Shown here piece after piece: positions 1-55,356 of a stretch of 55,356 bases of DNA (position 1 is the first letter of the stretch; each line of letters starts with the position of its first letter). The notes below the pieces were generated by a model. It did no database searches, was not told where the DNA came from, and saw only the letters and a program-made list of their open reading frames with translations. Both the position numbers and the translations under genes were made by a program. The stretch covers positions 1-55,356 of the forward strand of contig CALXXE010000012.1 in the NCBI GenBank assembly GCA_944392605.1, written 5' to 3'. This DNA comes from an uncultured Clostridia bacterium (GTDB taxonomy: Bacteria > Bacillota > Clostridia > TANB77 > CAG-508).

Positions 1-516
1 ATAAATGCTAAAAAATTTCTAGACTTATGTACAGGAAGTGGAGCGATTGCAGTATCACTTGCAAAATATATAGAAGGGAGCTCTGTTACGGCAGTAGATA
101 TATCAGGAAAAGCATTAAATGTAGCAAAATTAAATAGTAGAAATAATGAAGTAGAAGATAGAATAACATTTATAGAATCTGATTTGTTTAAGAATTTGAA
201 GAAAGAAAAATATGATATGATAGTGTCAAACCCGCCATATATTAAAAAAGACGTATTAAAAAAATTAGATAAAGAAGTACAAAGAGAACCTAAGATTGCT
301 TTAGATGGAGGATATGATGGGCTAGACTTTTATAGAAAGATAATAAATGAAGCGGACGAATACTTAAAATTTCATGGATATTTATGTTTAGAGATAGGCT
401 ATGACCAAAAAGAAGATGTAGAAGAATTAATAAAAAAGCAAGGGAAATATATAGATACTTATTGTAAAAAAGATTTGTGTGATAATGATAGAGTAATAAT
501 TACGAGATTAAATTAA
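1..516 (+). CDS. prmC: Peptide chain release factor N5-glutamine methyltransferase, 5' truncated
   Basis: The reading frame is open from the first base, so the N-terminal helical domain lies outside the window and 171 residues remain. PrmC (HemK) methylates the glutamine of the GGQ motif in release factors RF1 and RF2, using SAM. Seen here: the SAM-binding motif I DLCTGSG at residues 8-14 of the fragment, and the catalytic NPPY motif at about 77-80, which is diagnostic for the HemK/PrmC family. An internal ATG at 184 is not the real start because conserved motif I lies upstream. whiA follows after 14 bases with its own ribosome binding site, so the two are probably cotranscribed. A generic N5-glutamine methyltransferase is the only realistic alternative. 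Confidence 0.93.
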   Translation: MNAKKFLDLCTGSGAIAVSLAKYIEGSSVTAVDISGKALNVAKLNSRNNEVEDRITFIESDLFKNLKKEKYDMIVSNPPYIKKDVLKKLDKEVQREPKIALDGGYDGLDFYRKIINEADEYLKFHGYLCLEIGYDQKEDVEELIKKQGKYIDTYCKKDLCDNDRVIITRLN

Positions 517-530
517 AAGGAGAGATAAAG

Positions 531-1409
531 ATGTCTTTTTCTTCAGAAGTAAAACAAGAGCTAAATAAAAATAGCAATTTAGTAAACAAGGAAATTGTAA
601 AAAATGAACTAATAGGATATCTAATTTCAGGGAATATAGAAATAGGAGAAAGAAGCCAAATAAAGTTTTCAACGGAAAGTGATTATAATATTAATAGATT
701 TTCTAAATTACTTGCGAATTTAGATATTAATCATAATATAGAGATTGTTGGCAAAAATTTTGTAATAACGTTAAAGAAAAAAGATATTAATAACTTAGTT
801 GATATAAAAGATAATTTAATTTTTATAAAAGAAGGCTATATAAAAACTCTTAAGGATGAAGAATTAAGAGCAATAATAAGAGGAGTATTTATGGGATCAG
901 GTTCTATAAATGATCCTAATAAAAAATATCATTTAGAGATTAGTTTTAATACAGAAGAAAATTTGAATGATGTGATTTCTATATTAAATATATTAGATAT
1001 AAATACAAAGAAAATGATAATAGAACATAAGAAATCACTATATATAAAAGAAGGAGAAGAAATATCTAAGTTCTTAGCTCTTATTGGAGCTGCTAAAGCT
1101 GTTATGAAGTTTGAAGAAATACGTATACAAAAAGAAATGAGGGGAAAAGTAAATAGAATAGTAAATTGTGAAACAGCAAATCTAAATAAAACAATAAATG
1201 CATCTATAGAACAAATAGCAGCAATAAAGAAATTGAAGGAGAATGGAAAATTTAATAACTTAAGTGAGAATTTAAAAGAAATTGCGAATTTAAGATTAGA
1301 AAATCCAGATATGGCACTTGTTGATTTAGGAAAAAAATTAGATAAACCACTTGGTAAGTCAGGTGTGAATTATAGACTAAAAAAGATAATGGAGATAGCA
1401 AATGAATAA
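531..1409 (+). CDS. whiA: DNA-binding protein WhiA
   Basis: A 292-residue protein beginning MSFSSEVKQEL, the usual WhiA N-terminus. The family combines an N-terminal LAGLIDADG homing-endonuclease-like fold without nuclease activity (about 1-190) with a C-terminal helix-turn-helix (about 200-285). In Gram-positive bacteria it is linked to sporulation, cell division and chromosome segregation. The segment around residues 105-125 (RAIIRGVFMGSGSIND) is the characteristic LAGLIDADG-like stretch, and the C-terminal LGKSGVNYRLKKI is the conserved HTH end. The start has an AGGAGAG ribosome binding site. The last 8 bases overlap the hemW start, so translation is probably coupled. Confidence 0.95.
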   Translation: MSFSSEVKQELNKNSNLVNKEIVKNELIGYLISGNIEIGERSQIKFSTESDYNINRFSKLLANLDINHNIEIVGKNFVITLKKKDINNLVDIKDNLIFIKEGYIKTLKDEELRAIIRGVFMGSGSINDPNKKYHLEISFNTEENLNDVISILNILDINTKKMIIEHKKSLYIKEGEEISKFLALIGAAKAVMKFEEIRIQKEMRGKVNRIVNCETANLNKTINASIEQIAAIKKLKENGKFNNLSENLKEIANLRLENPDMALVDLGKKLDKPLGKSGVNYRLKKIMEIANE

Positions 1410-2550
1410 TAACTTTGGGATATACATACATATACCTTTTTGTAAAAGAAAATGTAGTTATTGTGATTTTATTTCTTTTTCTAGTAAAGACAGTTTAATA
1501 GAAGGTTATGTAAGGGCGTTAAAAAAAGAAATAGAAGAATTTGATTTTTCGAAATACAATGTTACTACAATTTATTTAGGAGGAGGTACTCCTTCATATA
1601 TTAGGGAAGAATATATAAAAGAAATATTAAACTTATTAAAAGAAAAACTAGTTAATAATAAAGTTTCTTGGAAGTATATAGAAATTACAATTGAAGTGAA
1701 TCCGGGGACTGTAACTAAAGAAAAATTGGAAATATATAAAGAAGTAGGAGTAAATAGAATAAGTATAGGACTTCAAAGTACAAATAATTCGTTATTAAAA
1801 CAAATTGGAAGAATCCATAAGTTTGAAGATTTTTTGGACACATACAATTTAGCAAAAGAAGTAGGCTTTGATAATATTAACGTGGATTTAATGATAGCAC
1901 TTCCAAAGCAAACTATTGAAGATATAAAGAAAAGCTTAGGAGAGATAGTAAGCTTAAGTCCAAACCATATTAGTGTATATTCATTAATAGTAGAAGAAGG
2001 AACTTTAATAGAAAAGCAAATAGAAGAAGGAAAAATAAAATTACCTTCTGATGAAGAAGAAAGAAGAATGTATTGGTATGTTAAAGATTTTTTAGAATTA
2101 CATGGTTATAAACATTATGAAATATCTAATTTTTCTAAAGAAGGTAAAGAGTCAAAACATAACTTAAATTGTTGGAATCAAGAAGAATATATCGGTTTTG
2201 GATTAGCAGCACATTCATATATAGACGGGATTAGATTTTGTAATACATCTAATTTAGAAGAATATATAGATAATATAAAAAATAATAGTCTATGTAGAAA
2301 TAGAGAGGTAGAAGAAAGACAGAAAAAAGAAGATAAAGAAAAAGAATTTATGATGTTGGGGTTTAGAAAAATAGAAGGAGTAGATATTTCTAAATTTAAA
2401 GAAAAGTATGGTGAAAATCCTATATTTTTATTCAGAAAAGAACTTGATAAATTAGTGTCTGAAGGTTTAATTGAAGTAGATTTAAATAATATAAGATTAA
2501 CAAATAAAGGATTAGATTTAGCAAATATTGTATTCGAAGAATTTATTTAA
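1402..2550 (+). CDS. hemW: Radical SAM heme chaperone HemW (oxygen-independent coproporphyrinogen oxidase family)
   Basis: A 382-residue radical SAM protein. The 4Fe-4S/SAM motif CxxxCxxC is at Cys14, Cys18 and Cys21 in HIPFCKRKCSYCDF, followed by GGGTPS at 60-65. The short N-terminus and the CxxxCxxC spacing fit HemW, the heme chaperone, rather than HemN, which has an extra N-terminal segment and an additional cysteine. HemW binds heme and delivers it to respiratory enzymes, although its role in fermentative Clostridia is unclear. The C-terminal HemN_C-like winged region is at about 290-375. It overlaps the end of whiA by 8 bases. Confidence 0.9.
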   Translation: MNNNFGIYIHIPFCKRKCSYCDFISFSSKDSLIEGYVRALKKEIEEFDFSKYNVTTIYLGGGTPSYIREEYIKEILNLLKEKLVNNKVSWKYIEITIEVNPGTVTKEKLEIYKEVGVNRISIGLQSTNNSLLKQIGRIHKFEDFLDTYNLAKEVGFDNINVDLMIALPKQTIEDIKKSLGEIVSLSPNHISVYSLIVEEGTLIEKQIEEGKIKLPSDEEERRMYWYVKDFLELHGYKHYEISNFSKEGKESKHNLNCWNQEEYIGFGLAAHSYIDGIRFCNTSNLEEYIDNIKNNSLCRNREVEERQKKEDKEKEFMMLGFRKIEGVDISKFKEKYGENPIFLFRKELDKLVSEGLIEVDLNNIRLTNKGLDLANIVFEEFI

Positions 2551-2560
2551 AAAAGAAAAA

Positions 2561-2617
2561 ATGTTCGCAAAAACTATTGACAATTTTAAAAAATGAAGAT
2601 AGAATAAAAACGAACAT
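2561..2617 (+). promoter_or_regulatory. recN promoter flanked by LexA-like half-sites
   Basis: TTGACA (2577-2582) and TAGAAT (2600-2605) are separated by 17 bases, a near-consensus Sigma-A promoter. It is bracketed by ATGTTCG (2561-2567) and CGAACAT (2611-2617), an inverted pair matching the CGAAC/GTTCG half-sites of Bacillus-type LexA boxes. The flanking A and T tracts extend the inverted repeat to 12 bases. The half-sites face outward and are about 43 bases apart, which is not the classical compact palindrome, so SOS control is an inference. Confidence 0.6.
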
Positions 2618-2640
2618 TTTTTTGAGTTGGAGGAATTAAA

Positions 2641-4272
2641 ATGATATCTACTTTACATATAAAAAATATAGGGATAATAGAAGACTTAAATATAGATTTA
2701 AATAAGGGGTTAAATGTTTTAACAGGAGAAACAGGAGCGGGAAAAACTTTAATTATAGACTCTCTGGAAATAATATCAGGTGGAAGATTTTCAAAAGATA
2801 TGATAAGAAGAGGAGCCTCTAATTCTTTTGTAGAACTTTGTATGTATGTACCTGAATCAAGTAAAGCAGAAGATGGAAATATAATAGTTTCTAGAGAAAT
2901 AACTAGTTCTGGTAAAAATATGTGTAAAATAAACGGTAGAATGGTTACTGTAAATGAATTAAGAGAATTTATGAAGGAATTTATAGAAATACATGGGCAA
3001 AATGATAATCAAGCTCTTTTAGATAGTAAAAAACACATAAGCTATTTAGATAATTATTCAGGAGAAAAAATAGCTTCTTTAAAAAGTGAATACAAAAATT
3101 ATTATATTGAATATAAAAATGTATTACAAGAATTAAAAGACAATTTAGGAGATGAAAAGGAAAAGCAAAGAAAAATTGATTTACTACAATATCAAATAAA
3201 TGAAATAGAAGTAGCAAATTTAAAAGTAAATGAAGAATGTGAATTAGAAGAACAAAGAAAGCACATGCAAAATTCAGAAAAAATATCAGATAGTTTAAAT
3301 ACAGCAAATGATTTAATTGAAGAAAATGGAATAGATAATATTAGTATGGCAATAAGAGCATTAGAAAAAATAGAAACTATTGATAAGAAATATGAAGAAG
3401 CTTCAAGTAGTTTAAAAAATATTTATTATGAACTTCAAGAGATTGCAAGAGACATAAGTTCATATAAAGATGATACTTATTTTGATGAAGAAGAAAGAAA
3501 CAATGTTGAAGAAAGATTAGATTTAATACATTCTTTAAAAAGAAAATACGGAAATACAATAGAAGAGATTTTACAATATAAAGATGAAATAAAAGAAGAA
3601 TTAGATAAGATAGAAAATCTAGAAGAATATAATATAAAATTAAGAAAGAAAAGAGATGAATTAGAAGAAAAACTAAATTTACTAGCTAAGAAAATGCATG
3701 AAATAAGAAGTATATATTCAAATAAGTTAGTAAATGATATTAATAAAGAACTAGAAGATTTAGAGATGAAAAATGCGAAAATAAATATTAAAGTCGATTT
3801 CGTAGAAGATGATTTCTTTAAAGAAGGAAAAGATATTGTTAAATTCTATATTATAACAAATATTGGAGAAGATGAAAAAGAACTATCTAAGATTGCATCA
3901 GGTGGAGAAATGTCTAGAATTATGCTTGCAATAAAGAAAGTATTAGCAGAATTTGATAATACAGATGTACTTGTTTTTGATGAAATAGATACGGGAATTA
4001 GTGGAAAAGCAGCAAACAGTGTTGCGAAAAAATTAAAATCAATTTCTAAAAAGCATCAGGTTTTATGTATTTCGCATTTACCGAATATAGCAGCAATGGC
4101 TGATTATAATTATTTTATTAGTAAAAATATTATGGAAGATAGAACAAGAACACAAATAAAATTATTACAAGAAACAGAAGTAATAGAAGAAATTGCAAGA
4201 ATATCTTCAGGTGAAGTAAATGAAGTTACTCTAAAATATGCAAGAGAATTAAGAAATAAAAAAGCCTCATAG
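2641..4272 (+). CDS. recN: DNA repair protein RecN
   Basis: A 543-residue SMC-like ATPase of double-strand break repair. Seen: Walker A GETGAGKT at 29-36, a Q-loop region around EIHGQNDNQ, a long charged coiled-coil segment (about 150-370), the ABC signature SGGEMSR near 420, and Walker B VLVFDEIDTGISG at about 440-452. The length agrees with the family (about 550-570). Start ATG has GGAGG 7 bases upstream. RecN is recruited early to DNA ends and promotes homologous pairing with RecA. The promoter in front carries LexA-like half-sites, consistent with damage induction. The gene ends 3 bases before a hairpin that covers the eno ribosome binding site. Confidence 0.95.
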   Translation: MISTLHIKNIGIIEDLNIDLNKGLNVLTGETGAGKTLIIDSLEIISGGRFSKDMIRRGASNSFVELCMYVPESSKAEDGNIIVSREITSSGKNMCKINGRMVTVNELREFMKEFIEIHGQNDNQALLDSKKHISYLDNYSGEKIASLKSEYKNYYIEYKNVLQELKDNLGDEKEKQRKIDLLQYQINEIEVANLKVNEECELEEQRKHMQNSEKISDSLNTANDLIEENGIDNISMAIRALEKIETIDKKYEEASSSLKNIYYELQEIARDISSYKDDTYFDEEERNNVEERLDLIHSLKRKYGNTIEEILQYKDEIKEELDKIENLEEYNIKLRKKRDELEEKLNLLAKKMHEIRSIYSNKLVNDINKELEDLEMKNAKINIKVDFVEDDFFKEGKDIVKFYIITNIGEDEKELSKIASGGEMSRIMLAIKKVLAEFDNTDVLVFDEIDTGISGKAANSVAKKLKSISKKHQVLCISHLPNIAAMADYNYFISKNIMEDRTRTQIKLLQETEVIEEIARISSGEVNEVTLKYARELRNKKAS

Positions 4273-4275
4273 AAT

Positions 4276-5596
<1,321 letters not shown>

Positions 5597-5625
5597 AGAA
5601 AATAGTATAATTAAGATATTATATA

Positions 5626-5688
5626 AAAAATAGAAATAAAAGATAGCCTTAAGTATTAAACTTAAGGCTATCTTTTATTTCTATTTTT
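5626..5688. terminator. Long bidirectional terminator between eno and the VWA gene
   Basis: A perfect 28-bp inverted repeat: arm 5626-5653 pairs with 5661-5688 around a 7-base loop, with core GATAGCCTTAAG / CTTAAGGCTATC and A and T tracts outside. It sits between convergent genes and has a T run on each strand, so it should stop both transcripts. Confidence 0.93.
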
Positions 5689-5691
5689 ATC

Positions 5692-7059
5692 TTATTTTAT
5701 ATTTTTATAAGTATTTAGTTTTATTAATGAAAATGTAAATAATCCAATTGCTACAACGCCTAATGTAATTAATATAGTTGTTAATCCAGCTTTAGGTAAT
5801 TCTGCAGGTGGTTCTGTAAGTCTTAATACAGGAGTTACATCAGATGTTTCTTCATGATTTTCACCATTAAAATCATTATAAGTAATATCTACTCTTTCAT
5901 TTGTATCTAATAACTTACCTACAATACTACTATCAAAGTCTTCTTTTAACTTTAATGTATATTGAACTGTTGCTGTTTCACCACTTGCAAGTTCTGGAAT
6001 TGTCCAAGTAATTGAATTATCAGTAGTATCAACTTCAGCTGATATTTCTCCAATATTTGCATCTGATACATAAGCAAATTCAAAATTATCTATAATTTCT
6101 TGAGGAAAGTAATCCTTAATTACTATATCTGTATAAGACTGTGAAATTGGTAATAATGAATTATATATATCATTTGTTATAGTGGTTTCTACTTGGTCAT
6201 CTGTAACATAATAGAAACTTCCTACTGTTGGATTTTCTTCTGTTCCGAATATTTCAGTAATAATTTGACCATATGTTTTAGTGCTTCCAAAAGGTACTTC
6301 ATCTTCATTATTTATTCCTGTAAGCATTGTTATCATTCTAATACCTTGAGTATCTAATTCTTGTAATTTTGATTTTGTAGCATTTATTGTGTCATCTGAA
6401 TAATAAGGATTATTGTGACCAAGTGAAATGTTTGGTACACCGTCTGTTAAAACAATCATATATTTATTATTATCCTCTTCAGTAAATTGATCACTGGCTA
6501 AAGTAATACCAGCATCTAAGTCTGTTCTTGGCCCATTTGTTTCTATATTATCAATTGCAGAACTTAATTCAGAAGAGTCTGCACTTAAGCCTGATACAAT
6601 ATTAGCATCTGCAAGAGTTGCTTCCTGAGAAATATCTGTAGAATCTGAAGGATTATAATAACTAGAGAAACTAACAATTCCTATTTGTAAGTCCTCATTA
6701 TTTTCTAATAAACTAGAAACTAAAGTTTTTGCGGATTCAAATATTAAATCTTTTCTAGTTGTTGTTTTAGCTTCATCAACTGCTTCATTCATACTATTTG
6801 AATTATCAAGTACTAACATAAGTTCTCCAGTTGGTTTTGCTTCAGCTTCATTATTAACTACCTGTAATTGAATAGTAATTTCTTTATTTGCTAAATCTTT
6901 TTCAATTAGCCTTTTTTCAAAATAAGCGTTGTCACCAAGTTCTATTGTACAAACAGGTTCTTCTACAACTTCCATTTGAACTGTACTGTATGAAGCCATA
7001 GAAATATTTGCAATCAATATTAATATCAAAAATAGTACTATAAAAATCGTTTTCTTCAT
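5692..7059 (-). CDS. Surface VWA-domain protein with LPKAG sorting signal
   Basis: The start chosen is the ATG at 7059, with AAGGAGAGG just upstream. A longer frame to 7128 lacks a ribosome binding site and would bury the signal peptide. The 455-residue product has an N-terminal signal peptide (about 1-22, ending near MASYS), a von Willebrand factor A domain (about 76-300) with MIDAS DNSNS at 85-89 and a later DGVP, then a beta-rich region like DUF11 or pilin-type repeats (about 310-410). The tail is LPKAG at 421-425, a hydrophobic helix and a lysine-containing end, which is a sortase-type cell wall anchor with Ala in place of Thr. A cell-surface adhesin or minor pilin role is inferred. It is convergent with eno and has its own promoter. 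Confidence 0.85.
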   Translation of the reverse strand: MKKTIFIVLFLILILIANISMASYSTVQMEVVEEPVCTIELGDNAYFEKRLIEKDLANKEITIQLQVVNNEAEAKPTGELMLVLDNSNSMNEAVDEAKTTTRKDLIFESAKTLVSSLLENNEDLQIGIVSFSSYYNPSDSTDISQEATLADANIVSGLSADSSELSSAIDNIETNGPRTDLDAGITLASDQFTEEDNNKYMIVLTDGVPNISLGHNNPYYSDDTINATKSKLQELDTQGIRMITMLTGINNEDEVPFGSTKTYGQIITEIFGTEENPTVGSFYYVTDDQVETTITNDIYNSLLPISQSYTDIVIKDYFPQEIIDNFEFAYVSDANIGEISAEVDTTDNSITWTIPELASGETATVQYTLKLKEDFDSSIVGKLLDTNERVDITYNDFNGENHEETSDVTPVLRLTEPPAELPKAGLTTILITLGVVAIGLFTFSLIKLNTYKNIK

Positions 7060-7100
7060 ATAAAATCCTCTCCTTAATATATTATTTGCATACATTACAT

Positions 7101-7128
7101 ATTTTATCACAAATAAAAAAATAAACAA
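7101..7128 (-). promoter_or_regulatory. Promoter of the VWA surface protein gene
   Basis: Reading the minus strand: TTGTTT (7128-7123), a 16-base spacer, then TAAAAT (7106-7101) preceded by TGTGA. It lies about 40 bases upstream of the start codon at 7059. The -35 match is moderate. Confidence 0.5.
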
Positions 7129-7186
7129 GATTTTATAGGAAAAATTTACAATTGTAATAGAATTGTAAAGAAAAAATATAAAATAC

Positions 7187-7215
7187 TTGAATTATTATAA
7201 AATATATGTTAAAAT
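7187..7215 (+). promoter_or_regulatory. Promoter of the T-box/pheST operon
   Basis: TTGAAT (7187-7192), 17-base spacer, TAAAAT (7210-7215). It lies immediately before the T-box leader and diverges from the VWA gene promoter. Confidence 0.65.
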
Positions 7216-7239
7216 ATAAAAGTGTGATAAATATTAAAA

Positions 7240-7490
7240 CCAATTAAAAAGCAAAGTATATATATTATAAAAATGCACAAGAGAAAAATGGTCATAGGCT
7301 GAAAGCCATTTAGCATGAATATATAGAAATTTCACTTTTTAGGTCTTTTCTTGAAATAATAGTAGGGAAAAGCGGTTGAACCGTTAAAACTTTAATTGAG
7401 GTTAGTTAATAATAAAACTAATAAAATTAGGTGGTACCACGAATGAATAACCATTTCGTCCTAAAAAGTAGGATTGAAATGGTTTTTTTG
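7240..7490 (+). promoter_or_regulatory. T-box riboswitch, probably Phe-tRNA responsive
   Basis: The leader contains the signature T-box sequence AGGTGGTACCACG (about 7429-7441), in which the TGGT part pairs with the acceptor end of uncharged tRNA, followed at once by an intrinsic terminator. Upstream lie Stem I features, including AAGAGA and a GGCTGAAAGCC distal hairpin. The trinucleotide TTC followed by A at 7331-7334 sits where the specifier is expected and codes for Phe, agreeing with pheS and pheT downstream. When tRNA-Phe is uncharged, antitermination should allow expression of the operon. The exact 5' end is approximate. Confidence 0.93.
7449..7489 (+). terminator. T-box regulated terminator
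   Basis: AACCATTTCGTCCTA (7449-7463) pairs with TAGGATTGAAATGGTT (7469-7484) around AAAAG, followed by a run of seven T. The 5' arm competes with the antiterminator formed by the T-box sequence. Confidence 0.92.
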
Positions 7491-7531
7491 ATGATGAATT
7501 TTAAATAAAATTTTATCAAGGATGTGTTTAT

Positions 7532-7909
7532 ATGTTAAAACAAAGAGTAGTAGAGAATTATTTTGATTCAAAAATTTATAGTAATCAAGAAATAATACAA
7601 AGTATTGAAGAAACTAAAAAAGAATATTCTAAAAAAATAGTAGATGTAGATATCAATTTAAATGAATTTGGAGTTTATGTAGTTACTTACTATTTTAAAA
7701 ATCAAGACAATATTTTTCAAAAAATATTTATAAAAATAAAACAAAGAAAGAGGAAAAACAAAACTGTATTATTACAGGAAAAAAGTTTAGAACGTGAGAA
7801 AATGACAAGAGAAGAAAGAAAACAAGAAAAGGTAAGAAAAAGAATGGAAAAATATTCAGGTAATAAATATGGGGTATATAAGCAAACAAGAACATTTAAA
7901 CCATATTAA
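7532..7909 (+). CDS. Hypothetical protein in the T-box/pheST operon
   Basis: A 125-residue protein I do not recognise. The ATG has AAGGA about 9 bases upstream, and the gene is the first one after the T-box terminator. The N-terminal half (about 1-70) looks like a small alpha/beta fold with alternating hydrophobic positions ([19 protein letters not shown]). The C-terminal half (about 70-125) is very rich in Lys, Arg and Glu and ends [10 protein letters not shown], suggesting an RNA- or ribosome-binding tail. There is no signal peptide or membrane segment. Its position implies co-regulation with phenylalanyl-tRNA synthetase by phenylalanine status. The function is unknown. Confidence 0.75.
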
Positions 7910-7949
7910 AATATATAAATATAAAATAAAGGAAAAAGGAGAAGAGAAC

Positions 7950-8969
7950 ATGAAAGAAGAAATTGCAAAAATCAAAGAAAATTCCATAAAAGAAATGGAA
8001 AATTGTAAGAATCTAAAAACTCTAGATGAAGTAAGAGTAAAGTATTTAGGTAAAAAAGGAGAGTTGACCTCAGTTTTAAGAGGAATGGGAAAATTAAATC
8101 CAGAAGAAAGACCTATTATAGGAAGTCTAGTAAATGAAGTTAGAGATGAATTAAATTCCTTATTAGAAGAAAAAGAGAAAGAGCTAAAGAAAGAAGAATT
8201 ACAAAAAAAATTAGAAATAGAAAGTATAGATGTTACAGAGCCAAGTAAAAAGATAGCTTTAGGTTCACTTCATCCAATAACACAAATAATAGAAGAAGTA
8301 GAAGAAATTTTCTTAGGAATGGGGTATGAAATTGCAGATGGTCCAGAGGTGGAAAAAGCTACATATAATTTTGATAAATTAAATACACCACCAGACCATC
8401 CAGCAAGAGATGTTCAAGATACTTTCTACATTACTGATGATATAGTATTAAGAAGTCAAACATCACCAGTACAAGCAAGAGTAATGGAAACAAAGAAACC
8501 ACCAATTAAAATAATTTGCCCAGGTGCAGTTTATCGTTCAGATAGTGTAGACGCAACACATTCACCAGTGTTCCACCAAATAGAAGGACTTGTTGTAGAT
8601 AAGCATATTTCAATGACAGACTTAAAAGGAACATTAGAAATGTTTGCTAAAAAATGTTTAGGAGAAAATACTAAAATACGTTTTAGACCACATCATTTTC
8701 CATTTACAGAACCAAGTGCAGAAGCAGATGTTTCATGCTTCGTATGTGGAGGAAAAGGTTGCAAGGTTTGTAAAGGAGAAGGTTGGATAGAACTTTTAGG
8801 ATGTGGAATGGTTCATCCAAATGTGTTTAAAAATTGTGGAATAGATCCAGATGAATATACAGGTTTTGCATTTGGATTTGGTGTAGAAAGAATTGCAATG
8901 GCAAAATTCGGAATAGAAGACATGAGATTATTATTTGAGAATGATGCAAGATTCTTAAAACAATTTTAG
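7950..8969 (+). CDS. pheS: Phenylalanine--tRNA ligase alpha subunit
   Basis: The start is the ATG at 7950, with AAGGAGAAG upstream. An in-frame start at 7869 would overlap the previous gene and add about 27 non-conserved residues. The 339-residue product fits the family. An N-terminal coiled coil (about 1-85) binds tRNA, followed by the class II catalytic core with [11 protein letters not shown], the motif 2 region, and motif 3 [13 protein letters not shown] near the end. The Cys-rich insert [17 protein letters not shown] is common in clostridial-type PheS and may bind zinc. With PheT it forms the alpha2-beta2 enzyme charging tRNA-Phe. It is controlled by the T-box upstream. Confidence 0.97.
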
Positions 8970-9078
8970 ACTAAGATTAGTCAAGTAAAATTATTATAAG
9001 ATAAATTATAAATATAAGTTATAAATAATAGAGGATAAATGGTCAAAAATTTGATATTTATGAAGGAGTGTTGATAAA

Positions 9079-9366
9079 GTGGGACTTTTTAGTAAAAAGC
9101 CAAAGAAGAATAAATTATATACATTACAAGAAGCGATGAGCTTTGTAAGTGAAAATGGAGGATATTCAGTAATTCAAGAGCAGGAAGGATATAGAATAAT
9201 TCCAGATAGAGTAGCAAATGAGCATATTGATAAATATAAAAGTCAAATAAGACAAAGAGATGTTTTTACTCGTGGATTACAAACAGGATATACTCCAACT
9301 CAAAATGAAAATAGTGAAAATTCAAATTATAGACATAGATATGGTTATCATGAAGAAGAAAGATAA
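9079..9366 (+). CDS. Hypothetical protein between pheS and pheT
   Basis: A 95-residue protein starting at GTG 9079, preceded by GAAGGAGTG. I do not recognise the family. It starts MGLFSKKPKKNK (basic, possibly peripheral to the membrane), then a short alpha/beta-like unit with YTLQEAMSFVSENGGYSVI and EGYRIIPDRV, and a polar Asn/Gln/Tyr-rich C-terminus that looks disordered. It has no transmembrane segment or cysteines. It ends 21 bases before pheT, so the two are cotranscribed. The interruption of pheS and pheT is unusual because these genes normally adjoin. No function is proposed. Confidence 0.75.
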   Translation: MGLFSKKPKKNKLYTLQEAMSFVSENGGYSVIQEQEGYRIIPDRVANEHIDKYKSQIRQRDVFTRGLQTGYTPTQNENSENSNYRHRYGYHEEER

Positions 9367-9387
9367 AAGAAAGGAAGAAAATAAGAA

Positions 9388-11808
9388 ATGAAAGCAAGTG
9401 TGGAATGGTTAAAAGAATATAGTGATATAGATGTTGATTGTAAGAAGTTAGGAGATATTCTTACAATGACAGGTTCAAAAGTTGAAGAGATTATAGAAAA
9501 AGGAAATGATATAAAAAATGTTGTGGTTGGAAAAATATTAGAAATAAAGAAACATCCAAATGCAGATAAATTAGTTGTAACTAAAGTAGACGTTGGAACT
9601 GAGAAAATACAGATAGTAACAGGTGCTAAAAATATCAAAGAAAATGATATAGTTCCAATTGCAAAAGATGGAGCAGAACTTCCAGGAGAAAAGAAAATTG
9701 TAAAAAGTCCTTTAAGAGGAGTTGAATCTTGTGGAATGATGTGTTCTGTAGGAGAGCTTGGATTAGATATTAAAGATTATCCAAATCAAATAGAAGATGG
9801 AATAATGATACTTCCAGAATCTTATGAAAAAGATTTAGGAAAAGATATAGTAGATGTATTAAATTTAAAAGAAGATATAATTGATTTTGAAATAACACCT
9901 AATAGACCTGATTGTTTATCAATTGAAGGGTTAGGAAGAGAAACAGCAGCTTCACTTGGAAAAGAATTTAAGAATCCAAGAAAGAATTTAGATGAATTAA
10001 AAGTAGAAGATAAGAAGGATATAGAAGGACTAAAAGTAGATATTACAGCTCCAGATTTATGTTATAGATATATTGCAAGAGTTGTTAAAAACGTTAAAAT
10101 TGGACCATCACCAGAATGGATGGTAAGAAGATTAAAAGCATGTGGTGTTAGAAGTATTAATAATATAGTAGATATAACAAACTATGTAATGTTAGAACTT
10201 GGTCAGCCAATGCATGCATTTGATATTAATTCTATTGAAGGAAAACATATTACAGTAAGAAGAGCAAAAAATGGTGAAAAGATTACAACACTAGATGGAA
10301 TAGAAAGAGAGTTAAATGAAGATAATCTAGTTATAGCAGATGAGAAAAAAGCTGTTGCAATAGCAGGAGTAATGGGGGGACAAAACTCAGAAATAGAAGA
10401 AGGAACTCAAACTGTAGTATTTGAATCAGCAGTATTCTATGGAGGAAGTGTAAGAAAAACAGCAAAGAAAGTAGGATTAAGAACAGAAGCTTCTTCTAGA
10501 TATGAAAAAGGATTATCATCAGAAAACGCATTAAGAGCAGTAAATAGAGCAGTAGAATTAGTGGTAGAATTGGGTGCAGGAGAAGAAGTAGAAGGAAAAG
10601 TTGATGTATATCCTACTAAACAAAAACTAAACAAAATAAAATTAGATGTAGATAGAATAAATGATTTACTTGGAACTAATATCCCAGAACAAGAAATGGT
10701 AGATATATTAAAAAGATTAGATATAAAAGTAGAAAATGGATTTGCAATTGCCCCATATTTTAGAATGGATTTAGAATTTGTAGCAGATATAGCAGAAGAA
10801 ATTGCTAGATTCTATGGATATGATAAATTAGAAACAACTTTAATAAAAGCAGAGGCAACATTAGGTGTAAGAACAAAAGAACAAAAAATAGAAAAGAAAA
10901 TAGAAGATGTATTAGTAAATAATGGACTTTCAGAAATTTATACATATGGATTTTTTGGAGAAAAAGATTTAGAAAAATCAAAAATTCGTAAAGAATTAAT
11001 AGATAATGCGATAGAGATTTCAAATCCTCTAAGTGATGAATATAAGTTAATGAGACCAACAACTATTCCAAGTATGATGCAAACACTTGCTTTAAATAAC
11101 AACAAGAAAAATCAAAATGTTAAATTATTTGATATTTCAAGAAATTATAGAAATATAAATGGAGAAGTAGAAAAAGGAGAAATTCCATTACAAGAAAATA
11201 TTTTAACAATAGGAATGTATGGAGATGACGTTGATTTCTACACATTAAAAGGGTTAATAGAAAATGTATTAGAAGCTTCCAATGTAAATCATTATGATAT
11301 AGTAAAAGAAAAAGAAAATAGTTCATATCATCCGGGAAGATGTGCTAATATAAAAGTAGGTTTAGATGTAATTGCAACAATAGGAGAAGTACATCCAGAA
11401 GTTTTAATGAATTATGATATAAATAAAAGATGTTATTTAGCAGAACTTAATATAACAAAAGTAGTTAAGTATTCTAAACAAAATAAAAAATATCAGGAAG
11501 TACCAAAATTTCCAGCAGTAGAAAGAGATATTGCAATTGTGGTAGATGAAGATGCAGAAGTAGGCGCAATTGAACAATCAATTACAAAGAAATCCAAAAG
11601 ATTGTTAAAAGGTAAGAAAGGATTAGAAGAAATAAAATTATTTGATATTTATAGAGATGAAAAAATAGGAAAGGGTAAAAAGAGTATTGCTTATAGTTTA
11701 ATATTTAGAGATAAAACAAAGAGTATGTCAGATGACGAAATTAATCCTGTAATGGAAGAAATTACAAAAGAGTTAGAAGACAAATTTGGAGCAACTTTGA
11801 GAAAATAA
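9388..11808 (+). CDS. pheT: Phenylalanine--tRNA ligase beta subunit
   Basis: An 806-residue beta subunit of normal length. It has an N-terminal EMAP/OB tRNA-binding fold (about 40-150, with KHPNADKL), the B3/B4 editing domain (about 210-400, with NNIVDITNYVMLELGQPMHAFD), the B5 domain (about 405-475), a class II-like inactive catalytic module, and the C-terminal anticodon-binding FDX-ACB domain (about 710-806, with FPAVERDIAIVVDE). The B3/B4 module hydrolyses mischarged Tyr-tRNA-Phe. It is the last assured gene of the T-box operon. Start ATG has an AGGAAG ribosome binding site. Confidence 0.97.
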   Translation: MKASVEWLKEYSDIDVDCKKLGDILTMTGSKVEEIIEKGNDIKNVVVGKILEIKKHPNADKLVVTKVDVGTEKIQIVTGAKNIKENDIVPIAKDGAELPGEKKIVKSPLRGVESCGMMCSVGELGLDIKDYPNQIEDGIMILPESYEKDLGKDIVDVLNLKEDIIDFEITPNRPDCLSIEGLGRETAASLGKEFKNPRKNLDELKVEDKKDIEGLKVDITAPDLCYRYIARVVKNVKIGPSPEWMVRRLKACGVRSINNIVDITNYVMLELGQPMHAFDINSIEGKHITVRRAKNGEKITTLDGIERELNEDNLVIADEKKAVAIAGVMGGQNSEIEEGTQTVVFESAVFYGGSVRKTAKKVGLRTEASSRYEKGLSSENALRAVNRAVELVVELGAGEEVEGKVDVYPTKQKLNKIKLDVDRINDLLGTNIPEQEMVDILKRLDIKVENGFAIAPYFRMDLEFVADIAEEIARFYGYDKLETTLIKAEATLGVRTKEQKIEKKIEDVLVNNGLSEIYTYGFFGEKDLEKSKIRKELIDNAIEISNPLSDEYKLMRPTTIPSMMQTLALNNNKKNQNVKLFDISRNYRNINGEVEKGEIPLQENILTIGMYGDDVDFYTLKGLIENVLEASNVNHYDIVKEKENSSYHPGRCANIKVGLDVIATIGEVHPEVLMNYDINKRCYLAELNITKVVKYSKQNKKYQEVPKFPAVERDIAIVVDEDAEVGAIEQSITKKSKRLLKGKKGLEEIKLFDIYRDEKIGKGKKSIAYSLIFRDKTKSMSDDEINPVMEEITKELEDKFGATLRK

Positions 11809-11824
11809 AAGGGAGAAAATTTTA

Positions 11825-11869
11825 ATGATAATAGCGTGGGCGATATGTATTATATCGTTATTTGACTGA
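11825..11869 (+). CDS. Possible 14-residue hydrophobic peptide downstream of pheT
   Basis: An ATG preceded by AAAGGGAG at suitable spacing opens a 14-codon frame, MIIAWAICIISLFD, that ends in TGA. The peptide is almost wholly hydrophobic. It could be a tiny membrane peptide, a decayed gene, or chance. The only support is the good ribosome binding site and position at the end of the pheST operon. Confidence 0.2.
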   Translation: MIIAWAICIISLFD

Positions 11870-11932
11870 AGATGAAAAGATTATAATGGATATATAAATA
11901 ATAAAAATTCTAATTAATTTTTATAAAAAATA

Positions 11933-11961
11933 TAGACAAATGGAAAAATATATAATAAAAT
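11933..11961 (+). promoter_or_regulatory. Promoter of the small membrane protein gene
   Basis: TAGACA (11933-11938), 17-base spacer, TAAAAT (11956-11961), about 45 bases before the ATG at 12006. A weak AT-only hairpin (11901-11924) precedes it and may end the pheT transcript. Confidence 0.6.
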
Positions 11962-12005
11962 ATCAGTAAATATAATAAATTATTTGAAACAAAGGAGAAG
12001 ATAAT

Positions 12006-12176
12006 ATGGAAGAAACAAAAAAAGAGGATGAAGTAAAGGAAGAAAAAACAAGCGAGATGAAAAAAGTTACAAAATCAAAGCTAAGTCCAGCAGCTACAGT
12101 AATACTTACAATAGTAGCAGCATTAGGAATAATTGTTTTAGTAACAGTAATGTATGGTATAATTATGGCTTTATAA
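12006..12176 (+). CDS. Small single-pass membrane protein, hypothetical
   Basis: A 56-residue protein, with ATG preceded by AAAGGAGAAG. The first 28 residues are charged (METKK-like, Glu/Lys rich) and probably cytoplasmic. Residues about 29-55 (PAATVILTIVAALGIIVLVT and on) form one transmembrane helix running to the C-terminus, which resembles a tail-anchored protein. It stands alone between its own promoter and an intrinsic terminator, which supports a real transcription unit. Function unknown. Confidence 0.7.
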   Translation: MEETKKEDEVKEEKTSEMKKVTKSKLSPAATVILTIVAALGIIVLVTVMYGIIMAL

Positions 12177-12183
12177 TATTTTT

Positions 12184-12221
12184 AAAAGATATGTTATATA
12201 TATTTATAACATATCTTTTTT
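12184..12221 (+). terminator. Intrinsic terminator after the small membrane protein
   Basis: AAAAGATATGTTATA (12184-12198) pairs with TATAACATATCTTTT (12205-12219) around a 6-base loop, followed by T residues. Confidence 0.88.
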
Positions 12222-12232
12222 GATAATGAAAA

Positions 12233-12711
12233 CCCACTGTTTTACAGGGGCCTAAAAGCTTCTAGTTATGAGTAGACAAAACTAGTTTAGTAGATAGTGC
12301 TTGGAATTGCAAATATTATATAGTATTTTCACCTCAAATATAGAAAAATGGCGATATATGGAAAAATAACAGAAATATAGGAATAATATTAAGGAAATAG
12401 AAGGGTATCAAGATAATAGAAGTGGAACTATGTCCAGACTATGTGCATATGTTAGTTAGTATACCACCGAAATATAGTGTATCAAGTGTAATGGATATCT
12501 AAAAGGAAAGAGTAGCTTAATGATATTTGATAGACATGCAAACTTAAAGTATAAATATGGAAATAGGCACTTTTGGTGTAAAGGCTATTATGCAGATACA
12601 GTAGGTAAAAATAAATGCGGTTGGAGAAAACATTCAGTAGTACTTAAGCCCAGAAGTGCCAGTAGAAAAGTCTTCTAGACTAAGAGTAAATCACTAGTTT
12701 TACTGGTGATT
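12233..12711 (+). mobile_element. Decayed IS200/IS605-type insertion element
   Basis: Two subterminal hairpins with the same TTTTA loop bracket a broken transposase: CCCaCTG-TTTTA-CAGGGG (12233-12250, bulged A) on the left and AATCACTAG-TTTTA-CTGGTGATT (12689-12711) on the right. Hairpin ends without terminal inverted repeats are typical of IS200/IS605 elements, which move as single strands through a Y1 HUH transposase. The remnant fills the space between the small membrane protein and the amidase gene, and nothing else is seen in it. Confidence 0.8.
12268..12620 (+). pseudogene. tnpA: IS200-family Y1 transposase remnant
   Basis: Translation in shifting frames gives recognisable TnpA pieces: WNCKYYIVFSP, VELCPDYVHMLVSIPPKYS, GYLKGKSSLMIFDRHANLKY, and YGNRHFWCKGYYADTVGKNK. 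They are separated by in-frame stops and at least one frameshift (near 12500), and the C-terminal part is not recognisable. In the HUH catalytic motif the expected first His (DHVHM) reads Tyr (DYVHM). The catalytic Tyr region GYYADTVG survives. The gene is not functional. Confidence 0.85.
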
Positions 12712-12743
12712 ATGATTTCTTATATTGTAAATTAGGTGAGAAT

Positions 12744-13238
12744 ATGAGATTTTTAGAATATGATAGAGAATCAGCAATAGAATATGCCAAGAAGTGGGCA
12801 TATAAGAGAAATAATAAGTATTATAATTTTGATAATGTAGGTGGAGATTGTACCAATTTTATATCACAATGTATATATGCAGGTTCAAAAGTTATGAACT
12901 ATAAGAAAGATTTAGGTTGGTATTATATAAATGGTAATAATAAATCTCCATCATGGACAGGAGTAGAATATTTATATAATTTTTTAGTGAATAATAAAGA
13001 AAAAGGACCTTTTGGTAAAAAGGTTGTCCAGGAAAAAATAGAACTTGGAGATATTGCACAACTTTCTTTTGATGGAATAAAATATGTTCATAGTTTAATA
13101 ATAACAACAATTAAAAATTTATATGATTTATCAGAAATAAAGATAGCATCACATACATTTGATAGCTATGATAAGCCTATATCGGAATATATCTATAAAA
13201 AGATTAGATTTATACATATTGAAGGGGTAAGAAAATAA
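12744..13238 (+). CDS. Amidase-domain (Amidase_6-like) cysteine hydrolase
   Basis: A 164-residue protein matching the Amidase_6 pattern: YDRESAIEYAKKWAYKRNNKYYNF, then GGDCTNFISQC with likely catalytic Cys36, and the His in KYVHS at about 116. The family resembles NlpC/CHAP-type papain-like hydrolases and often acts on cell walls or sporulation-related peptides. No signal peptide is present, so it should be cytoplasmic unless exported otherwise. The ATG has AGGTGAG upstream. It stands alone between the IS remnant and a terminator, and is followed by a two-component system. Substrate unknown. Confidence 0.8.
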   Translation: MRFLEYDRESAIEYAKKWAYKRNNKYYNFDNVGGDCTNFISQCIYAGSKVMNYKKDLGWYYINGNNKSPSWTGVEYLYNFLVNNKEKGPFGKKVVQEKIELGDIAQLSFDGIKYVHSLIITTIKNLYDLSEIKIASHTFDSYDKPISEYIYKKIRFIHIEGVRK

Positions 13239-13268
13239 TGAGAAATGGTTTCTTGTTATTTTCTTTTT
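13233..13268 (+). terminator. Intrinsic terminator after the amidase gene
   Basis: AAATAATGAGAAA (13233-13245) pairs with TTTCTTGTTATTT (13249-13261) with two G-U pairs and a 3-base loop, followed by TCTTTTTCTT. It overlaps the stop codon. Confidence 0.65.
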
Positions 13269-13362
13269 CTTAATTAAAAATTAATAATTCCTCTATTTTT
13301 TATTAATAAAATCTGTGTTATACTATTAGTGTAGGAAATAAAAGGTTTTAGGAGGTTTGGGA

Positions 13363-14067
13363 ATGTATAACATATTAGTAGTAGATGATGATAAAGAAAT
13401 AGTAGGAGCAATAGAAATTTATTTAAAGAAAGAAGGATATAATATCTTAAAAGCTTATAATGGAGAAGAAGCTTTGGATATAGTTAATAATAATGATATT
13501 CATTTAATAATACTAGATATAATGATGCCTAAAAAAGATGGGTTAGAAACACTAGAAGAAATAAGAAAAGATAAAACAATACCAGTAATATTATTATCAG
13601 CAAAATCAGAGGACTACGATAAAATAGGTGGATTAAATTCAGGTGCGGATGATTATATAACAAAACCATTTAATCCATTAGAATTAATTGCAAGAGTAAA
13701 TTCGTCTTTAAGAAGATATGTAAGTTTTGGGTCACTAAAAAAAGAAGAAGAAAGTAATAAAAAGATATATAAAACAGGAGGACTAGAAGTTGATGATGAA
13801 ACTAAAAAAGTATTAGTTGATGGAAAAGAAGTAAAACTAACAGCAACAGAATTTAATATATTAAAATTTTTACTTGCAAATAAGGGAAAAGTATACTCAA
13901 TACCACAAATTTATGAAAATGTTTGGAATGAAGAAGGATTTGGTGCAGAAAATATAATAGCAGTACATATACGTCATATTAGAGAAAAGATAGAAATAAA
14001 TCCAAAAGAGCCAAGATATTTAAAAGTAATTTGGGGAGTTGGATATAAAATAGAAGATCAAAAATAA
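13363..14067 (+). CDS. OmpR/PhoB-family response regulator
   Basis: A 234-residue protein. The start chosen is ATG 13363, because GGAGG (13351-13355) is 7 bases away. The TTG at 13357 is only 1 base from it. The receiver domain (about 1-118) has the acidic triad VVDDD, the phosphoacceptor Asp52 in LILDIMMPKKDG, and the conserved Lys in LLSAKSED and TKPF. A linker of about 20 residues leads to a winged-helix DNA-binding domain (about 138-232) with LTATEFNILKFLL and the recognition-helix region NIIAVHIRHIREKIE. It is followed after 12 bases by the sensor kinase, forming a two-component pair. Resemblance is to the VanR/WalR group. The stimulus is unknown. Confidence 0.93.
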   Translation: MYNILVVDDDKEIVGAIEIYLKKEGYNILKAYNGEEALDIVNNNDIHLIILDIMMPKKDGLETLEEIRKDKTIPVILLSAKSEDYDKIGGLNSGADDYITKPFNPLELIARVNSSLRRYVSFGSLKKEEESNKKIYKTGGLEVDDETKKVLVDGKEVKLTATEFNILKFLLANKGKVYSIPQIYENVWNEEGFGAENIIAVHIRHIREKIEINPKEPRYLKVIWGVGYKIEDQK

Positions 14068-14079
14068 GGAGGCGATAGC

Positions 14080-16152
14080 ATGGAAAATTTAAGAACATCA
14101 AAAATATTAAAATTTGTATCATATATATTATTTCCGATATTTGTTTTACTTATTGGACTTAGTATATTTCATTTAGCGTTTTTAGATGAGTATGGAAATA
14201 CTGGAGCAACTGAATTTATAGATACAGAAATGTTTGCAAGTGAATATGTTTATTATGTAACCGATAGTGTAGAAAATGCTTATAATCAAAAGAATGGTAA
14301 CTCAAGAATGTTTATGCAGTTAGAAGATGTAAATGGAAATGAAATTTACTATTTGGATAGAGATTATATGTATAGTTATTATAATGGAATAAATGAATAT
14401 ATTGATTTTATTATAATAGATAATGAGACAAATACAGTTTACACAAACATGAAAAGTAGTGATTATAATAGTGAAATAGAAAACATGAATAACTCAACTA
14501 AATATTGGAACTATGATAATGGAAATATTGAGACTAATATGGATTATATAAATAGTGACAATATAAGATATAATTCATCATATCAATATTTTGTAATAGA
14601 TGATTTGAATGGTGAAGAAAGTTCAACTTATGCAGTAGATAGAGCAATTACAGGATATACAATATATAGTAGATATAATCCGGATAGAACAGGAGGTTTG
14701 ACAAATTATAAAATAGTAGAAGGAATATATGAATTTTGCCTAAATAATCCAAATATATCATTATATATTTTGCCAATTAGCGTAATATTTACATTTGCAA
14801 TAGCAATATATTTATGTTGGGCAATAGGACATGAAAAAGGAAAAGATGAGATCGAATTAGGTTATATAGATAAGGTACCTTATGAAATATTATTTTTAAC
14901 TTGGGCAGTTTTACTTACAATACTTGTATCAGTTGCAGTACAATGTCTTAATGTTGCAAACTATATTACATTGATATTTGCTTTTGTTTTATATTTCATA
15001 TGTTATATAATATGTGCTATAACGGCAGTATCAACAATAAAAAGATTAAAGGCAAGAAAATTTATAAAAAGCTTTCTAACATATAAGGTAGGAAAATGGT
15101 GTTTTGATAAGTTAAAAAAATTATTTGATACATTAGATGAGAAAACTACTGAAAATAAAAGATTATTTTGGTATTATTTATTATTTATAATTGTAAGTGT
15201 ATTGCTTGCATGCTTGTTCTATACAGGAATAGCAATAATATTGTTAATTGGATTTTGGGTATGGTCATATTATAAATTGAAAAAATATATAATAGGCCAA
15301 GATAAAATAAAAAATGCTTTAAAAGACATTTATGAAGGAAAAAATGATGTTAGGTTAAATGAAGAAGAATTAACAGGAGTTTTAAAAGAAATGTCTGTAT
15401 ATGTAAATGATATATCAAGTGGATTCTCAAATGCTATTCAAGAAAGTTTAAAATCAGAAAGATTAAAAACAGAATTAATAACAAATGTATCACATGATAT
15501 AAAAACACCACTAACTTCAATAATAAACTATGTTGATTTATTAAAGAAGGAAAACATTCAAGATGAAAAAGTAAAAGAATATATAAAAATATTAGACCAA
15601 AAATCACAAAGATTAAAAAAATTAACAGAAGATTTAGTAGAAGCATCTAAAGTATCTTCAGGAAACGTAAAACTAAATATTGAAAGCATAAATATAAAGG
15701 AATTATTTAATCAGACAATAGGAGAATTTAAAGATAGATTTGAGGCTAAAGACTTAAAAATAGAAGTTCAAATGCCAAGTGAAGACATAAAAATAAAAGC
15801 AGATAGTAGATATCTTTATAGAATAATAGAAAATCTATTTAGTAATATTACAAAATATGCATTAGATTCTTCTAGAGTATATATAGATGTAGTAGAAAAT
15901 GATAAAGAGAAAGATAGTGGAAATAATAAGTATGTAAATATTAGTATAAAAAACATTTCAAAAGACAAACTAAATATTAGCGCAGATGAGCTAATGCAAA
16001 GATTTGTTAGAGGAGATAGATCTAGATACACAGAAGGAAGCGGTTTAGGACTTTCAATAGCAAAAAGTCTAACAGAACTTCAAGGAGGAAAATTTGAAAT
16101 AATAATAGATGGTGATTTATTTAAAGTAGAAATAGATTGGCCTGAGATATAA
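14080..16152 (+). CDS. Membrane sensor histidine kinase
   Basis: A 690-residue kinase partnered with the response regulator just upstream, with AGGAGGCG as ribosome binding site. An N-terminal transmembrane helix (about 12-34) precedes a large Tyr/Asn-rich extracellular region (about 35-220). Several more helices follow (about 225-250, 270-290, 295-318, 362-395), unusual in number for a simple two-helix sensor. The kinase core begins with the HisKA helix NVSHDIKTPLTSIINY, phosphoacceptor His472, then the HATPase with N box RIIENLFSNITKYA and G box GSGLGLSIAKSL. The organisation resembles VanS-like or multi-span clostridial kinases. Signal unknown; cell envelope sensing is a guess. Confidence 0.9.
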   Translation: MENLRTSKILKFVSYILFPIFVLLIGLSIFHLAFLDEYGNTGATEFIDTEMFASEYVYYVTDSVENAYNQKNGNSRMFMQLEDVNGNEIYYLDRDYMYSYYNGINEYIDFIIIDNETNTVYTNMKSSDYNSEIENMNNSTKYWNYDNGNIETNMDYINSDNIRYNSSYQYFVIDDLNGEESSTYAVDRAITGYTIYSRYNPDRTGGLTNYKIVEGIYEFCLNNPNISLYILPISVIFTFAIAIYLCWAIGHEKGKDEIELGYIDKVPYEILFLTWAVLLTILVSVAVQCLNVANYITLIFAFVLYFICYIICAITAVSTIKRLKARKFIKSFLTYKVGKWCFDKLKKLFDTLDEKTTENKRLFWYYLLFIIVSVLLACLFYTGIAIILLIGFWVWSYYKLKKYIIGQDKIKNALKDIYEGKNDVRLNEEELTGVLKEMSVYVNDISSGFSNAIQESLKSERLKTELITNVSHDIKTPLTSIINYVDLLKKENIQDEKVKEYIKILDQKSQRLKKLTEDLVEASKVSSGNVKLNIESINIKELFNQTIGEFKDRFEAKDLKIEVQMPSEDIKIKADSRYLYRIIENLFSNITKYALDSSRVYIDVVENDKEKDSGNNKYVNISIKNISKDKLNISADELMQRFVRGDRSRYTEGSGLGLSIAKSLTELQGGKFEIIIDGDLFKVEIDWPEI

Positions 16153-16165
16153 AGAATGTCTAATA

Positions 16166-16207
16166 GGGACGTTTTCAAATGGTACAAAATATCCAAAAGG
16201 AACGTCC
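16166..16207 (+). repeat. GGGACGTTTCC-family hairpin repeat, copy 1
   Basis: GGGACGTT (16166-16173) and AACGTCC (16201-16207) form an inverted pair at the ends of a 42-base unit just after the kinase gene. The ends match four further copies in this window at 23089, 35465, 37231 and 38674, although the interior differs. Confidence 0.65.
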
Positions 16208-16254
16208 TTAATTGATATTTGTGTTAATTAAATGTGAAAATTTGTAAATGAATA

Positions 16255-16283
16255 TTGTAAGTGAAAAAATGGTGTGATAAAAT
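16255..16283 (+). promoter_or_regulatory. Promoter of the frameshifted anchored-protein gene
   Basis: TTGTAA (16255-16260), 17-base spacer, TAAAAT (16278-16283), about 30 bases before the GGAGGT ribosome binding site and ATG at 16315. Confidence 0.65.
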
Positions 16284-16314
16284 AAAAAAGAAGATTACAA
16301 ATGGAGGTATGAAC

Positions 16315-16987
16315 ATGCGTAAAATGCTTATAATTATAGGAGTTTTAGTTGTTATTTTTGTACGGAATGGTAATATATAGAAATGTAAGGGTACAAAATA
16401 ATGAAAGCAATAATGTAAGCATTGAAGAAATACAAAAGATAGAAGAAAAAATATTAAGTGTATATATGTGGGAAGAAGTAACAGGAGAAGCTTTACCAGA
16501 ATTTCAAGATATAAATGATGCAGATGAAAAATGGATATGGGAAGTTGTGAAAAACAACCTAGAAAATTATGAGGTTACATATGATGAAATTGAAGAAGAA
16601 GCAAAATTAATATTTGGAGAAAATTTTAATAAAGAATTTCCTAAAGAAGGAAATAGTAGTTTTGAATATAATAGTGAGACTGATAAATATATAGCAACTG
16701 AAGTAGAATTTGACCAAGAAGAAGATTCTTTTTTATTAGATAATATAATTAAAACAGAAACAGGATATGAAGTAGAAATTATAGAGTATTTAGAAGATTA
16801 TTCTGAAGAAGAAAGTGTTATTGTTAGAAATACAAATGATGAAGAAATAGGGCGAGTATCAATTAGTGAAAGTGAAACAAATATGCAAGATATTGTAAAA
16901 AATAATAAGGATAGATTTACTAAAAAGAAAGTGTATTTAGTACAAGAAAATGATAATTTGAATTTACAAAAAGTTGAAGGAATGTAA
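16315..16987 (+). pseudogene. Membrane-anchored acidic protein with a frameshift in its signal anchor
   Basis: The ATG at 16315 has a strong GGAGGT ribosome binding site and opens with a typical anchor, MRKMLIIIGVLVVIF, but runs into a stop after about 21 codons. The frame one base later continues without stop to 16987 and begins LYGMVIYRNVRV, which completes the same transmembrane helix. Dropping one T from the T5 run at 16355-16359 would fuse them into one protein of about 223 residues. The outer part is acidic (Glu, Asp, Asn rich), has no cysteines, and I do not recognise it. Either the gene is broken, it is phase-variable through the homopolymer, or the base is a sequencing error. It is followed closely by the radical SAM gene. 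Confidence 0.7.
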
Positions 16988-16990
16988 AAA

Positions 16991-17887
16991 ATGTTAGAAA
17001 AGTTAAAACAATGTGAAATTTGCCCACATAAATGTGGTATAAATAGAACGGAAGGAAAAATAGGAAGATGTAAGGCAAGTGACAAAATAAAAATAGCACT
17101 TTATAGGGCACATAATTTTGAAGAACCATGTATTAGTGGAACTAAAGGTTCAGGAACAGTATTTTTTTCAAACTGTAATTTAAATTGTATATTTTGCCAG
17201 AACTATGAGATTAGCCAAAAGGGAAGAGGAAAAGAAATAACAATAGAAGAATTAGCAGATATTTTCTTAAAGCAACAAGAAAAAGGTGTAGAAAATATAA
17301 ATTTAGTAACTCCAACTAGTTATGTAGTTCAAATAATAGAAGCGATAAAAATTGCAAGAAAGAATGGATTAAGAATTCCAATTGTATATAATACAAATGG
17401 TTATGAAAAAGTTGATACTATAAAAATGTTAGATGGCTATGTTGATGTTTACTTGCCTGATTTAAAATATGCAGATGACGAACTTGGAAAAAAATGCTCA
17501 AGAGTGGAAAAATATTTTGAAATTGCCACAAAAGCAATATTAGAGATGCAAAAACAGGTAGGAAAAACTCAAATAAATGAAAATGGAATAATGAAAAAAG
17601 GTATAATTGTTAGACATTTAGTATTACCAGGCAATATAGAAAATAGTAAAAAGGTTTTAAAATGGTTAAAGGAACATATAAATGAAGAAAATTATGTAAG
17701 TGTTATGGCACAGTATTTTCCAACATATTTAGTAAAGGAAAAAGAAGAATATAGAGATTTAAATAGAAAGCTTACAAAAGAAGAGTGGAGAAACATAGAA
17801 AATTTTATAGACGAACTGGATTTTAAGAATGGTTACATACAGGAATTAGGAGAACATGAGGAAGAATATGTTCCAAAGTGGTGGTGA
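16991..17887 (+). CDS. Radical SAM protein, PflA/PflX-like (COG1313 type)
   Basis: A 298-residue protein. The radical SAM cluster motif is CNLNCIFCQN with Cys62, Cys66 and Cys69. An additional N-terminal cysteine set, CEICPHKCGINRTEGKIGRC at about 8-27, is typical of the putative pyruvate formate-lyase activating enzyme relatives of COG1313. Members are generally annotated as glycyl radical enzyme activases, but the substrate of this branch is not established. No glycyl radical enzyme gene is adjacent. The ATG is 3 bases after the upstream stop, so translation is probably coupled. A strong terminator follows. Confidence 0.85.
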   Translation: MLEKLKQCEICPHKCGINRTEGKIGRCKASDKIKIALYRAHNFEEPCISGTKGSGTVFFSNCNLNCIFCQNYEISQKGRGKEITIEELADIFLKQQEKGVENINLVTPTSYVVQIIEAIKIARKNGLRIPIVYNTNGYEKVDTIKMLDGYVDVYLPDLKYADDELGKKCSRVEKYFEIATKAILEMQKQVGKTQINENGIMKKGIIVRHLVLPGNIENSKKVLKWLKEHINEENYVSVMAQYFPTYLVKEKEEYRDLNRKLTKEEWRNIENFIDELDFKNGYIQELGEHEEEYVPKWW

Positions 17888-17910
17888 TTTGTCGAATTTG
17901 GTCGAACGAA

Positions 17911-17960
17911 AATGATTGAATTATATTACAGTTAGTGGTATAATTCAATCATTATTTTTT
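17911..17960 (+). terminator. Intrinsic terminator after the radical SAM gene
   Basis: AATGATTGAATTATA (17911-17925) pairs perfectly with TATAATTCAATCATT (17939-17953), 13-base loop, then ATTTTTT. Confidence 0.92.
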
Positions 17961-18046
17961 ATTATATTTTTTCTTAAATTTTAAATTCAAAATTTAATTC
18001 TAAATTATTCAAGTAAAATTAAAAAGCTTATAAGAAGGAAGGTGAT

Positions 18047-18235
18047 ATGTTGAAGTTTATTGACTTAGAAAAGATATTGCTTAATGACGGATGGTATAAA
18101 TATAAAGTAACAGGAGGACATTATCAATATAAAAATAGAATTAAGCCAGGAAAGATAACAATATCAAGACATTGCAAGGAAATAAAAAGAAGTACAGTAC
18201 ATTCTATTTTAAAACAAGCAAAAATAAAAAAATAA
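18047..18235 (+). CDS. hicA: HicA-like toxin family protein, apparently without HicB
   Basis: A 62-residue protein of the HicA/YcfA fold, a small double-stranded RNA-binding-like domain with mRNA interferase activity. Seen: the N-terminal helix FIDLEKILLNDGWYKYKVTGGHYQY with the conserved His, then a basic strand and TISRHCKEIKRSTVHSILKQ, which matches the family's P-H-x-KEL...IlkqagI ending. The ribosome binding site GAAGGAAGGTG is strong. HicB antitoxin usually follows directly, but the next 90 bases contain no antitoxin gene, and none precedes it. It may be a solitary, inactive or trans-regulated member. Confidence 0.75.
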   Translation: MLKFIDLEKILLNDGWYKYKVTGGHYQYKNRIKPGKITISRHCKEIKRSTVHSILKQAKIKK

Positions 18236-18325
18236 TTTATAATTTATTTATAAATTTTGTAGAATTTTATAAAACCTTATGATATACTTTTAAATGGTTT
18301 TAAAGGAATATTGTAAAGGAATGTG

Positions 18326-19774
18326 ATGACTATGGATAAATACGATTTAATTGTTGTAGGAATGGGACCTAGTTCAATATTTTTAGCGTATGAATTAATT
18401 ATAAAGAATAAGGCTAAAAATGTAGTGCTAATAGATGAAGGAAAACCAGTAGAGAAACGTTATTGTCCTGTAGAGAAAAAAGGAGAATGTATGAGATGTA
18501 AGCCATATTGTAATATAACAAGTGGATTTTCAGGGGCAGGAGCATTTTCTGATGGTAAACTTTCTCTATATAATAAAGAAGATGATGATATTTATGTAGG
18601 AGGAAACTTACATAAATATATAGGAGTAGAAAAAACTAAAAAGTTAATTGATTATGCAGATAGTGTGTATCTAAAATTTGGTGCAGATAAACATCTAGAA
18701 GGTACAGAACATAAAGATGAAGTTAACAAATTAAAGAAAAAAGCACAAAAAGAAGATATTAATTTAATAGGTATTCCTATAAGACATTTAGGAACTGAGA
18801 AAAGCCATGAAATATATAAGAAAATTCAAGATTTCTTAGAAGAAAACAATATAAATATGATGTATGAGACAGTTGTAGAGGATTTAATAATAGAAGATGG
18901 ACAAGTAAAAGGTGTAAAAATAAGAAATGCAAATAATTCTAAAGAAGAAAAAGAACTTTATGCTAAAAAAGTTGTATTAGCTGTAGGAAGAAAAGGTGCC
19001 GATTGGTTATCTCAAATGTGTGAAGTTCACAATATAAAAACAGAACCAGGAGCAGTGGATATTGGTGTAAGGTATGAGCTTAAAGATGAAGTTATGAAAG
19101 ATGTAAATAAGTATTTATATGAAGGAAAATTTATTGGAAGACCATATCCATTTAGAGACAAAGTTAGAACATTTTGTCAAAATCCTAGTGGATTTGTTTC
19201 AGAAGAAGTTTATGATGATAATTTATCATTAGTAAATGGACATTCATATAAAGATAAAAAAAGTACAAATACCAATTTAGCAATACTTGTGTCACACAAT
19301 TTTAGAGACCCATTTAATAAACCAATTGAATATGGAAAAAATGTTGCTAAAAATTTGAATGAATTAGGAAATGGTGCAATACTTGTTCAACGTTTAGGAG
19401 ATATACAAAGAGGAAAACGTACATGGCAAAAAGAATTAGATACAAATGAAGTAGTACCAACATTAAAATCAGCAGTACCTGGAGATATTACTTTTGCAAT
19501 AGGATATAGAACGATGACAGATATTTTAATGTTTATAAATGCTATGGATAAGGTAATAGAAGGTTTTGCAGATCCTCATAATTTACTTTATGCACCTGAA
19601 ATTAAATTCTATAGCAATAAAGTTTTCATAGATGAAAATTTTGAAACTAGTATAAAAGACTTATATTGCATAGGAGATGGTGGAGGAATGACAAGAGGTC
19701 TTATGATGGCATCAGCAGCCGGAGTACAAATGGCAAGAAATTTGGTAGAATTAGATGAAAAGGGAGGAAATTAA
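18326..19774 (+). CDS. FAD-dependent dehydrogenase-like protein (COG2509 type)
   Basis: A 482-residue flavoprotein. The Rossmann dinucleotide-binding motif is DLIVVGMGPSSIFLAYEL near the N-terminus, and a second FAD contact GDGGGMTRGLMMASAAGVQMA lies near the C-terminus. Cysteines in CPVEKKGECMRCKPYC (about 45-62) are typical of this uncharacterised group. The start could be GTG 18323, ATG 18326 or ATG 18332; AAAGGA at 18315-18320 favours 18326. An extended -10 (TGATATACT, 18280-18288) lies upstream. It ends one base before thyA, so it belongs to a FAD protein-thyA-folA operon, perhaps linked to reduced folate or flavin use. Substrate unknown. Confidence 0.8.
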   Translation: MTMDKYDLIVVGMGPSSIFLAYELIIKNKAKNVVLIDEGKPVEKRYCPVEKKGECMRCKPYCNITSGFSGAGAFSDGKLSLYNKEDDDIYVGGNLHKYIGVEKTKKLIDYADSVYLKFGADKHLEGTEHKDEVNKLKKKAQKEDINLIGIPIRHLGTEKSHEIYKKIQDFLEENNINMMYETVVEDLIIEDGQVKGVKIRNANNSKEEKELYAKKVVLAVGRKGADWLSQMCEVHNIKTEPGAVDIGVRYELKDEVMKDVNKYLYEGKFIGRPYPFRDKVRTFCQNPSGFVSEEVYDDNLSLVNGHSYKDKKSTNTNLAILVSHNFRDPFNKPIEYGKNVAKNLNELGNGAILVQRLGDIQRGKRTWQKELDTNEVVPTLKSAVPGDITFAIGYRTMTDILMFINAMDKVIEGFADPHNLLYAPEIKFYSNKVFIDENFETSIKDLYCIGDGGGMTRGLMMASAAGVQMARNLVELDEKGGN

Positions 19775-19775
19775 A

Positions 19776-20636
19776 ATGACTGAGGCAGATAAAAATTTTA
19801 TTGATACTTGCAAAGAAATCTTAGAGTATGGATATTCTTCAGAAGGAACTAATGTACGTACAAGATGGGAAGATGGAACAGAAGCTAATTATATTTCAAT
19901 TGTAGGAGTTAGTAATAAATATGATGTTGGAAAAGAATTTCCAATGATAACACTTAGAAATAATTCAAAAACAGTATATAAAGCAATTGATGAAATATTA
20001 TGGATTTGGCAAAAGAAATCAAATGATGTTAAAGATTTAAACTCACATATATGGGATCAATGGATAGATGAAAATGGAACTATTGGAAAAGCTTATGGTT
20101 ATCAATTGAGTAAGAAATATGAGTTTAGAACAAAAGAAGGAATAAAAGAGATGGACCAAGTTGATTATGTGCTTTACTTATTAAAAAATGATCCATCTAG
20201 CCGTAGAATTATGACAAATTTATTTAATCATGAGGAATTAAAAGATATGCGATTAGAACCATGTGCATATGGTACACAATGGCTAGTTAAAGAAGGAAAA
20301 TTACATTTAATATTAAATCAACGTTCACAAGATATGTTAACAGCAAATGGATGGAATCTAATGCAATATGCAGCACTTCAATATATGTTTGCTAAAGTTT
20401 CAGGTTTAGAAGTTGGGACTTTAACACATAATATTGGAGATTGTCATATATATGATAGACACATTCCTTTAGTAAAAAAATTAATAGAAGAAGCAAAACC
20501 AATAGATGTTTGCCCAAAATTAGTGATAAATAATGATACAAAAGATTTTTATAGTTTCAAAGTAGAAGATTTTGAAATACAAGGATATGATTATCAAAAA
20601 GAAGTAAAAATTGGTAAAATACCAGTAGCAGAATAG
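19776..20636 (+). CDS. thyA: Thymidylate synthase
   Basis: A 286-residue enzyme making dTMP from dUMP with methylenetetrahydrofolate. The start at ATG 19776 follows GGGAGG; a longer in-frame start at 19755 overlaps the upstream gene. Seen: the phosphate-binding SSRR at 141-144, the catalytic Cys163 in LEPCAYGTQW, and the folate/dUMP segment NQRSQDMLTANGWNLMQYA (equivalent of the QRS-D-x-x-x-G-x-P-F-N-I-x-x-Y motif). Residues around Cys (EPCAYG rather than PPCH) place it in a divergent ThyA subgroup found in Bacillota. It is followed 11 bases later by dihydrofolate reductase, which regenerates the folate oxidised by ThyA. Confidence 0.93.
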   Translation: MTEADKNFIDTCKEILEYGYSSEGTNVRTRWEDGTEANYISIVGVSNKYDVGKEFPMITLRNNSKTVYKAIDEILWIWQKKSNDVKDLNSHIWDQWIDENGTIGKAYGYQLSKKYEFRTKEGIKEMDQVDYVLYLLKNDPSSRRIMTNLFNHEELKDMRLEPCAYGTQWLVKEGKLHLILNQRSQDMLTANGWNLMQYAALQYMFAKVSGLEVGTLTHNIGDCHIYDRHIPLVKKLIEEAKPIDVCPKLVINNDTKDFYSFKVEDFEIQGYDYQKEVKIGKIPVAE

Positions 20637-20647
20637 GAGGAAGATTA

Positions 20648-21139
20648 ATGCTTAGTATAATAGTAGCAAAAGGGAAAAATAATATAATAGGAAAAGATAA
20701 TGAAATGGTTTGGCATTTGCCAGAAGATTTAAAACATTTTAAAAATTTAACAACAGGTCATACTATAATCATGGGAAGGAAGACTTTTGAATCTTTAGGA
20801 AAAACACTTCCTAATAGAAAACATATAATATTTAGTCAAAATCCAGATTTTAAGGTGAATGATGAAAATGTAGAAGTAGTTCATTCATTACTTCAAATTC
20901 AAGATTTAATAGAAGGAAAAGAAGAAGCTTTTGTAATAGGTGGAGCAATGATTTATAATTTCCTTATGCCAAATGTAAAGAAAATGTATGTTACAGAAAT
21001 AGAAAAAGATTTTGAGGGAGATACATTCTTCCCAATAATAGATAGTGAAGTTTGGAAAGAAACTAGTAGAGAAAAGGGAATAAAAAATGAAGAAAACAAC
21101 TTAGATTATTATTTTGTAACTTATGAAAGAATTAAATAA
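20648..21139 (+). CDS. folA: Dihydrofolate reductase
   Basis: A 163-residue enzyme reducing dihydrofolate to tetrahydrofolate with NADPH. Seen: the N-terminal MLSIIVAKGKNNIIGKDNEM, WHLPEDLKHFKNLT with the active-site acidic residue, the NADPH-binding IIMGRKTFESLGKTLPNRKH, and the conserved FVIGGAMIYN glycine pair. The length is normal. It forms an operon with thyA upstream (AGGAGG ribosome binding site, 11-base gap) and ends at a strong terminator. Confidence 0.96.
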   Translation: MLSIIVAKGKNNIIGKDNEMVWHLPEDLKHFKNLTTGHTIIMGRKTFESLGKTLPNRKHIIFSQNPDFKVNDENVEVVHSLLQIQDLIEGKEEAFVIGGAMIYNFLMPNVKKMYVTEIEKDFEGDTFFPIIDSEVWKETSREKGIKNEENNLDYYFVTYERIK

Positions 21140-21146
21140 ATAGTTT

Positions 21147-21179
21147 AAAAAAATAGGGCTTTTATAGCCTTATTTTTTT
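21147..21179 (+). terminator. Intrinsic terminator after folA
   Basis: AAAAAAATAGGGC (21147-21159) pairs with GCCTTATTTTTTT (21167-21179), 7-base loop, ending in a long T run. The A and T tracts would also work on the other strand. Confidence 0.9.
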
Positions 21180-21234
21180 CGCTAATAATAATATAAAAAT
21201 CTATTTTGGTTAAACTATATTTTAGGAGGAAAAT

Positions 21235-22233
21235 ATGTTTAAACCAAAAGTTATTTATTATGAGAAAGATATAGTAAATTATGAACTCGGAAAAGAGTTG
21301 ATGGAAAAATATAAAGAAGTTCCTAAGATAGAAATAGAGAATCATAACAATATTGAGGAAATGAGAAAAAAATCAAATAAAGAATTTATAGATATGAAAA
21401 GAAACTTGATAATAGGAATTAGAAAAACGCATAAATTTGTAGAAAATCATAAAACATCAGATTATTTAGTTCCATATACTTCATCTGGTTGTACAGCAGC
21501 TTGTATGTATTGCTATTTGGTTTGTAATTATAATAAATGTAGTTATTTAAGATTATTTGTAAATAGAGAGCAAATGTTAGATAAAATAATAAAAACATCT
21601 GAGAAATCTGAAAAAGAATTAACATTTGAAATTGGAAGTAATAGTGATTTAGTTTTAGAAAACAGCATTACTAAAAATTTAGTATGGACAATAGAAAATT
21701 TTAAAGATACTAAAAAAGGAAGACTTACTTTTCCAACTAAGTTTGATATGGTAGATGATATTTTAGTTTTAAATCATAAAGGTAAAGTTACTGTTAGAAT
21801 GAGTGTTAACCCTGACTATATTATAAATAGAGTTGAGTTTGGAACTTCTAGGTTAGATGCTAGGATAAATGCCATAAACAAACTAAAAGAAGCAGGATAT
21901 AATGTGGGAATATTAATTGCGCCAGTAATAATGGTTGAAAATTGGAAAGAGCTATATTTAGAACTAATTAAAATATTAGATAGTAAATTGTCTAAAAAGG
22001 CAAAGAAAGATGCTTTTTTTGAAATAATTTTTATGACTTATAGTTACGTTCATACTAAAATAAATGAAGAGGCTTTTTCAAATGCAATTAATTTGTATAA
22101 TAAAGATATAATGAGAGGTGGAGGAAGGGGAAAGTATAGATATAAGGAAGAATATAAAAAAGATGGAGAGATGTTTTTTAGAAAACAAATGAACAAGTAT
22201 TTTCCTAATAATAAAATAGAATATATAGTATAA
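21235..22233 (+). CDS. splB: Spore photoproduct lyase family radical SAM protein
   Basis: A 332-residue radical SAM enzyme. SPL repairs the thymine dimer 5-thyminyl-5,6-dihydrothymine formed in UV-irradiated spore DNA. The cluster motif is SSGCTAACMYCYL with Cys86, Cys90 and Cys93, in the SPL-specific context YCYLxxxxxxxxYLRLFVN. The later FEIGSNSDLV, FPTKFDMVDDIL and VTVRMSVNPDYII segments are family features. From memory, the B. subtilis enzyme has a hydrogen-donor Cys141 in a FExxCTSD context; the residue aligned here appears to be Ser135. AGGAGG ribosome binding site; a monocistronic unit with terminators on both sides. Its presence suggests a spore-forming lineage. Confidence 0.88.
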   Translation: MFKPKVIYYEKDIVNYELGKELMEKYKEVPKIEIENHNNIEEMRKKSNKEFIDMKRNLIIGIRKTHKFVENHKTSDYLVPYTSSGCTAACMYCYLVCNYNKCSYLRLFVNREQMLDKIIKTSEKSEKELTFEIGSNSDLVLENSITKNLVWTIENFKDTKKGRLTFPTKFDMVDDILVLNHKGKVTVRMSVNPDYIINRVEFGTSRLDARINAINKLKEAGYNVGILIAPVIMVENWKELYLELIKILDSKLSKKAKKDAFFEIIFMTYSYVHTKINEEAFSNAINLYNKDIMRGGGRGKYRYKEEYKKDGEMFFRKQMNKYFPNNKIEYIV

Positions 22234-22259
22234 GTCTACGGTGAAAAGGTAGACTTTTT
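22232..22259 (+). terminator. Intrinsic terminator after splB
   Basis: AAGTCTAC (22232-22239) pairs with GTAGACTT (22249-22256) and runs into TTTTTGATTTTTTT. It overlaps the stop codon. Confidence 0.88.
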
Positions 22260-22336
22260 GATTTTTTTGTTCACAAAAGATTTACACAAAAATATATTTA
22301 AAATGAAATAAAAAGCTTTTAAAAAAATTGAGTATA

Positions 22337-22345
22337 TGGTATAAT
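22337..22345 (+). promoter_or_regulatory. Extended -10 promoter of the ABC transporter operon
   Basis: TGGTATAAT (22337-22345) is a perfect TGn extended -10. No good -35 is found 17 bases upstream, as is usual for this class. The ATG is at 22384. Confidence 0.6.
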
Positions 22346-22383
22346 TTTGTATATAAAATACCTTAAAATAAGAGGTGATAAAC

Positions 22384-23085
22384 ATGTCTTATATAGAGTT
22401 TAGAAATGTTAATAAAGTATATGAAATGGGAGAAATAAAAATAAATGCACTAAATAATACTAATTTTCAAATAGAAAAAGGAGAATTAGTTGTAATAGTG
22501 GGACCATCAGGAGCAGGAAAGACAACGGCCTTAAATATTTTAGGTGGAATGGATACAGCAACATCAGGAAGAGTAATAGTTGATGGAAAAGAAGTAACGA
22601 AATTAAAGAACAAAGAATTAATAGGGTATAGAAGAGATGATATAGGATTTGTATTTCAATTTTATAATTTAGTTCAAAATTTAACAGCAAGAGAAAATGT
22701 AGAACTTGCAACTCAAATTTGTAAAAAATCTTTAAATCCAGAACGAGTCCTAGAACAAGTAGGGCTAAAAGATAGAATGAATAATTTTCCTTCACAGTTA
22801 TCAGGAGGAGAGCAACAGAGAGTTGCAATAGCAAGGGCAATAGCAAAAAATCCTAAGTTATTATTATGTGATGAACCAACAGGAGCATTAGACTATAAGA
22901 CAGGAAAACAAATATTAAAATTATTACAAGACACAGCAAGAAAAGAAAACATGACGGTATTAATAATAACTCATAATGGAGCATTAGCACCTATGGCGGA
23001 TAAGGTAATACATTTTAAAAATGGAACAGCAGAAAAAATAGAAATAAATGAAAATCCAAAACCAGTAGAAGAAATAGAATGGTAA
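22384..23085 (+). CDS. ABC transporter ATP-binding protein (MacB/LolD-like)
   Basis: A 233-residue ATPase. The start is ATG 22384 with AGAGGTG upstream; an in-frame start at 22375 lies inside the ribosome binding site. Walker A GPSGAGKT is at 40-47, the Q-loop [16 protein letters not shown] follows, then the signature [14 protein letters not shown] near 140, Walker [13 protein letters not shown] and H-loop THN. The LxARENV and GALD details place it in the MacB/LolD/FtsE group that energises FtsX-type permeases. Its partner is the large permease downstream, separated by a hairpin repeat. Confidence 0.93.
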
Positions 23086-23088
23086 CAA

Positions 23089-23167
23089 GATGTGTCCCAA
23101 ATCGTCGGAAAAGGAACATTAGGGACGTTTCATAATGTCGATTTTCCGACAAAAGGAAACGTTCCCA
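23089..23167 (+). repeat. GGGACGTTTCC-family hairpin repeat, copy 2
   Basis: A 79-base unit between the ATPase and permease genes. Ends are GATGTGTCCC and GGAAACGTTCCC. The interior is a nested palindrome: GTCGGAAAA pairs with TTTTCCGAC, and inside it ACATTA with TAATGT, around GGGACGTTTCA. It ends a few bases before the permease ribosome binding site. It is closely related to the copy at 35465, with paired changes in the stem. Confidence 0.85.
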
Positions 23168-23188
23168 ATTGTATAGGAGGTGAAGCAT

Positions 23189-26100
23189 ATGAAAAAGGCA
23201 CTTATGAAAGATAGTGTTAAAGAAATAAAAAATACCTATAAAAGATTTTTATCAATACTACTTATGGCTTTTTTAGGTGTTGGTTTCTTTGCGGGAATTA
23301 GAGCAACTTCACCTGATATGGTAGATACTATTGATAAGTATTATGATAGTCAAAACGTTTACGATATACAAGTCATGTCTACTTTAGGATTAACAGAAGA
23401 TGATTTAAATGAAATTTCAAGGATAGAAAATGTAGATAAAGTTATTGGAACATATGAGACAGATGGAAAGATAGAAATAGATAATACTGAACAAATTATT
23501 AAAGTAATGTGTATAGAAGATGTTAACAAACCGAAATTATTAGAAGGAAAATTGCCGGAAAATAGCGATGAATGTGTGGTTGAACCTAATTTTTTAATAC
23601 AAAATAATAAAAAGATAGGAGATATAATAGATGTTGAGATAGAAAAGACTGAAAATAATGATGGGAAAGAAATAGAATATTTAGTTAATAAAGAAATGAA
23701 AATTGTTGGAACTGTTAGAAGCCCGCTTTATATTTCAAGAGACAGAGGAAGTAGTACATTAGGTTCAGGAAAAGTAGATTATTATATATACATAAATAAA
23801 GATAATATAAATGCAAAAGATATATATACAAATATATATGTAAAACTAAAAGGCTCAAATGAGTATAAAACTTCAAGTGATGAATATAAAGAACTAGTTA
23901 GTGATACAAAAAGTAAGATAGAAGACATAAAAGATGAAAGAGAAGAGGCTAGACAAGATGAATTAATTAATACAGCAACTTCTAAACTAGAAGAGGCAGA
24001 AACAGAATTTAATGATAAAAAAGCAGAAGCTGAAGAAGAGATTTCAAATGCTGAAGCTGAGATAGAAGATGGTAAAAAGCAAATAGAAGATGGAGAAGCA
24101 CAAATTGCTGAAAATGAGAAAAAAGCAAATGAGGAATTTGCAAGTGCTGAAAAACAGATAGAAGATGCAAAAGCTGAGATAAGTAAAAATGAAGAAACTT
24201 TAAATGAACAAGAGCAACAGGCCAATGAACAATTCAAAGCTTTAGAAGAACAAAAGGCAGGATTACAAAGTAATTTAGATACAGTAAATAGTGCATTAAA
24301 TACAGCAAATGAAACATATAATGGAATTCTAGAAGCTTTAAAAGATCCCAATATTGATAGTGGAAGTTTAGAATCTTTACAAGGACAAAAGACAGCTTGT
24401 GAGCAACAGATAGCGAAATTGGAAGCAAGTAAGAGTTCTCTTGTGGCAGGAATAACCGAGATAGATAATGGAATTACATCAGGAAGACAAAAAATTGAAA
24501 ATGGAAAAGCTGCGATAGAGGTGGCTAAAAAAGAAATTGAAGAGCAGGAAAGTAGTTATCAAAGTACAAAAAGTTATACTCTTGCACAAATACAAGACGC
24601 AAAAGATGAATTAGAAGCATCAAGAGTAGAATTAGAAAATGGAGAACAAGAATTAAATGAACAAAAAGCAGAAGTACAAAAACAACTAGATGATGCAGAA
24701 GCAGAATTAATTGATGCAAGAGACGAAATAGCAAAGATTGAAAAACCAACATGGTATGTCTTAGATAGAGAACAAAATAGTGGATATGCAAGTTTTATCC
24801 AAGATACAGAAAGTATTGAAAATATAGGGCAGGTTTTCCCAATTGTATTTTTCATAGTTGCAACATTAATATCTTTAACATCAATGACTAGAATGGTAGA
24901 AGAACAACGTACACAAATAGGAACTCTTAAAGCATTAGGATATAATAAGTTTCAAATTGCTAGTAAATATGTAATTTATGCAAGTCTTGCTTCTGTAATT
25001 GGTGGAATACTAGGAATGTGTGTTGGATTTGTATTACTTCCTAAGATAATATGGATGATGTATTCTATGATGTATGAAATAGGGGATATTTCGTTAAGTT
25101 TTAACTTACAATTCGCAAGTATTGGGCTTGGTTTAATATTTGTTTGTATAGTAGGTGCAACTATATATGCAGTTACTAGAGAGTTAAGACAAACACCAGC
25201 AATACTTATGAGACCAAAAGCTCCTAAGATAGGAAAAAGAGTTTTATTAGAAAAAATTCCATTTATTTGGAAAAGACTTAGCTTTTCACGAAAAGTAACA
25301 GTTAGAAATATATTTAGATATAAGAAAAGATTCTTAATGACAATAATAGGAATTATGGGATGTACGGCTTTAATACTTACAGGATTTGGATTAAGAGATT
25401 CAATTAGTAGAATAATGCCTGACCAATATGAACATGTATTTAATTATGATATGCAGATAAGCCTAAAAAGCGGACTAGAAGAAAATCAAATAGAAGAATT
25501 GAAAAGTAATCTAGAACATAAAGATGAAATAACAAATACTTTAGAAACTTACATGACATCTTTAACTGCAATAAAAAACGGGGTTGAAGAAGATGTGCAA
25601 GTAATAGTTCCAAAAGAAAAAGATTCTTTAGAAGGAACAATAAATTTGGTAGATATAGAAACAAAAGAAAAGGTAACATTAAATGATAATGAAATTTGTT
25701 TAACAGATAAAGCAGCGGAGTTATTAGGTGTAAAAGTAGGAGATACAATTATTTTACAAGATAGTGATGGAAATGAAAAAGAAGTAACAATTTCAAATGT
25801 TGTAGAAAATTATGTTTATCACTATGTTTATATGTCAAAAGATTTGTATGAAAATTTATATAACCAAGATTATGAAACCAATGTTTTACTTGCACAAGAT
25901 AGTGATTTGACAGAAGAACAAGAAGATAGTTTAGCAGAAGAACTAATGGGATATAATGAAATATCATCTGTATCACTAATTTCATCAGCAATAAGAACCA
26001 TGGATGAAACAATGGAATCTTTAAATTATGTAGTTGTAGTATTAATTGTATCAGCTGGACTTCTTGCATTTGTAGTTTTATATAATTTATCAAATGTAAA

Positions 26101-26422
26101 CATTAGTGAAAGAATTAGAGAACTTGCAACAATAAAAGTTTTAGGCTTTTATGATAGAGAAGTTTATGATTATGTAACAAGGGAAACAATATTGTTAACG
26201 CTGATTGGAATTGTACTAGGTTTAGTGGCGGGATTTTTCTTAAATTATTACATAATAGGAACATGTGAGATAAATATGTTAAGATTTAATAAGACAATAG
26301 AACCGCTAAGTTATGTATATGCAACATTAATAACTATTGGATTTACTTTAATTGTTAATTTCGTAACATATTTTGCTTTGAAGAAAATAGATATGATAGA
26401 GAGTCTAAAGAGTGTGGAATAA
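23189..26422 (+). CDS. Large FtsX-like ABC permease with extracytoplasmic coiled coil
   Basis: A 1077-residue permease. The start is ATG 23189, 8 bases after AGGAGG; the GTG at 23180 overlaps that site. An N-terminal helix (about 15-38) precedes an external domain with a MacB_PCD-like part (about 40-230) and a long Glu/Lys/Ala-rich coiled coil (about 235-520) with a conspicuous hinge. Three or four helices of the first FtsX domain follow (about 550-690), then a second external domain (about 745-930) and a second FtsX domain (about 940-1075). This two-FtsX arrangement with a coiled coil is found in clostridial transporters of unknown substrate. MacB-like mechanotransmission across the envelope is inferred. 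Confidence 0.88.
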   Translation: MKKALMKDSVKEIKNTYKRFLSILLMAFLGVGFFAGIRATSPDMVDTIDKYYDSQNVYDIQVMSTLGLTEDDLNEISRIENVDKVIGTYETDGKIEIDNTEQIIKVMCIEDVNKPKLLEGKLPENSDECVVEPNFLIQNNKKIGDIIDVEIEKTENNDGKEIEYLVNKEMKIVGTVRSPLYISRDRGSSTLGSGKVDYYIYINKDNINAKDIYTNIYVKLKGSNEYKTSSDEYKELVSDTKSKIEDIKDEREEARQDELINTATSKLEEAETEFNDKKAEAEEEISNAEAEIEDGKKQIEDGEAQIAENEKKANEEFASAEKQIEDAKAEISKNEETLNEQEQQANEQFKALEEQKAGLQSNLDTVNSALNTANETYNGILEALKDPNIDSGSLESLQGQKTACEQQIAKLEASKSSLVAGITEIDNGITSGRQKIENGKAAIEVAKKEIEEQESSYQSTKSYTLAQIQDAKDELEASRVELENGEQELNEQKAEVQKQLDDAEAELIDARDEIAKIEKPTWYVLDREQNSGYASFIQDTESIENIGQVFPIVFFIVATLISLTSMTRMVEEQRTQIGTLKALGYNKFQIASKYVIYASLASVIGGILGMCVGFVLLPKIIWMMYSMMYEIGDISLSFNLQFASIGLGLIFVCIVGATIYAVTRELRQTPAILMRPKAPKIGKRVLLEKIPFIWKRLSFSRKVTVRNIFRYKKRFLMTIIGIMGCTALILTGFGLRDSISRIMPDQYEHVFNYDMQISLKSGLEENQIEELKSNLEHKDEITNTLETYMTSLTAIKNGVEEDVQVIVPKEKDSLEGTINLVDIETKEKVTLNDNEICLTDKAAELLGVKVGDTIILQDSDGNEKEVTISNVVENYVYHYVYMSKDLYENLYNQDYETNVLLAQDSDLTEEQEDSLAEELMGYNEISSVSLISSAIRTMDETMESLNYVVVVLIVSAGLLAFVVLYNLSNVNISERIRELATIKVLGFYDREVYDYVTRETILLTLIGIVLGLVAGFFLNYYIIGTCEINMLRFNKTIEPLSYVYATLITIGFTLIVNFVTYFALKKIDMIESLKSVE

Positions 26423-26449
26423 GATAAATGCTAATTTTGTAAAAAAGAC

Positions 26450-26478
26450 TTGCAATATTATGGAAAATATAGTAAAAT
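26450..26478 (+). promoter_or_regulatory. Promoter of rpsO (and probably pnp)
   Basis: TTGCAA (26450-26455), 17-base spacer, TAAAAT (26473-26478). The roughly 95-base leader to rpsO includes TTTTAACT-C-AGTTAAAG (about 26537-26553), a hairpin that could serve S15 autoregulation, although I cannot show this. Confidence 0.72.
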
Positions 26479-26583
26479 AGATATGCTATGAAGCAAATGT
26501 AAAACCTTTTACTTAGTTTAATAGTTTGACACCAACTTTTAACTCAGTTAAAGGAATAAATAAAATAGGAGGTGTAAAGAAAG

Positions 26584-26850
26584 ATGATGACTAAAGAGTT
26601 AAAACAAGAAATTATTAACAAATATAAAAGAGACGAAAATGATACTGGTTCACCAGAAGTTCAAATAGCTCTTTTAACAGAAAGAATCAACGAATTAACT
26701 GAACACTTAAAAGTTCACAAAAAAGATAACCATTCAAGACGTGGTTTATTAAAAATGGTTGGTAAAAGAAGAAATCTATTAAATTACTTAGCTAAAAAAG
26801 ATATTAATAGATATAGAGACATCGTTGAAAAATTAGGATTAAGAAAATAG
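26584..26850 (+). CDS. rpsO: 30S ribosomal protein S15
   Basis: An 88-residue protein that binds the central domain of 16S rRNA and nucleates platform assembly. Highly conserved segments: [35 protein letters not shown] and [11 protein letters not shown]. Two adjacent ATG codons (26584, 26587) are possible; AGGAGGTG at 26567-26574 sits 9 bases from the first. pnp follows, the classic rpsO-pnp order. Confidence 0.98.
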
Positions 26851-26860
26851 TTATAAGTAT

Positions 26861-26893
26861 AAAAGCCTATGCTTAGTTTAGCACGGGCTTTTA
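26861..26893 (+). terminator. Hairpin after rpsO, partial terminator or processing site
   Basis: AAAAGCC and GGCTTTT with an inner TGC/GCA pair enclose a TTAGTTTA loop. The T run is short, so read-through into pnp is likely. Confidence 0.6.
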
Positions 26894-26906
26894 TAGAGAA
26901 AATATT

Positions 26907-26994
26907 TTGTGACCAAGTTGGAATTTGGTAACTTGTATAATGTGCTAAAAAATTAACATATTATAGAGGTTACAATTAAACTAACTTGGCACAA
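26907..26994 (+). promoter_or_regulatory. pnp leader with alternative stems
   Basis: TTGTGACCAAGTT (26907-26919) pairs with AACTTGGCACAA (26983-26994), 12 pairs with one bulged A, closing just before the pnp ribosome binding site. The same CAAGTT can instead pair with AACTTG at 26930-26935, so the two folds exclude each other. A duplex before pnp recalls the E. coli case, where RNase III and PNPase itself control pnp mRNA. Function here is inferred. Confidence 0.6.
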
Positions 26995-27011
26995 GGAAAG
27001 AAGGAGTAAAT

Positions 27012-29147
27012 ATGTTTAAAACTTATGAAACAGAGTTAGCCGGAAGAAAATTAGTAATTGAAACCGGGAAAATGGCAGAATTTGCCAATGGAAGTGTTTT
27101 AGTACGTTATGGAGATACATGCGTACTAGTAAATGTAACAGCTTCAAAAGAACCAAAAGAAGGAATCGACTTTTTCCCATTATCAGTAGAGTTTGAGGAA
27201 AAATTATATTCAGTGGGAAAAATACCAGGAGGATTCTTAAAAAGGGAAGGAAAACCAAGCGATAAAGCAATACTAACTGCAAGAGCAATAGATAGGCCAC
27301 TAAGACCATTATTTCCAAAAGACTTTAGAAATGATGTAGTAGTTGATGCAACAGTTCTTTGTGTAGAACAAGATAATTCACCAGAAGTAGCAGCTATGAT
27401 AGGAGCAGCAACAGCTCTATCAATTTCAGATATTCCTTTTAATGGACCAACAGCTGCAGTAAATGTAGGATTAGTAGATGGAAAAATCATAATAAATCCA
27501 ACAGAGGAAGAAAGAGAAAAATCAGATTTAACATTAACAGTTGCTGCAACTGAAAAGAAAATAACAATGATAGAAGCAGGTGCTAATGAAGTACCTAATG
27601 ATGTAATGTTAGAAGCAATAAAAGCAGCGCATGTTGAAATTAAGAAAATTTGTGAATTTATATCAAATATTCAAAAAGAAATAGGAAAACCAAAATTTGA
27701 ATATAAATCATTTGAAGTAGATCATGATATATATGAATTTGTTGAGCAAAACTATAGAGAAGATATGAGAATAGCTTTACTTGAAAAAGATAAAGAAACA
27801 AGAGACAATAATGTAGATAGCTTAACAGAAAAAATAAAAGAAGATTATCAAGAAAAATTTGGCGAAGAAGCTTTTGAAGAACATGAATCAGATTTTGGTG
27901 AAGCTGTAAATAAATTTGAGAAAAAATGTGTAAGAGAATTAATATTTAATGAACATAAAAGAGTAGATGGAAGAACACTAGATGAGATAAGACCATTATC
28001 ATGTGAAGTGGGAGTACTTCCAAGAACTCATGGTAGCGCATTATTTACAAGAGGACAAACTCAAGTATTATCTGTTGCAACTTTAGGAATGATTAGTGAA
28101 GAGCAAACTTTAGATGGAATTGATACTGAAGAGTCAAAAAGATATATGCACCATTATAATTTCCCACCATATTCAGTAGGAGAAGCTAGAACATCAAGAG
28201 GACCTGGAAGAAGAGAAATTGGACATGGGGCTTTAGCAGAAAAAGCATTAGTTCCAGTATTACCATCAAAAGAAGAATTCCCATATGCAATAAGAGTAGT
28301 ATCAGAAGTATTATCTTCAAATGGTTCTACTTCACAAGCAAGTATTTGTGGAAGCACATTATCATTAATGGATGCAGGTGTACCATTAAAAAGACCTGTT
28401 GCCGGAATCTCAACAGGATTGGTTACAAACCCTGACAATGATGAGGATTATGTAATGCTTGTAGATATCCAAGGAATAGAAGATTTCTTTGGAGATATGG
28501 ACTTTAAAGTTGGAGGAACTAAGAAAGGTATTACGGCAATTCAAGTAGATATTAAATGTGATGGTTTAACATATGACATAATAAAAGAAGCTTTTGAAAA
28601 AACTGAAAAAGCAAGAAACTATATATTAGATAATGTAATGTTACCAGTAATAGATAAGCCAAGAGAAGAAGTATCTAAATATGCACCAAGAATTGTAAGT
28701 ACTATGATAAATCCAGAAAAGATAAAAGATGTTATCGGACCTGGTGGAAAAATGATAAATAAAATCATAGATGAAACAGGAGTAAAAATAGATATAGAAG
28801 AAGACGGACAAGTATTAATCTATTCAACAGATAGTGAAAAAGCTGTGCAAGCTTTAGAAATGGTAGAAGATATCGTAAGAGAAGTTGAAGTTGGAGGAAT
28901 TTATTACGGAGAAGTAGTAAGAATAATGAACTTTGGAGCATTTGTTGATTTAGGTTGTGGAGGAAAAGAAGGATTACTTCATATATCTAAAATTTCTAAT
29001 AAGAGAATAAAGAATGTAGAAGATGTTCTTCATGTTGGAGATAAAGTTACTGTAAAAGTAATTGAAATAGATGACCAAGGTAGAATAAATCTTTCAATGA
29101 AAGATTTGGCAGATAAAAATGAAGAGGATGTAAAAGAAGAAAAATAA
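27012..29147 (+). CDS. pnp: Polyribonucleotide nucleotidyltransferase (PNPase)
   Basis: A 711-residue phosphorolytic 3'-5' exoribonuclease. Two RNase PH-like domains (about 12-215 and 310-545) are separated by a helical linker. The second carries catalytic residues around FFGDMDFKVGGTKKGITAIQ. Then come a KH domain with IGPGGKMINKI (about 555-615) and an S1 domain with GAFVDLGCGGKEGLLHISKI (about 620-692), ending in an acidic tail. Length and order are normal. The AAGAAGGAG ribosome binding site lies next to the leader stem. It functions in mRNA turnover, often with RNase helicase complexes. Confidence 0.98.
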   Translation: MFKTYETELAGRKLVIETGKMAEFANGSVLVRYGDTCVLVNVTASKEPKEGIDFFPLSVEFEEKLYSVGKIPGGFLKREGKPSDKAILTARAIDRPLRPLFPKDFRNDVVVDATVLCVEQDNSPEVAAMIGAATALSISDIPFNGPTAAVNVGLVDGKIIINPTEEEREKSDLTLTVAATEKKITMIEAGANEVPNDVMLEAIKAAHVEIKKICEFISNIQKEIGKPKFEYKSFEVDHDIYEFVEQNYREDMRIALLEKDKETRDNNVDSLTEKIKEDYQEKFGEEAFEEHESDFGEAVNKFEKKCVRELIFNEHKRVDGRTLDEIRPLSCEVGVLPRTHGSALFTRGQTQVLSVATLGMISEEQTLDGIDTEESKRYMHHYNFPPYSVGEARTSRGPGRREIGHGALAEKALVPVLPSKEEFPYAIRVVSEVLSSNGSTSQASICGSTLSLMDAGVPLKRPVAGISTGLVTNPDNDEDYVMLVDIQGIEDFFGDMDFKVGGTKKGITAIQVDIKCDGLTYDIIKEAFEKTEKARNYILDNVMLPVIDKPREEVSKYAPRIVSTMINPEKIKDVIGPGGKMINKIIDETGVKIDIEEDGQVLIYSTDSEKAVQALEMVEDIVREVEVGGIYYGEVVRIMNFGAFVDLGCGGKEGLLHISKISNKRIKNVEDVLHVGDKVTVKVIEIDDQGRINLSMKDLADKNEEDVKEEK

Positions 29148-29150
29148 ATT

Positions 29151-29178
29151 AAAAGCTGTGGAGTATTCCATAGCTTTT
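29151..29178 (+). terminator. Hairpin after pnp
   Basis: AAAAGCTGTGG (29151-29161) pairs with CCATAGCTTTT (29168-29178), one G-U, 6-base loop. Only four T residues follow, so termination may be partial. Confidence 0.65.
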
Positions 29179-29211
29179 GGTGATATAAAACTAAAGAATG
29201 GAGAGCTTTAA

Positions 29212-30546
29212 ATGACAAATAAGAAAAAATCATTATTAGGTAGAGTTGTTTATATAGTAACTGTAATAATATTATGTGTTTTGGTATATTATGCTTATCA
29301 ATATTATCAAAGTAACAATTTTAATGATTTTATAAGAAGCGAAGCTAATCTTTATACATCAGAATTTAAAAGAGATGATGAAGTAAAATATAGCAATAAA
29401 AGAAGTTATAGCATAAATTCAGATGAATATAATGATGCTATGTTTTATGAAGAAGTAAATGTAGAAAAAAATCAACCTTATAAAGTAACTTGCATGGTTA
29501 AAACAGATAATGTTGAGGCAAAAGATGGAAATTCCGGAGTAGGGGCTCAGATTTCTATTGAAGGTTCAACAGAAAGGTCAGTTGCAATCCAAGGAACTTC
29601 AGATTGGCAAAGAATTGAATTAATATTTAATAGCAAAGATAGAGAGACGGTAAATATAGGATTTAGGTTGGGCGGAAATCTAGGAGAAGCAAAAGGAAAA
29701 GCGTGGTTTTCAGATTTTACTATAGAAGAAGGGGTTACTGAAAATAATAGCGATTGGGATTTTGCATGTTTTATATTTAAAACTACAAACGTAAATATAA
29801 ATAATAATCAAATCAATTTAGAAGTAACAAATAGTGATATAAGAGATATTGAAAATACAATTTCTAGATTTGAAAATTGTTGTTATACTTTATCAGAAGG
29901 AAAAATGACAGCAAATTGTGATATTTATGAATTAGATACACCACTATCAAAGTTATCATATGATGAAGAATTTGGATATTATGTTGCTCCAGAAGATGTA
30001 GAAAATCAAATAAAAGATATAATATCAAATAATAATTATGACCACATATTTGTTGTAGTAAGACTTGGAGATGAAGAACATGAAAATGATATACAAGTGA
30101 ATGATTGGATAGGATTAGGGTCAATGGATTATTATGGTATAGGATTTTCCAATATAAGGCTTCCAAATGATTCTAGAAGCTATGTTTATAAATATAATAC
30201 CAGAATAAATCAATTTCCAGAAGAAGTTTTCTTACATGAATTTTTACACACATTGGAAAGAAATGCTGAAGAGTATGGTTATGAAAGACCAGAACTACAT
30301 GCATATGAAAGTTATGGATATGAAAATGAAGCAGTAATAGGACAAAGAGAATGGTATAGAGACTATATGAATAAGGAAATTCAAACAAGTAACGGAAATG
30401 TAGGACTACCACCAGAAATATATAATTTAAAGCCAGCAAAAAGTAGTAACTTCGAATCTTCTTATGAAGTTGAGGCATTTAAAGAACCAGAAAATATTTT
30501 AGAAGAGATAAAGCAAATAATAGATCACTTGTTTAGTAAAATATAA
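29212..30546 (+). CDS. Membrane-anchored zinc metallopeptidase with carbohydrate-binding-like module
   Basis: A 444-residue protein. A basic N-terminus and one transmembrane helix (about 10-32) anchor it, with the rest outside the cell. Residues about 75-180 look like a jelly-roll CBM, with [28 protein letters not shown] and [11 protein letters not shown], a pattern seen in CBM4/9-like modules. The catalytic part has HEFLH at 342-346, an HExxH zinc motif, followed by an Glu-rich segment that may supply the third ligand. Family assignment of the peptidase is uncertain and the substrate unknown. Ribosome binding site GGAGAG. It lies between pnp and queA, an unusual place for a surface protease. 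Confidence 0.75.
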
Positions 30547-30563
30547 GAAAGAGGGTAAGACAT

Positions 30564-32758
<2,195 letters not shown>

Positions 32759-32773
32759 TTAGGAGGGGTACGA

Positions 32774-34354
32774 ATGAATTTAATTGAAGAAAGTTTTCAA
32801 AATAAAGAAGAAAAGAAAAAGAAAAGAACAGCAGGAATTGTATTGGCTGCAATAATTTTAGTTGTACTAATAATTATTGCAATAGGAGTATATTTATATT
32901 ATATACAAAGTACAACAATGAGATTGATTTTGGATGGACAAAGCAATGAAAGTTTAAAACAACTTATTGTATTTGAAAATGGAAAAATGTATGCTCCTAT
33001 AAAAGAAATTGCAAGCTATTTAGGATATAGTAGTTATAATGGAGAATATACTCAAAGATCTGAAGAACAAAGCAAATGCTATGTTCAAAGTGAAAACGAA
33101 GTTGCTAACTTTTCTTTAGGTTCTGATACTATATATAAATTAGATTTAACTACTAAGGCTGAAAATTATGAAAAAGTGACTGTTGATGACCCAGTAATAG
33201 CAAAAAATGGAGTTTTATATGCAACTTCAGAAGCTATTGAGAAAGCTTTTAATGTAAGTTTTCAATATAACCAAGAGACTAATAGAATATATATATATAC
33301 AGTTCCATATTTAGTTCAAACATATTCTTCTAGAGTATTAGACTTTGGTTATACAGCAATTAGTGATGTGTTTGCAAATCAAAAAGCGGTTTTACAAGAT
33401 ATGATTGTTGTAACAAAAGGCGAAAATGATGAAATATATGCTGTAGTAGATGTAAATGGAAATACAATATTAGAAGCAAAATATGATAATATAACATATC
33501 TTCCTGAAACAGGAGATTTTAAAGTAGAAGCAGATGAGAAAGTAGGAATACTTGGAAATAAAGGCGAAACAAAAGTACAAATAATGTATGACTCTATTGA
33601 TTTAATGGATAGTGATGCAGGATTATATGTTGCTTCTAATAACGGAAAATATGGAGCAATAGATTTAAGAGGAAATATAAAGATCTATATAGAAAATGAT
33701 GAAATAGGTATGGATATAACACCATTCCAAGATAATGATATAAAGAATAAATATATATTAGCTGGAAACTTGATTCCTGTAAAACAAGGTGACTTATGGG
33801 GATTATATGATTTAAATGGAAATCAAGTTGTAGATTTTACATATGATAGTTTTGGGTATACAGCAAAAACTAATAGAAATGCTTTAAATCTACTTGTAAT
33901 ACCAGATTATGAAGTTTTAGTTGCTTGTAAGGATGAAAAATATACATTATTAAATTCAGCAGGACAAGAGCTATTTTATGGACCAGTAGCAGATGATATT
34001 TATATGACAATAAGCGAAGGACAAAAGCATTATTATATAACAGTAAATGATAATACAATGGATGCAGAAGTTTATTTAAATAATATAGGTGTAAGAAAAG
34101 TAAGTGAAGGTGGAGGAGTAAATACTACAACAAATAGTAGTAATACGTCAAATAATACTAATGTAAGTAATAATACAAACTCAAGCAATACTACTAATAC
34201 ACAAAGTAATGAAGTAAATAGTAATAACCAAACACAAGAAAATGGAGGAGAACAAAATCAAGAAAATTCTCAACAAGGTGAGGAACAACAAGTTCAAGAC
34301 CAAGGAGGAGAAGAACAACCACAAGAACAGCAAGAAGGACAAGAGTCGATGTAA
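32774..34354 (+). CDS. Membrane-anchored protein with copper-amine-oxidase-N-like and WG repeats
   Basis: A 526-residue protein. After a short cytoplasmic Lys/Glu-rich stretch, one transmembrane helix (about 20-46) anchors it. Residues about 58-165 resemble a copper amine oxidase N-terminal-like module (LYAPIKEIASYLGY-type pattern, seen as MYAPIKEIASYLGYSS). Residues about 190-430 contain WG repeats, including KVGILGNKG, KYGAIDLRGN and LWGLYDLNGNQVVDFTYDS. The C-terminal 80 residues are low complexity: Asn/Ser/Thr, then Gln/Glu. It occupies the place where yajC often follows tgt. Probably an extracytoplasmic binding or scaffold protein. It ends at a strong terminator. Confidence 0.75.
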   Translation: MNLIEESFQNKEEKKKKRTAGIVLAAIILVVLIIIAIGVYLYYIQSTTMRLILDGQSNESLKQLIVFENGKMYAPIKEIASYLGYSSYNGEYTQRSEEQSKCYVQSENEVANFSLGSDTIYKLDLTTKAENYEKVTVDDPVIAKNGVLYATSEAIEKAFNVSFQYNQETNRIYIYTVPYLVQTYSSRVLDFGYTAISDVFANQKAVLQDMIVVTKGENDEIYAVVDVNGNTILEAKYDNITYLPETGDFKVEADEKVGILGNKGETKVQIMYDSIDLMDSDAGLYVASNNGKYGAIDLRGNIKIYIENDEIGMDITPFQDNDIKNKYILAGNLIPVKQGDLWGLYDLNGNQVVDFTYDSFGYTAKTNRNALNLLVIPDYEVLVACKDEKYTLLNSAGQELFYGPVADDIYMTISEGQKHYYITVNDNTMDAEVYLNNIGVRKVSEGGGVNTTTNSSNTSNNTNVSNNTNSSNTTNTQSNEVNSNNQTQENGGEQNQENSQQGEEQQVQDQGGEEQPQEQQEGQESM

Positions 34355-34375
34355 AAAGATAAAATATATTAATAC

Positions 34376-34412
34376 AAATAGGTAGATTGAATAGACAATC
34401 TACCTATTTTTG
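34376..34412. terminator. Intrinsic terminator after the queA-tgt operon
   Basis: AAATAGGTAGATTG (34376-34389) pairs with CAATCTACCTATTT (34396-34409) with a 6-base loop, followed by T residues; further AT pairing extends outward. Confidence 0.92.
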
Positions 34413-34482
34413 TATATTAATAAAATAATCAATTATTTTGGTGGATGGAAAAAAAGTATAATATATGATAAAATATGACCAC

Positions 34483-34520
34483 TTAGACTAATAGAAAAAA
34501 TTGGGAAAATGTTATATAAA
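34483..34520 (+). promoter_or_regulatory. fabH promoter with putative fatty acid regulator site
   Basis: TAGAAA (34492-34497), 17-base spacer, TATAAA (34515-34520). The -35 is overlapped by TTAGACTAATAGAAAAAA (34483-34500), which recurs with two changes at the fabF promoter (37359-37376). The ACTAA part resembles half of a FapR-type site. Confidence 0.6.
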
Positions 34521-34546
34521 TATTAGGGGAAAAAGAGAGGTGAAAA

Positions 34547-35458
34547 ATGAATATAAAAATAGTAGATGCCAAATATTATATGCCTGAAAGAAAAGTATTA
34601 AATAGCGAATTAGAAGAAAAGTTTGGAGTAGAAAAAGGTTATATAAAAAGAAGGACAGGTATAGAAGAAAGATATTATGTAGGCTCAGAAACAATTGAAA
34701 AAATGGCAGCCAATGCTGTAAGGAAATTTAATGATATTTCTTGTGTAGATATGATAGTAGTAGCAACAACATCAAGTAATTCTTTAATGCCTGGAATATC
34801 AAATTATATACAAAAAGAGTTAAAAATCAATTCATGTATTTGTATAGATGTATTAGCAGGATGTAGTGGTTTTATAAATGCATTTGATATTGTGAGTACT
34901 TATATTCAAACAGGAAGAGTAAAAAAAGCATTAGTAGTAGGTGTAGACCTTTTATCTGAAATTGTAGATAAAAGTGATTTGGGAACAGTAGCAGTATTAT
35001 CAGATGGAGCAGGAGCAGTCTTAGTAGAAAGTAGTTCTGAAGAAAAATCATATTTTGTAAATATAGAAGCAGAAAAAGACGAAAAAGATATGTTGGTTTA
35101 TAAAGCGAATGAAAAATTAAAAATGAATGGAAAAGAAGTTTATAAATATGCTGTAAAAAATCCAATAGAAAATGTAAAAAAATTAATGGACTTGTCAGAC
35201 TTTAGTTTAGATGATATAAAATATATAATACCACATCAGTCTAATATGAGAATAATGAAATCAATAGCAAATAGGCTTGGAATTGATTTTAGTAAAATCT
35301 ATGTAAATATAGATAAAAAAGGAAATACATTCTGTGCAAGTATACCAATAGCAATAGCAGAGATGTTAGAAAAAGGTTTGTTAGTTGCTGGTGATAAAGT
35401 AATATTACTTGGCTATGGTGGAGGACTAAACACAGGAAGTATATTGTTAGAAATTTGA
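34547..35458 (+). CDS. fabH: 3-oxoacyl-ACP synthase III (FabH)
   Basis: A 303-residue thiolase-fold enzyme that condenses acyl-CoA with malonyl-ACP to start fatty acid synthesis. The catalytic triad is Cys106 in DVLAGCSGFINA, His in IIPHQSNMRI (about 229) and Asn in KKGNTFCASIP (about 259). It is somewhat short (usual about 310-330). Ribosome binding site GAGAGGTG. It begins the fab cluster, but the acyl carrier protein and enoyl reductase genes commonly found beside it are absent here. A related KAS III of another pathway is possible, but the position argues for FabH. Confidence 0.92.
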   Translation: MNIKIVDAKYYMPERKVLNSELEEKFGVEKGYIKRRTGIEERYYVGSETIEKMAANAVRKFNDISCVDMIVVATTSSNSLMPGISNYIQKELKINSCICIDVLAGCSGFINAFDIVSTYIQTGRVKKALVVGVDLLSEIVDKSDLGTVAVLSDGAGAVLVESSSEEKSYFVNIEAEKDEKDMLVYKANEKLKMNGKEVYKYAVKNPIENVKKLMDLSDFSLDDIKYIIPHQSNMRIMKSIANRLGIDFSKIYVNIDKKGNTFCASIPIAIAEMLEKGLLVAGDKVILLGYGGGLNTGSILLEI

Positions 35459-35464
35459 AAATAG

Positions 35465-35542
35465 GATGTGTCCCAGATTGTCGAAAAAGGGACATTAGTG
35501 ACGTTTCCTAATGTTGATTTTTTGACAAAAGGAAACGTCCCC
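35465..35542 (+). repeat. GGGACGTTTCC-family hairpin repeat, copy 3
   Basis: A 78-base unit between fabH and fabD. It has the same ends (GATGTGTCCC and GGAAACGTCCCC) and the same nested palindrome as the 23089 copy. The outer stem is GTCGAAAAA/TTTTTTGAC instead of GTCGGAAAA/TTTTCCGAC, changes that keep pairing. It ends 3 bases before the fabD ribosome binding site. Confidence 0.85.
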
Positions 35543-35556
35543 GAAGGAGGTTTATT

Positions 35557-36492
35557 ATGAAAAGAGCATTTTTATTCCCAGGTCAAGGAGCTCAAGTGGT
35601 AGGAATGGGAAAAGATATTTATGAAAAATATGACGAGGCAAAGAAAATTTACGAAGAAGCTTCAAAAATATCAGGAATGGATATTAAAAAGTTATGTTTT
35701 GAAGGACCAGAAGAAGAATTAAATAAAACTGAAAACACACAAATTGCAATATTAATAACAAGTTTAGCTATTTTAGAAGTATTAAAGTCTAAAGGAATAG
35801 AAGCTGAAATTACATGTGGATTAAGTTTAGGTGAATACTGTGCTTTAATATATTCAGGAATGATATCATTTGAAGATGGAATAAAGTTAATCAAAAAAAG
35901 AGGGTATTATATGGGAAACTTAATACCTGATGAAGAATATTCAATGGCGGCAGTAATAGGATTAGATTCTACTAAGATTGAAGAAATCTGTAATGAACTT
36001 AAGGAATCTGGAAAATTTGTAGTTCCCGCAAATTATAATTGTAGTACACAAACTGTAGTCTCAGGAGAAAAAGAAGCTGTAGAAATCGCAATTGAAAAAT
36101 TAAAAGAAGCAGGAGCAAAAAGAGTAATACCACTAAAAACTAGTGGGCCATTCCATACAGAAAAATTAATTGAAGCAAAACAAGCCTATGAAAAAGAATT
36201 AGAAAATGTTACCTTTAATAAAGGAAATGTTAAAGTAATTAAAAATTTAGATGGAAATTACTATAATGAGGAGGATAATGTAAAAGAAATACTTGCAAAG
36301 CATATAATAAGTTCTGTAAGATTTGATAGAGCAATAAAATTAATGCAAGAAGAAAATGTAGATGAATATGTTGAAATAGGACCAGGAAGAACACTAACAG
36401 GTTTTGTTAGAAAAGATAATAAAGAAGCTAAAACTTATAATATAAATAGCCTAGAAAGTTTAGAAAAATATTTAGAGGAGGAAAATGTATAA
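35557..36492 (+). CDS. fabD: Malonyl-CoA:ACP transacylase
   Basis: A 311-residue enzyme loading malonyl groups onto acyl carrier protein. GQGAQ is at the N-terminus, the nucleophile Ser90 is in GLSLGEY, the catalytic His is in TSGPFHTEKL (about 200), and EIGPGRTLTGFVRK is near the C-terminus. AGGAGG ribosome binding site directly follows the repeat. Its stop TAA shares its last A with the fabG ATG, so the two are translationally coupled. Confidence 0.96.
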   Translation: MKRAFLFPGQGAQVVGMGKDIYEKYDEAKKIYEEASKISGMDIKKLCFEGPEEELNKTENTQIAILITSLAILEVLKSKGIEAEITCGLSLGEYCALIYSGMISFEDGIKLIKKRGYYMGNLIPDEEYSMAAVIGLDSTKIEEICNELKESGKFVVPANYNCSTQTVVSGEKEAVEIAIEKLKEAGAKRVIPLKTSGPFHTEKLIEAKQAYEKELENVTFNKGNVKVIKNLDGNYYNEEDNVKEILAKHIISSVRFDRAIKLMQEENVDEYVEIGPGRTLTGFVRKDNKEAKTYNINSLESLEKYLEEENV

Positions 36493-37232
36493 TGGAAGAA
36501 AAAAAAGTAGTATTAGTAACAGGTGGTTCAAGAGGAATAGGAAGAGAAGTTGCTGAAGTTTATGCAGAAAATGGATATGACGTAGTAATTAACTATGTAT
36601 CTGATAAAACAGATGTAGAAGGAATAAAAAAAGAGTTTGAGGAAAAAGGTGTTAAATGTTTATTAGTAAAAGCAGATGTATCAAAAGCAGCAGATGTAGA
36701 TAATATGGTAGAAGAAGCAATAAAACAGTTTGGAAAAATAGACGTTTTAGTAAATAATGCAGGAATCACAAGAGATATATTACTTATGAGAATGAGCGAA
36801 GAAGATTTTGATAAAGTTATAGAAATAAATCTAAAAGGAACATATTTAGTAACAAAGGCAGTTACAAAATATATGATGAAAAAAAGACAAGGAAGTATTA
36901 TTAATCTAGCATCTGTTGTTGGCGTTGTGGGAAATGCAGGGCAAACAAATTATGCAGCATCAAAAGCAGGAATAATTGGTTTTACTAAAAGTGTTGCAAA
37001 AGAATTAGCTTCTAGAAATATTAGAGCGAATGCAGTAGCACCAGGATTTATTGCAACAGATATGACAAGTGTATTATCTGATAGTGTAAAAGAAAATATA
37101 AGCACGCAAATTCCATTAAAGAGAATGGGAACTGCAAGAGAAGTTGCTGAAGTTATTTATTTCTTGGGTTCAGGTAAGAGTTCATATATTACAGGTCAAG
37201 TAATAAATATTGATGGTGGAATGGTTATGTAA
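36492..37232 (+). CDS. fabG: 3-oxoacyl-ACP reductase
   Basis: A 246-residue short-chain dehydrogenase reducing 3-oxoacyl-ACP with NADPH. Seen: cofactor motif TGGSRGIGRE near residue 10, NNAG near 90, and the catalytic Ser-Tyr-Lys in NLASVVG and NYAASKAG. The ending VINIDGGMVM is typical for FabG. It overlaps fabD by one base. Downstream is repeat copy 4 and the separate fabF promoter. Confidence 0.96.
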   Translation: MEEKKVVLVTGGSRGIGREVAEVYAENGYDVVINYVSDKTDVEGIKKEFEEKGVKCLLVKADVSKAADVDNMVEEAIKQFGKIDVLVNNAGITRDILLMRMSEEDFDKVIEINLKGTYLVTKAVTKYMMKKRQGSIINLASVVGVVGNAGQTNYAASKAGIIGFTKSVAKELASRNIRANAVAPGFIATDMTSVLSDSVKENISTQIPLKRMGTAREVAEVIYFLGSGKSSYITGQVINIDGGMVM

Positions 37233-37286
37233 AAATTCGCATTTGGGACGTTTCCTTTGCGTAAAAAAATTCGCATTTGGGACATA
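37231..37286 (+). repeat. GGGACGTTTCC-family repeat, copy 4 (inverted orientation)
   Basis: AAAAATTCGCATTTGGGAC occurs twice (37231-37249 and 37265-37283), and between them is GTTTCCTTTGCGT. The reverse complement carries the GATRTGTCCC and GGAAACGTCCC ends of copies 2 and 3, with a smaller TTTGCG/CGCAAA-type stem. It lies between fabG and fabF and shares more than 35 bases with copy 5. Confidence 0.8.
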
Positions 37287-37358
37287 TCTATTGTATAAAT
37301 AGAAAAAGGTGTAATATATAGAAAATCACAAAATGTTAACAGATAAAAATTGACCGAT

Positions 37359-37395
37359 TGTACTAATAGAAAAAAATAAAAAAATGTGATAAAAT
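37359..37395 (+). promoter_or_regulatory. fabF promoter with the same putative operator as fabH
   Basis: TAGAAA (37367-37372), 17-base spacer, TAAAAT (37390-37395). TTGTACTAATAGAAAAAA (37359-37376) overlaps the -35 and matches the fabH site at 16 of 18 bases. Confidence 0.6.
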
Positions 37396-37434
37396 ATAAA
37401 AGTGGAATTTTTAGGGAAATAAGGAGAGTTAAAA

Positions 37435-38670
37435 ATGAAAAGAGTTGTAATTACAGGTTTAGGAGCAATAACTCCATTAGGAAATAACGTAGAAGAATTT
37501 TGGAAAGGTATCAAAGAAGGAAAATGCGGAATAGATTACATTAAATCTTTTGATACTACAGATTTTAAAGTAAAATTAGCAGCAGAAGTAAAAGACTATA
37601 ATCCAGAAAATTATTTCGATAAAAGAGAAGCTAAAAGATTAGATAAATTTTCACAATATGCTATGATTGCAACAAGAGAAGCTTGGAAAGATAGTAAACT
37701 AGATAAAGAAAAAGAAAATATGGAAAGAGTAGGAGTAGTAGTTGGATCTGGAATAGGTGGAATTGAAACAATAGAAAGAGAAAATAAGAAATGTAATGAA
37801 AAAGGACCAGATAGAGTATCTCCTATGTATATACCAATGGGAATATTAAATATGGCAACAGGAAATGTTGCAATTGATATTGGAGCAAAAGGCGAATCTT
37901 TCGCTATGGTAACAGCTTGTGCAACAGGAACACATTGTATTGGTGAAGGATTTAGAATGATAAAACATGGTTACCAAGATATTGTAATAGCAGGAGGAAC
38001 AGAAGCAGGAATAACACCATTAAGTATAGCAGGATTTACAAATATAAAAGCTTTGACTAAAGCTGAAGATAAAAACAGAGCGAGTATCCCATTTGATAAA
38101 GAAAGAAGCGGATTTGTAATGGGAGAAGGAGCAGGAGTTGTAGTACTAGAAGAATTAGAACATGCAAAAGCTAGAGGTGCAAAAATTTATGCAGAAGTAG
38201 TAGGATATGGAGCGACTTCAGATGCATATCACATTACTTCACCAGCACCAGGTGGAGAAGGTGGTGCAAGAGCTATGAAATTAGCTATGGAAGAAGGGAA
38301 AGTAAAACCAGAAGAAATAACATACATAAACGCACATGGAACTTCAACACATTTAAATGACTCTTGTGAAACACAAGCAATAAAAACAGCTTTAGGAGAA
38401 GAAACTGCAAGAAAAGTAATGGTAAGCTCAACAAAGGGTCATACAGGACATTTATTAGGAGCAGCAGGAGGAGTAGAAGCAATAGTATGTGCTAAATCAA
38501 TAGAAGAAGGTTTTGTACCAGCAACTATAAACTACAAAGTACCTGATGAAGAATGTGACTTAGATGTAGTACCAAACGAAGGAAGAAATGTAGAAGTTAA
38601 ATATGCAATTTCAAATTCATTAGGATTTGGAGGACATAACAGTAGTTTACTATTAAAAGAATACAAATAA
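37435..38670 (+). CDS. fabF: 3-oxoacyl-ACP synthase II
   Basis: A 411-residue condensing enzyme elongating the acyl chain. Catalytic Cys162 is in VTACATGTHC, and the two His in INAHGTST (about 302) and TKGHTGHLLGAAG (about 338). GFGGHNSS closes the active site near the C-terminus. AAGGAGAG ribosome binding site. It has its own promoter, so the cluster is probably transcribed as at least two units under one regulator. Confidence 0.97.
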   Translation: MKRVVITGLGAITPLGNNVEEFWKGIKEGKCGIDYIKSFDTTDFKVKLAAEVKDYNPENYFDKREAKRLDKFSQYAMIATREAWKDSKLDKEKENMERVGVVVGSGIGGIETIERENKKCNEKGPDRVSPMYIPMGILNMATGNVAIDIGAKGESFAMVTACATGTHCIGEGFRMIKHGYQDIVIAGGTEAGITPLSIAGFTNIKALTKAEDKNRASIPFDKERSGFVMGEGAGVVVLEELEHAKARGAKIYAEVVGYGATSDAYHITSPAPGGEGGARAMKLAMEEGKVKPEEITYINAHGTSTHLNDSCETQAIKTALGEETARKVMVSSTKGHTGHLLGAAGGVEAIVCAKSIEEGFVPATINYKVPDEECDLDVVPNEGRNVEVKYAISNSLGFGGHNSSLLLKEYK

Positions 38671-38673
38671 TTT

Positions 38674-38725
38674 CGTGTTGGGGACGTTTCCTTTGCGTAA
38701 AAAAATTCGCATTTGGGATACATCT
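38674..38725 (+). repeat. GGGACGTTTCC-family repeat, copy 5 (inverted orientation)
   Basis: It shares the run from GGGACGTTTCCTTTGCG through AATTCGCATTTGGGA with copy 4, in the same orientation, between fabF and accB. The left flank differs from copy 4. Confidence 0.8.
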
Positions 38726-38757
38726 AAAAAAATAATCTTATAATAGGAGGAATTAAA

Positions 38758-39237
38758 ATGGATTATAGTGATATTAAAAGATTAATTGATGATATGGGAA
38801 ATTCAAAGATAGATTCTTTGAAAATAGAATTCCCAGATGGTGTAAAAATAAGCATGAAAAAGAACACTGAAAAAGAAGTAGTAATAGCAGCACCAGGAAA
38901 TGTTATTGAAGCTAGTGCTCCAATGACAACACCTGTAGTTACAGAAAAACAAGAAACATCTTTAGTAAAATCAGAAGAACAACAAACAAAACAAGAAGAA
39001 AGTTATAAAGTTGTAAAAAGTCCTATGGTTGGAACTTTTTATGCAAGTTCTTCACCAGATAAAGAACCATTTGTTAAAGTAGGAGATAAAGTACATAAAG
39101 GCCAAGTTTTATGCATTGTAGAAGCTATGAAATTAATGAATGAAATAGAATCTGAATTTGATGGAGAAATAGTAGAAGTTTGTGTAAATAATGAAGACAT
39201 AGTAGAATATGGAACACCATTATTTAAAATTAAATAA
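38758..39237 (+). CDS. accB: Biotin carboxyl carrier protein of acetyl-CoA carboxylase
   Basis: A 159-residue carrier. An N-terminal helical part (about 1-35) is followed by a Thr/Val/Glu/Gln-rich flexible linker, then the biotinyl domain (about 84-159), with biotin attached to Lys125 in VEAMKLMNEIE. It carries CO2 from biotin carboxylase (accC downstream) to the carboxyltransferase. accD and accA, the carboxyltransferase genes, are not in the window. AGGAGG ribosome binding site. Confidence 0.96.
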   Translation: MDYSDIKRLIDDMGNSKIDSLKIEFPDGVKISMKKNTEKEVVIAAPGNVIEASAPMTTPVVTEKQETSLVKSEEQQTKQEESYKVVKSPMVGTFYASSSPDKEPFVKVGDKVHKGQVLCIVEAMKLMNEIESEFDGEIVEVCVNNEDIVEYGTPLFKIK

Positions 39238-39285
39238 ATGTAGAAAAACTAAAATCAAAATAAAGTAATTATGTAGGAGGAAAAA

Positions 39286-39711
39286 ATGGGTTTAGATAAA
39301 GAGGGTATAAAAAATATAATACCACAAAGAGAACCTTTCTTAATGATTGATGAAGTTGAAGAATATATACCAGGAGAAAGTGCAACAGCATATAAATATG
39401 TAGATGAAAGCGAGTATTATTTTAAAGGGCATTTTCCTGGAAAACCAATAATGCCAGGTGTATTAATTGTGGAATCACTTGCTCAAACAGGGGCAGTTGC
39501 AATTCTTTCTATGGAAGAAAATAAAGGAAAAAATGCTTTGTTTGGAGGAATTGATAAAATACGTTTCAAAAAACAAGTAGTACCTGGAGATACACTAAAA
39601 TTAGAAGTTAAAATAATAAAAAGAAAGGGCCCAATTGGAGTAGGTGAGGCCATAGCTACTGTTGATGGAAAAGTAGCAGCAAAAGGTGAATTGACTTTTG
39701 CCGTTGTATAA
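39286..39711 (+). CDS. fabZ: 3-hydroxyacyl-ACP dehydratase
   Basis: A 141-residue hot-dog fold enzyme. The catalytic pair is His49 in [13 protein letters not shown] and Glu63 in LIVESLAQ. The N-terminus has [14 protein letters not shown], as in other FabZ. It ends 12 bases before accC with GGAGAG as next ribosome binding site, within an accB-fabZ-accC unit. Confidence 0.97.
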
Positions 39712-39723
39712 GGAGAGAAGAAC

Positions 39724-41076
39724 ATGTTAAAGAAAGTATTAATAGCTAATCGTGGAGAAATAGCAGTTAGAATTATTAGAGCATGTAGAGAAATGGGAAT
39801 TAGAACAGTTGCAATATACTCAGAAGCAGATAAAACAGCGTTACATGTAAGCTTAGCAGATGAAGCTATTTGTGTTGGACCAGCTCCATCTAATAAAAGT
39901 TATCTAAATATGAAAGCAATCTTAGAAGCAGCTTGTTTAACAGGTGCAGATAGTATCCACCCTGGATTTGGATTTTTATCAGAAAATAGTACTTTTGCTA
40001 AAATCTGCGAAGAAATGGGAATAAAATTTATTGGACCAAATTATAGACTAATAGAATTATTAGGAAATAAATCAAAAGCAAAAGAAACAATGAAAAATGC
40101 AGGAGTACCAGTGGTACCAGGATCTGAAGGTTTAATAAAATCTAAAGAAGAAGCAGTACAACTTGCAGAACAAATTAAATATCCTGTAATGCTTAAAGCA
40201 TCAGCAGGTGGTGGCGGAAGAGGTATTCGCGTTGCTTATAATAAAGACCAATTAGAAAAAGAATATGATTTAGTAAAACAAGAAGCAAAAGTTTCTTTTA
40301 ATGATGATAGTCTTTATTTAGAAAAATTTGTAGAAAATCCAAGACATGTGGAAATTCAAATTTTGGCAGATGAACATGGAAATTGTATTCATTTAGGTGA
40401 AAGAGATTGTTCTGTTCAAAGAAGAAATCAAAAAGTACTAGAAGAAACACCATCAAGTATATTAGATGATAAAACAAGAAAGAAGATGGGAGAAGTTGCA
40501 GTAAATGCTGTAAAAGAAATAGGATATACTAATGCAGGTACAATTGAATTTTTAGTAGATAAAAATAAAGATTTCTATTTTATGGAAATGAATACAAGAG
40601 TTCAAGTAGAACATCCTATAACTGAGATGGTAACAGGAATTGATATAATAAAAGAACAAATAAAAATAGCAAGTGGAGAAACTTTAACTTATAAACAAAA
40701 AGATATTACTTTTACTGGTCATAGCTTAGAAGTTAGAATAAATGCTGAAGATCCAGATAAAAACTTTATGCCATGTCCAGGAACAATTACTGATTTACAT
40801 TTACCAGGAGGAAATGGAGTAAGAATTGATACTGCAATCTATCCAGGATATTCAATACCACCAACTTATGATTCAATGATTGCTAAAATTATAGTTCATG
40901 GAAAAGATAGAAATGAATCAATAGCTAAGATGAAGAGTAGCATAGCAGAATTAGTTGTTGAAGGAATAAAAACCAATACTGATTTTATTTTGAAAATATT
41001 GGAAGATGAAGATTTCAAAAATAATAATTATGATACCTCATTTATTTCAAAAAAATTTGGAAAGAAATCTAATTAA
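39724..41076 (+). CDS. accC: Biotin carboxylase subunit of acetyl-CoA carboxylase
   Basis: A 450-residue ATP-grasp enzyme carboxylating the biotin of AccB. Seen: N-terminal KVLIANRGEIAVRIIRACRE, HPGFGFLSEN, the ATP-binding KASAGGGGRGIRV, RDCSVQRRNQK, and the catalytic EMNTRVQVEHPITEMVTG. Length is standard for free-standing AccC. It ends the fatty acid cluster, followed by a terminator. Confidence 0.97.
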   Translation: MLKKVLIANRGEIAVRIIRACREMGIRTVAIYSEADKTALHVSLADEAICVGPAPSNKSYLNMKAILEAACLTGADSIHPGFGFLSENSTFAKICEEMGIKFIGPNYRLIELLGNKSKAKETMKNAGVPVVPGSEGLIKSKEEAVQLAEQIKYPVMLKASAGGGGRGIRVAYNKDQLEKEYDLVKQEAKVSFNDDSLYLEKFVENPRHVEIQILADEHGNCIHLGERDCSVQRRNQKVLEETPSSILDDKTRKKMGEVAVNAVKEIGYTNAGTIEFLVDKNKDFYFMEMNTRVQVEHPITEMVTGIDIIKEQIKIASGETLTYKQKDITFTGHSLEVRINAEDPDKNFMPCPGTITDLHLPGGNGVRIDTAIYPGYSIPPTYDSMIAKIIVHGKDRNESIAKMKSSIAELVVEGIKTNTDFILKILEDEDFKNNNYDTSFISKKFGKKSN

Positions 41077-41097
41077 TTGAATATAATTAAAAAGAAT

Positions 41098-41139
41098 AAA
41101 AAAAGTGAATGTTTTTTAAAAAAAGCATTTACTTTTTTT
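41098..41139 (+). terminator. Intrinsic terminator after accC
   Basis: AAAAAGTGAATG pairs with CATTTACTTTTT (41126-41137) with one G-U pair, and a long T run ends the 3' arm. Confidence 0.85.
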
Positions 41140-41156
41140 GAAAATTTGTATACAAT
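41128..41156 (+). promoter_or_regulatory. Possible promoter of the glycosyltransferase gene
   Basis: TTTACT (41128-41133), 17-base spacer, TACAAT (41151-41156). The -35 lies inside the 3' arm of the accC terminator. Confidence 0.45.
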
Positions 41157-41232
41157 AGTGTAAGAAAATGTCAAAAATAGAATCAAAATATTTTAACTAA
41201 AGAAAATATATGAAAAGAAAGGGAGAATTTTA

Positions 41233-42525
41233 ATGAAGATACTAATGTTAACATGGGAATATCCACCAAGAGTGGTAGGAGGAATCGCAAGAGTAGTTTA
41301 CGATTTATCAAGAACGTTACATAAAGATGGTCACGATGTAACAGTAATTACTTATAGAGAAGGAGATGCACCTTATTTTGAGGATGATAAAGGTGTAAAA
41401 GTATATAGAGTTGATAATTATATGATTAACCCTAATAATTTTATAGACTGGGTTTTACAATTAAATTTCAATATGATAGCAAAAGCAAATGAAATAATGC
41501 TAAAAGAAGGAAATTTTGATGTTATCCATGCCCATGATTGGTTAGTAGCATATAGTGCAAAAACTTTAAAAAATTCTTACAATATACCAATTGTTGCAAC
41601 TATACATGCAACAGAGTCTGGAAGAAACAGTGGTATTCATGATGAACAACAAAGATATATAAATGACACAGAATGGATGTTAACATATGAAGCAGCTGAA
41701 GTAATTGTTAATAGTAATTATATGAAAAACGAATTACAAAGATTATTCGGTTTACCATATGATAAAATAAATGTAGTACCAAATGGAGTTAATTTGAATC
41801 TGTTTAATGGCATTGAAAGAGATTATAATTTTAGAAGAAAATATGCAATGGACAACGAGAAAATCATATTATTTATGGGAAGACTTGTTTATGAAAAAGG
41901 TATACAACACTTGATAGCAGCTATGCCTAAGATATTAAATGGTTACCATGATGCGAAACTTGTTATATGTGGTAAAGGTGGAATGGAACAAGAATTAAGA
42001 CAAGAAGTGAATAGTTTAGGACTAGGAAATAAGGTTTATTTTGCTGGATATATGAATGGTAAAGATGTACAAAGAATGTATAAAGCAGCAGATATAGCAG
42101 TATTCCCAAGTACATATGAGCCATTTGGAATAGTAGCTCTGGAAGCAATGTTATCAGAAAGACCTATTGTAGTATCAGATATAGGTGGTTTAAACGAAAT
42201 TGTAGAGCATAAAGTAAATGGAATGAAAACATATTGTGGAAATGCAAATTCAATTGCAGATTCAATATTAGAATTATTATTTGATCACAAATTATGTGCA
42301 GATATAACAAGAAGAGCAAAAAATAAAGTTAGAAATGATTATAACTGGAGTAAAATAGCCCAAGATACACATTTTGCATATCAAAAAGCAATTTGTCAAT
42401 CAATGGCTGAAAAACAAAAAAGAGAGCTTGAACAAGAAAGAGCTAGAAAAACTAAGAAAGCTAAAAATACAGAAAATGAAATTACTAACTTACTTAGCTT
42501 CAAGAAACGTCAAGCATATGCTTAA
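41233..42525 (+). CDS. Glycosyltransferase family 4 protein, glycogen synthase-like
   Basis: A 430-residue GT-B enzyme. The N-terminal MKILMLTWEYPPRVVGGIARV has the Gly-rich loop of glycogen synthase-like GT4 proteins. Also seen: HAHDWLVAYSAKTLK, VPNGVNLNLF, the donor-domain start ILFMGRLVYEKGIQHL, and the EX7E motif EPFGIVALEAMLSE near residue 300. The C-terminal 40 residues are Lys/Arg/Glu-rich and probably helical. It transfers a sugar from a nucleotide donor; the acceptor could be glycogen or another polysaccharide. It stands alone between accC and the tRNA cluster. Confidence 0.85.
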   Translation: MKILMLTWEYPPRVVGGIARVVYDLSRTLHKDGHDVTVITYREGDAPYFEDDKGVKVYRVDNYMINPNNFIDWVLQLNFNMIAKANEIMLKEGNFDVIHAHDWLVAYSAKTLKNSYNIPIVATIHATESGRNSGIHDEQQRYINDTEWMLTYEAAEVIVNSNYMKNELQRLFGLPYDKINVVPNGVNLNLFNGIERDYNFRRKYAMDNEKIILFMGRLVYEKGIQHLIAAMPKILNGYHDAKLVICGKGGMEQELRQEVNSLGLGNKVYFAGYMNGKDVQRMYKAADIAVFPSTYEPFGIVALEAMLSERPIVVSDIGGLNEIVEHKVNGMKTYCGNANSIADSILELLFDHKLCADITRRAKNKVRNDYNWSKIAQDTHFAYQKAICQSMAEKQKRELEQERARKTKKAKNTENEITNLLSFKKRQAYA

Positions 42526-42537
42526 AAAATTAGAAAT

Positions 42538-42561
42538 ACAAGAGAGTTTAGGCTCTCTTGT
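42538..42561 (+). terminator. Hairpin after the glycosyltransferase gene
   Basis: ACAAGAGAG (42538-42546) pairs with CTCTCTTGT (42553-42561) around TTTAGG. No proper T run follows, so efficiency is uncertain. Confidence 0.6.
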
Positions 42562-42610
42562 AGATTTCAAATAAAAATATCAAAAATATAAAAAAAATTA
42601 TTAAAAACTA

Positions 42611-42639
42611 TTGACAAGTATAAAAAAAATTAGTATAAT
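42611..42639 (+). promoter_or_regulatory. Consensus promoter of the tRNA cluster
   Basis: Perfect TTGACA (42611-42616), 17-base spacer, perfect TATAAT (42634-42639), about 20 bases before tRNA-Val. This is the strongest promoter in the window. Confidence 0.93.
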
Positions 42640-42659
42640 AAATCTCGTCGGAAGAACAT

Positions 42660-42735
42660 GGTCGCTTAGCTCAGCTGGGAGAGCATCTGCCTTACAAGCA
42701 GGGGGTCACAGGTTCGAGCCCTGTAGCGACCACCA
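42660..42735 (+). tRNA. tRNA-Val (TAC)
   Basis: A 76-base cloverleaf. Acceptor GGTCGCT pairs with AGCGACC, the D arm is GCTC/GAGC, the anticodon loop CTTACAA gives TAC, the T loop is TTCGAGC, and CCA is encoded. Confidence 0.96.
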
Positions 42736-42744
42736 TTGTTTTAC

Positions 42745-42821
42745 GGCCTGGTAGTTCAGTTGGTTAGAACGCTAGCCTGTCACGCTAGAGGTCGACGGTT
42801 CGAGCCCGTTCCAGGTCGCCA
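42745..42821 (+). tRNA. tRNA-Asp (GTC)
   Basis: A 77-base cloverleaf. Acceptor GGCCTGG pairs with CCAGGTC (one G-U), the anticodon loop CTGTCAC gives GTC, the T loop is TTCGAGC, and CCA is encoded. G34 makes it a target of the queuosine enzymes encoded at 30564-32758. Confidence 0.95.
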
Positions 42822-42835
42822 TTTTTTTATTATAA

Positions 42836-42881
42836 GGCTTGATAGCTCAGTTGGTAGAGCAAGGGACTGAAAATCTTTGGT
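42836..42881 (+). pseudogene. 5' half of a Phe-like (GAA) tRNA gene
   Basis: It begins 14 bases after tRNA-Asp. Acceptor strand GGCTTGA, a complete D arm GCTC...GAGC, and anticodon arm AGGGA-CTGAAAA-TCTTT (GAA anticodon, two G-U pairs) are followed by GGTGCA rather than a T arm. The matching 3' acceptor strand TCAAGCC is 195 bases away at 43076. Either a disrupted gene or one half of a split arrangement around the intact tRNA-Phe. Confidence 0.8.
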
Positions 42882-42891
42882 GCATTTTAAT

Positions 42892-42967
42892 GGCTTCATA
42901 GCTCAGTTGGTAGAGCAGGAGACTGAAAATCTCCGTGTCAGTGGTTCGATTCCACTTGAAGCCACCA
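42892..42967 (+). tRNA. tRNA-Phe (GAA)
   Basis: A complete 76-base cloverleaf. Acceptor GGCTTCA pairs with TGAAGCC, D arm GCTC/GAGC, anticodon stem GGAGA/TCTCC with loop CTGAAAA (GAA), variable GTGTC, T arm AGTGG-TTCGATT-CCACT, and CCA encoded. It is flanked by the inverted repeat TTTGGTGCA (42877-42885) and TGCACCAAA (42978-42986), and lies between the halves of another tRNA. It is the cognate of the T-box at 7240. Confidence 0.96.
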
Positions 42968-43007
42968 AACAATAATTTGCACCAAAAAAATTGAATTTTT
43001 TATGAAC

Positions 43008-43029
43008 ATCTAAAAAAATATCTAAAAAA
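43008..43029 (+). repeat. Tandem ATCTAAAAAA pair, possible integrase arm sites
   Basis: ATCTAAAAAA occurs at 43008-43017 and 43020-43029, a 12-base period, between the intact tRNA-Phe and the tRNA 3' half. Short direct repeats beside an integrase gene often are arm-type integrase sites. The AT-rich setting makes chance possible. Confidence 0.4.
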
Positions 43030-43050
43030 TTTAATTTTAACTTTTTCAGT

Positions 43051-43083
43051 TCAAAGACACGAGTTCGATTCTCGTTCAAGCCA
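43051..43083 (+). pseudogene. 3' half of a tRNA gene at the element edge (attL candidate)
   Basis: T arm ACGAG-TTCGATT-CTCGT (43059-43075) and acceptor strand TCAAGCC plus discriminator A (43076-43083). TCAAGCC is the exact complement of GGCTTGA in the 5' half at 42836, not of the intact tRNA-Phe. CCA is absent (CTT follows). It abuts the integrase gene by 29 bases, the usual position of a tRNA 3' end at an integrated element boundary. Confidence 0.75.
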
Positions 43084-43112
43084 CTTAATAATATTTCTTG
43101 AAGTAGTTAATT

Positions 43113-44288
43113 TTAGACAGCAACTACTTCTTTTTTTATACTAAATACATTTGCCATTACTTTTCCTGTATTGTTTACACTACTTGAATCTAAATGTGCA
43201 TATAAGTTAGCAGTAGTATTATAATTTGAATGACCAAGCCACGCTTGAATTTCTTTCATATTCGCACCATTTTTTAATAATATACTTGCACAAGTATGCC
43301 TTAAATCGTGAAAACGAATAATCTTTAAATTCTTTCTTTTTAATAATTTCAAAAATGTTTCTGTTACATAGTCTGGTCTAATTATATTTCCACAATTATC
43401 TACACAAATATATTCTAAATAATCTTTATTGTAACTATCTCCACATAGTTCTCTGTTGTTTTTTTGTTTTTCTTTTAGTTCAATTAAAAAAGATTTTACA
43501 ATAGGCTCTAATGGTAAAGTTCTTTTACTCGATTTTGTCTTTGTTTTATCTCTTATAATTAGTTTTCCGTTTGACTGTGTAATGGTGTGATCTATTGTAA
43601 TTGTATCATTTTCAAAATCAACTGCACTCCATTTTAAACCTATGACTTCACTTCTTCTAAAACCATAAAAACAATCTATCATTACAGGAATTTCTAATTT
43701 AGTTCCAATAACTTCATTTAGTAATGTTTTAACTTCATCACTTGTGTAGAATTTTGGCTTATATTCTTCAATTTTAGGTAAATCAACTTTGTCAGCAGGA
43801 TTTGATAAAATAATATCTGTTTTCATAGCATATTGTAAGGCTTTCCTTATATTTGCGTGATAATGTTTAACTGTATTTCCACAAAGTCCCTCATCTAATA
43901 AATATTGGTAAAATTCTTGTATATGCTTTGGCTTTATATTTTGTAGTGTTATTTTTGTATTTTTAAAATAATCTGTCATTCTGCCATTTATAACACCTTG
44001 ATAGCCATTTAGGGTTGTTGGCTCAACACTTGATGAAATCATTTTTAACCATTTTTTCATATAGTCTATAAAGAGTATATCTTCATTATCAATATTATCG
44101 CTATTAATTTCTTCTTGAAACTTTTTTCTAATCTCTTCTTTTTTGTTTTCTGCTTTTTTCTTATTTCCTTTTATAGCTTTTATACCTGTTGACTTCCATT
44201 TTGTTTCCCATTTTTCATTTTTCTTATAACTTAAAACGGCTTGATAAATACCGTTTCTTATCTGTAAGCTAGCTGTTACATTTATCAT
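43113..44288 (-). CDS. int: Tyrosine recombinase/integrase
   Basis: A 391-residue integrase of the Tn916/phage type. An N-terminal arm-binding AP2-like part (about 1-60) is followed by a SAM-like core-binding domain (about 70-165) and a catalytic domain with Arg211 or Arg212 in YGFRRSEVIGLKW, HDLRH (His327 and Arg330), LGHS (His353) and the nucleophile Tyr363 in NLYAHLD. All catalytic residues are present. Ribosome binding site AAGGAGT. The gene points toward the tRNA junction. It should catalyse integration and, with the neighbouring small HTH protein, excision. Confidence 0.95.
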   Translation of the reverse strand: MINVTASLQIRNGIYQAVLSYKKNEKWETKWKSTGIKAIKGNKKKAENKKEEIRKKFQEEINSDNIDNEDILFIDYMKKWLKMISSSVEPTTLNGYQGVINGRMTDYFKNTKITLQNIKPKHIQEFYQYLLDEGLCGNTVKHYHANIRKALQYAMKTDIILSNPADKVDLPKIEEYKPKFYTSDEVKTLLNEVIGTKLEIPVMIDCFYGFRRSEVIGLKWSAVDFENDTITIDHTITQSNGKLIIRDKTKTKSSKRTLPLEPIVKSFLIELKEKQKNNRELCGDSYNKDYLEYICVDNCGNIIRPDYVTETFLKLLKRKNLKIIRFHDLRHTCASILLKNGANMKEIQAWLGHSNYNTTANLYAHLDSSSVNNTGKVMANVFSIKKEVVAV

Positions 44289-44380
44289 AAATAACTCCTT
44301 CCTATCTCTATAACAGTCTAAATTTAACTTACTATTGATATTTATGATAATAACATAAAAGTAAATTAAAATCTAGTTTA

Positions 44381-44587
44381 TTAATTCTGTCTAGTTAAAT
44401 AACTTATAATATTTCTTTTTGGTATTTTATATTCTCTACCAATTTTAAAAGCAGGAATAGTATTGTTTTTAACTAACCTATAAGCTAGTGTAACACCAAT
44501 TCCTAACATTTCTTTTAATTGAACAATGTTTACTAAATCTGGGTATGAAGTAAACATCATATCATAATTTTCTTTCAATGTACCCAT
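44381..44587 (-). CDS. Excisionase-like helix-turn-helix protein
   Basis: A 68-residue DNA-binding protein of the HTH_17/excisionase group. The pattern VNIVQLKEMLGIGVTLAYRLVKN is followed by IPAFKIGREYKIPKRNIISYL, the wing typical of MerR-like excisionases. Ribosome binding site AAGGAGG. It lies just upstream of the integrase in the same direction, as xis often does. It probably bends DNA at the att sites; a purely regulatory role is possible. Confidence 0.85.
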   Translation of the reverse strand: MGTLKENYDMMFTSYPDLVNIVQLKEMLGIGVTLAYRLVKNNTIPAFKIGREYKIPKRNIISYLTRQN

Positions 44588-44612
44588 AATTAAAACCTCC
44601 TTAAAATAAAAT

Positions 44613-44646
44613 AAAAAAGACCTTATTTAAAATCTTTTAAACAAGG
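44613..44646 (-). terminator. Terminator after the sigma-like HTH gene
   Basis: On the minus strand CCTTGTTTAAAA (44646-44635) pairs with TTTTAAATAAGG (44632-44621) with one G-U, followed by TCTTTTTT. It overlaps the stop of the upstream gene and precedes the excisionase ribosome binding site. Confidence 0.8.
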
Positions 44647-45086
44647 CATTTTTGCGATTTAAGTTTCATATTCATATTAATTTTTTTAGGAACATCATTT
44701 GTTACATTTAATTTCCTATCTATAATTAAATTTCCTTTTTTATTTCTATGATAAGCACTTAAATTCCATTTTGCAAAATCATAATCAGAAATAGTATTGT
44801 TATGAAATGATAATTCAGCATTGTCTTTGTTCAATAATGCTTTTAATTGTTCATAAGAATTATCATCTTTTTTAGGTCTTTCATAATTTTTATAATATTC
44901 TCTATTATATTCAGCTTTTTTCTGCATTGATTTGTTATGCCTTATTTCCTTTTCCTTAGTATATCTTGTGTCTTTTTTCACTACCTGAGATATATAGCTT
45001 TGTGAAACTCCAATAGTTTCAGCAATAATCTCTTGTTTTTTGTGTTCTTCAAAATACATTTGTAAAATTTCTTCTTTTTTACTCAT
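44637..45086 (-). CDS. HTH protein of the mobile element (sigma-like helix-turn-helix)
   Basis: A 149-residue protein. The N-terminus EEILQMYFEEHKKQEIIAET and IGVSQSYISQVVKKD form a helix-turn-helix like sigma region 4 or phage regulators. The middle is basic and rich in Tyr, Lys and Asn, and the C-terminus (about 85-149) has no recognisable domain. Ribosome binding site GAAAGGAGG. It is transcribed away from the zinc-motif gene, so the 270-base space between them holds divergent promoters. A role in controlling integrase and excisionase expression is inferred. Confidence 0.7.
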   Translation of the reverse strand: MSKKEEILQMYFEEHKKQEIIAETIGVSQSYISQVVKKDTRYTKEKEIRHNKSMQKKAEYNREYYKNYERPKKDDNSYEQLKALLNKDNAELSFHNNTISDYDFAKWNLSAYHRNKKGNLIIDRKLNVTNDVPKKINMNMKLKSQKCLV

Positions 45087-45178
45087 TTTGACCTCCTTTC
45101 TTTACTTATATTTTTTACTTGCACTATTTTAGATATAAAAACCCTATATAAAGTACAAGATGTAATTTATACTATAAT

Positions 45179-45323
45179 TTGACAAATAAAATTATTTATT
45201 GTAATATATTATTATAAGAAAAGTATTAAAATTAACATAAAATAGATGTTAATACTTTATAATATAAAATAGATTACATTTTTATTATAGAGTAATACTT
45301 TTTAATTGTCAATAGATTACATT
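45179..45323. promoter_or_regulatory. Divergent control region with repeated AATAGATTACATT sites
   Basis: TTGACA (45179-45184), 17-base spacer, TAATAT (45202-45207) is a plus-strand promoter candidate. TTAACAT-7-ATGTTAA (45232-45252) is an inverted repeat within a larger AAGTATTA...TAATACTT palindrome. AATAGATTACATT occurs at 45268-45280 and 45311-45323, and GATGTAAT at 45159 is a reversed relative. The stretch 45087-45360 holds no gene. Confidence 0.5.
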
Positions 45324-45360
45324 AAACTTTTTGAAAAATTTTTATGAATAGGAGAATATT

Positions 45361-46329
45361 ATGAAAATGAATTTAGAATATGGCTTTAATAATGAGTCAT
45401 TACCAAAATTTGAAGAATATGAAATAAAGGAAATAAACAATATTAAATATGTTGTTCCTAAAATTCTAAAAGAAAATATGTCAAACTATTCTTTAATTGA
45501 TTTTGATGACTACAAAGAAGATGATAAGCCACTAATTGATTTTATTAATTTAGGAAAATTATCTTTAGAAGAAAAAGAAAATACTGATAGTTTAGTAATT
45601 GAATATGTAAATAAATATGGACTTTTAGGACTTATACACGATTTTCCAGTAAATAGATATTATACATTAGAAAAAGAAGTTTTGCTAAAAGAATTTAATT
45701 ATATAAATAATAAAGATTATTTTACAACGATAGAGTTAATTGAATATTTTAAAATATTCTTTCCTACTACTACTGAGGAAGAAATAAAAAAACTAATAGA
45801 GAAAATAAATAAATTTATTTATGAGCATAGTATGGAAAAGTTTATTTCTCCAGAAATTAATAATCTAATTTATAAAAATGAAAAATATTGTGAACAAGTA
45901 GATATGATTATAAAATATGCACAATTTATGTATAATACTTTAAAAGAATTGAAAAAAGATAATGGAGAATATATTGATACACAAGAAATAAATAAATTAG
46001 AATCAAACCATATAAGAGTAAATTTAGAATATGACGGCTTAACAATACATATTAGAAGTTTAAAAGAATACATAGATGAAGATTTTAAATTATATGCAAT
46101 ACAAGAAAAGAAATACTTAAAACTATGTAAGCATTGTGGAAAAGCCTTTGTTGCCAATAACCCAAAAGCAGTATATGATACATTTAGTTGTAAAAATCAA
46201 GAAAATGTTTACAATAGTAGAGCAAGGTTAAGTTCAAATGTTACAAAAACAAAAGACGGACTAACAGTTAAAGTAACACCAAGTGAAGAATTATCAGATG
46301 AACTATTAAAAAACTTAGAAAAAAATTAA
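45361..46329 (+). CDS. Uncharacterised mobile-element protein with C-terminal Cys motif
   Basis: A 322-residue protein, with AGGAG upstream of ATG. The first 250 residues are acidic, mostly helical, and not recognisable. The C-terminal LKLCKHCGKAFVANNPKAVY followed by DTFSCKNQENVYNSRARL (about 253-288) contains CxxC plus a third Cys near 277. It resembles the ends of CGNR-type and related treble-clef zinc motifs, although the fourth Cys is missing (the place of Cys is Gln in KNQEN). Such proteins are common in phages and ICEs of Clostridia. It is divergently transcribed from the integrase block and followed by a terminator. Confidence 0.65.
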   Translation: MKMNLEYGFNNESLPKFEEYEIKEINNIKYVVPKILKENMSNYSLIDFDDYKEDDKPLIDFINLGKLSLEEKENTDSLVIEYVNKYGLLGLIHDFPVNRYYTLEKEVLLKEFNYINNKDYFTTIELIEYFKIFFPTTTEEEIKKLIEKINKFIYEHSMEKFISPEINNLIYKNEKYCEQVDMIIKYAQFMYNTLKELKKDNGEYIDTQEINKLESNHIRVNLEYDGLTIHIRSLKEYIDEDFKLYAIQEKKYLKLCKHCGKAFVANNPKAVYDTFSCKNQENVYNSRARLSSNVTKTKDGLTVKVTPSEELSDELLKNLEKN

Positions 46330-46341
46330 ATATAATATGAT

Positions 46342-46370
46342 AAAAAGGGTATTTGCTGTACTCTTTTTAT
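46342..46370 (+). terminator. Intrinsic terminator after the Cys-motif gene
   Basis: AAAAAGGGTA (46342-46351) pairs with TACTCTTTTT (46359-46368) with one G-U pair and a 7-base loop. Confidence 0.85.
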
Positions 46371-46386
46371 TTTATGCAAAAGCACT

Positions 46387-46414
46387 TTGTATACAACCTG
46401 TTTATACTCGTATA
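46387..46414. promoter_or_regulatory. Palindromic operator candidates before RHH gene 1
   Basis: TTGTATACAA (46387-46396) is a perfect palindrome, and TATACTCGTATA (46403-46414) an inverted repeat with a 2-base centre. They share GTATA elements, and lie about 40 bases upstream of TATAAT (46455-46460) of the RHH gene. Confidence 0.5.
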
Positions 46415-46497
46415 TAAGCAATACAAACAAGTATTATTAAAAAACAAAATTTTATATAATTCAAATGGTTGTAGAACGAGTAGTAGGAGGTGTGTAT

Positions 46498-46842
46498 ATG
46501 AGTGCGATAGACAGATTATATTCTAGCACCAATAAAACTATAAAGAAATCAATTAATATTGATGATAGTTTATATAAAAAGTTAATGAGATTTACTAAAA
46601 AGAATTATGACGCAACATTTAGTGAAGTTATAAATGTGTGCATAGAAGAATATGTTTATGAAAATAAACCATACTTTTATGAAAAGCCAGAAAATGAAAC
46701 AGTTACATACAGAAGTATTATGATTAGAAAAGAAAATTTAAGTAACTTGCAAAAACTTCACAAAAAAACTGGTATTTCTGTAACAAGATTATTAAATTGT
46801 GCTGTTAAGGAATTTTTAGATAAATATGATAATAAAAGATAA
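46498..46842 (+). CDS. Double ribbon-helix-helix regulator, paralogue 1
   Basis: The start is ATG 46498 with TAGGAGGTG; the longer frame from 46465 lacks a site and does not match the paralogue. The 114-residue protein has two RHH-like units: KSINIDDSLYKKLMRFTKKN and following helix (about 17-55), and YRSIMIRKENLSNLQKLHKK plus TGISVTRLLNCAVKEFL (about 72-110). The start MSAIDRLY, the centre KPE(N/D)E...YRS(I/V)MIRKEN, and the end KEFLDKY are shared with the gene at 47722. Probably a DNA-binding repressor binding the palindromes upstream. An element copy-control or antitoxin role cannot be excluded. Confidence 0.75.
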   Translation: MSAIDRLYSSTNKTIKKSINIDDSLYKKLMRFTKKNYDATFSEVINVCIEEYVYENKPYFYEKPENETVTYRSIMIRKENLSNLQKLHKKTGISVTRLLNCAVKEFLDKYDNKR

Positions 46843-46891
46843 GTTAATATTAAAATATCAACTTACCTTATATTATAAAACGCAATATAGT

Positions 46892-46927
46892 TTATTATAT
46901 AATGAATTTATATAATAAGCTATTTTT
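46892..46927. terminator. Bidirectional hairpin between RHH gene 1 and the convergent gene
   Basis: TTATTATATAA (46892-46902) and TTATATAATAA (46908-46918) form a perfect 11-bp AT-only stem, followed by GCTATTTTTTA. Placement between convergent genes supports terminator function, although the stem is weak. Confidence 0.5.
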
Positions 46928-47559
46928 TATTTAATGCAATATAATATGCTAAACTACTTTGATAAGAAGAAAGTTCAAAATCTATTTTTTGATATTCATA
47001 GAACTTTTGTCTTTCTTCTGATGAAAAATTAGAAATAAGTTCTTGTGTTAATTTATTAAATTTACGGTTAAGTTCAACATAATCTTCTATATCAAGTAAA
47101 TCATTTATATGTACTTCTATACTATCATCTACCATATCCATATTGCTTTTTTTAAACCAATTCAAGTCAATTTTAATATTTTTTATAGATTCTAGTTCAT
47201 AAACTCCGTTTAGTTTTAAAGAAAATTGCAAGACCGTCTAACTTATTATCAAAAAATAACGGAAAAATCATTTGCGAAAAATATTCTACTTCATCATTTT
47301 CCACAATTTTTTTGAAGTTATCATTTAAAAGTAAATATAAATCTTCTGAAAACTCTTTGTTTTTCCACTCTTTTATTAAATTGAGAATATCTTTACTTAA
47401 AGGTTTATGCCAGTAATTATCATAGTCCAAAGTAATATCATTTTTTTCATCTACTATTCCATATTGAATTGTTTTTAGATCAGCAATTAGAATATTAGAT
47501 TTTACATTAGAGCTATTAAAAGTTTTTAATAAATTTACACACTTTTCTGAAACTTGCAT
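46920..47559 (-). pseudogene. Frameshifted GAF/SpoVT_C-like gene of the mobile element
   Basis: Two overlapping minus frames probably come from one gene. The first starts at ATG 47559 (GGAGG upstream) and encodes 120 residues with SNILIADLKTIQYGI, KPLSKDILNLIKEWKNKE and MIFPLFFDNKLDGLAIF, a pattern like the C-terminal GAF-type domain of SpoVT. It then runs out at 47197. The second frame (from TTG 47231, weak site) continues with LKLNGVYELESIKNIKI, the expected next strand and helix, and ends at 46920. Skipping one base near 47217-47224 would give a single protein of about 220 residues. Two separate coupled genes remain possible. It has no DNA-binding domain, so it may be a ligand sensor between the two RHH paralogues. 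Confidence 0.55.
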
Positions 47560-47624
47560 AGTAAACCTCCTTTCCAATATTTTTACATATTATATATGAA
47601 AAGTATTTTTAAATCAACCTATTG

Positions 47625-47681
47625 TCGTGTATAAGTACACGATACAACTAAGTTACATACTACAAATGTTTTAAGTATAAT
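47625..47681. promoter_or_regulatory. Operator palindrome and promoter of RHH gene 2
   Basis: TCGTGTATAAGTACACGA (47625-47642) is a 7-bp perfect inverted repeat with a TAAG centre. TTACAT (47653-47658), 17-base spacer, TATAAT (47676-47681) follows. The palindrome also lies upstream of the divergent GAF-like gene, so one regulator could control both. Confidence 0.6.
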
Positions 47682-47721
47682 ATTCGTAAAAAGGTTAGAT
47701 ACTAATTGTTGGAGGTGTAAT

Positions 47722-48060
47722 ATGAGTGCAATAGATAGGTTATATAAAAAATCAAACTATACAGTTCAAAAAAGTATAAATTTAGAAGATAGATTATATA
47801 CGAGATTAAAAGAAATAGTAGATAAAGATTATGATGCAACAATAAGCGATATAATAAATGTTTGTATTGAAGATTTACTATCTGCTGGAAATGTAAAATA
47901 TTATGCCAAACCAGAAGATGAGATAACAATTTATAGAAGTGTAATGATTAGAAAAGAAAATGTAGAGGCATTAAACAAGATAACACAAGAAACAGGAATT
48001 TCACTTACAAGATTAGTAAATATAGCAATGAAAGAATTTTTAGATAAATATAATAAATAA
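47722..48060 (+). CDS. Double ribbon-helix-helix regulator, paralogue 2
   Basis: A 112-residue paralogue of the protein at 46498, identical at roughly half its positions. It has MSAIDRLYKKS, KSINLEDRLYTRLKEIVDK, DYDATISDIINVCIEDLL, YRSVMIRKENVEALNKI and TGISLTRLVNIAMKEFLDKY. Ribosome binding site GGAGGTG. Each unit starts with a short strand and two helices, as in RHH proteins, so a single chain may form the dimer-like DNA-binding fold. A terminator follows. Confidence 0.75.
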   Translation: MSAIDRLYKKSNYTVQKSINLEDRLYTRLKEIVDKDYDATISDIINVCIEDLLSAGNVKYYAKPEDEITIYRSVMIRKENVEALNKITQETGISLTRLVNIAMKEFLDKYNK

Positions 48061-48066
48061 TGTTAG

Positions 48067-48105
48067 AAGATTATCATAAAAAAATTGATAATCTTTTATT
48101 TTTAT
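48067..48105 (+). terminator. Intrinsic terminator after RHH gene 2
   Basis: AAGATTATCA (48067-48076) pairs with TGATAATCTT (48086-48095) around TAAAAAAAT, followed by TTATTTTTAT. Confidence 0.88.
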
Positions 48106-48153
48106 GATATTATTCTTTTAGAAGAATAGTAATTTGAAAGTGAGGATTTAATA

Positions 48154-48354
48154 ATGAATAAGGGAAAAACAGGAATATTGATGATAATATCTGGAAATAT
48201 ATTATATTTAGCCTATATTTTCTTTTGTAGCGACGAAATAACACCATTTAGTGAATTTAGTTCAGGGTTACTATTAGGCTTATCCGTAGGAATTAATTTA
48301 GTAGGAATAATATTATTGGTACTATATATTTCAAAAAATGAAAAAAATAAATGA
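48154..48354 (+). CDS. Small two-helix membrane protein
   Basis: A 66-residue protein with helices at about 7-25 (ILMIISGNILYLAYIFF) and 37-60 (SGLLLGLSVGINLVGIILLV), short charged ends, and an acidic loop. Ribosome binding site GTGAGG is moderate. It starts the series leading into the VWA/TelA operon, with 24 bases to the next gene. Not a family I can name. Confidence 0.65.
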   Translation: MNKGKTGILMIISGNILYLAYIFFCSDEITPFSEFSSGLLLGLSVGINLVGIILLVLYISKNEKNK

Positions 48355-48378
48355 TTATATAGAAAAGGAGGTAAAAAA

Positions 48379-48537
48379 ATGTATAAAACAGTTGTTATAG
48401 AGTATTCGCCAAAGGCAGATGATATGGCACAAAAAGTAGAAGAAAAAGCGAATGAAATGTTAGAAAGTGGCTATGAATTAGTTACAATGTCAATTACAGG
48501 AACAGCAAAAGCAATTTTAGTATTTAAGAGCAAATAG
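48379..48537 (+). CDS. DUF4177-like small protein
   Basis: A 52-residue protein, ATG preceded by AAAGGAGG. The sequence MYKTVVIEYSP, then a helix DMAQKVEEKANEMLESGYEL, then VTMSITGTAKAILVFK matches the alpha/beta pattern of DUF4177: strand, helix ending in GYELV, two strands. No function is established for that family. It lies 89 bases before the VWA gene, probably in the same transcript. Confidence 0.7.
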   Translation: MYKTVVIEYSPKADDMAQKVEEKANEMLESGYELVTMSITGTAKAILVFKSK

Positions 48538-48626
48538 AAAAGATTATTACCAAAACCGATAAACTAAGATATATAATAAGAAAAAACATTAATATTATGA
48601 TAAAAAAGAAGGGAAGGTAAAATATT

Positions 48627-50243
48627 GTGAAAAAAATTTCTGGAAATAAAAAACTAATTATTAGTGTTATGATAATTATAGTAGTAATTGCAATAATTGT
48701 GGGAAGTATAATTTCAATACAAAAAAGTGGAAGTAATATTTCTTTTGGAAAAAAGACTTTAAACATTTTATCAGGTTCTGAAAATGAAGTTTTAGAACCA
48801 ATACTTGAAGAATTTGAAAAACAAAATAATGTTAATATAAATATGACATACGAAGGTTCAGTAGATATTATGCAAGAACTTCAAAATGGTGCTGAAAACT
48901 ATGATGCGGTATTTCCTGCAAATAGTATATGGATAAGTATGGGTGATACTAATTTAAAAGTAAAAAATCAAAAATCAATTACAACAACACCTGTTGTATT
49001 CGGAATTAAAAAAAGTGTAGCAGAAAAATTAGGCTTTGTTGGAAAAGATGTAACAACCAAAGATATATTAGAAAAAATACAAAGCAAAGAACTTAGTTTT
49101 ATGATGACATCAGCAACCCAGTCAAATTCTGGAGCAACAGCATATTTAGGATTTATTTATGCTCTACTCGGAAATCCAGAAGTAATAACAGCAGAAGATT
49201 TAGATAATGAAGAATTAAAAGCAAACTTAACAACAATTCTTTCAGGAGTAAACCGCTCATCAGGAAGCTCTGATTGGCTTAAAGATTTATTTTTAGAAAG
49301 TGATTATGATGCAATGGTAAACTATGAATCAATTATAATCGATACAAATAAAGAATTAGTAGCTAGAGGAGAAGAACCTTTATATGTAATATATCCACAA
49401 GATGGTTTAGGAATTGCAGACTCACCACTAGGATATATTGATAATGGTAATAAGGAAAAAGAGGAAATATTTTTAAAATTACAGGATTATTTAATATCAG
49501 ATGAAGTAAAACCAAAATTATTAGAATTAGGAAGAAGAACAGCATTTGCAATAAATTTCGAAAATAATAATCCAGAAACATTTAATTCAGATTGGGGAAT
49601 TGATACAAAAAAAGTATTAAATGTTATGAAAATGCCAACAGCAGATGTAATTCAAAAGGCATTAAATATGTATCAAACAGAACTTAGAAAGCCATCACTT
49701 ACTGTATATTGTTTAGATTATTCAGGAAGTATGGCAGGAAACGGAGTGACGTCTCTAAGAAGTGCGATGAGTATGCTTTTAGATCAAACAAAAGCAAAAA
49801 ATTATATGCTACAAGCAAGCACGAAAGATGTAACAATAGTAATTCCATTTGATAATAATGTGTTAGATATATGGAAAGCGGAAGGAAATGATGAAACAAC
49901 ATTATTAGAATTACAAAGTAAAATAGACTCATTAGACCCACAGGGAGGTACAGATATTTATAAACCACTAATTAAGGCAATGGATGAAATTAAAAAATAT
50001 AATGTATCTGATTATACAACATCTATAATACTAATGTCAGACGGAAAATCGAATGTAAACTCATATAATCAGGTTGTAGAAGAGTGGAATCAAGAAAATT
50101 TAGACATTCCAATATTTTCAATAACATTTGGAGAGTCAGATGACAGAGAATTACAAGCACTAGCAGATTTTTCAACAGCAAGAGTATTTGATGGAAAAGA
50201 TAATTTAGAAAAAGCTTTTAAACAAGCAAAGGGATATAATTAA
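48627..50243 (+). CDS. Anchored solute-binding protein fused to a VWA domain
   Basis: A 538-residue protein starting at GTG 48627 with GGGAAGG 9 bases upstream. A basic N-terminus and one hydrophobic helix (about 10-32) act as uncleaved anchor or signal peptide. Residues about 45-345 are a type II periplasmic-binding-like domain (LNILSGSENEVLEPILEEFE, then YDAVFPANSIWISMG), similar to SBP_bac_11-type proteins. A C-terminal VWA domain (about 355-535) has a complete MIDAS: DYSGS at 364-368, the Thr in GGTDIY, and the Asp in SDGKSN. Both should face outside. The second binding protein, XpaC and TelA genes follow. Ligand unknown. Confidence 0.85.
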   Translation: MKKISGNKKLIISVMIIIVVIAIIVGSIISIQKSGSNISFGKKTLNILSGSENEVLEPILEEFEKQNNVNINMTYEGSVDIMQELQNGAENYDAVFPANSIWISMGDTNLKVKNQKSITTTPVVFGIKKSVAEKLGFVGKDVTTKDILEKIQSKELSFMMTSATQSNSGATAYLGFIYALLGNPEVITAEDLDNEELKANLTTILSGVNRSSGSSDWLKDLFLESDYDAMVNYESIIIDTNKELVARGEEPLYVIYPQDGLGIADSPLGYIDNGNKEKEEIFLKLQDYLISDEVKPKLLELGRRTAFAINFENNNPETFNSDWGIDTKKVLNVMKMPTADVIQKALNMYQTELRKPSLTVYCLDYSGSMAGNGVTSLRSAMSMLLDQTKAKNYMLQASTKDVTIVIPFDNNVLDIWKAEGNDETTLLELQSKIDSLDPQGGTDIYKPLIKAMDEIKKYNVSDYTTSIILMSDGKSNVNSYNQVVEEWNQENLDIPIFSITFGESDDRELQALADFSTARVFDGKDNLEKAFKQAKGYN

Positions 50244-50291
50244 AATTAAGCTGTTTTTTTAATATGAGCAAACAGCAAAAGGAATGGTAAT

Positions 50292-50912
50292 ATGTTAATT
50301 TATAGAAAAAACATTATAAGATTTGATATTTTAAATACACTAATAGCAATTATTATATTTATTTTACTATTTACCATATTAGAGATAAATATAATAATTT
50401 CAGGAATACTTGCAATGCTTATTTATATTGGTAGTGCTTTGTTATTTGCACCAAATAATAAATTAGTGTTACTTGGGATAAAAGATTCAAACAAACAAAA
50501 AGAATATATGAATTTATTAGATAATGGCTATGATAATTATGAAAAAATAATTAATATTAAAAATCAAATAACCAAACCACATATAAAACAAGAGTGTAAT
50601 GACATAATAGGAAAGATATCAAAAATATTAAAATATTTAGAAAAACATCCAAAGAAAATAGGCGAAAGTAAAAAGTTTTTTACATATTATTTAGAAACAA
50701 TTTATAAAATTGTAAATTCATACTTTGAAATATCTTCTCAAAATATACATACAAAAGAAATTGAAGATGTTATATCAAAAACAGAAAAAACACTTGTAAT
50801 GATAAATAAATCTTTAGACGACCAGTTTACAAAAATGATACAGAATGATGCATTAGATTTAGATACGGAAATAGATTTTTTAAAAAGCAGTATTCAGATG
50901 AAAGATTTTTAA
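50292..50912 (+). CDS. XpaC-like membrane protein
   Basis: A 206-residue protein with two close N-terminal helices (about 13-32 and 34-52), then a helical cytoplasmic domain (about 70-200) with NLLDNGYDNYEKIINIKNQI-type sequence. It resembles XpaC (5-bromo-4-chloroindolyl phosphate hydrolysis family), whose name comes from a phenotype rather than a proven enzyme activity. In Bacillus xpaC is next to the TelA-like gene yaaN. TelA is two genes downstream here, which supports the assignment. Ribosome binding site GGAATGG is weak. No catalytic residues can be identified. Confidence 0.72.
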   Translation: MLIYRKNIIRFDILNTLIAIIIFILLFTILEINIIISGILAMLIYIGSALLFAPNNKLVLLGIKDSNKQKEYMNLLDNGYDNYEKIINIKNQITKPHIKQECNDIIGKISKILKYLEKHPKKIGESKKFFTYYLETIYKIVNSYFEISSQNIHTKEIEDVISKTEKTLVMINKSLDDQFTKMIQNDALDLDTEIDFLKSSIQMKDF

Positions 50913-50928
50913 AATTGGAGGTGAAAAA

Positions 50929-51993
50929 ATGAAGTCAAAAATAGTAGGTGGAATTATATTATTACTAGTAATCATAGTAATTATTGCATTTCAATTTGTA
51001 AATGTGAATAAGCCAGAAGAAATAACAGTATCAGGATATTTAGGTGGAGAAAAAGAAGGTCTTATGCAAGATGAAGAAGTTAAAAAAATATTAAAAGATA
51101 AATATGGTATAACAGTTGAATATACAAAAGCTGGTTCTATAGAAATGATAGAACAAGATTCATCAGATAAAGATTATTTATTTCCATCTAGTCAAACAGC
51201 ATTAGAATTATTTAATCAGACTAAAAGTGATAAATTATATAAAAGTGAAATTGTATTTAATTCACCAATTGTAATTTATACTTGGAAACCAATCGCGGAA
51301 GCATTAATTAATAATGGAATAGTAGAAGAAAAAGACAATTCATATTATATTGCAGATACATCAGCATTAATAAAATTAGTAACAGACAAGAAAAAGTGGA
51401 GTGATATTGGTGTAAATGATTTGTATGGGTATGTAACAATACAATCAACTGATCCTAATAAATCAAATTCAGGAAATATGTTTGCAGGTTTAGTTGCAAA
51501 TATTATGAATAATGAAACAGTAGTTGATTCAAGTACTGTTGATACAATTTTACCTAATTTAAAAGACTTTTTTGGAAAAATTGGTTATATGGAACATTCT
51601 TCAGGAGATTTATTTGAACAATATTTGAAAACAGGAATGGGAGCTAAACCAATGATTGCAGGCTATGAAAATCAAATGATAGAATTTGCAATAGAAAATC
51701 CAAATGATTGGAATATGGTAAAAGAGCAAGTAGCAGTTTTATACCCAGAACCAACAGTATGGAGTTCTCACCCATTAATTGCTTTAAATGAAAAAGGAGC
51801 AAAACTAATAGAAGCAATGCAAGATGAAGAAATACAAAAAATAGCTTGGGAAAAACACGGATTTAGAACAGGTGTTAATGGAACAATAAATACAGAAGTT
51901 GAAGGATTTTATGGAATACCTAAAAATATAAATGCAGTTATTCAAATGCCAAATCCAGATACGATGCAAAAAATAATGGATGGTATAAAATAA
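50929..51993 (+). CDS. Second anchored solute-binding protein
   Basis: A 354-residue protein with a signal anchor at about 4-24 and no lipobox Cys, followed by a type II periplasmic-binding-like domain (about 32-350). Segments ITVSGYLGGEKEGLMQDEEV, SPIVIYTWKPIAEALINNG, and TDPNKSNSGNMFAGLVANIM resemble the SBP half of the VWA fusion upstream (compare its ATQSNSGATAYLGFIYALLG). The two probably arose by duplication, with VWA present only on one. No ABC permease or ATPase adjoins, so sensing or scaffolding is more likely than uptake. GGAGGTG ribosome binding site; 16 bases after XpaC. Confidence 0.8.
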   Translation: MKSKIVGGIILLLVIIVIIAFQFVNVNKPEEITVSGYLGGEKEGLMQDEEVKKILKDKYGITVEYTKAGSIEMIEQDSSDKDYLFPSSQTALELFNQTKSDKLYKSEIVFNSPIVIYTWKPIAEALINNGIVEEKDNSYYIADTSALIKLVTDKKKWSDIGVNDLYGYVTIQSTDPNKSNSGNMFAGLVANIMNNETVVDSSTVDTILPNLKDFFGKIGYMEHSSGDLFEQYLKTGMGAKPMIAGYENQMIEFAIENPNDWNMVKEQVAVLYPEPTVWSSHPLIALNEKGAKLIEAMQDEEIQKIAWEKHGFRTGVNGTINTEVEGFYGIPKNINAVIQMPNPDTMQKIMDGIK

Positions 51994-52020
51994 AAATAAA
52001 TTGTAAGGAGTAAAAAAATT

Positions 52021-53136
52021 ATGGAAGAAATTAAAAAAGAAGATTTAATTATCAAAGAAGGAAGTACAGCAATTACTGAAGAAAATATATATGATTATAA
52101 CAAATTATCAGAAGAAGATAAAAAAGAAGTAACAAACATTATGAAAAATATAGAAGATGGAGATTCTAACAGTGTGATTCAATATGGAGTAGGAGCACAG
52201 TCAGAAATTGCAAATTTCTCAAATAAAATGTTAGAAGATGTAAGAGCAAAAGATACAGATTACGTAGGAGATATTTTATCTAACTTAATGGTTAAAGTAA
52301 AAAATACAGACGTAAATGGTTTTATACAGGAAAGTCCGTTAGAGAATATTCCTGTAATTGGAAAATTAGTAGATAAAACAAAGAGATTTTTTGCAAAATA
52401 TCAAAAAATTGAAAGTCAAATAGATGAAATATCTGAAAAGCTTGACAATGAAAGAACAATTCTTCTAAAAGATATTGTTATGTTTGACAATTTATTTGAA
52501 AAGAATACGGAATGTATTCATAATTTAGATTTATATATTATTGCAGGAAATAAAAAAATCGAAGAATTAAAAACAAAAATACTACCAGAAATGCAAAAAA
52601 AAGCAGAAGAAACAAAAGATCCTTTAAATGCACAAAAAGTTGCTGATATGAGTGATTTTACTGCTAGATTTGAAAAAAAGATACATGATTTGAAATTAAC
52701 AAGAACAATTGCAATTCAAACAGCTCCACAAATAAGATTTATCCAGTCAGGGAATAAAGCTTTGGTAGATAGAATTCAGTCATCAATACTAAATACAATA
52801 CCTCTTTGGAAAAGTCAAATTGTTCTTGCAATTGGAATTATTAGGCAAAAAGGTGCATTGGATTTACAAAAACAAGTAACAGAAACAACAAATGAGTTAT
52901 TAAAGAAAAATTCTGAAATGCTAAAAACAAATACAATAGAAATAGCAAAAGAAAATGAAAAAGGAATTGTTGAATTAGAAACACTAAAAAAAGTAAATGA
53001 CGATTTAATAACAACGATTGAAGAAACAATTAAAATAAGCGAAGAAGGAAGAGTAAAACGTAAAGAAGTTGAAAAAGAACTAGTTGTAATTGAGAAAGAT
53101 TTAAAAGATAAATTGTTAAATACGAAAAATAATTAA
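52021..53136 (+). CDS. TelA-like toxic anion resistance protein
   Basis: A 371-residue cytoplasmic, mostly helical protein of the TelA/KlaA family (PF05816). Seen: YGVGAQSEIANFSNKMLEDV, followed by VGDILSNLMVKVK, FFAKYQKIESQIDEISEKLD, and the long conserved helices ARFEKKIHDLKLTRTIAIQT and APQIRFIQSGNKALVDRIQS (family hallmark), with IPLWKSQIVLAIGI. The family is linked to resistance to tellurite and other stress and to Ter-type systems, but the biochemical activity is unknown. AAGGAG ribosome binding site. Together with XpaC it corresponds to the Bacillus xpaC-yaaN pair, here joined to outside-facing binding proteins. Confidence 0.88.
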   Translation: MEEIKKEDLIIKEGSTAITEENIYDYNKLSEEDKKEVTNIMKNIEDGDSNSVIQYGVGAQSEIANFSNKMLEDVRAKDTDYVGDILSNLMVKVKNTDVNGFIQESPLENIPVIGKLVDKTKRFFAKYQKIESQIDEISEKLDNERTILLKDIVMFDNLFEKNTECIHNLDLYIIAGNKKIEELKTKILPEMQKKAEETKDPLNAQKVADMSDFTARFEKKIHDLKLTRTIAIQTAPQIRFIQSGNKALVDRIQSSILNTIPLWKSQIVLAIGIIRQKGALDLQKQVTETTNELLKKNSEMLKTNTIEIAKENEKGIVELETLKKVNDDLITTIEETIKISEEGRVKRKEVEKELVVIEKDLKDKLLNTKNN

Positions 53137-53192
53137 GATATTAAAAAATATTATTTGCTTTCCTTTAATTATAAAATAAAGAGGTGTTATTT

Positions 53193-53882
53193 ATGGATGA
53201 AGTTAATTATAATGCTATGATTAATTTTGAAAGATTTAAAAACTTGTTTTTAGCTCAAAACAAGAAATATTATAGAAAAATAGGAATCTTCAGTTCTATA
53301 TTTTTTATTCCCTTTACAATTTTACTAATATTTGCTTTTATATATGAACCATCAGGAAAAGGGGTTTTATATATTTTAGTAAGTTTATTATTAGTAGTGC
53401 TAGGAATACTTCTTATTTTTAAACCATTTATTATTTTTTATACAAGAAAGAATATTGTTACTAGTTGGTTTCAATTTCATGGATTAAAAGATTTAAAAGG
53501 TAGTTTTTCTAATTACAAGGTGGAATATAATGTTAATTTATCAAAATATGGTGTTAGTGAAAAATTTGTATCTGGTGCAGAAGTTAGATTTCCTTGGTTT
53601 ACATTTACAGGAAAATATGTAGAGTCACCAGAAGGTGTTTATTTTACTTATGATGACGGTAAAAATAGTTCACTTATGTATAATATGCTTGGTGTGAACT
53701 ATCTTTTAAGAGAAGAACTATCAGGAGAGACGTTGTTTATTGAAAAAGAAGTTTTAAATAAAAACCCTAATTTAATAGAAGATATTAAAAAATCAATAGA
53801 AAATTCTAAGAAAATATATAAAAATAAAAATGTTTCTAACGAAGAAAAAGAAAAAATGTTAAACTGGATAGCAAAACGTTAA
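53193..53882 (+). CDS. Two-helix membrane protein, hypothetical
   Basis: The start is ATG 53193 with GAGGTG upstream; a GTG at 53184 overlaps that site. The 229-residue protein has two hydrophobic helices (about 28-50 and 56-78) in its N-terminal third, then a beta-rich domain (about 90-185, with NVNLSKYGVSEKFVSGAEV and FTFTGKYVESPEGVYFTYDD) and a helical basic tail. The layout recalls YcxB-like proteins, but the match is not convincing. It follows the TelA gene by 56 bases and may be part of the same module. Confidence 0.65.
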   Translation: MDEVNYNAMINFERFKNLFLAQNKKYYRKIGIFSSIFFIPFTILLIFAFIYEPSGKGVLYILVSLLLVVLGILLIFKPFIIFYTRKNIVTSWFQFHGLKDLKGSFSNYKVEYNVNLSKYGVSEKFVSGAEVRFPWFTFTGKYVESPEGVYFTYDDGKNSSLMYNMLGVNYLLREELSGETLFIEKEVLNKNPNLIEDIKKSIENSKKIYKNKNVSNEEKEKMLNWIAKR

Positions 53883-53904
53883 TTTGTAAAAAATAGGAGT
53901 TTCT

Positions 53905-54441
53905 ATGAATAGTATTATAATATATGGTTCTCATTATGGAACAACAAAACAATATGCAGAAGAACTTTCAAAAAGAACTAATATAAAAGCAATTTCTTTT
54001 AAAAAATTTAATCAACAAATAAATGATTATGATAATATTATTTATTTAGGTGCTTTGTATGCCAGTGGAGTATTAGGAATGTCAAAAACACTAAAAAAAT
54101 TAAATAATATTTCAAACAAAAAAATTCTTATTGCAACAGTTGGTCTTTCGGACCCAACGGATGAAGTAAATAAAAATAATATAAGGAATAATATAAAAAA
54201 TCAGATACCAAAAGAAGTTCTTGAAAAAGCAAAAATCTTCCATTTAAGAGGTGGAATAGATTATTCAAAATTAAACTTTGCCCATAAAACTATGATGAAA
54301 TTGCTTTATAATGCAGTTAAGAATTTACCAAATGAAAAGCAAACAGCTGAAGATAGAGCAATGATAGAAACTTATAACAAAAAGGTTAATTTTATTGATT
54401 TTTCTAGTTTAGATAAGATAACTAATGAAATACAAAAATAA
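53905..54441 (+). CDS. Flavodoxin-domain protein
   Basis: A 178-residue flavodoxin-like protein. The FMN phosphate loop is in IIIYGSHYGTTKQYAEEL at the N-terminus, followed by DNIIYLGALYASGVLGMSKTL for the second FMN loop, and TVGLSDPTD for the third. It resembles the Flavodoxin_5/HemG-type group. The C-terminal helix region AHKTMMKLLYNAVKNLPNEK is also typical of HemG-like proteins. It is weakly spaced from the previous gene (22 bases, AGGAG site). As cargo it could provide reducing power or stress tolerance; the partner is unknown. Confidence 0.82.
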   Translation: MNSIIIYGSHYGTTKQYAEELSKRTNIKAISFKKFNQQINDYDNIIYLGALYASGVLGMSKTLKKLNNISNKKILIATVGLSDPTDEVNKNNIRNNIKNQIPKEVLEKAKIFHLRGGIDYSKLNFAHKTMMKLLYNAVKNLPNEKQTAEDRAMIETYNKKVNFIDFSSLDKITNEIQK

Positions 54442-54468
54442 AGACAAATTACAATTTATTATTATGAG

Positions 54469-54496
54469 AATAGAGGGCATAACCCCTCTATTTTAT
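54469..54496. terminator. Bidirectional terminator between flavodoxin and relaxase genes
   Basis: AATAGAGGG (54469-54477) pairs with CCCTCTATT (54484-54492) around CATAAC, between convergent genes; AT tracts are on both sides. Confidence 0.8.
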
Positions 54497-55356
54497 AGTT
54501 CTTTTTCAAAATCTCTAAATCTTTCTTGTTTAGCAAACTGTTTTTCAGCATTTAAAGAATTTCCAGTTTCTTTCTCAAAATCTCTAACAATTTCATCTCC
54601 AGAAAGTAAGTCGAATTTTTTACAGAGCCATTTTATAAATTTTTTAACGGTTTCCTCAAAAGTTTTAATGATTTTATGAAGTTTATTATTTTCCTTTTCT
54701 AGTTTGTGTATTTTATACTTATATTCATATTCTAAATTAAAAGCTTTTTCTTCAAACTCTTTTTCTAATTCTTCTTTTCTATTATTATATCTAAAATCAA
54801 GGGAATTGCTTTTAACTTTGTAATCGTGTTCCATTTGATATACTTTATTGTGTAATTTTTCATTATCTTCAAGTATTTTTTTTCTTTCTTTTTGATATTT
54901 TTCAGCCTCATCAATTACATTTACTTGTCTTTCAATTTCTCCGTGTAATTGTTTATTTTCAGAGTATAATTTTTCAATAAGTTTATCTTTTGGCTCAATT
55001 ATTTCTTTTTGTATTTTCTCATTTCTTTTGAAAACAACCTTATTAAAATCTTCAATACTTGGTACTTCTGGAAGTTCTAAACTAATATCTTGTAAAATCT
55101 CTTTTGTTTTATCATAATTCGTAATTTTTTTAAATTCTTCAATACTTAAATGATTTCTTTTTGTTTCTTCTTTTGGTAAACCTCTTTCTAGTTCAAAATT
55201 GTGTAAAATCATATATTCGTAAAAAGCATTTTGTAATTGTCTGTAACTGTCTTTTTCCTTCCAAAACTCACTACAAGCTAATTTATCAATATCATTTCCT
55301 TTTTTATCTTTTGTATGAACAACTGGTAAAAAAACTAAGTGCATATGTGGTGTATC
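54493..55356 (-). CDS. mobV: MobV-type relaxase (Pre/Mob), N-terminally truncated by the window
   Basis: The frame is open to the right edge, leaving 287 residues. The first visible residues DTPHMHLVFLPVV match the conserved MobV motif (D-E-x-T-P-H-x-H), which binds the metal of the relaxase active site. Next comes LACSEFWKEKDSYRQLQNAFYEYM, and the C-terminal two-thirds is a long coiled coil (about 130-230 of the fragment), as in Pre/Mob proteins. MobV nicks DNA at oriT, which normally lies upstream of the gene and so outside the window. It ends in a bidirectional terminator opposite the flavodoxin gene. Confidence 0.9.
   Translation of the reverse strand, partial: DTPHMHLVFLPVVHTKDKKGNDIDKLACSEFWKEKDSYRQLQNAFYEYMILHNFELERGLPKEETKRNHLSIEEFKKITNYDKTKEILQDISLELPEVPSIEDFNKVVFKRNEKIQKEIIEPKDKLIEKLYSENKQLHGEIERQVNVIDEAEKYQKERKKILEDNEKLHNKVYQMEHDYKVKSNSLDFRYNNRKEELEKEFEEKAFNLEYEYKYKIHKLEKENNKLHKIIKTFEETVKKFIKWLCKKFDLLSGDEIVRDFEKETGNSLNAEKQFAKQERFRDFEKEL

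Follow-up and report, generated by a model that had tools for sequence, protein, structure and literature searches.

Tyrosine integrases reportedly use tRNA genes, the anticodon loop included, as targets, and a displaced gene fragment is said to mark the far end of the integrated element, as set out by Williams in 2002 (cited in PMC8371274). The closest described system is the tRNA-dependent lysogeny of mycobacteriophages, in which the cores measure 8–17 bp, the host tRNA is not rebuilt and the phage tRNA was shown to be needed (Guerrero-Bustamante and Hatfull 2024, PMC10865867). Fionnbharth, LeBron and Gaia are among the tRNA-dependent actinobacteriophages, the last using Leu-CAA. The same paper treats tandem integration into a plasmid-borne tRNA as speculation only, and it cites prophage Lj965 of Lactobacillus johnsonii, which reportedly encodes a cognate tRNA and does not rebuild its target tRNA, as a possible case outside Actinobacteria. 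In a Sinorhizobium study a host tRNA gene was substituted by a prophage one (PMC11476347, in part).

Here we analyzed a stretch of 55,356 nt (the window) from the genome of an uncultured Clostridia bacterium, and we are highly confident that it contains the attL of a mobilizable integrative element that sits in the host tRNA-Phe gene and brings along a complete spare tRNA-Phe. As in tRNA-dependent lysogeny, a tyrosine integrase, an attB in a tRNA gene, attP/attB identity of about 10 bp (here 10 bp) and a tRNA that is not rebuilt are combined with a complete tRNA of the same isotype, here in the window and in the other 15 of 16 recognized Phe sites (PMC10865867, in part). Different from that system, the carriers look like relaxase-bearing mobilizable elements of Clostridia and not like phages, they target Phe(GAA), Gln(CTG) and Leu(CAA), their spare tRNA is found downstream of the host promoter at a distance of 16 to ~130 bp from the core, and natural nesting in borne tRNAs appears to occur. 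We say that the element works like lysogeny and not that it is lysogeny, because two related elements (loci L149 and L151) code for a Mob_Pre relaxase and no phage structural family was found in the ORFs scanned (7 of 11 listed for L149, 1 of 11 for L151). Lj965 likewise is an element of Firmicutes with a target tRNA that is reported to stay unrebuilt and an encoded cognate tRNA, but it is a prophage (PMC10865867, in part). Conventional tRNA-gene islands share the tyrosine integrase at tRNA genes (Islander, PMC4383910, in part); they restore the gene from carried sequence, in contrast to the present elements, which leave it broken and bring a complete spare gene. Integrative and mobilizable elements share the pair of integrase and relaxase and differ in lacking the presumably essential tRNA cargo and the non-restoring junction (PMC5704250, in part). 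Among the literature matches listed (titles and abstract openings) we found no description of tRNA-dependent integration in mobilizable elements, the precedent that came up being one in phages. The mechanism matches that of mycobacteriophages, and the differences lie in the relaxase-bearing carriers, their occurrence in Clostridia and the position of the spare tRNA inside the host operon.

At the level of sequence we could demonstrate the split of the host gene, its two junctions and the matching lost half, and also that the borne tRNA is complete and under structural selection and that relatives follow the same plan. The features at this locus are the following (G, C and L numbers denote genomes, contigs and loci; the window belongs to G000).

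42611 to 42639, forward strand: tRNA operon promoter, TTGACA-17-TATAAT, agreeing with the consensus at 12 of 12 positions
42660 to 42735, forward strand: host tRNA-Val(TAC), found by ARAGORN and Rfam
42745 to 42821, forward strand: host tRNA-Asp(GTC), found by ARAGORN and Rfam
42836 to 42875, forward strand: 5' half of the host tRNA-Phe, ending at the anticodon loop; intact orthologue in G005, stems pair with C21:783-828
42876 to 42892, forward strand: left end of the element, linker TTTGGTGCATTTTAAT (42876-42891) and left inverted-repeat arm; the linker begins with TTTGGTGCA in 12 of 16 occupied Phe sites
42892 to 42967, forward strand: complete element-borne tRNA-Phe(GAA); ARAGORN, Rfam 72.1 bits with a cut-off of 29
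42970 to 42986, forward strand: right inverted-repeat arm beside the borne tRNA
43005 to 43032, forward strand: AT-rich repeat resembling arm-type sites, 96% identical to C21:619-645
43040 to 43083, forward strand: element-borne module, an inverted core copy (TTTTTCAGTTC, read by eye) and then a T-arm and acceptor 3' end (43059-43083)
43100 to 43137, forward strand: terminator-like hairpin with seven T behind it, which overlaps int at its 3' end (-8.8 kcal/mol, z -2.8; presumed function)
43113 to 44288, reverse strand: tyrosine integrase of 391 aa, Pfam Phage_integrase 8e-26, SAM-like N-terminal domains
54493 to 55344, reverse strand: Mob_Pre-type relaxase, partial, Pfam Mob_Pre 3e-7, profile positions 135-196

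An earlier note, made from the letters of this DNA, had described a 5' tRNA half from 42836 and a 3' half with T arm and acceptor at 43051–43083 around an intact tRNA-Phe, and both pieces as well as the single inner tRNA-Phe(GAA) (ARAGORN and Rfam) were found where it had placed them, the T-arm and acceptor themselves at 43059–43083. The core ACTGAAAATC occupies 42866–42875, the final 10 bases of the host 5' half; it consists of the 7-bp anticodon loop with 1 base before and 2 after, and all 10 bp are common to attL in the window and attR on contig C21. The operon promoter presumably also drives the borne tRNA-Phe. The inverted repeat that had been noticed around the inner tRNA was confirmed, with 17-nt arms (42876–42892 and 42970–42986) that are 82% complementary, and a 255-nt stretch folds far more strongly than shuffled controls (z -6.95). 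Inspected by eye, this repeat recurs in altered forms across elements (L050, L102–L110), with TTTGGTGCA paired with TTTGCACCAAA, TTTGTACCAAA or TTTGCACT; it could provide integrase sites or an RNA stem for processing. The copy of the AT-rich repeat at C21:619–645 lies 138 bp inside the other element end, as it should if the repeats serve the integrase as arm sites at the two ends of a single element. The hairpin at 43100–43137 has a loop of 13 nt and is absent from the listing of the scan that gave the operon promoter. The relaxase is partial because the contig of the window ends at 55356, and longer homologues are present in L149 and L151. As further element cargo, the region 48627–53136 encodes a fusion of solute-binding and von Willebrand A domains and a TelA-family protein; none of the five proteins in this region and just after it has a PADLOC match.

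The host 3' half was found by DNA search on contig C21 of the same genome (match at C21:770–829, 87%). At C21:783–828 the core ACTGAAAATC is followed by CCTGTGTCAGTGG...TCAAGCCACCA, and together with the 5' half in the window this stretch pairs in 7 of 7 acceptor and 5 of 5 anticodon stem positions. The uninterrupted tRNA-Phe of the type GGCTTGA...TCAAGCC that the earlier note had proposed to look for in relatives is present in G005 (L043), which came out first in the operon search with 96% over the query, and reads GGCTTGA...AGGGACTGAAAATCCCT...TCAAGCCACCA. By eye, the flank past the C21 half is unlike the flank of this empty site. The two junctions lie on different contigs (C12 and C21), so that the element of the window is not read as one piece. 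As a control for the pairing we used the nine genomes with both junctions (G000, G004, G049, G079, G210, G212, G214, G215 and G216). The attL and attR halves of the same genome pair 7/7 and 5/5 in eight of nine (with one G:U in G004), the exception being G212, while full pairing was observed in 19 of 72 cross pairs overall and in 6 of 56 among genomes with differing 5' halves. ARAGORN also calls a tRNA when the halves are joined, as the earlier note had suggested checking, but it does so in 197, 195, 196 and 195 of 209 joins for G000, G004, G210 and G212, alike for matching and mismatching acceptors; since nearly all arbitrary joins are called as well, this is weak evidence, and it is the stem pairing with its cross-pair control that carries weight. 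In G212 the attR half mismatches the attL half and resembles the half of another tRNA-Phe, and a further Phe 5' half and 3' half lie at the ends of its contigs C12 and C13, perhaps from a second site or a stacked element.

The same arrangement was observed in relatives, nearly all of which, like the genome of the window, look like metagenome assemblies. We found 16 distinct tRNA-Phe sites in which the host 5' half leads through a linker to a complete borne tRNA-Phe (G000, G004, G049, G079, G202, G244, G376, L103, L104, L106, L108, L109, L110, L112, L113 and L116); they were recognized by this very plan, and the presence of a borne tRNA in 16 of 16 is therefore no independent rate. The contig of the site in G049 (L050) stops before any integrase. 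The host 5' halves vary (GGCTTCA, GGCTTGA, GCCTTGA, GCCTTTA, GCCTCGA and GGCCAGA) while the linker start TTTGGTGCA is constant in 12 of 16, which places the junction at the end of the core. The linker measures 16 bp in 14 of 16 sites; the two longer ones are those of G244 (92 bp) and L112 (109 bp). Healed-looking sites were seen in G084, G181, L117 and L208. As a separate observation, the last 210 bases of L071 (G023:C7) hold a broken array, in which the tRNA-Phe start behind tRNA-Asp ends after GGTAGA and is followed by ~120 unrelated bases and another tRNA-Phe start, which runs into the contig end.

Searching genome contigs with the integrase gave 16 loci, which belong to Clostridia by their record titles, and in a sample of 390 genomes of the family 93 have matches at E <= 1e-70; viral contigs yielded a single distant relative with 29% identity. 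Among the 30 integrase loci examined, the best of all family-search matches, 12 were recognized as split by script and one (L225) by eye, in 8 a single complete tRNA adjoins the integrase, and 9 have no tRNA within the available stretch, which in one case is 8 bases long. Single complete tRNAs beside the integrase, as in conventional elements, are found in L214, L216, L226 and L229, and in L217, another single-tRNA locus, a second, weak half resembling Gln can be made out by eye. Split sites occur at three isotypes, namely Phe(GAA), Gln(CTG) in L219 and L223, and Leu(CAA) in L225 and on contig C1 of the genome studied here. On an integrase tree of 31 rows, from which L212 and L226 were left off for want of a 300-residue frame with the searched motif, the split label needs 6 changes, 4 of them forced by well-supported branches (shuffled mean 10.5), so that the split habit was gained or lost several times.

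The piece at 43059–43083 does not support the first reading, in which both outer pieces would belong to a single tRNA. Its acceptor does pair 7/7 with the host half in the window (GGCTTGA/TCAAGCC), but this match is no evidence of one gene, because three further hosts (G004, G210 and G212) carry the TCAAGCC piece unaltered and pair with it at 6/7, and the real 3' half lies on C21. Across the 16 occupied Phe sites the 26-base piece is exact in 4 (the window, L102 in G004, L103 and L108), missing from 11, where the best stretch differs at 11 to 14 bases, and out of view in L050, whose contig ends before it. The piece is thus element-borne and mismatched in 3 of its 4 carriers, which is the outcome that the earlier note had itself named as speaking against a single gene (at least 11 of 26 bases differ in the 11 sites). 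Allowing at most 2 mismatches, it was matched in 6 of the 210 genomes of the genus (G000, G004, G084, G089, G181 and G122); in all of these except G122 it adjoins a tRNA-Phe and AT-rich repeats, and in G084, G181 and G089 similar pieces stand beside healed-looking or divergent sites. In G122 (C1, ~750–825, L198) we noticed by eye a tRNA-Asp-like gene with the acceptor GGCTTGT/ACAAGCC and the same T-arm as in this piece, adjoining other tRNA-like sequence. Among phages there were only five exact matches of 20 bases and a single match of 85%, each with E 0.4, and plasmids gave no match. The likeliest reading is that the piece is an att relic.

That tRNA-bearing DNA was inserted here and that att-site layers remain, as had been proposed, agrees with these results. 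The more specific version, in which a small tRNA cassette entered a conventional attL whose host 5' half and 3' piece had earlier formed a rebuilt tRNA, is improbable: the 3' piece does end with a T-arm and acceptor in tRNA sense and some relatives of the integrase adjoin a single complete tRNA (L214, L216, L226 and L229), but arm-like repeats sit between the borne tRNA and the piece, elements without the piece share the same kind of linker and borne tRNA, the core copy directly preceding the piece is inverted (by eye), and no locus read has the host 5' half and the piece without a borne tRNA.

We then considered the borne tRNA as a replacement. In eight distinct borne tRNA-Phe sequences all 168 of 168 cloverleaf cells are paired, 10 of 21 pairs show changes on both sides (a level reached by 0 of 500 shuffles) and slid structures pair at 27–46%, which demonstrates, as far as sequence comparison can, structural selection on the borne tRNA-Phe. 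Nine borne copies are identical, and the integrases beside eight of them are only 74–98% identical to that of the window. The gene at 42892–42967 is the only complete tRNA-Phe found in the assembly and could, as already suggested, compensate for the loss of the outer one. Rfam finds 31 tRNA places in this genome, and ARAGORN, applied to 30 loci holding them, calls one Phe and one Leu(CAA), both element-borne; the place at C30:1–68 is cut by the contig end, has no ARAGORN call and does not match the Phe query. Searching 13 of the 16 split-site genomes with the borne tRNA gave no other full-length tRNA-Phe match in 11 of 13, the exceptions being G193, with one additional chimeric tRNA-Phe (C98) likewise called Phe by ARAGORN, and G212. 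The eleven other or extra matching places that we read are eight tRNA-Lys(CTT), one tRNA-Asp beside the C12 half of G212, one place without a call (G212, C13) and the G193 copy, so that apart from this copy the ten places hold no further complete tRNA-Phe. The cell thus probably relies on the element's copy for an essential tRNA, and the borne gene would be expressed and essential.

An even less probable alternative is that we see inert remains of old integrations, with a non-functional borne tRNA and another tRNA-Phe in the missing part of the genome. Another tRNA-Phe is possible because the assembly is 88.7% complete (7.25% contamination), and the healed-looking sites (G084, G181, L117 and L208) suggest that the array can revert to a single intact tRNA; against this, the borne tRNAs keep every stem with compensatory changes, nine copies are identical beside diverged integrases, and 11 of 13 genomes lack a second full-length match. 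The suggestion that the outer pieces are transcribed through and spliced into one tRNA, a bacterial split or intron-containing tRNA, has a practically negligible chance: the acceptors pair, the stretch folds well and both pieces lie between the operon promoter and the terminator-like hairpin, but the 3' piece is element-borne, missing from 11 of 16 sites, mismatched in G004, G210 and G212 and preceded by an inverted core, the host's own 3' half is on C21, and Rfam at gathering cut-offs finds in the window a T-box and three tRNAs only. In view of the element-borne piece and the displaced true half we rejected a split or spliced tRNA, and a self-splicing intron was rejected since Rfam at these cut-offs found no intron core in the window.

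Returning to the reading as an attL with a spare tRNA, the integrase recombined the 10-bp core common to attB and attP, with a crossover probably in the anticodon stem-loop, and owing to the shortness of this stretch the host tRNA was split and not rebuilt. The 5' half stayed behind tRNA-Asp and the 3' half moved to the other element end (C21:783–828). Because the borne tRNA sits 16 bp inside the left end, integration brings it into the Val-Asp-Phe operon downstream of the host promoter, and it may be made from there. Precise excision would be expected to restore the host tRNA-Phe, and loss of the element by deletion would remove the sole tRNA-Phe seen. At the other element end, the 291 bases scanned hold one 9-of-12 promoter match, fewer than in shuffles.

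The elements measured span ~9–14 kb, and in three of them both ends lie on one contig: G214 (9.8 kb), G212 (9.0 kb, with the mismatched attR half) and G215 (10.5 kb). The G214 and G212 elements code for a Mob_Pre relaxase (L149 and L151, 1.3e-43 and 2.4e-44), the former also for a Fic protein and an HTH protein, and the G215 element has a distant integrase (47%) and a primase-helicase-like protein (DUF5906, D5_N). This last element (L150, G215:C5:80500–92254) follows the same tRNA plan, has a second integrase-like gene, and resembles a satellite or plasmid more than it does a Mob element. A second case exists in the genome studied here: on contig C1 the host tRNA-Leu(CAA) GCCGATG... is cut after ACTCAAAATC next to a complete borne tRNA-Leu(CAA) GCAGGTG...CACCTGC, and a host-like Leu 3' half (CAGCGG...CATCGGTACCA) lies ~13.7 kb away, its acceptor pairing by eye with one G:U, so that both ends are on one contig. 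This element has a MobA-type relaxase (8.9e-40). Integrase together with relaxase, the pair expected of an integrative and mobilizable element, was found in L149, in L151, in the Leu element and, with the partial relaxase, in the window. Between 3350 and 8810 the Leu element (L258, C1:113300–127900) also encodes a type IIG restriction enzyme of the MmeI type, an AAA ATPase and a pair of HipA-like proteins that match the PADLOC candidates PDC-M03A/B, a probable defence cargo.

Some borne tRNAs appear to have become targets themselves; the evidence comes from metagenome contigs. G216 (L113/L164) shows the host half, a linker with the 5' half of a borne GGTCTGA... tRNA, the core, a second linker and a complete borne tRNA GGCTTCA..., and we count two elements because the linkers differ (TTTGGTGCAATTTAAT versus TTTGGTGCAAACTTAT). 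The displaced 3' half of the GGTCTGA tRNA was searched for in G216 and not found, so that this nesting is read from the left junction and a chimeric assembly at the shared core is possible. In G193:C98 a stretch of core, linker and 5' half is joined to the 3' half and flank of another borne tRNA, as in L207 (by eye), which reads as a crossover in a borne anticodon loop. At 988–1044 of the same locus (L157) a lone 56-bp linker and borne-tRNA 5' half is flanked on one side by an element end and on the other by a 3' half that belongs to another borne tRNA, and this would be a recombination scar in a borne anticodon loop.

We consider it somewhat better than an even bet that in Clostridia a clade of integrases spreads through an exchange of tRNA genes: the borne tRNA would rescue the split gene under the host promoter, create dependence and be the next landing site, and stacking elements would swap the host tRNA-Phe, -Leu(CAA) or -Gln(CTG) for the versions of other species, with the tRNA-Phe(GAA) and tRNA-Leu(CAA) of this genome then coming only from mobile elements. 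With such a system, tRNA-dependent integration would reach beyond actinobacterial phages to include mobilizable elements of Clostridia and several isotypes, and there would be a natural example of elements nested in each other's tRNA genes, earlier only guessed for plasmids. A single-copy essential tRNA on a mobile element would be a toxin-free way to resist element loss. For annotators, split tRNA halves close to a complete tRNA of their own isotype are a mark of element ends, which island finders expecting a rebuilt tRNA may miss.

Elsewhere in the window, Rfam detects a T-box leader at 7234–7466 (98.3 bits) that precedes apparent phenylalanyl-tRNA synthetase genes (7869–11808, named by eye from the translation). 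If this T-box senses uncharged tRNA-Phe, the sensed tRNA would now be element-borne.
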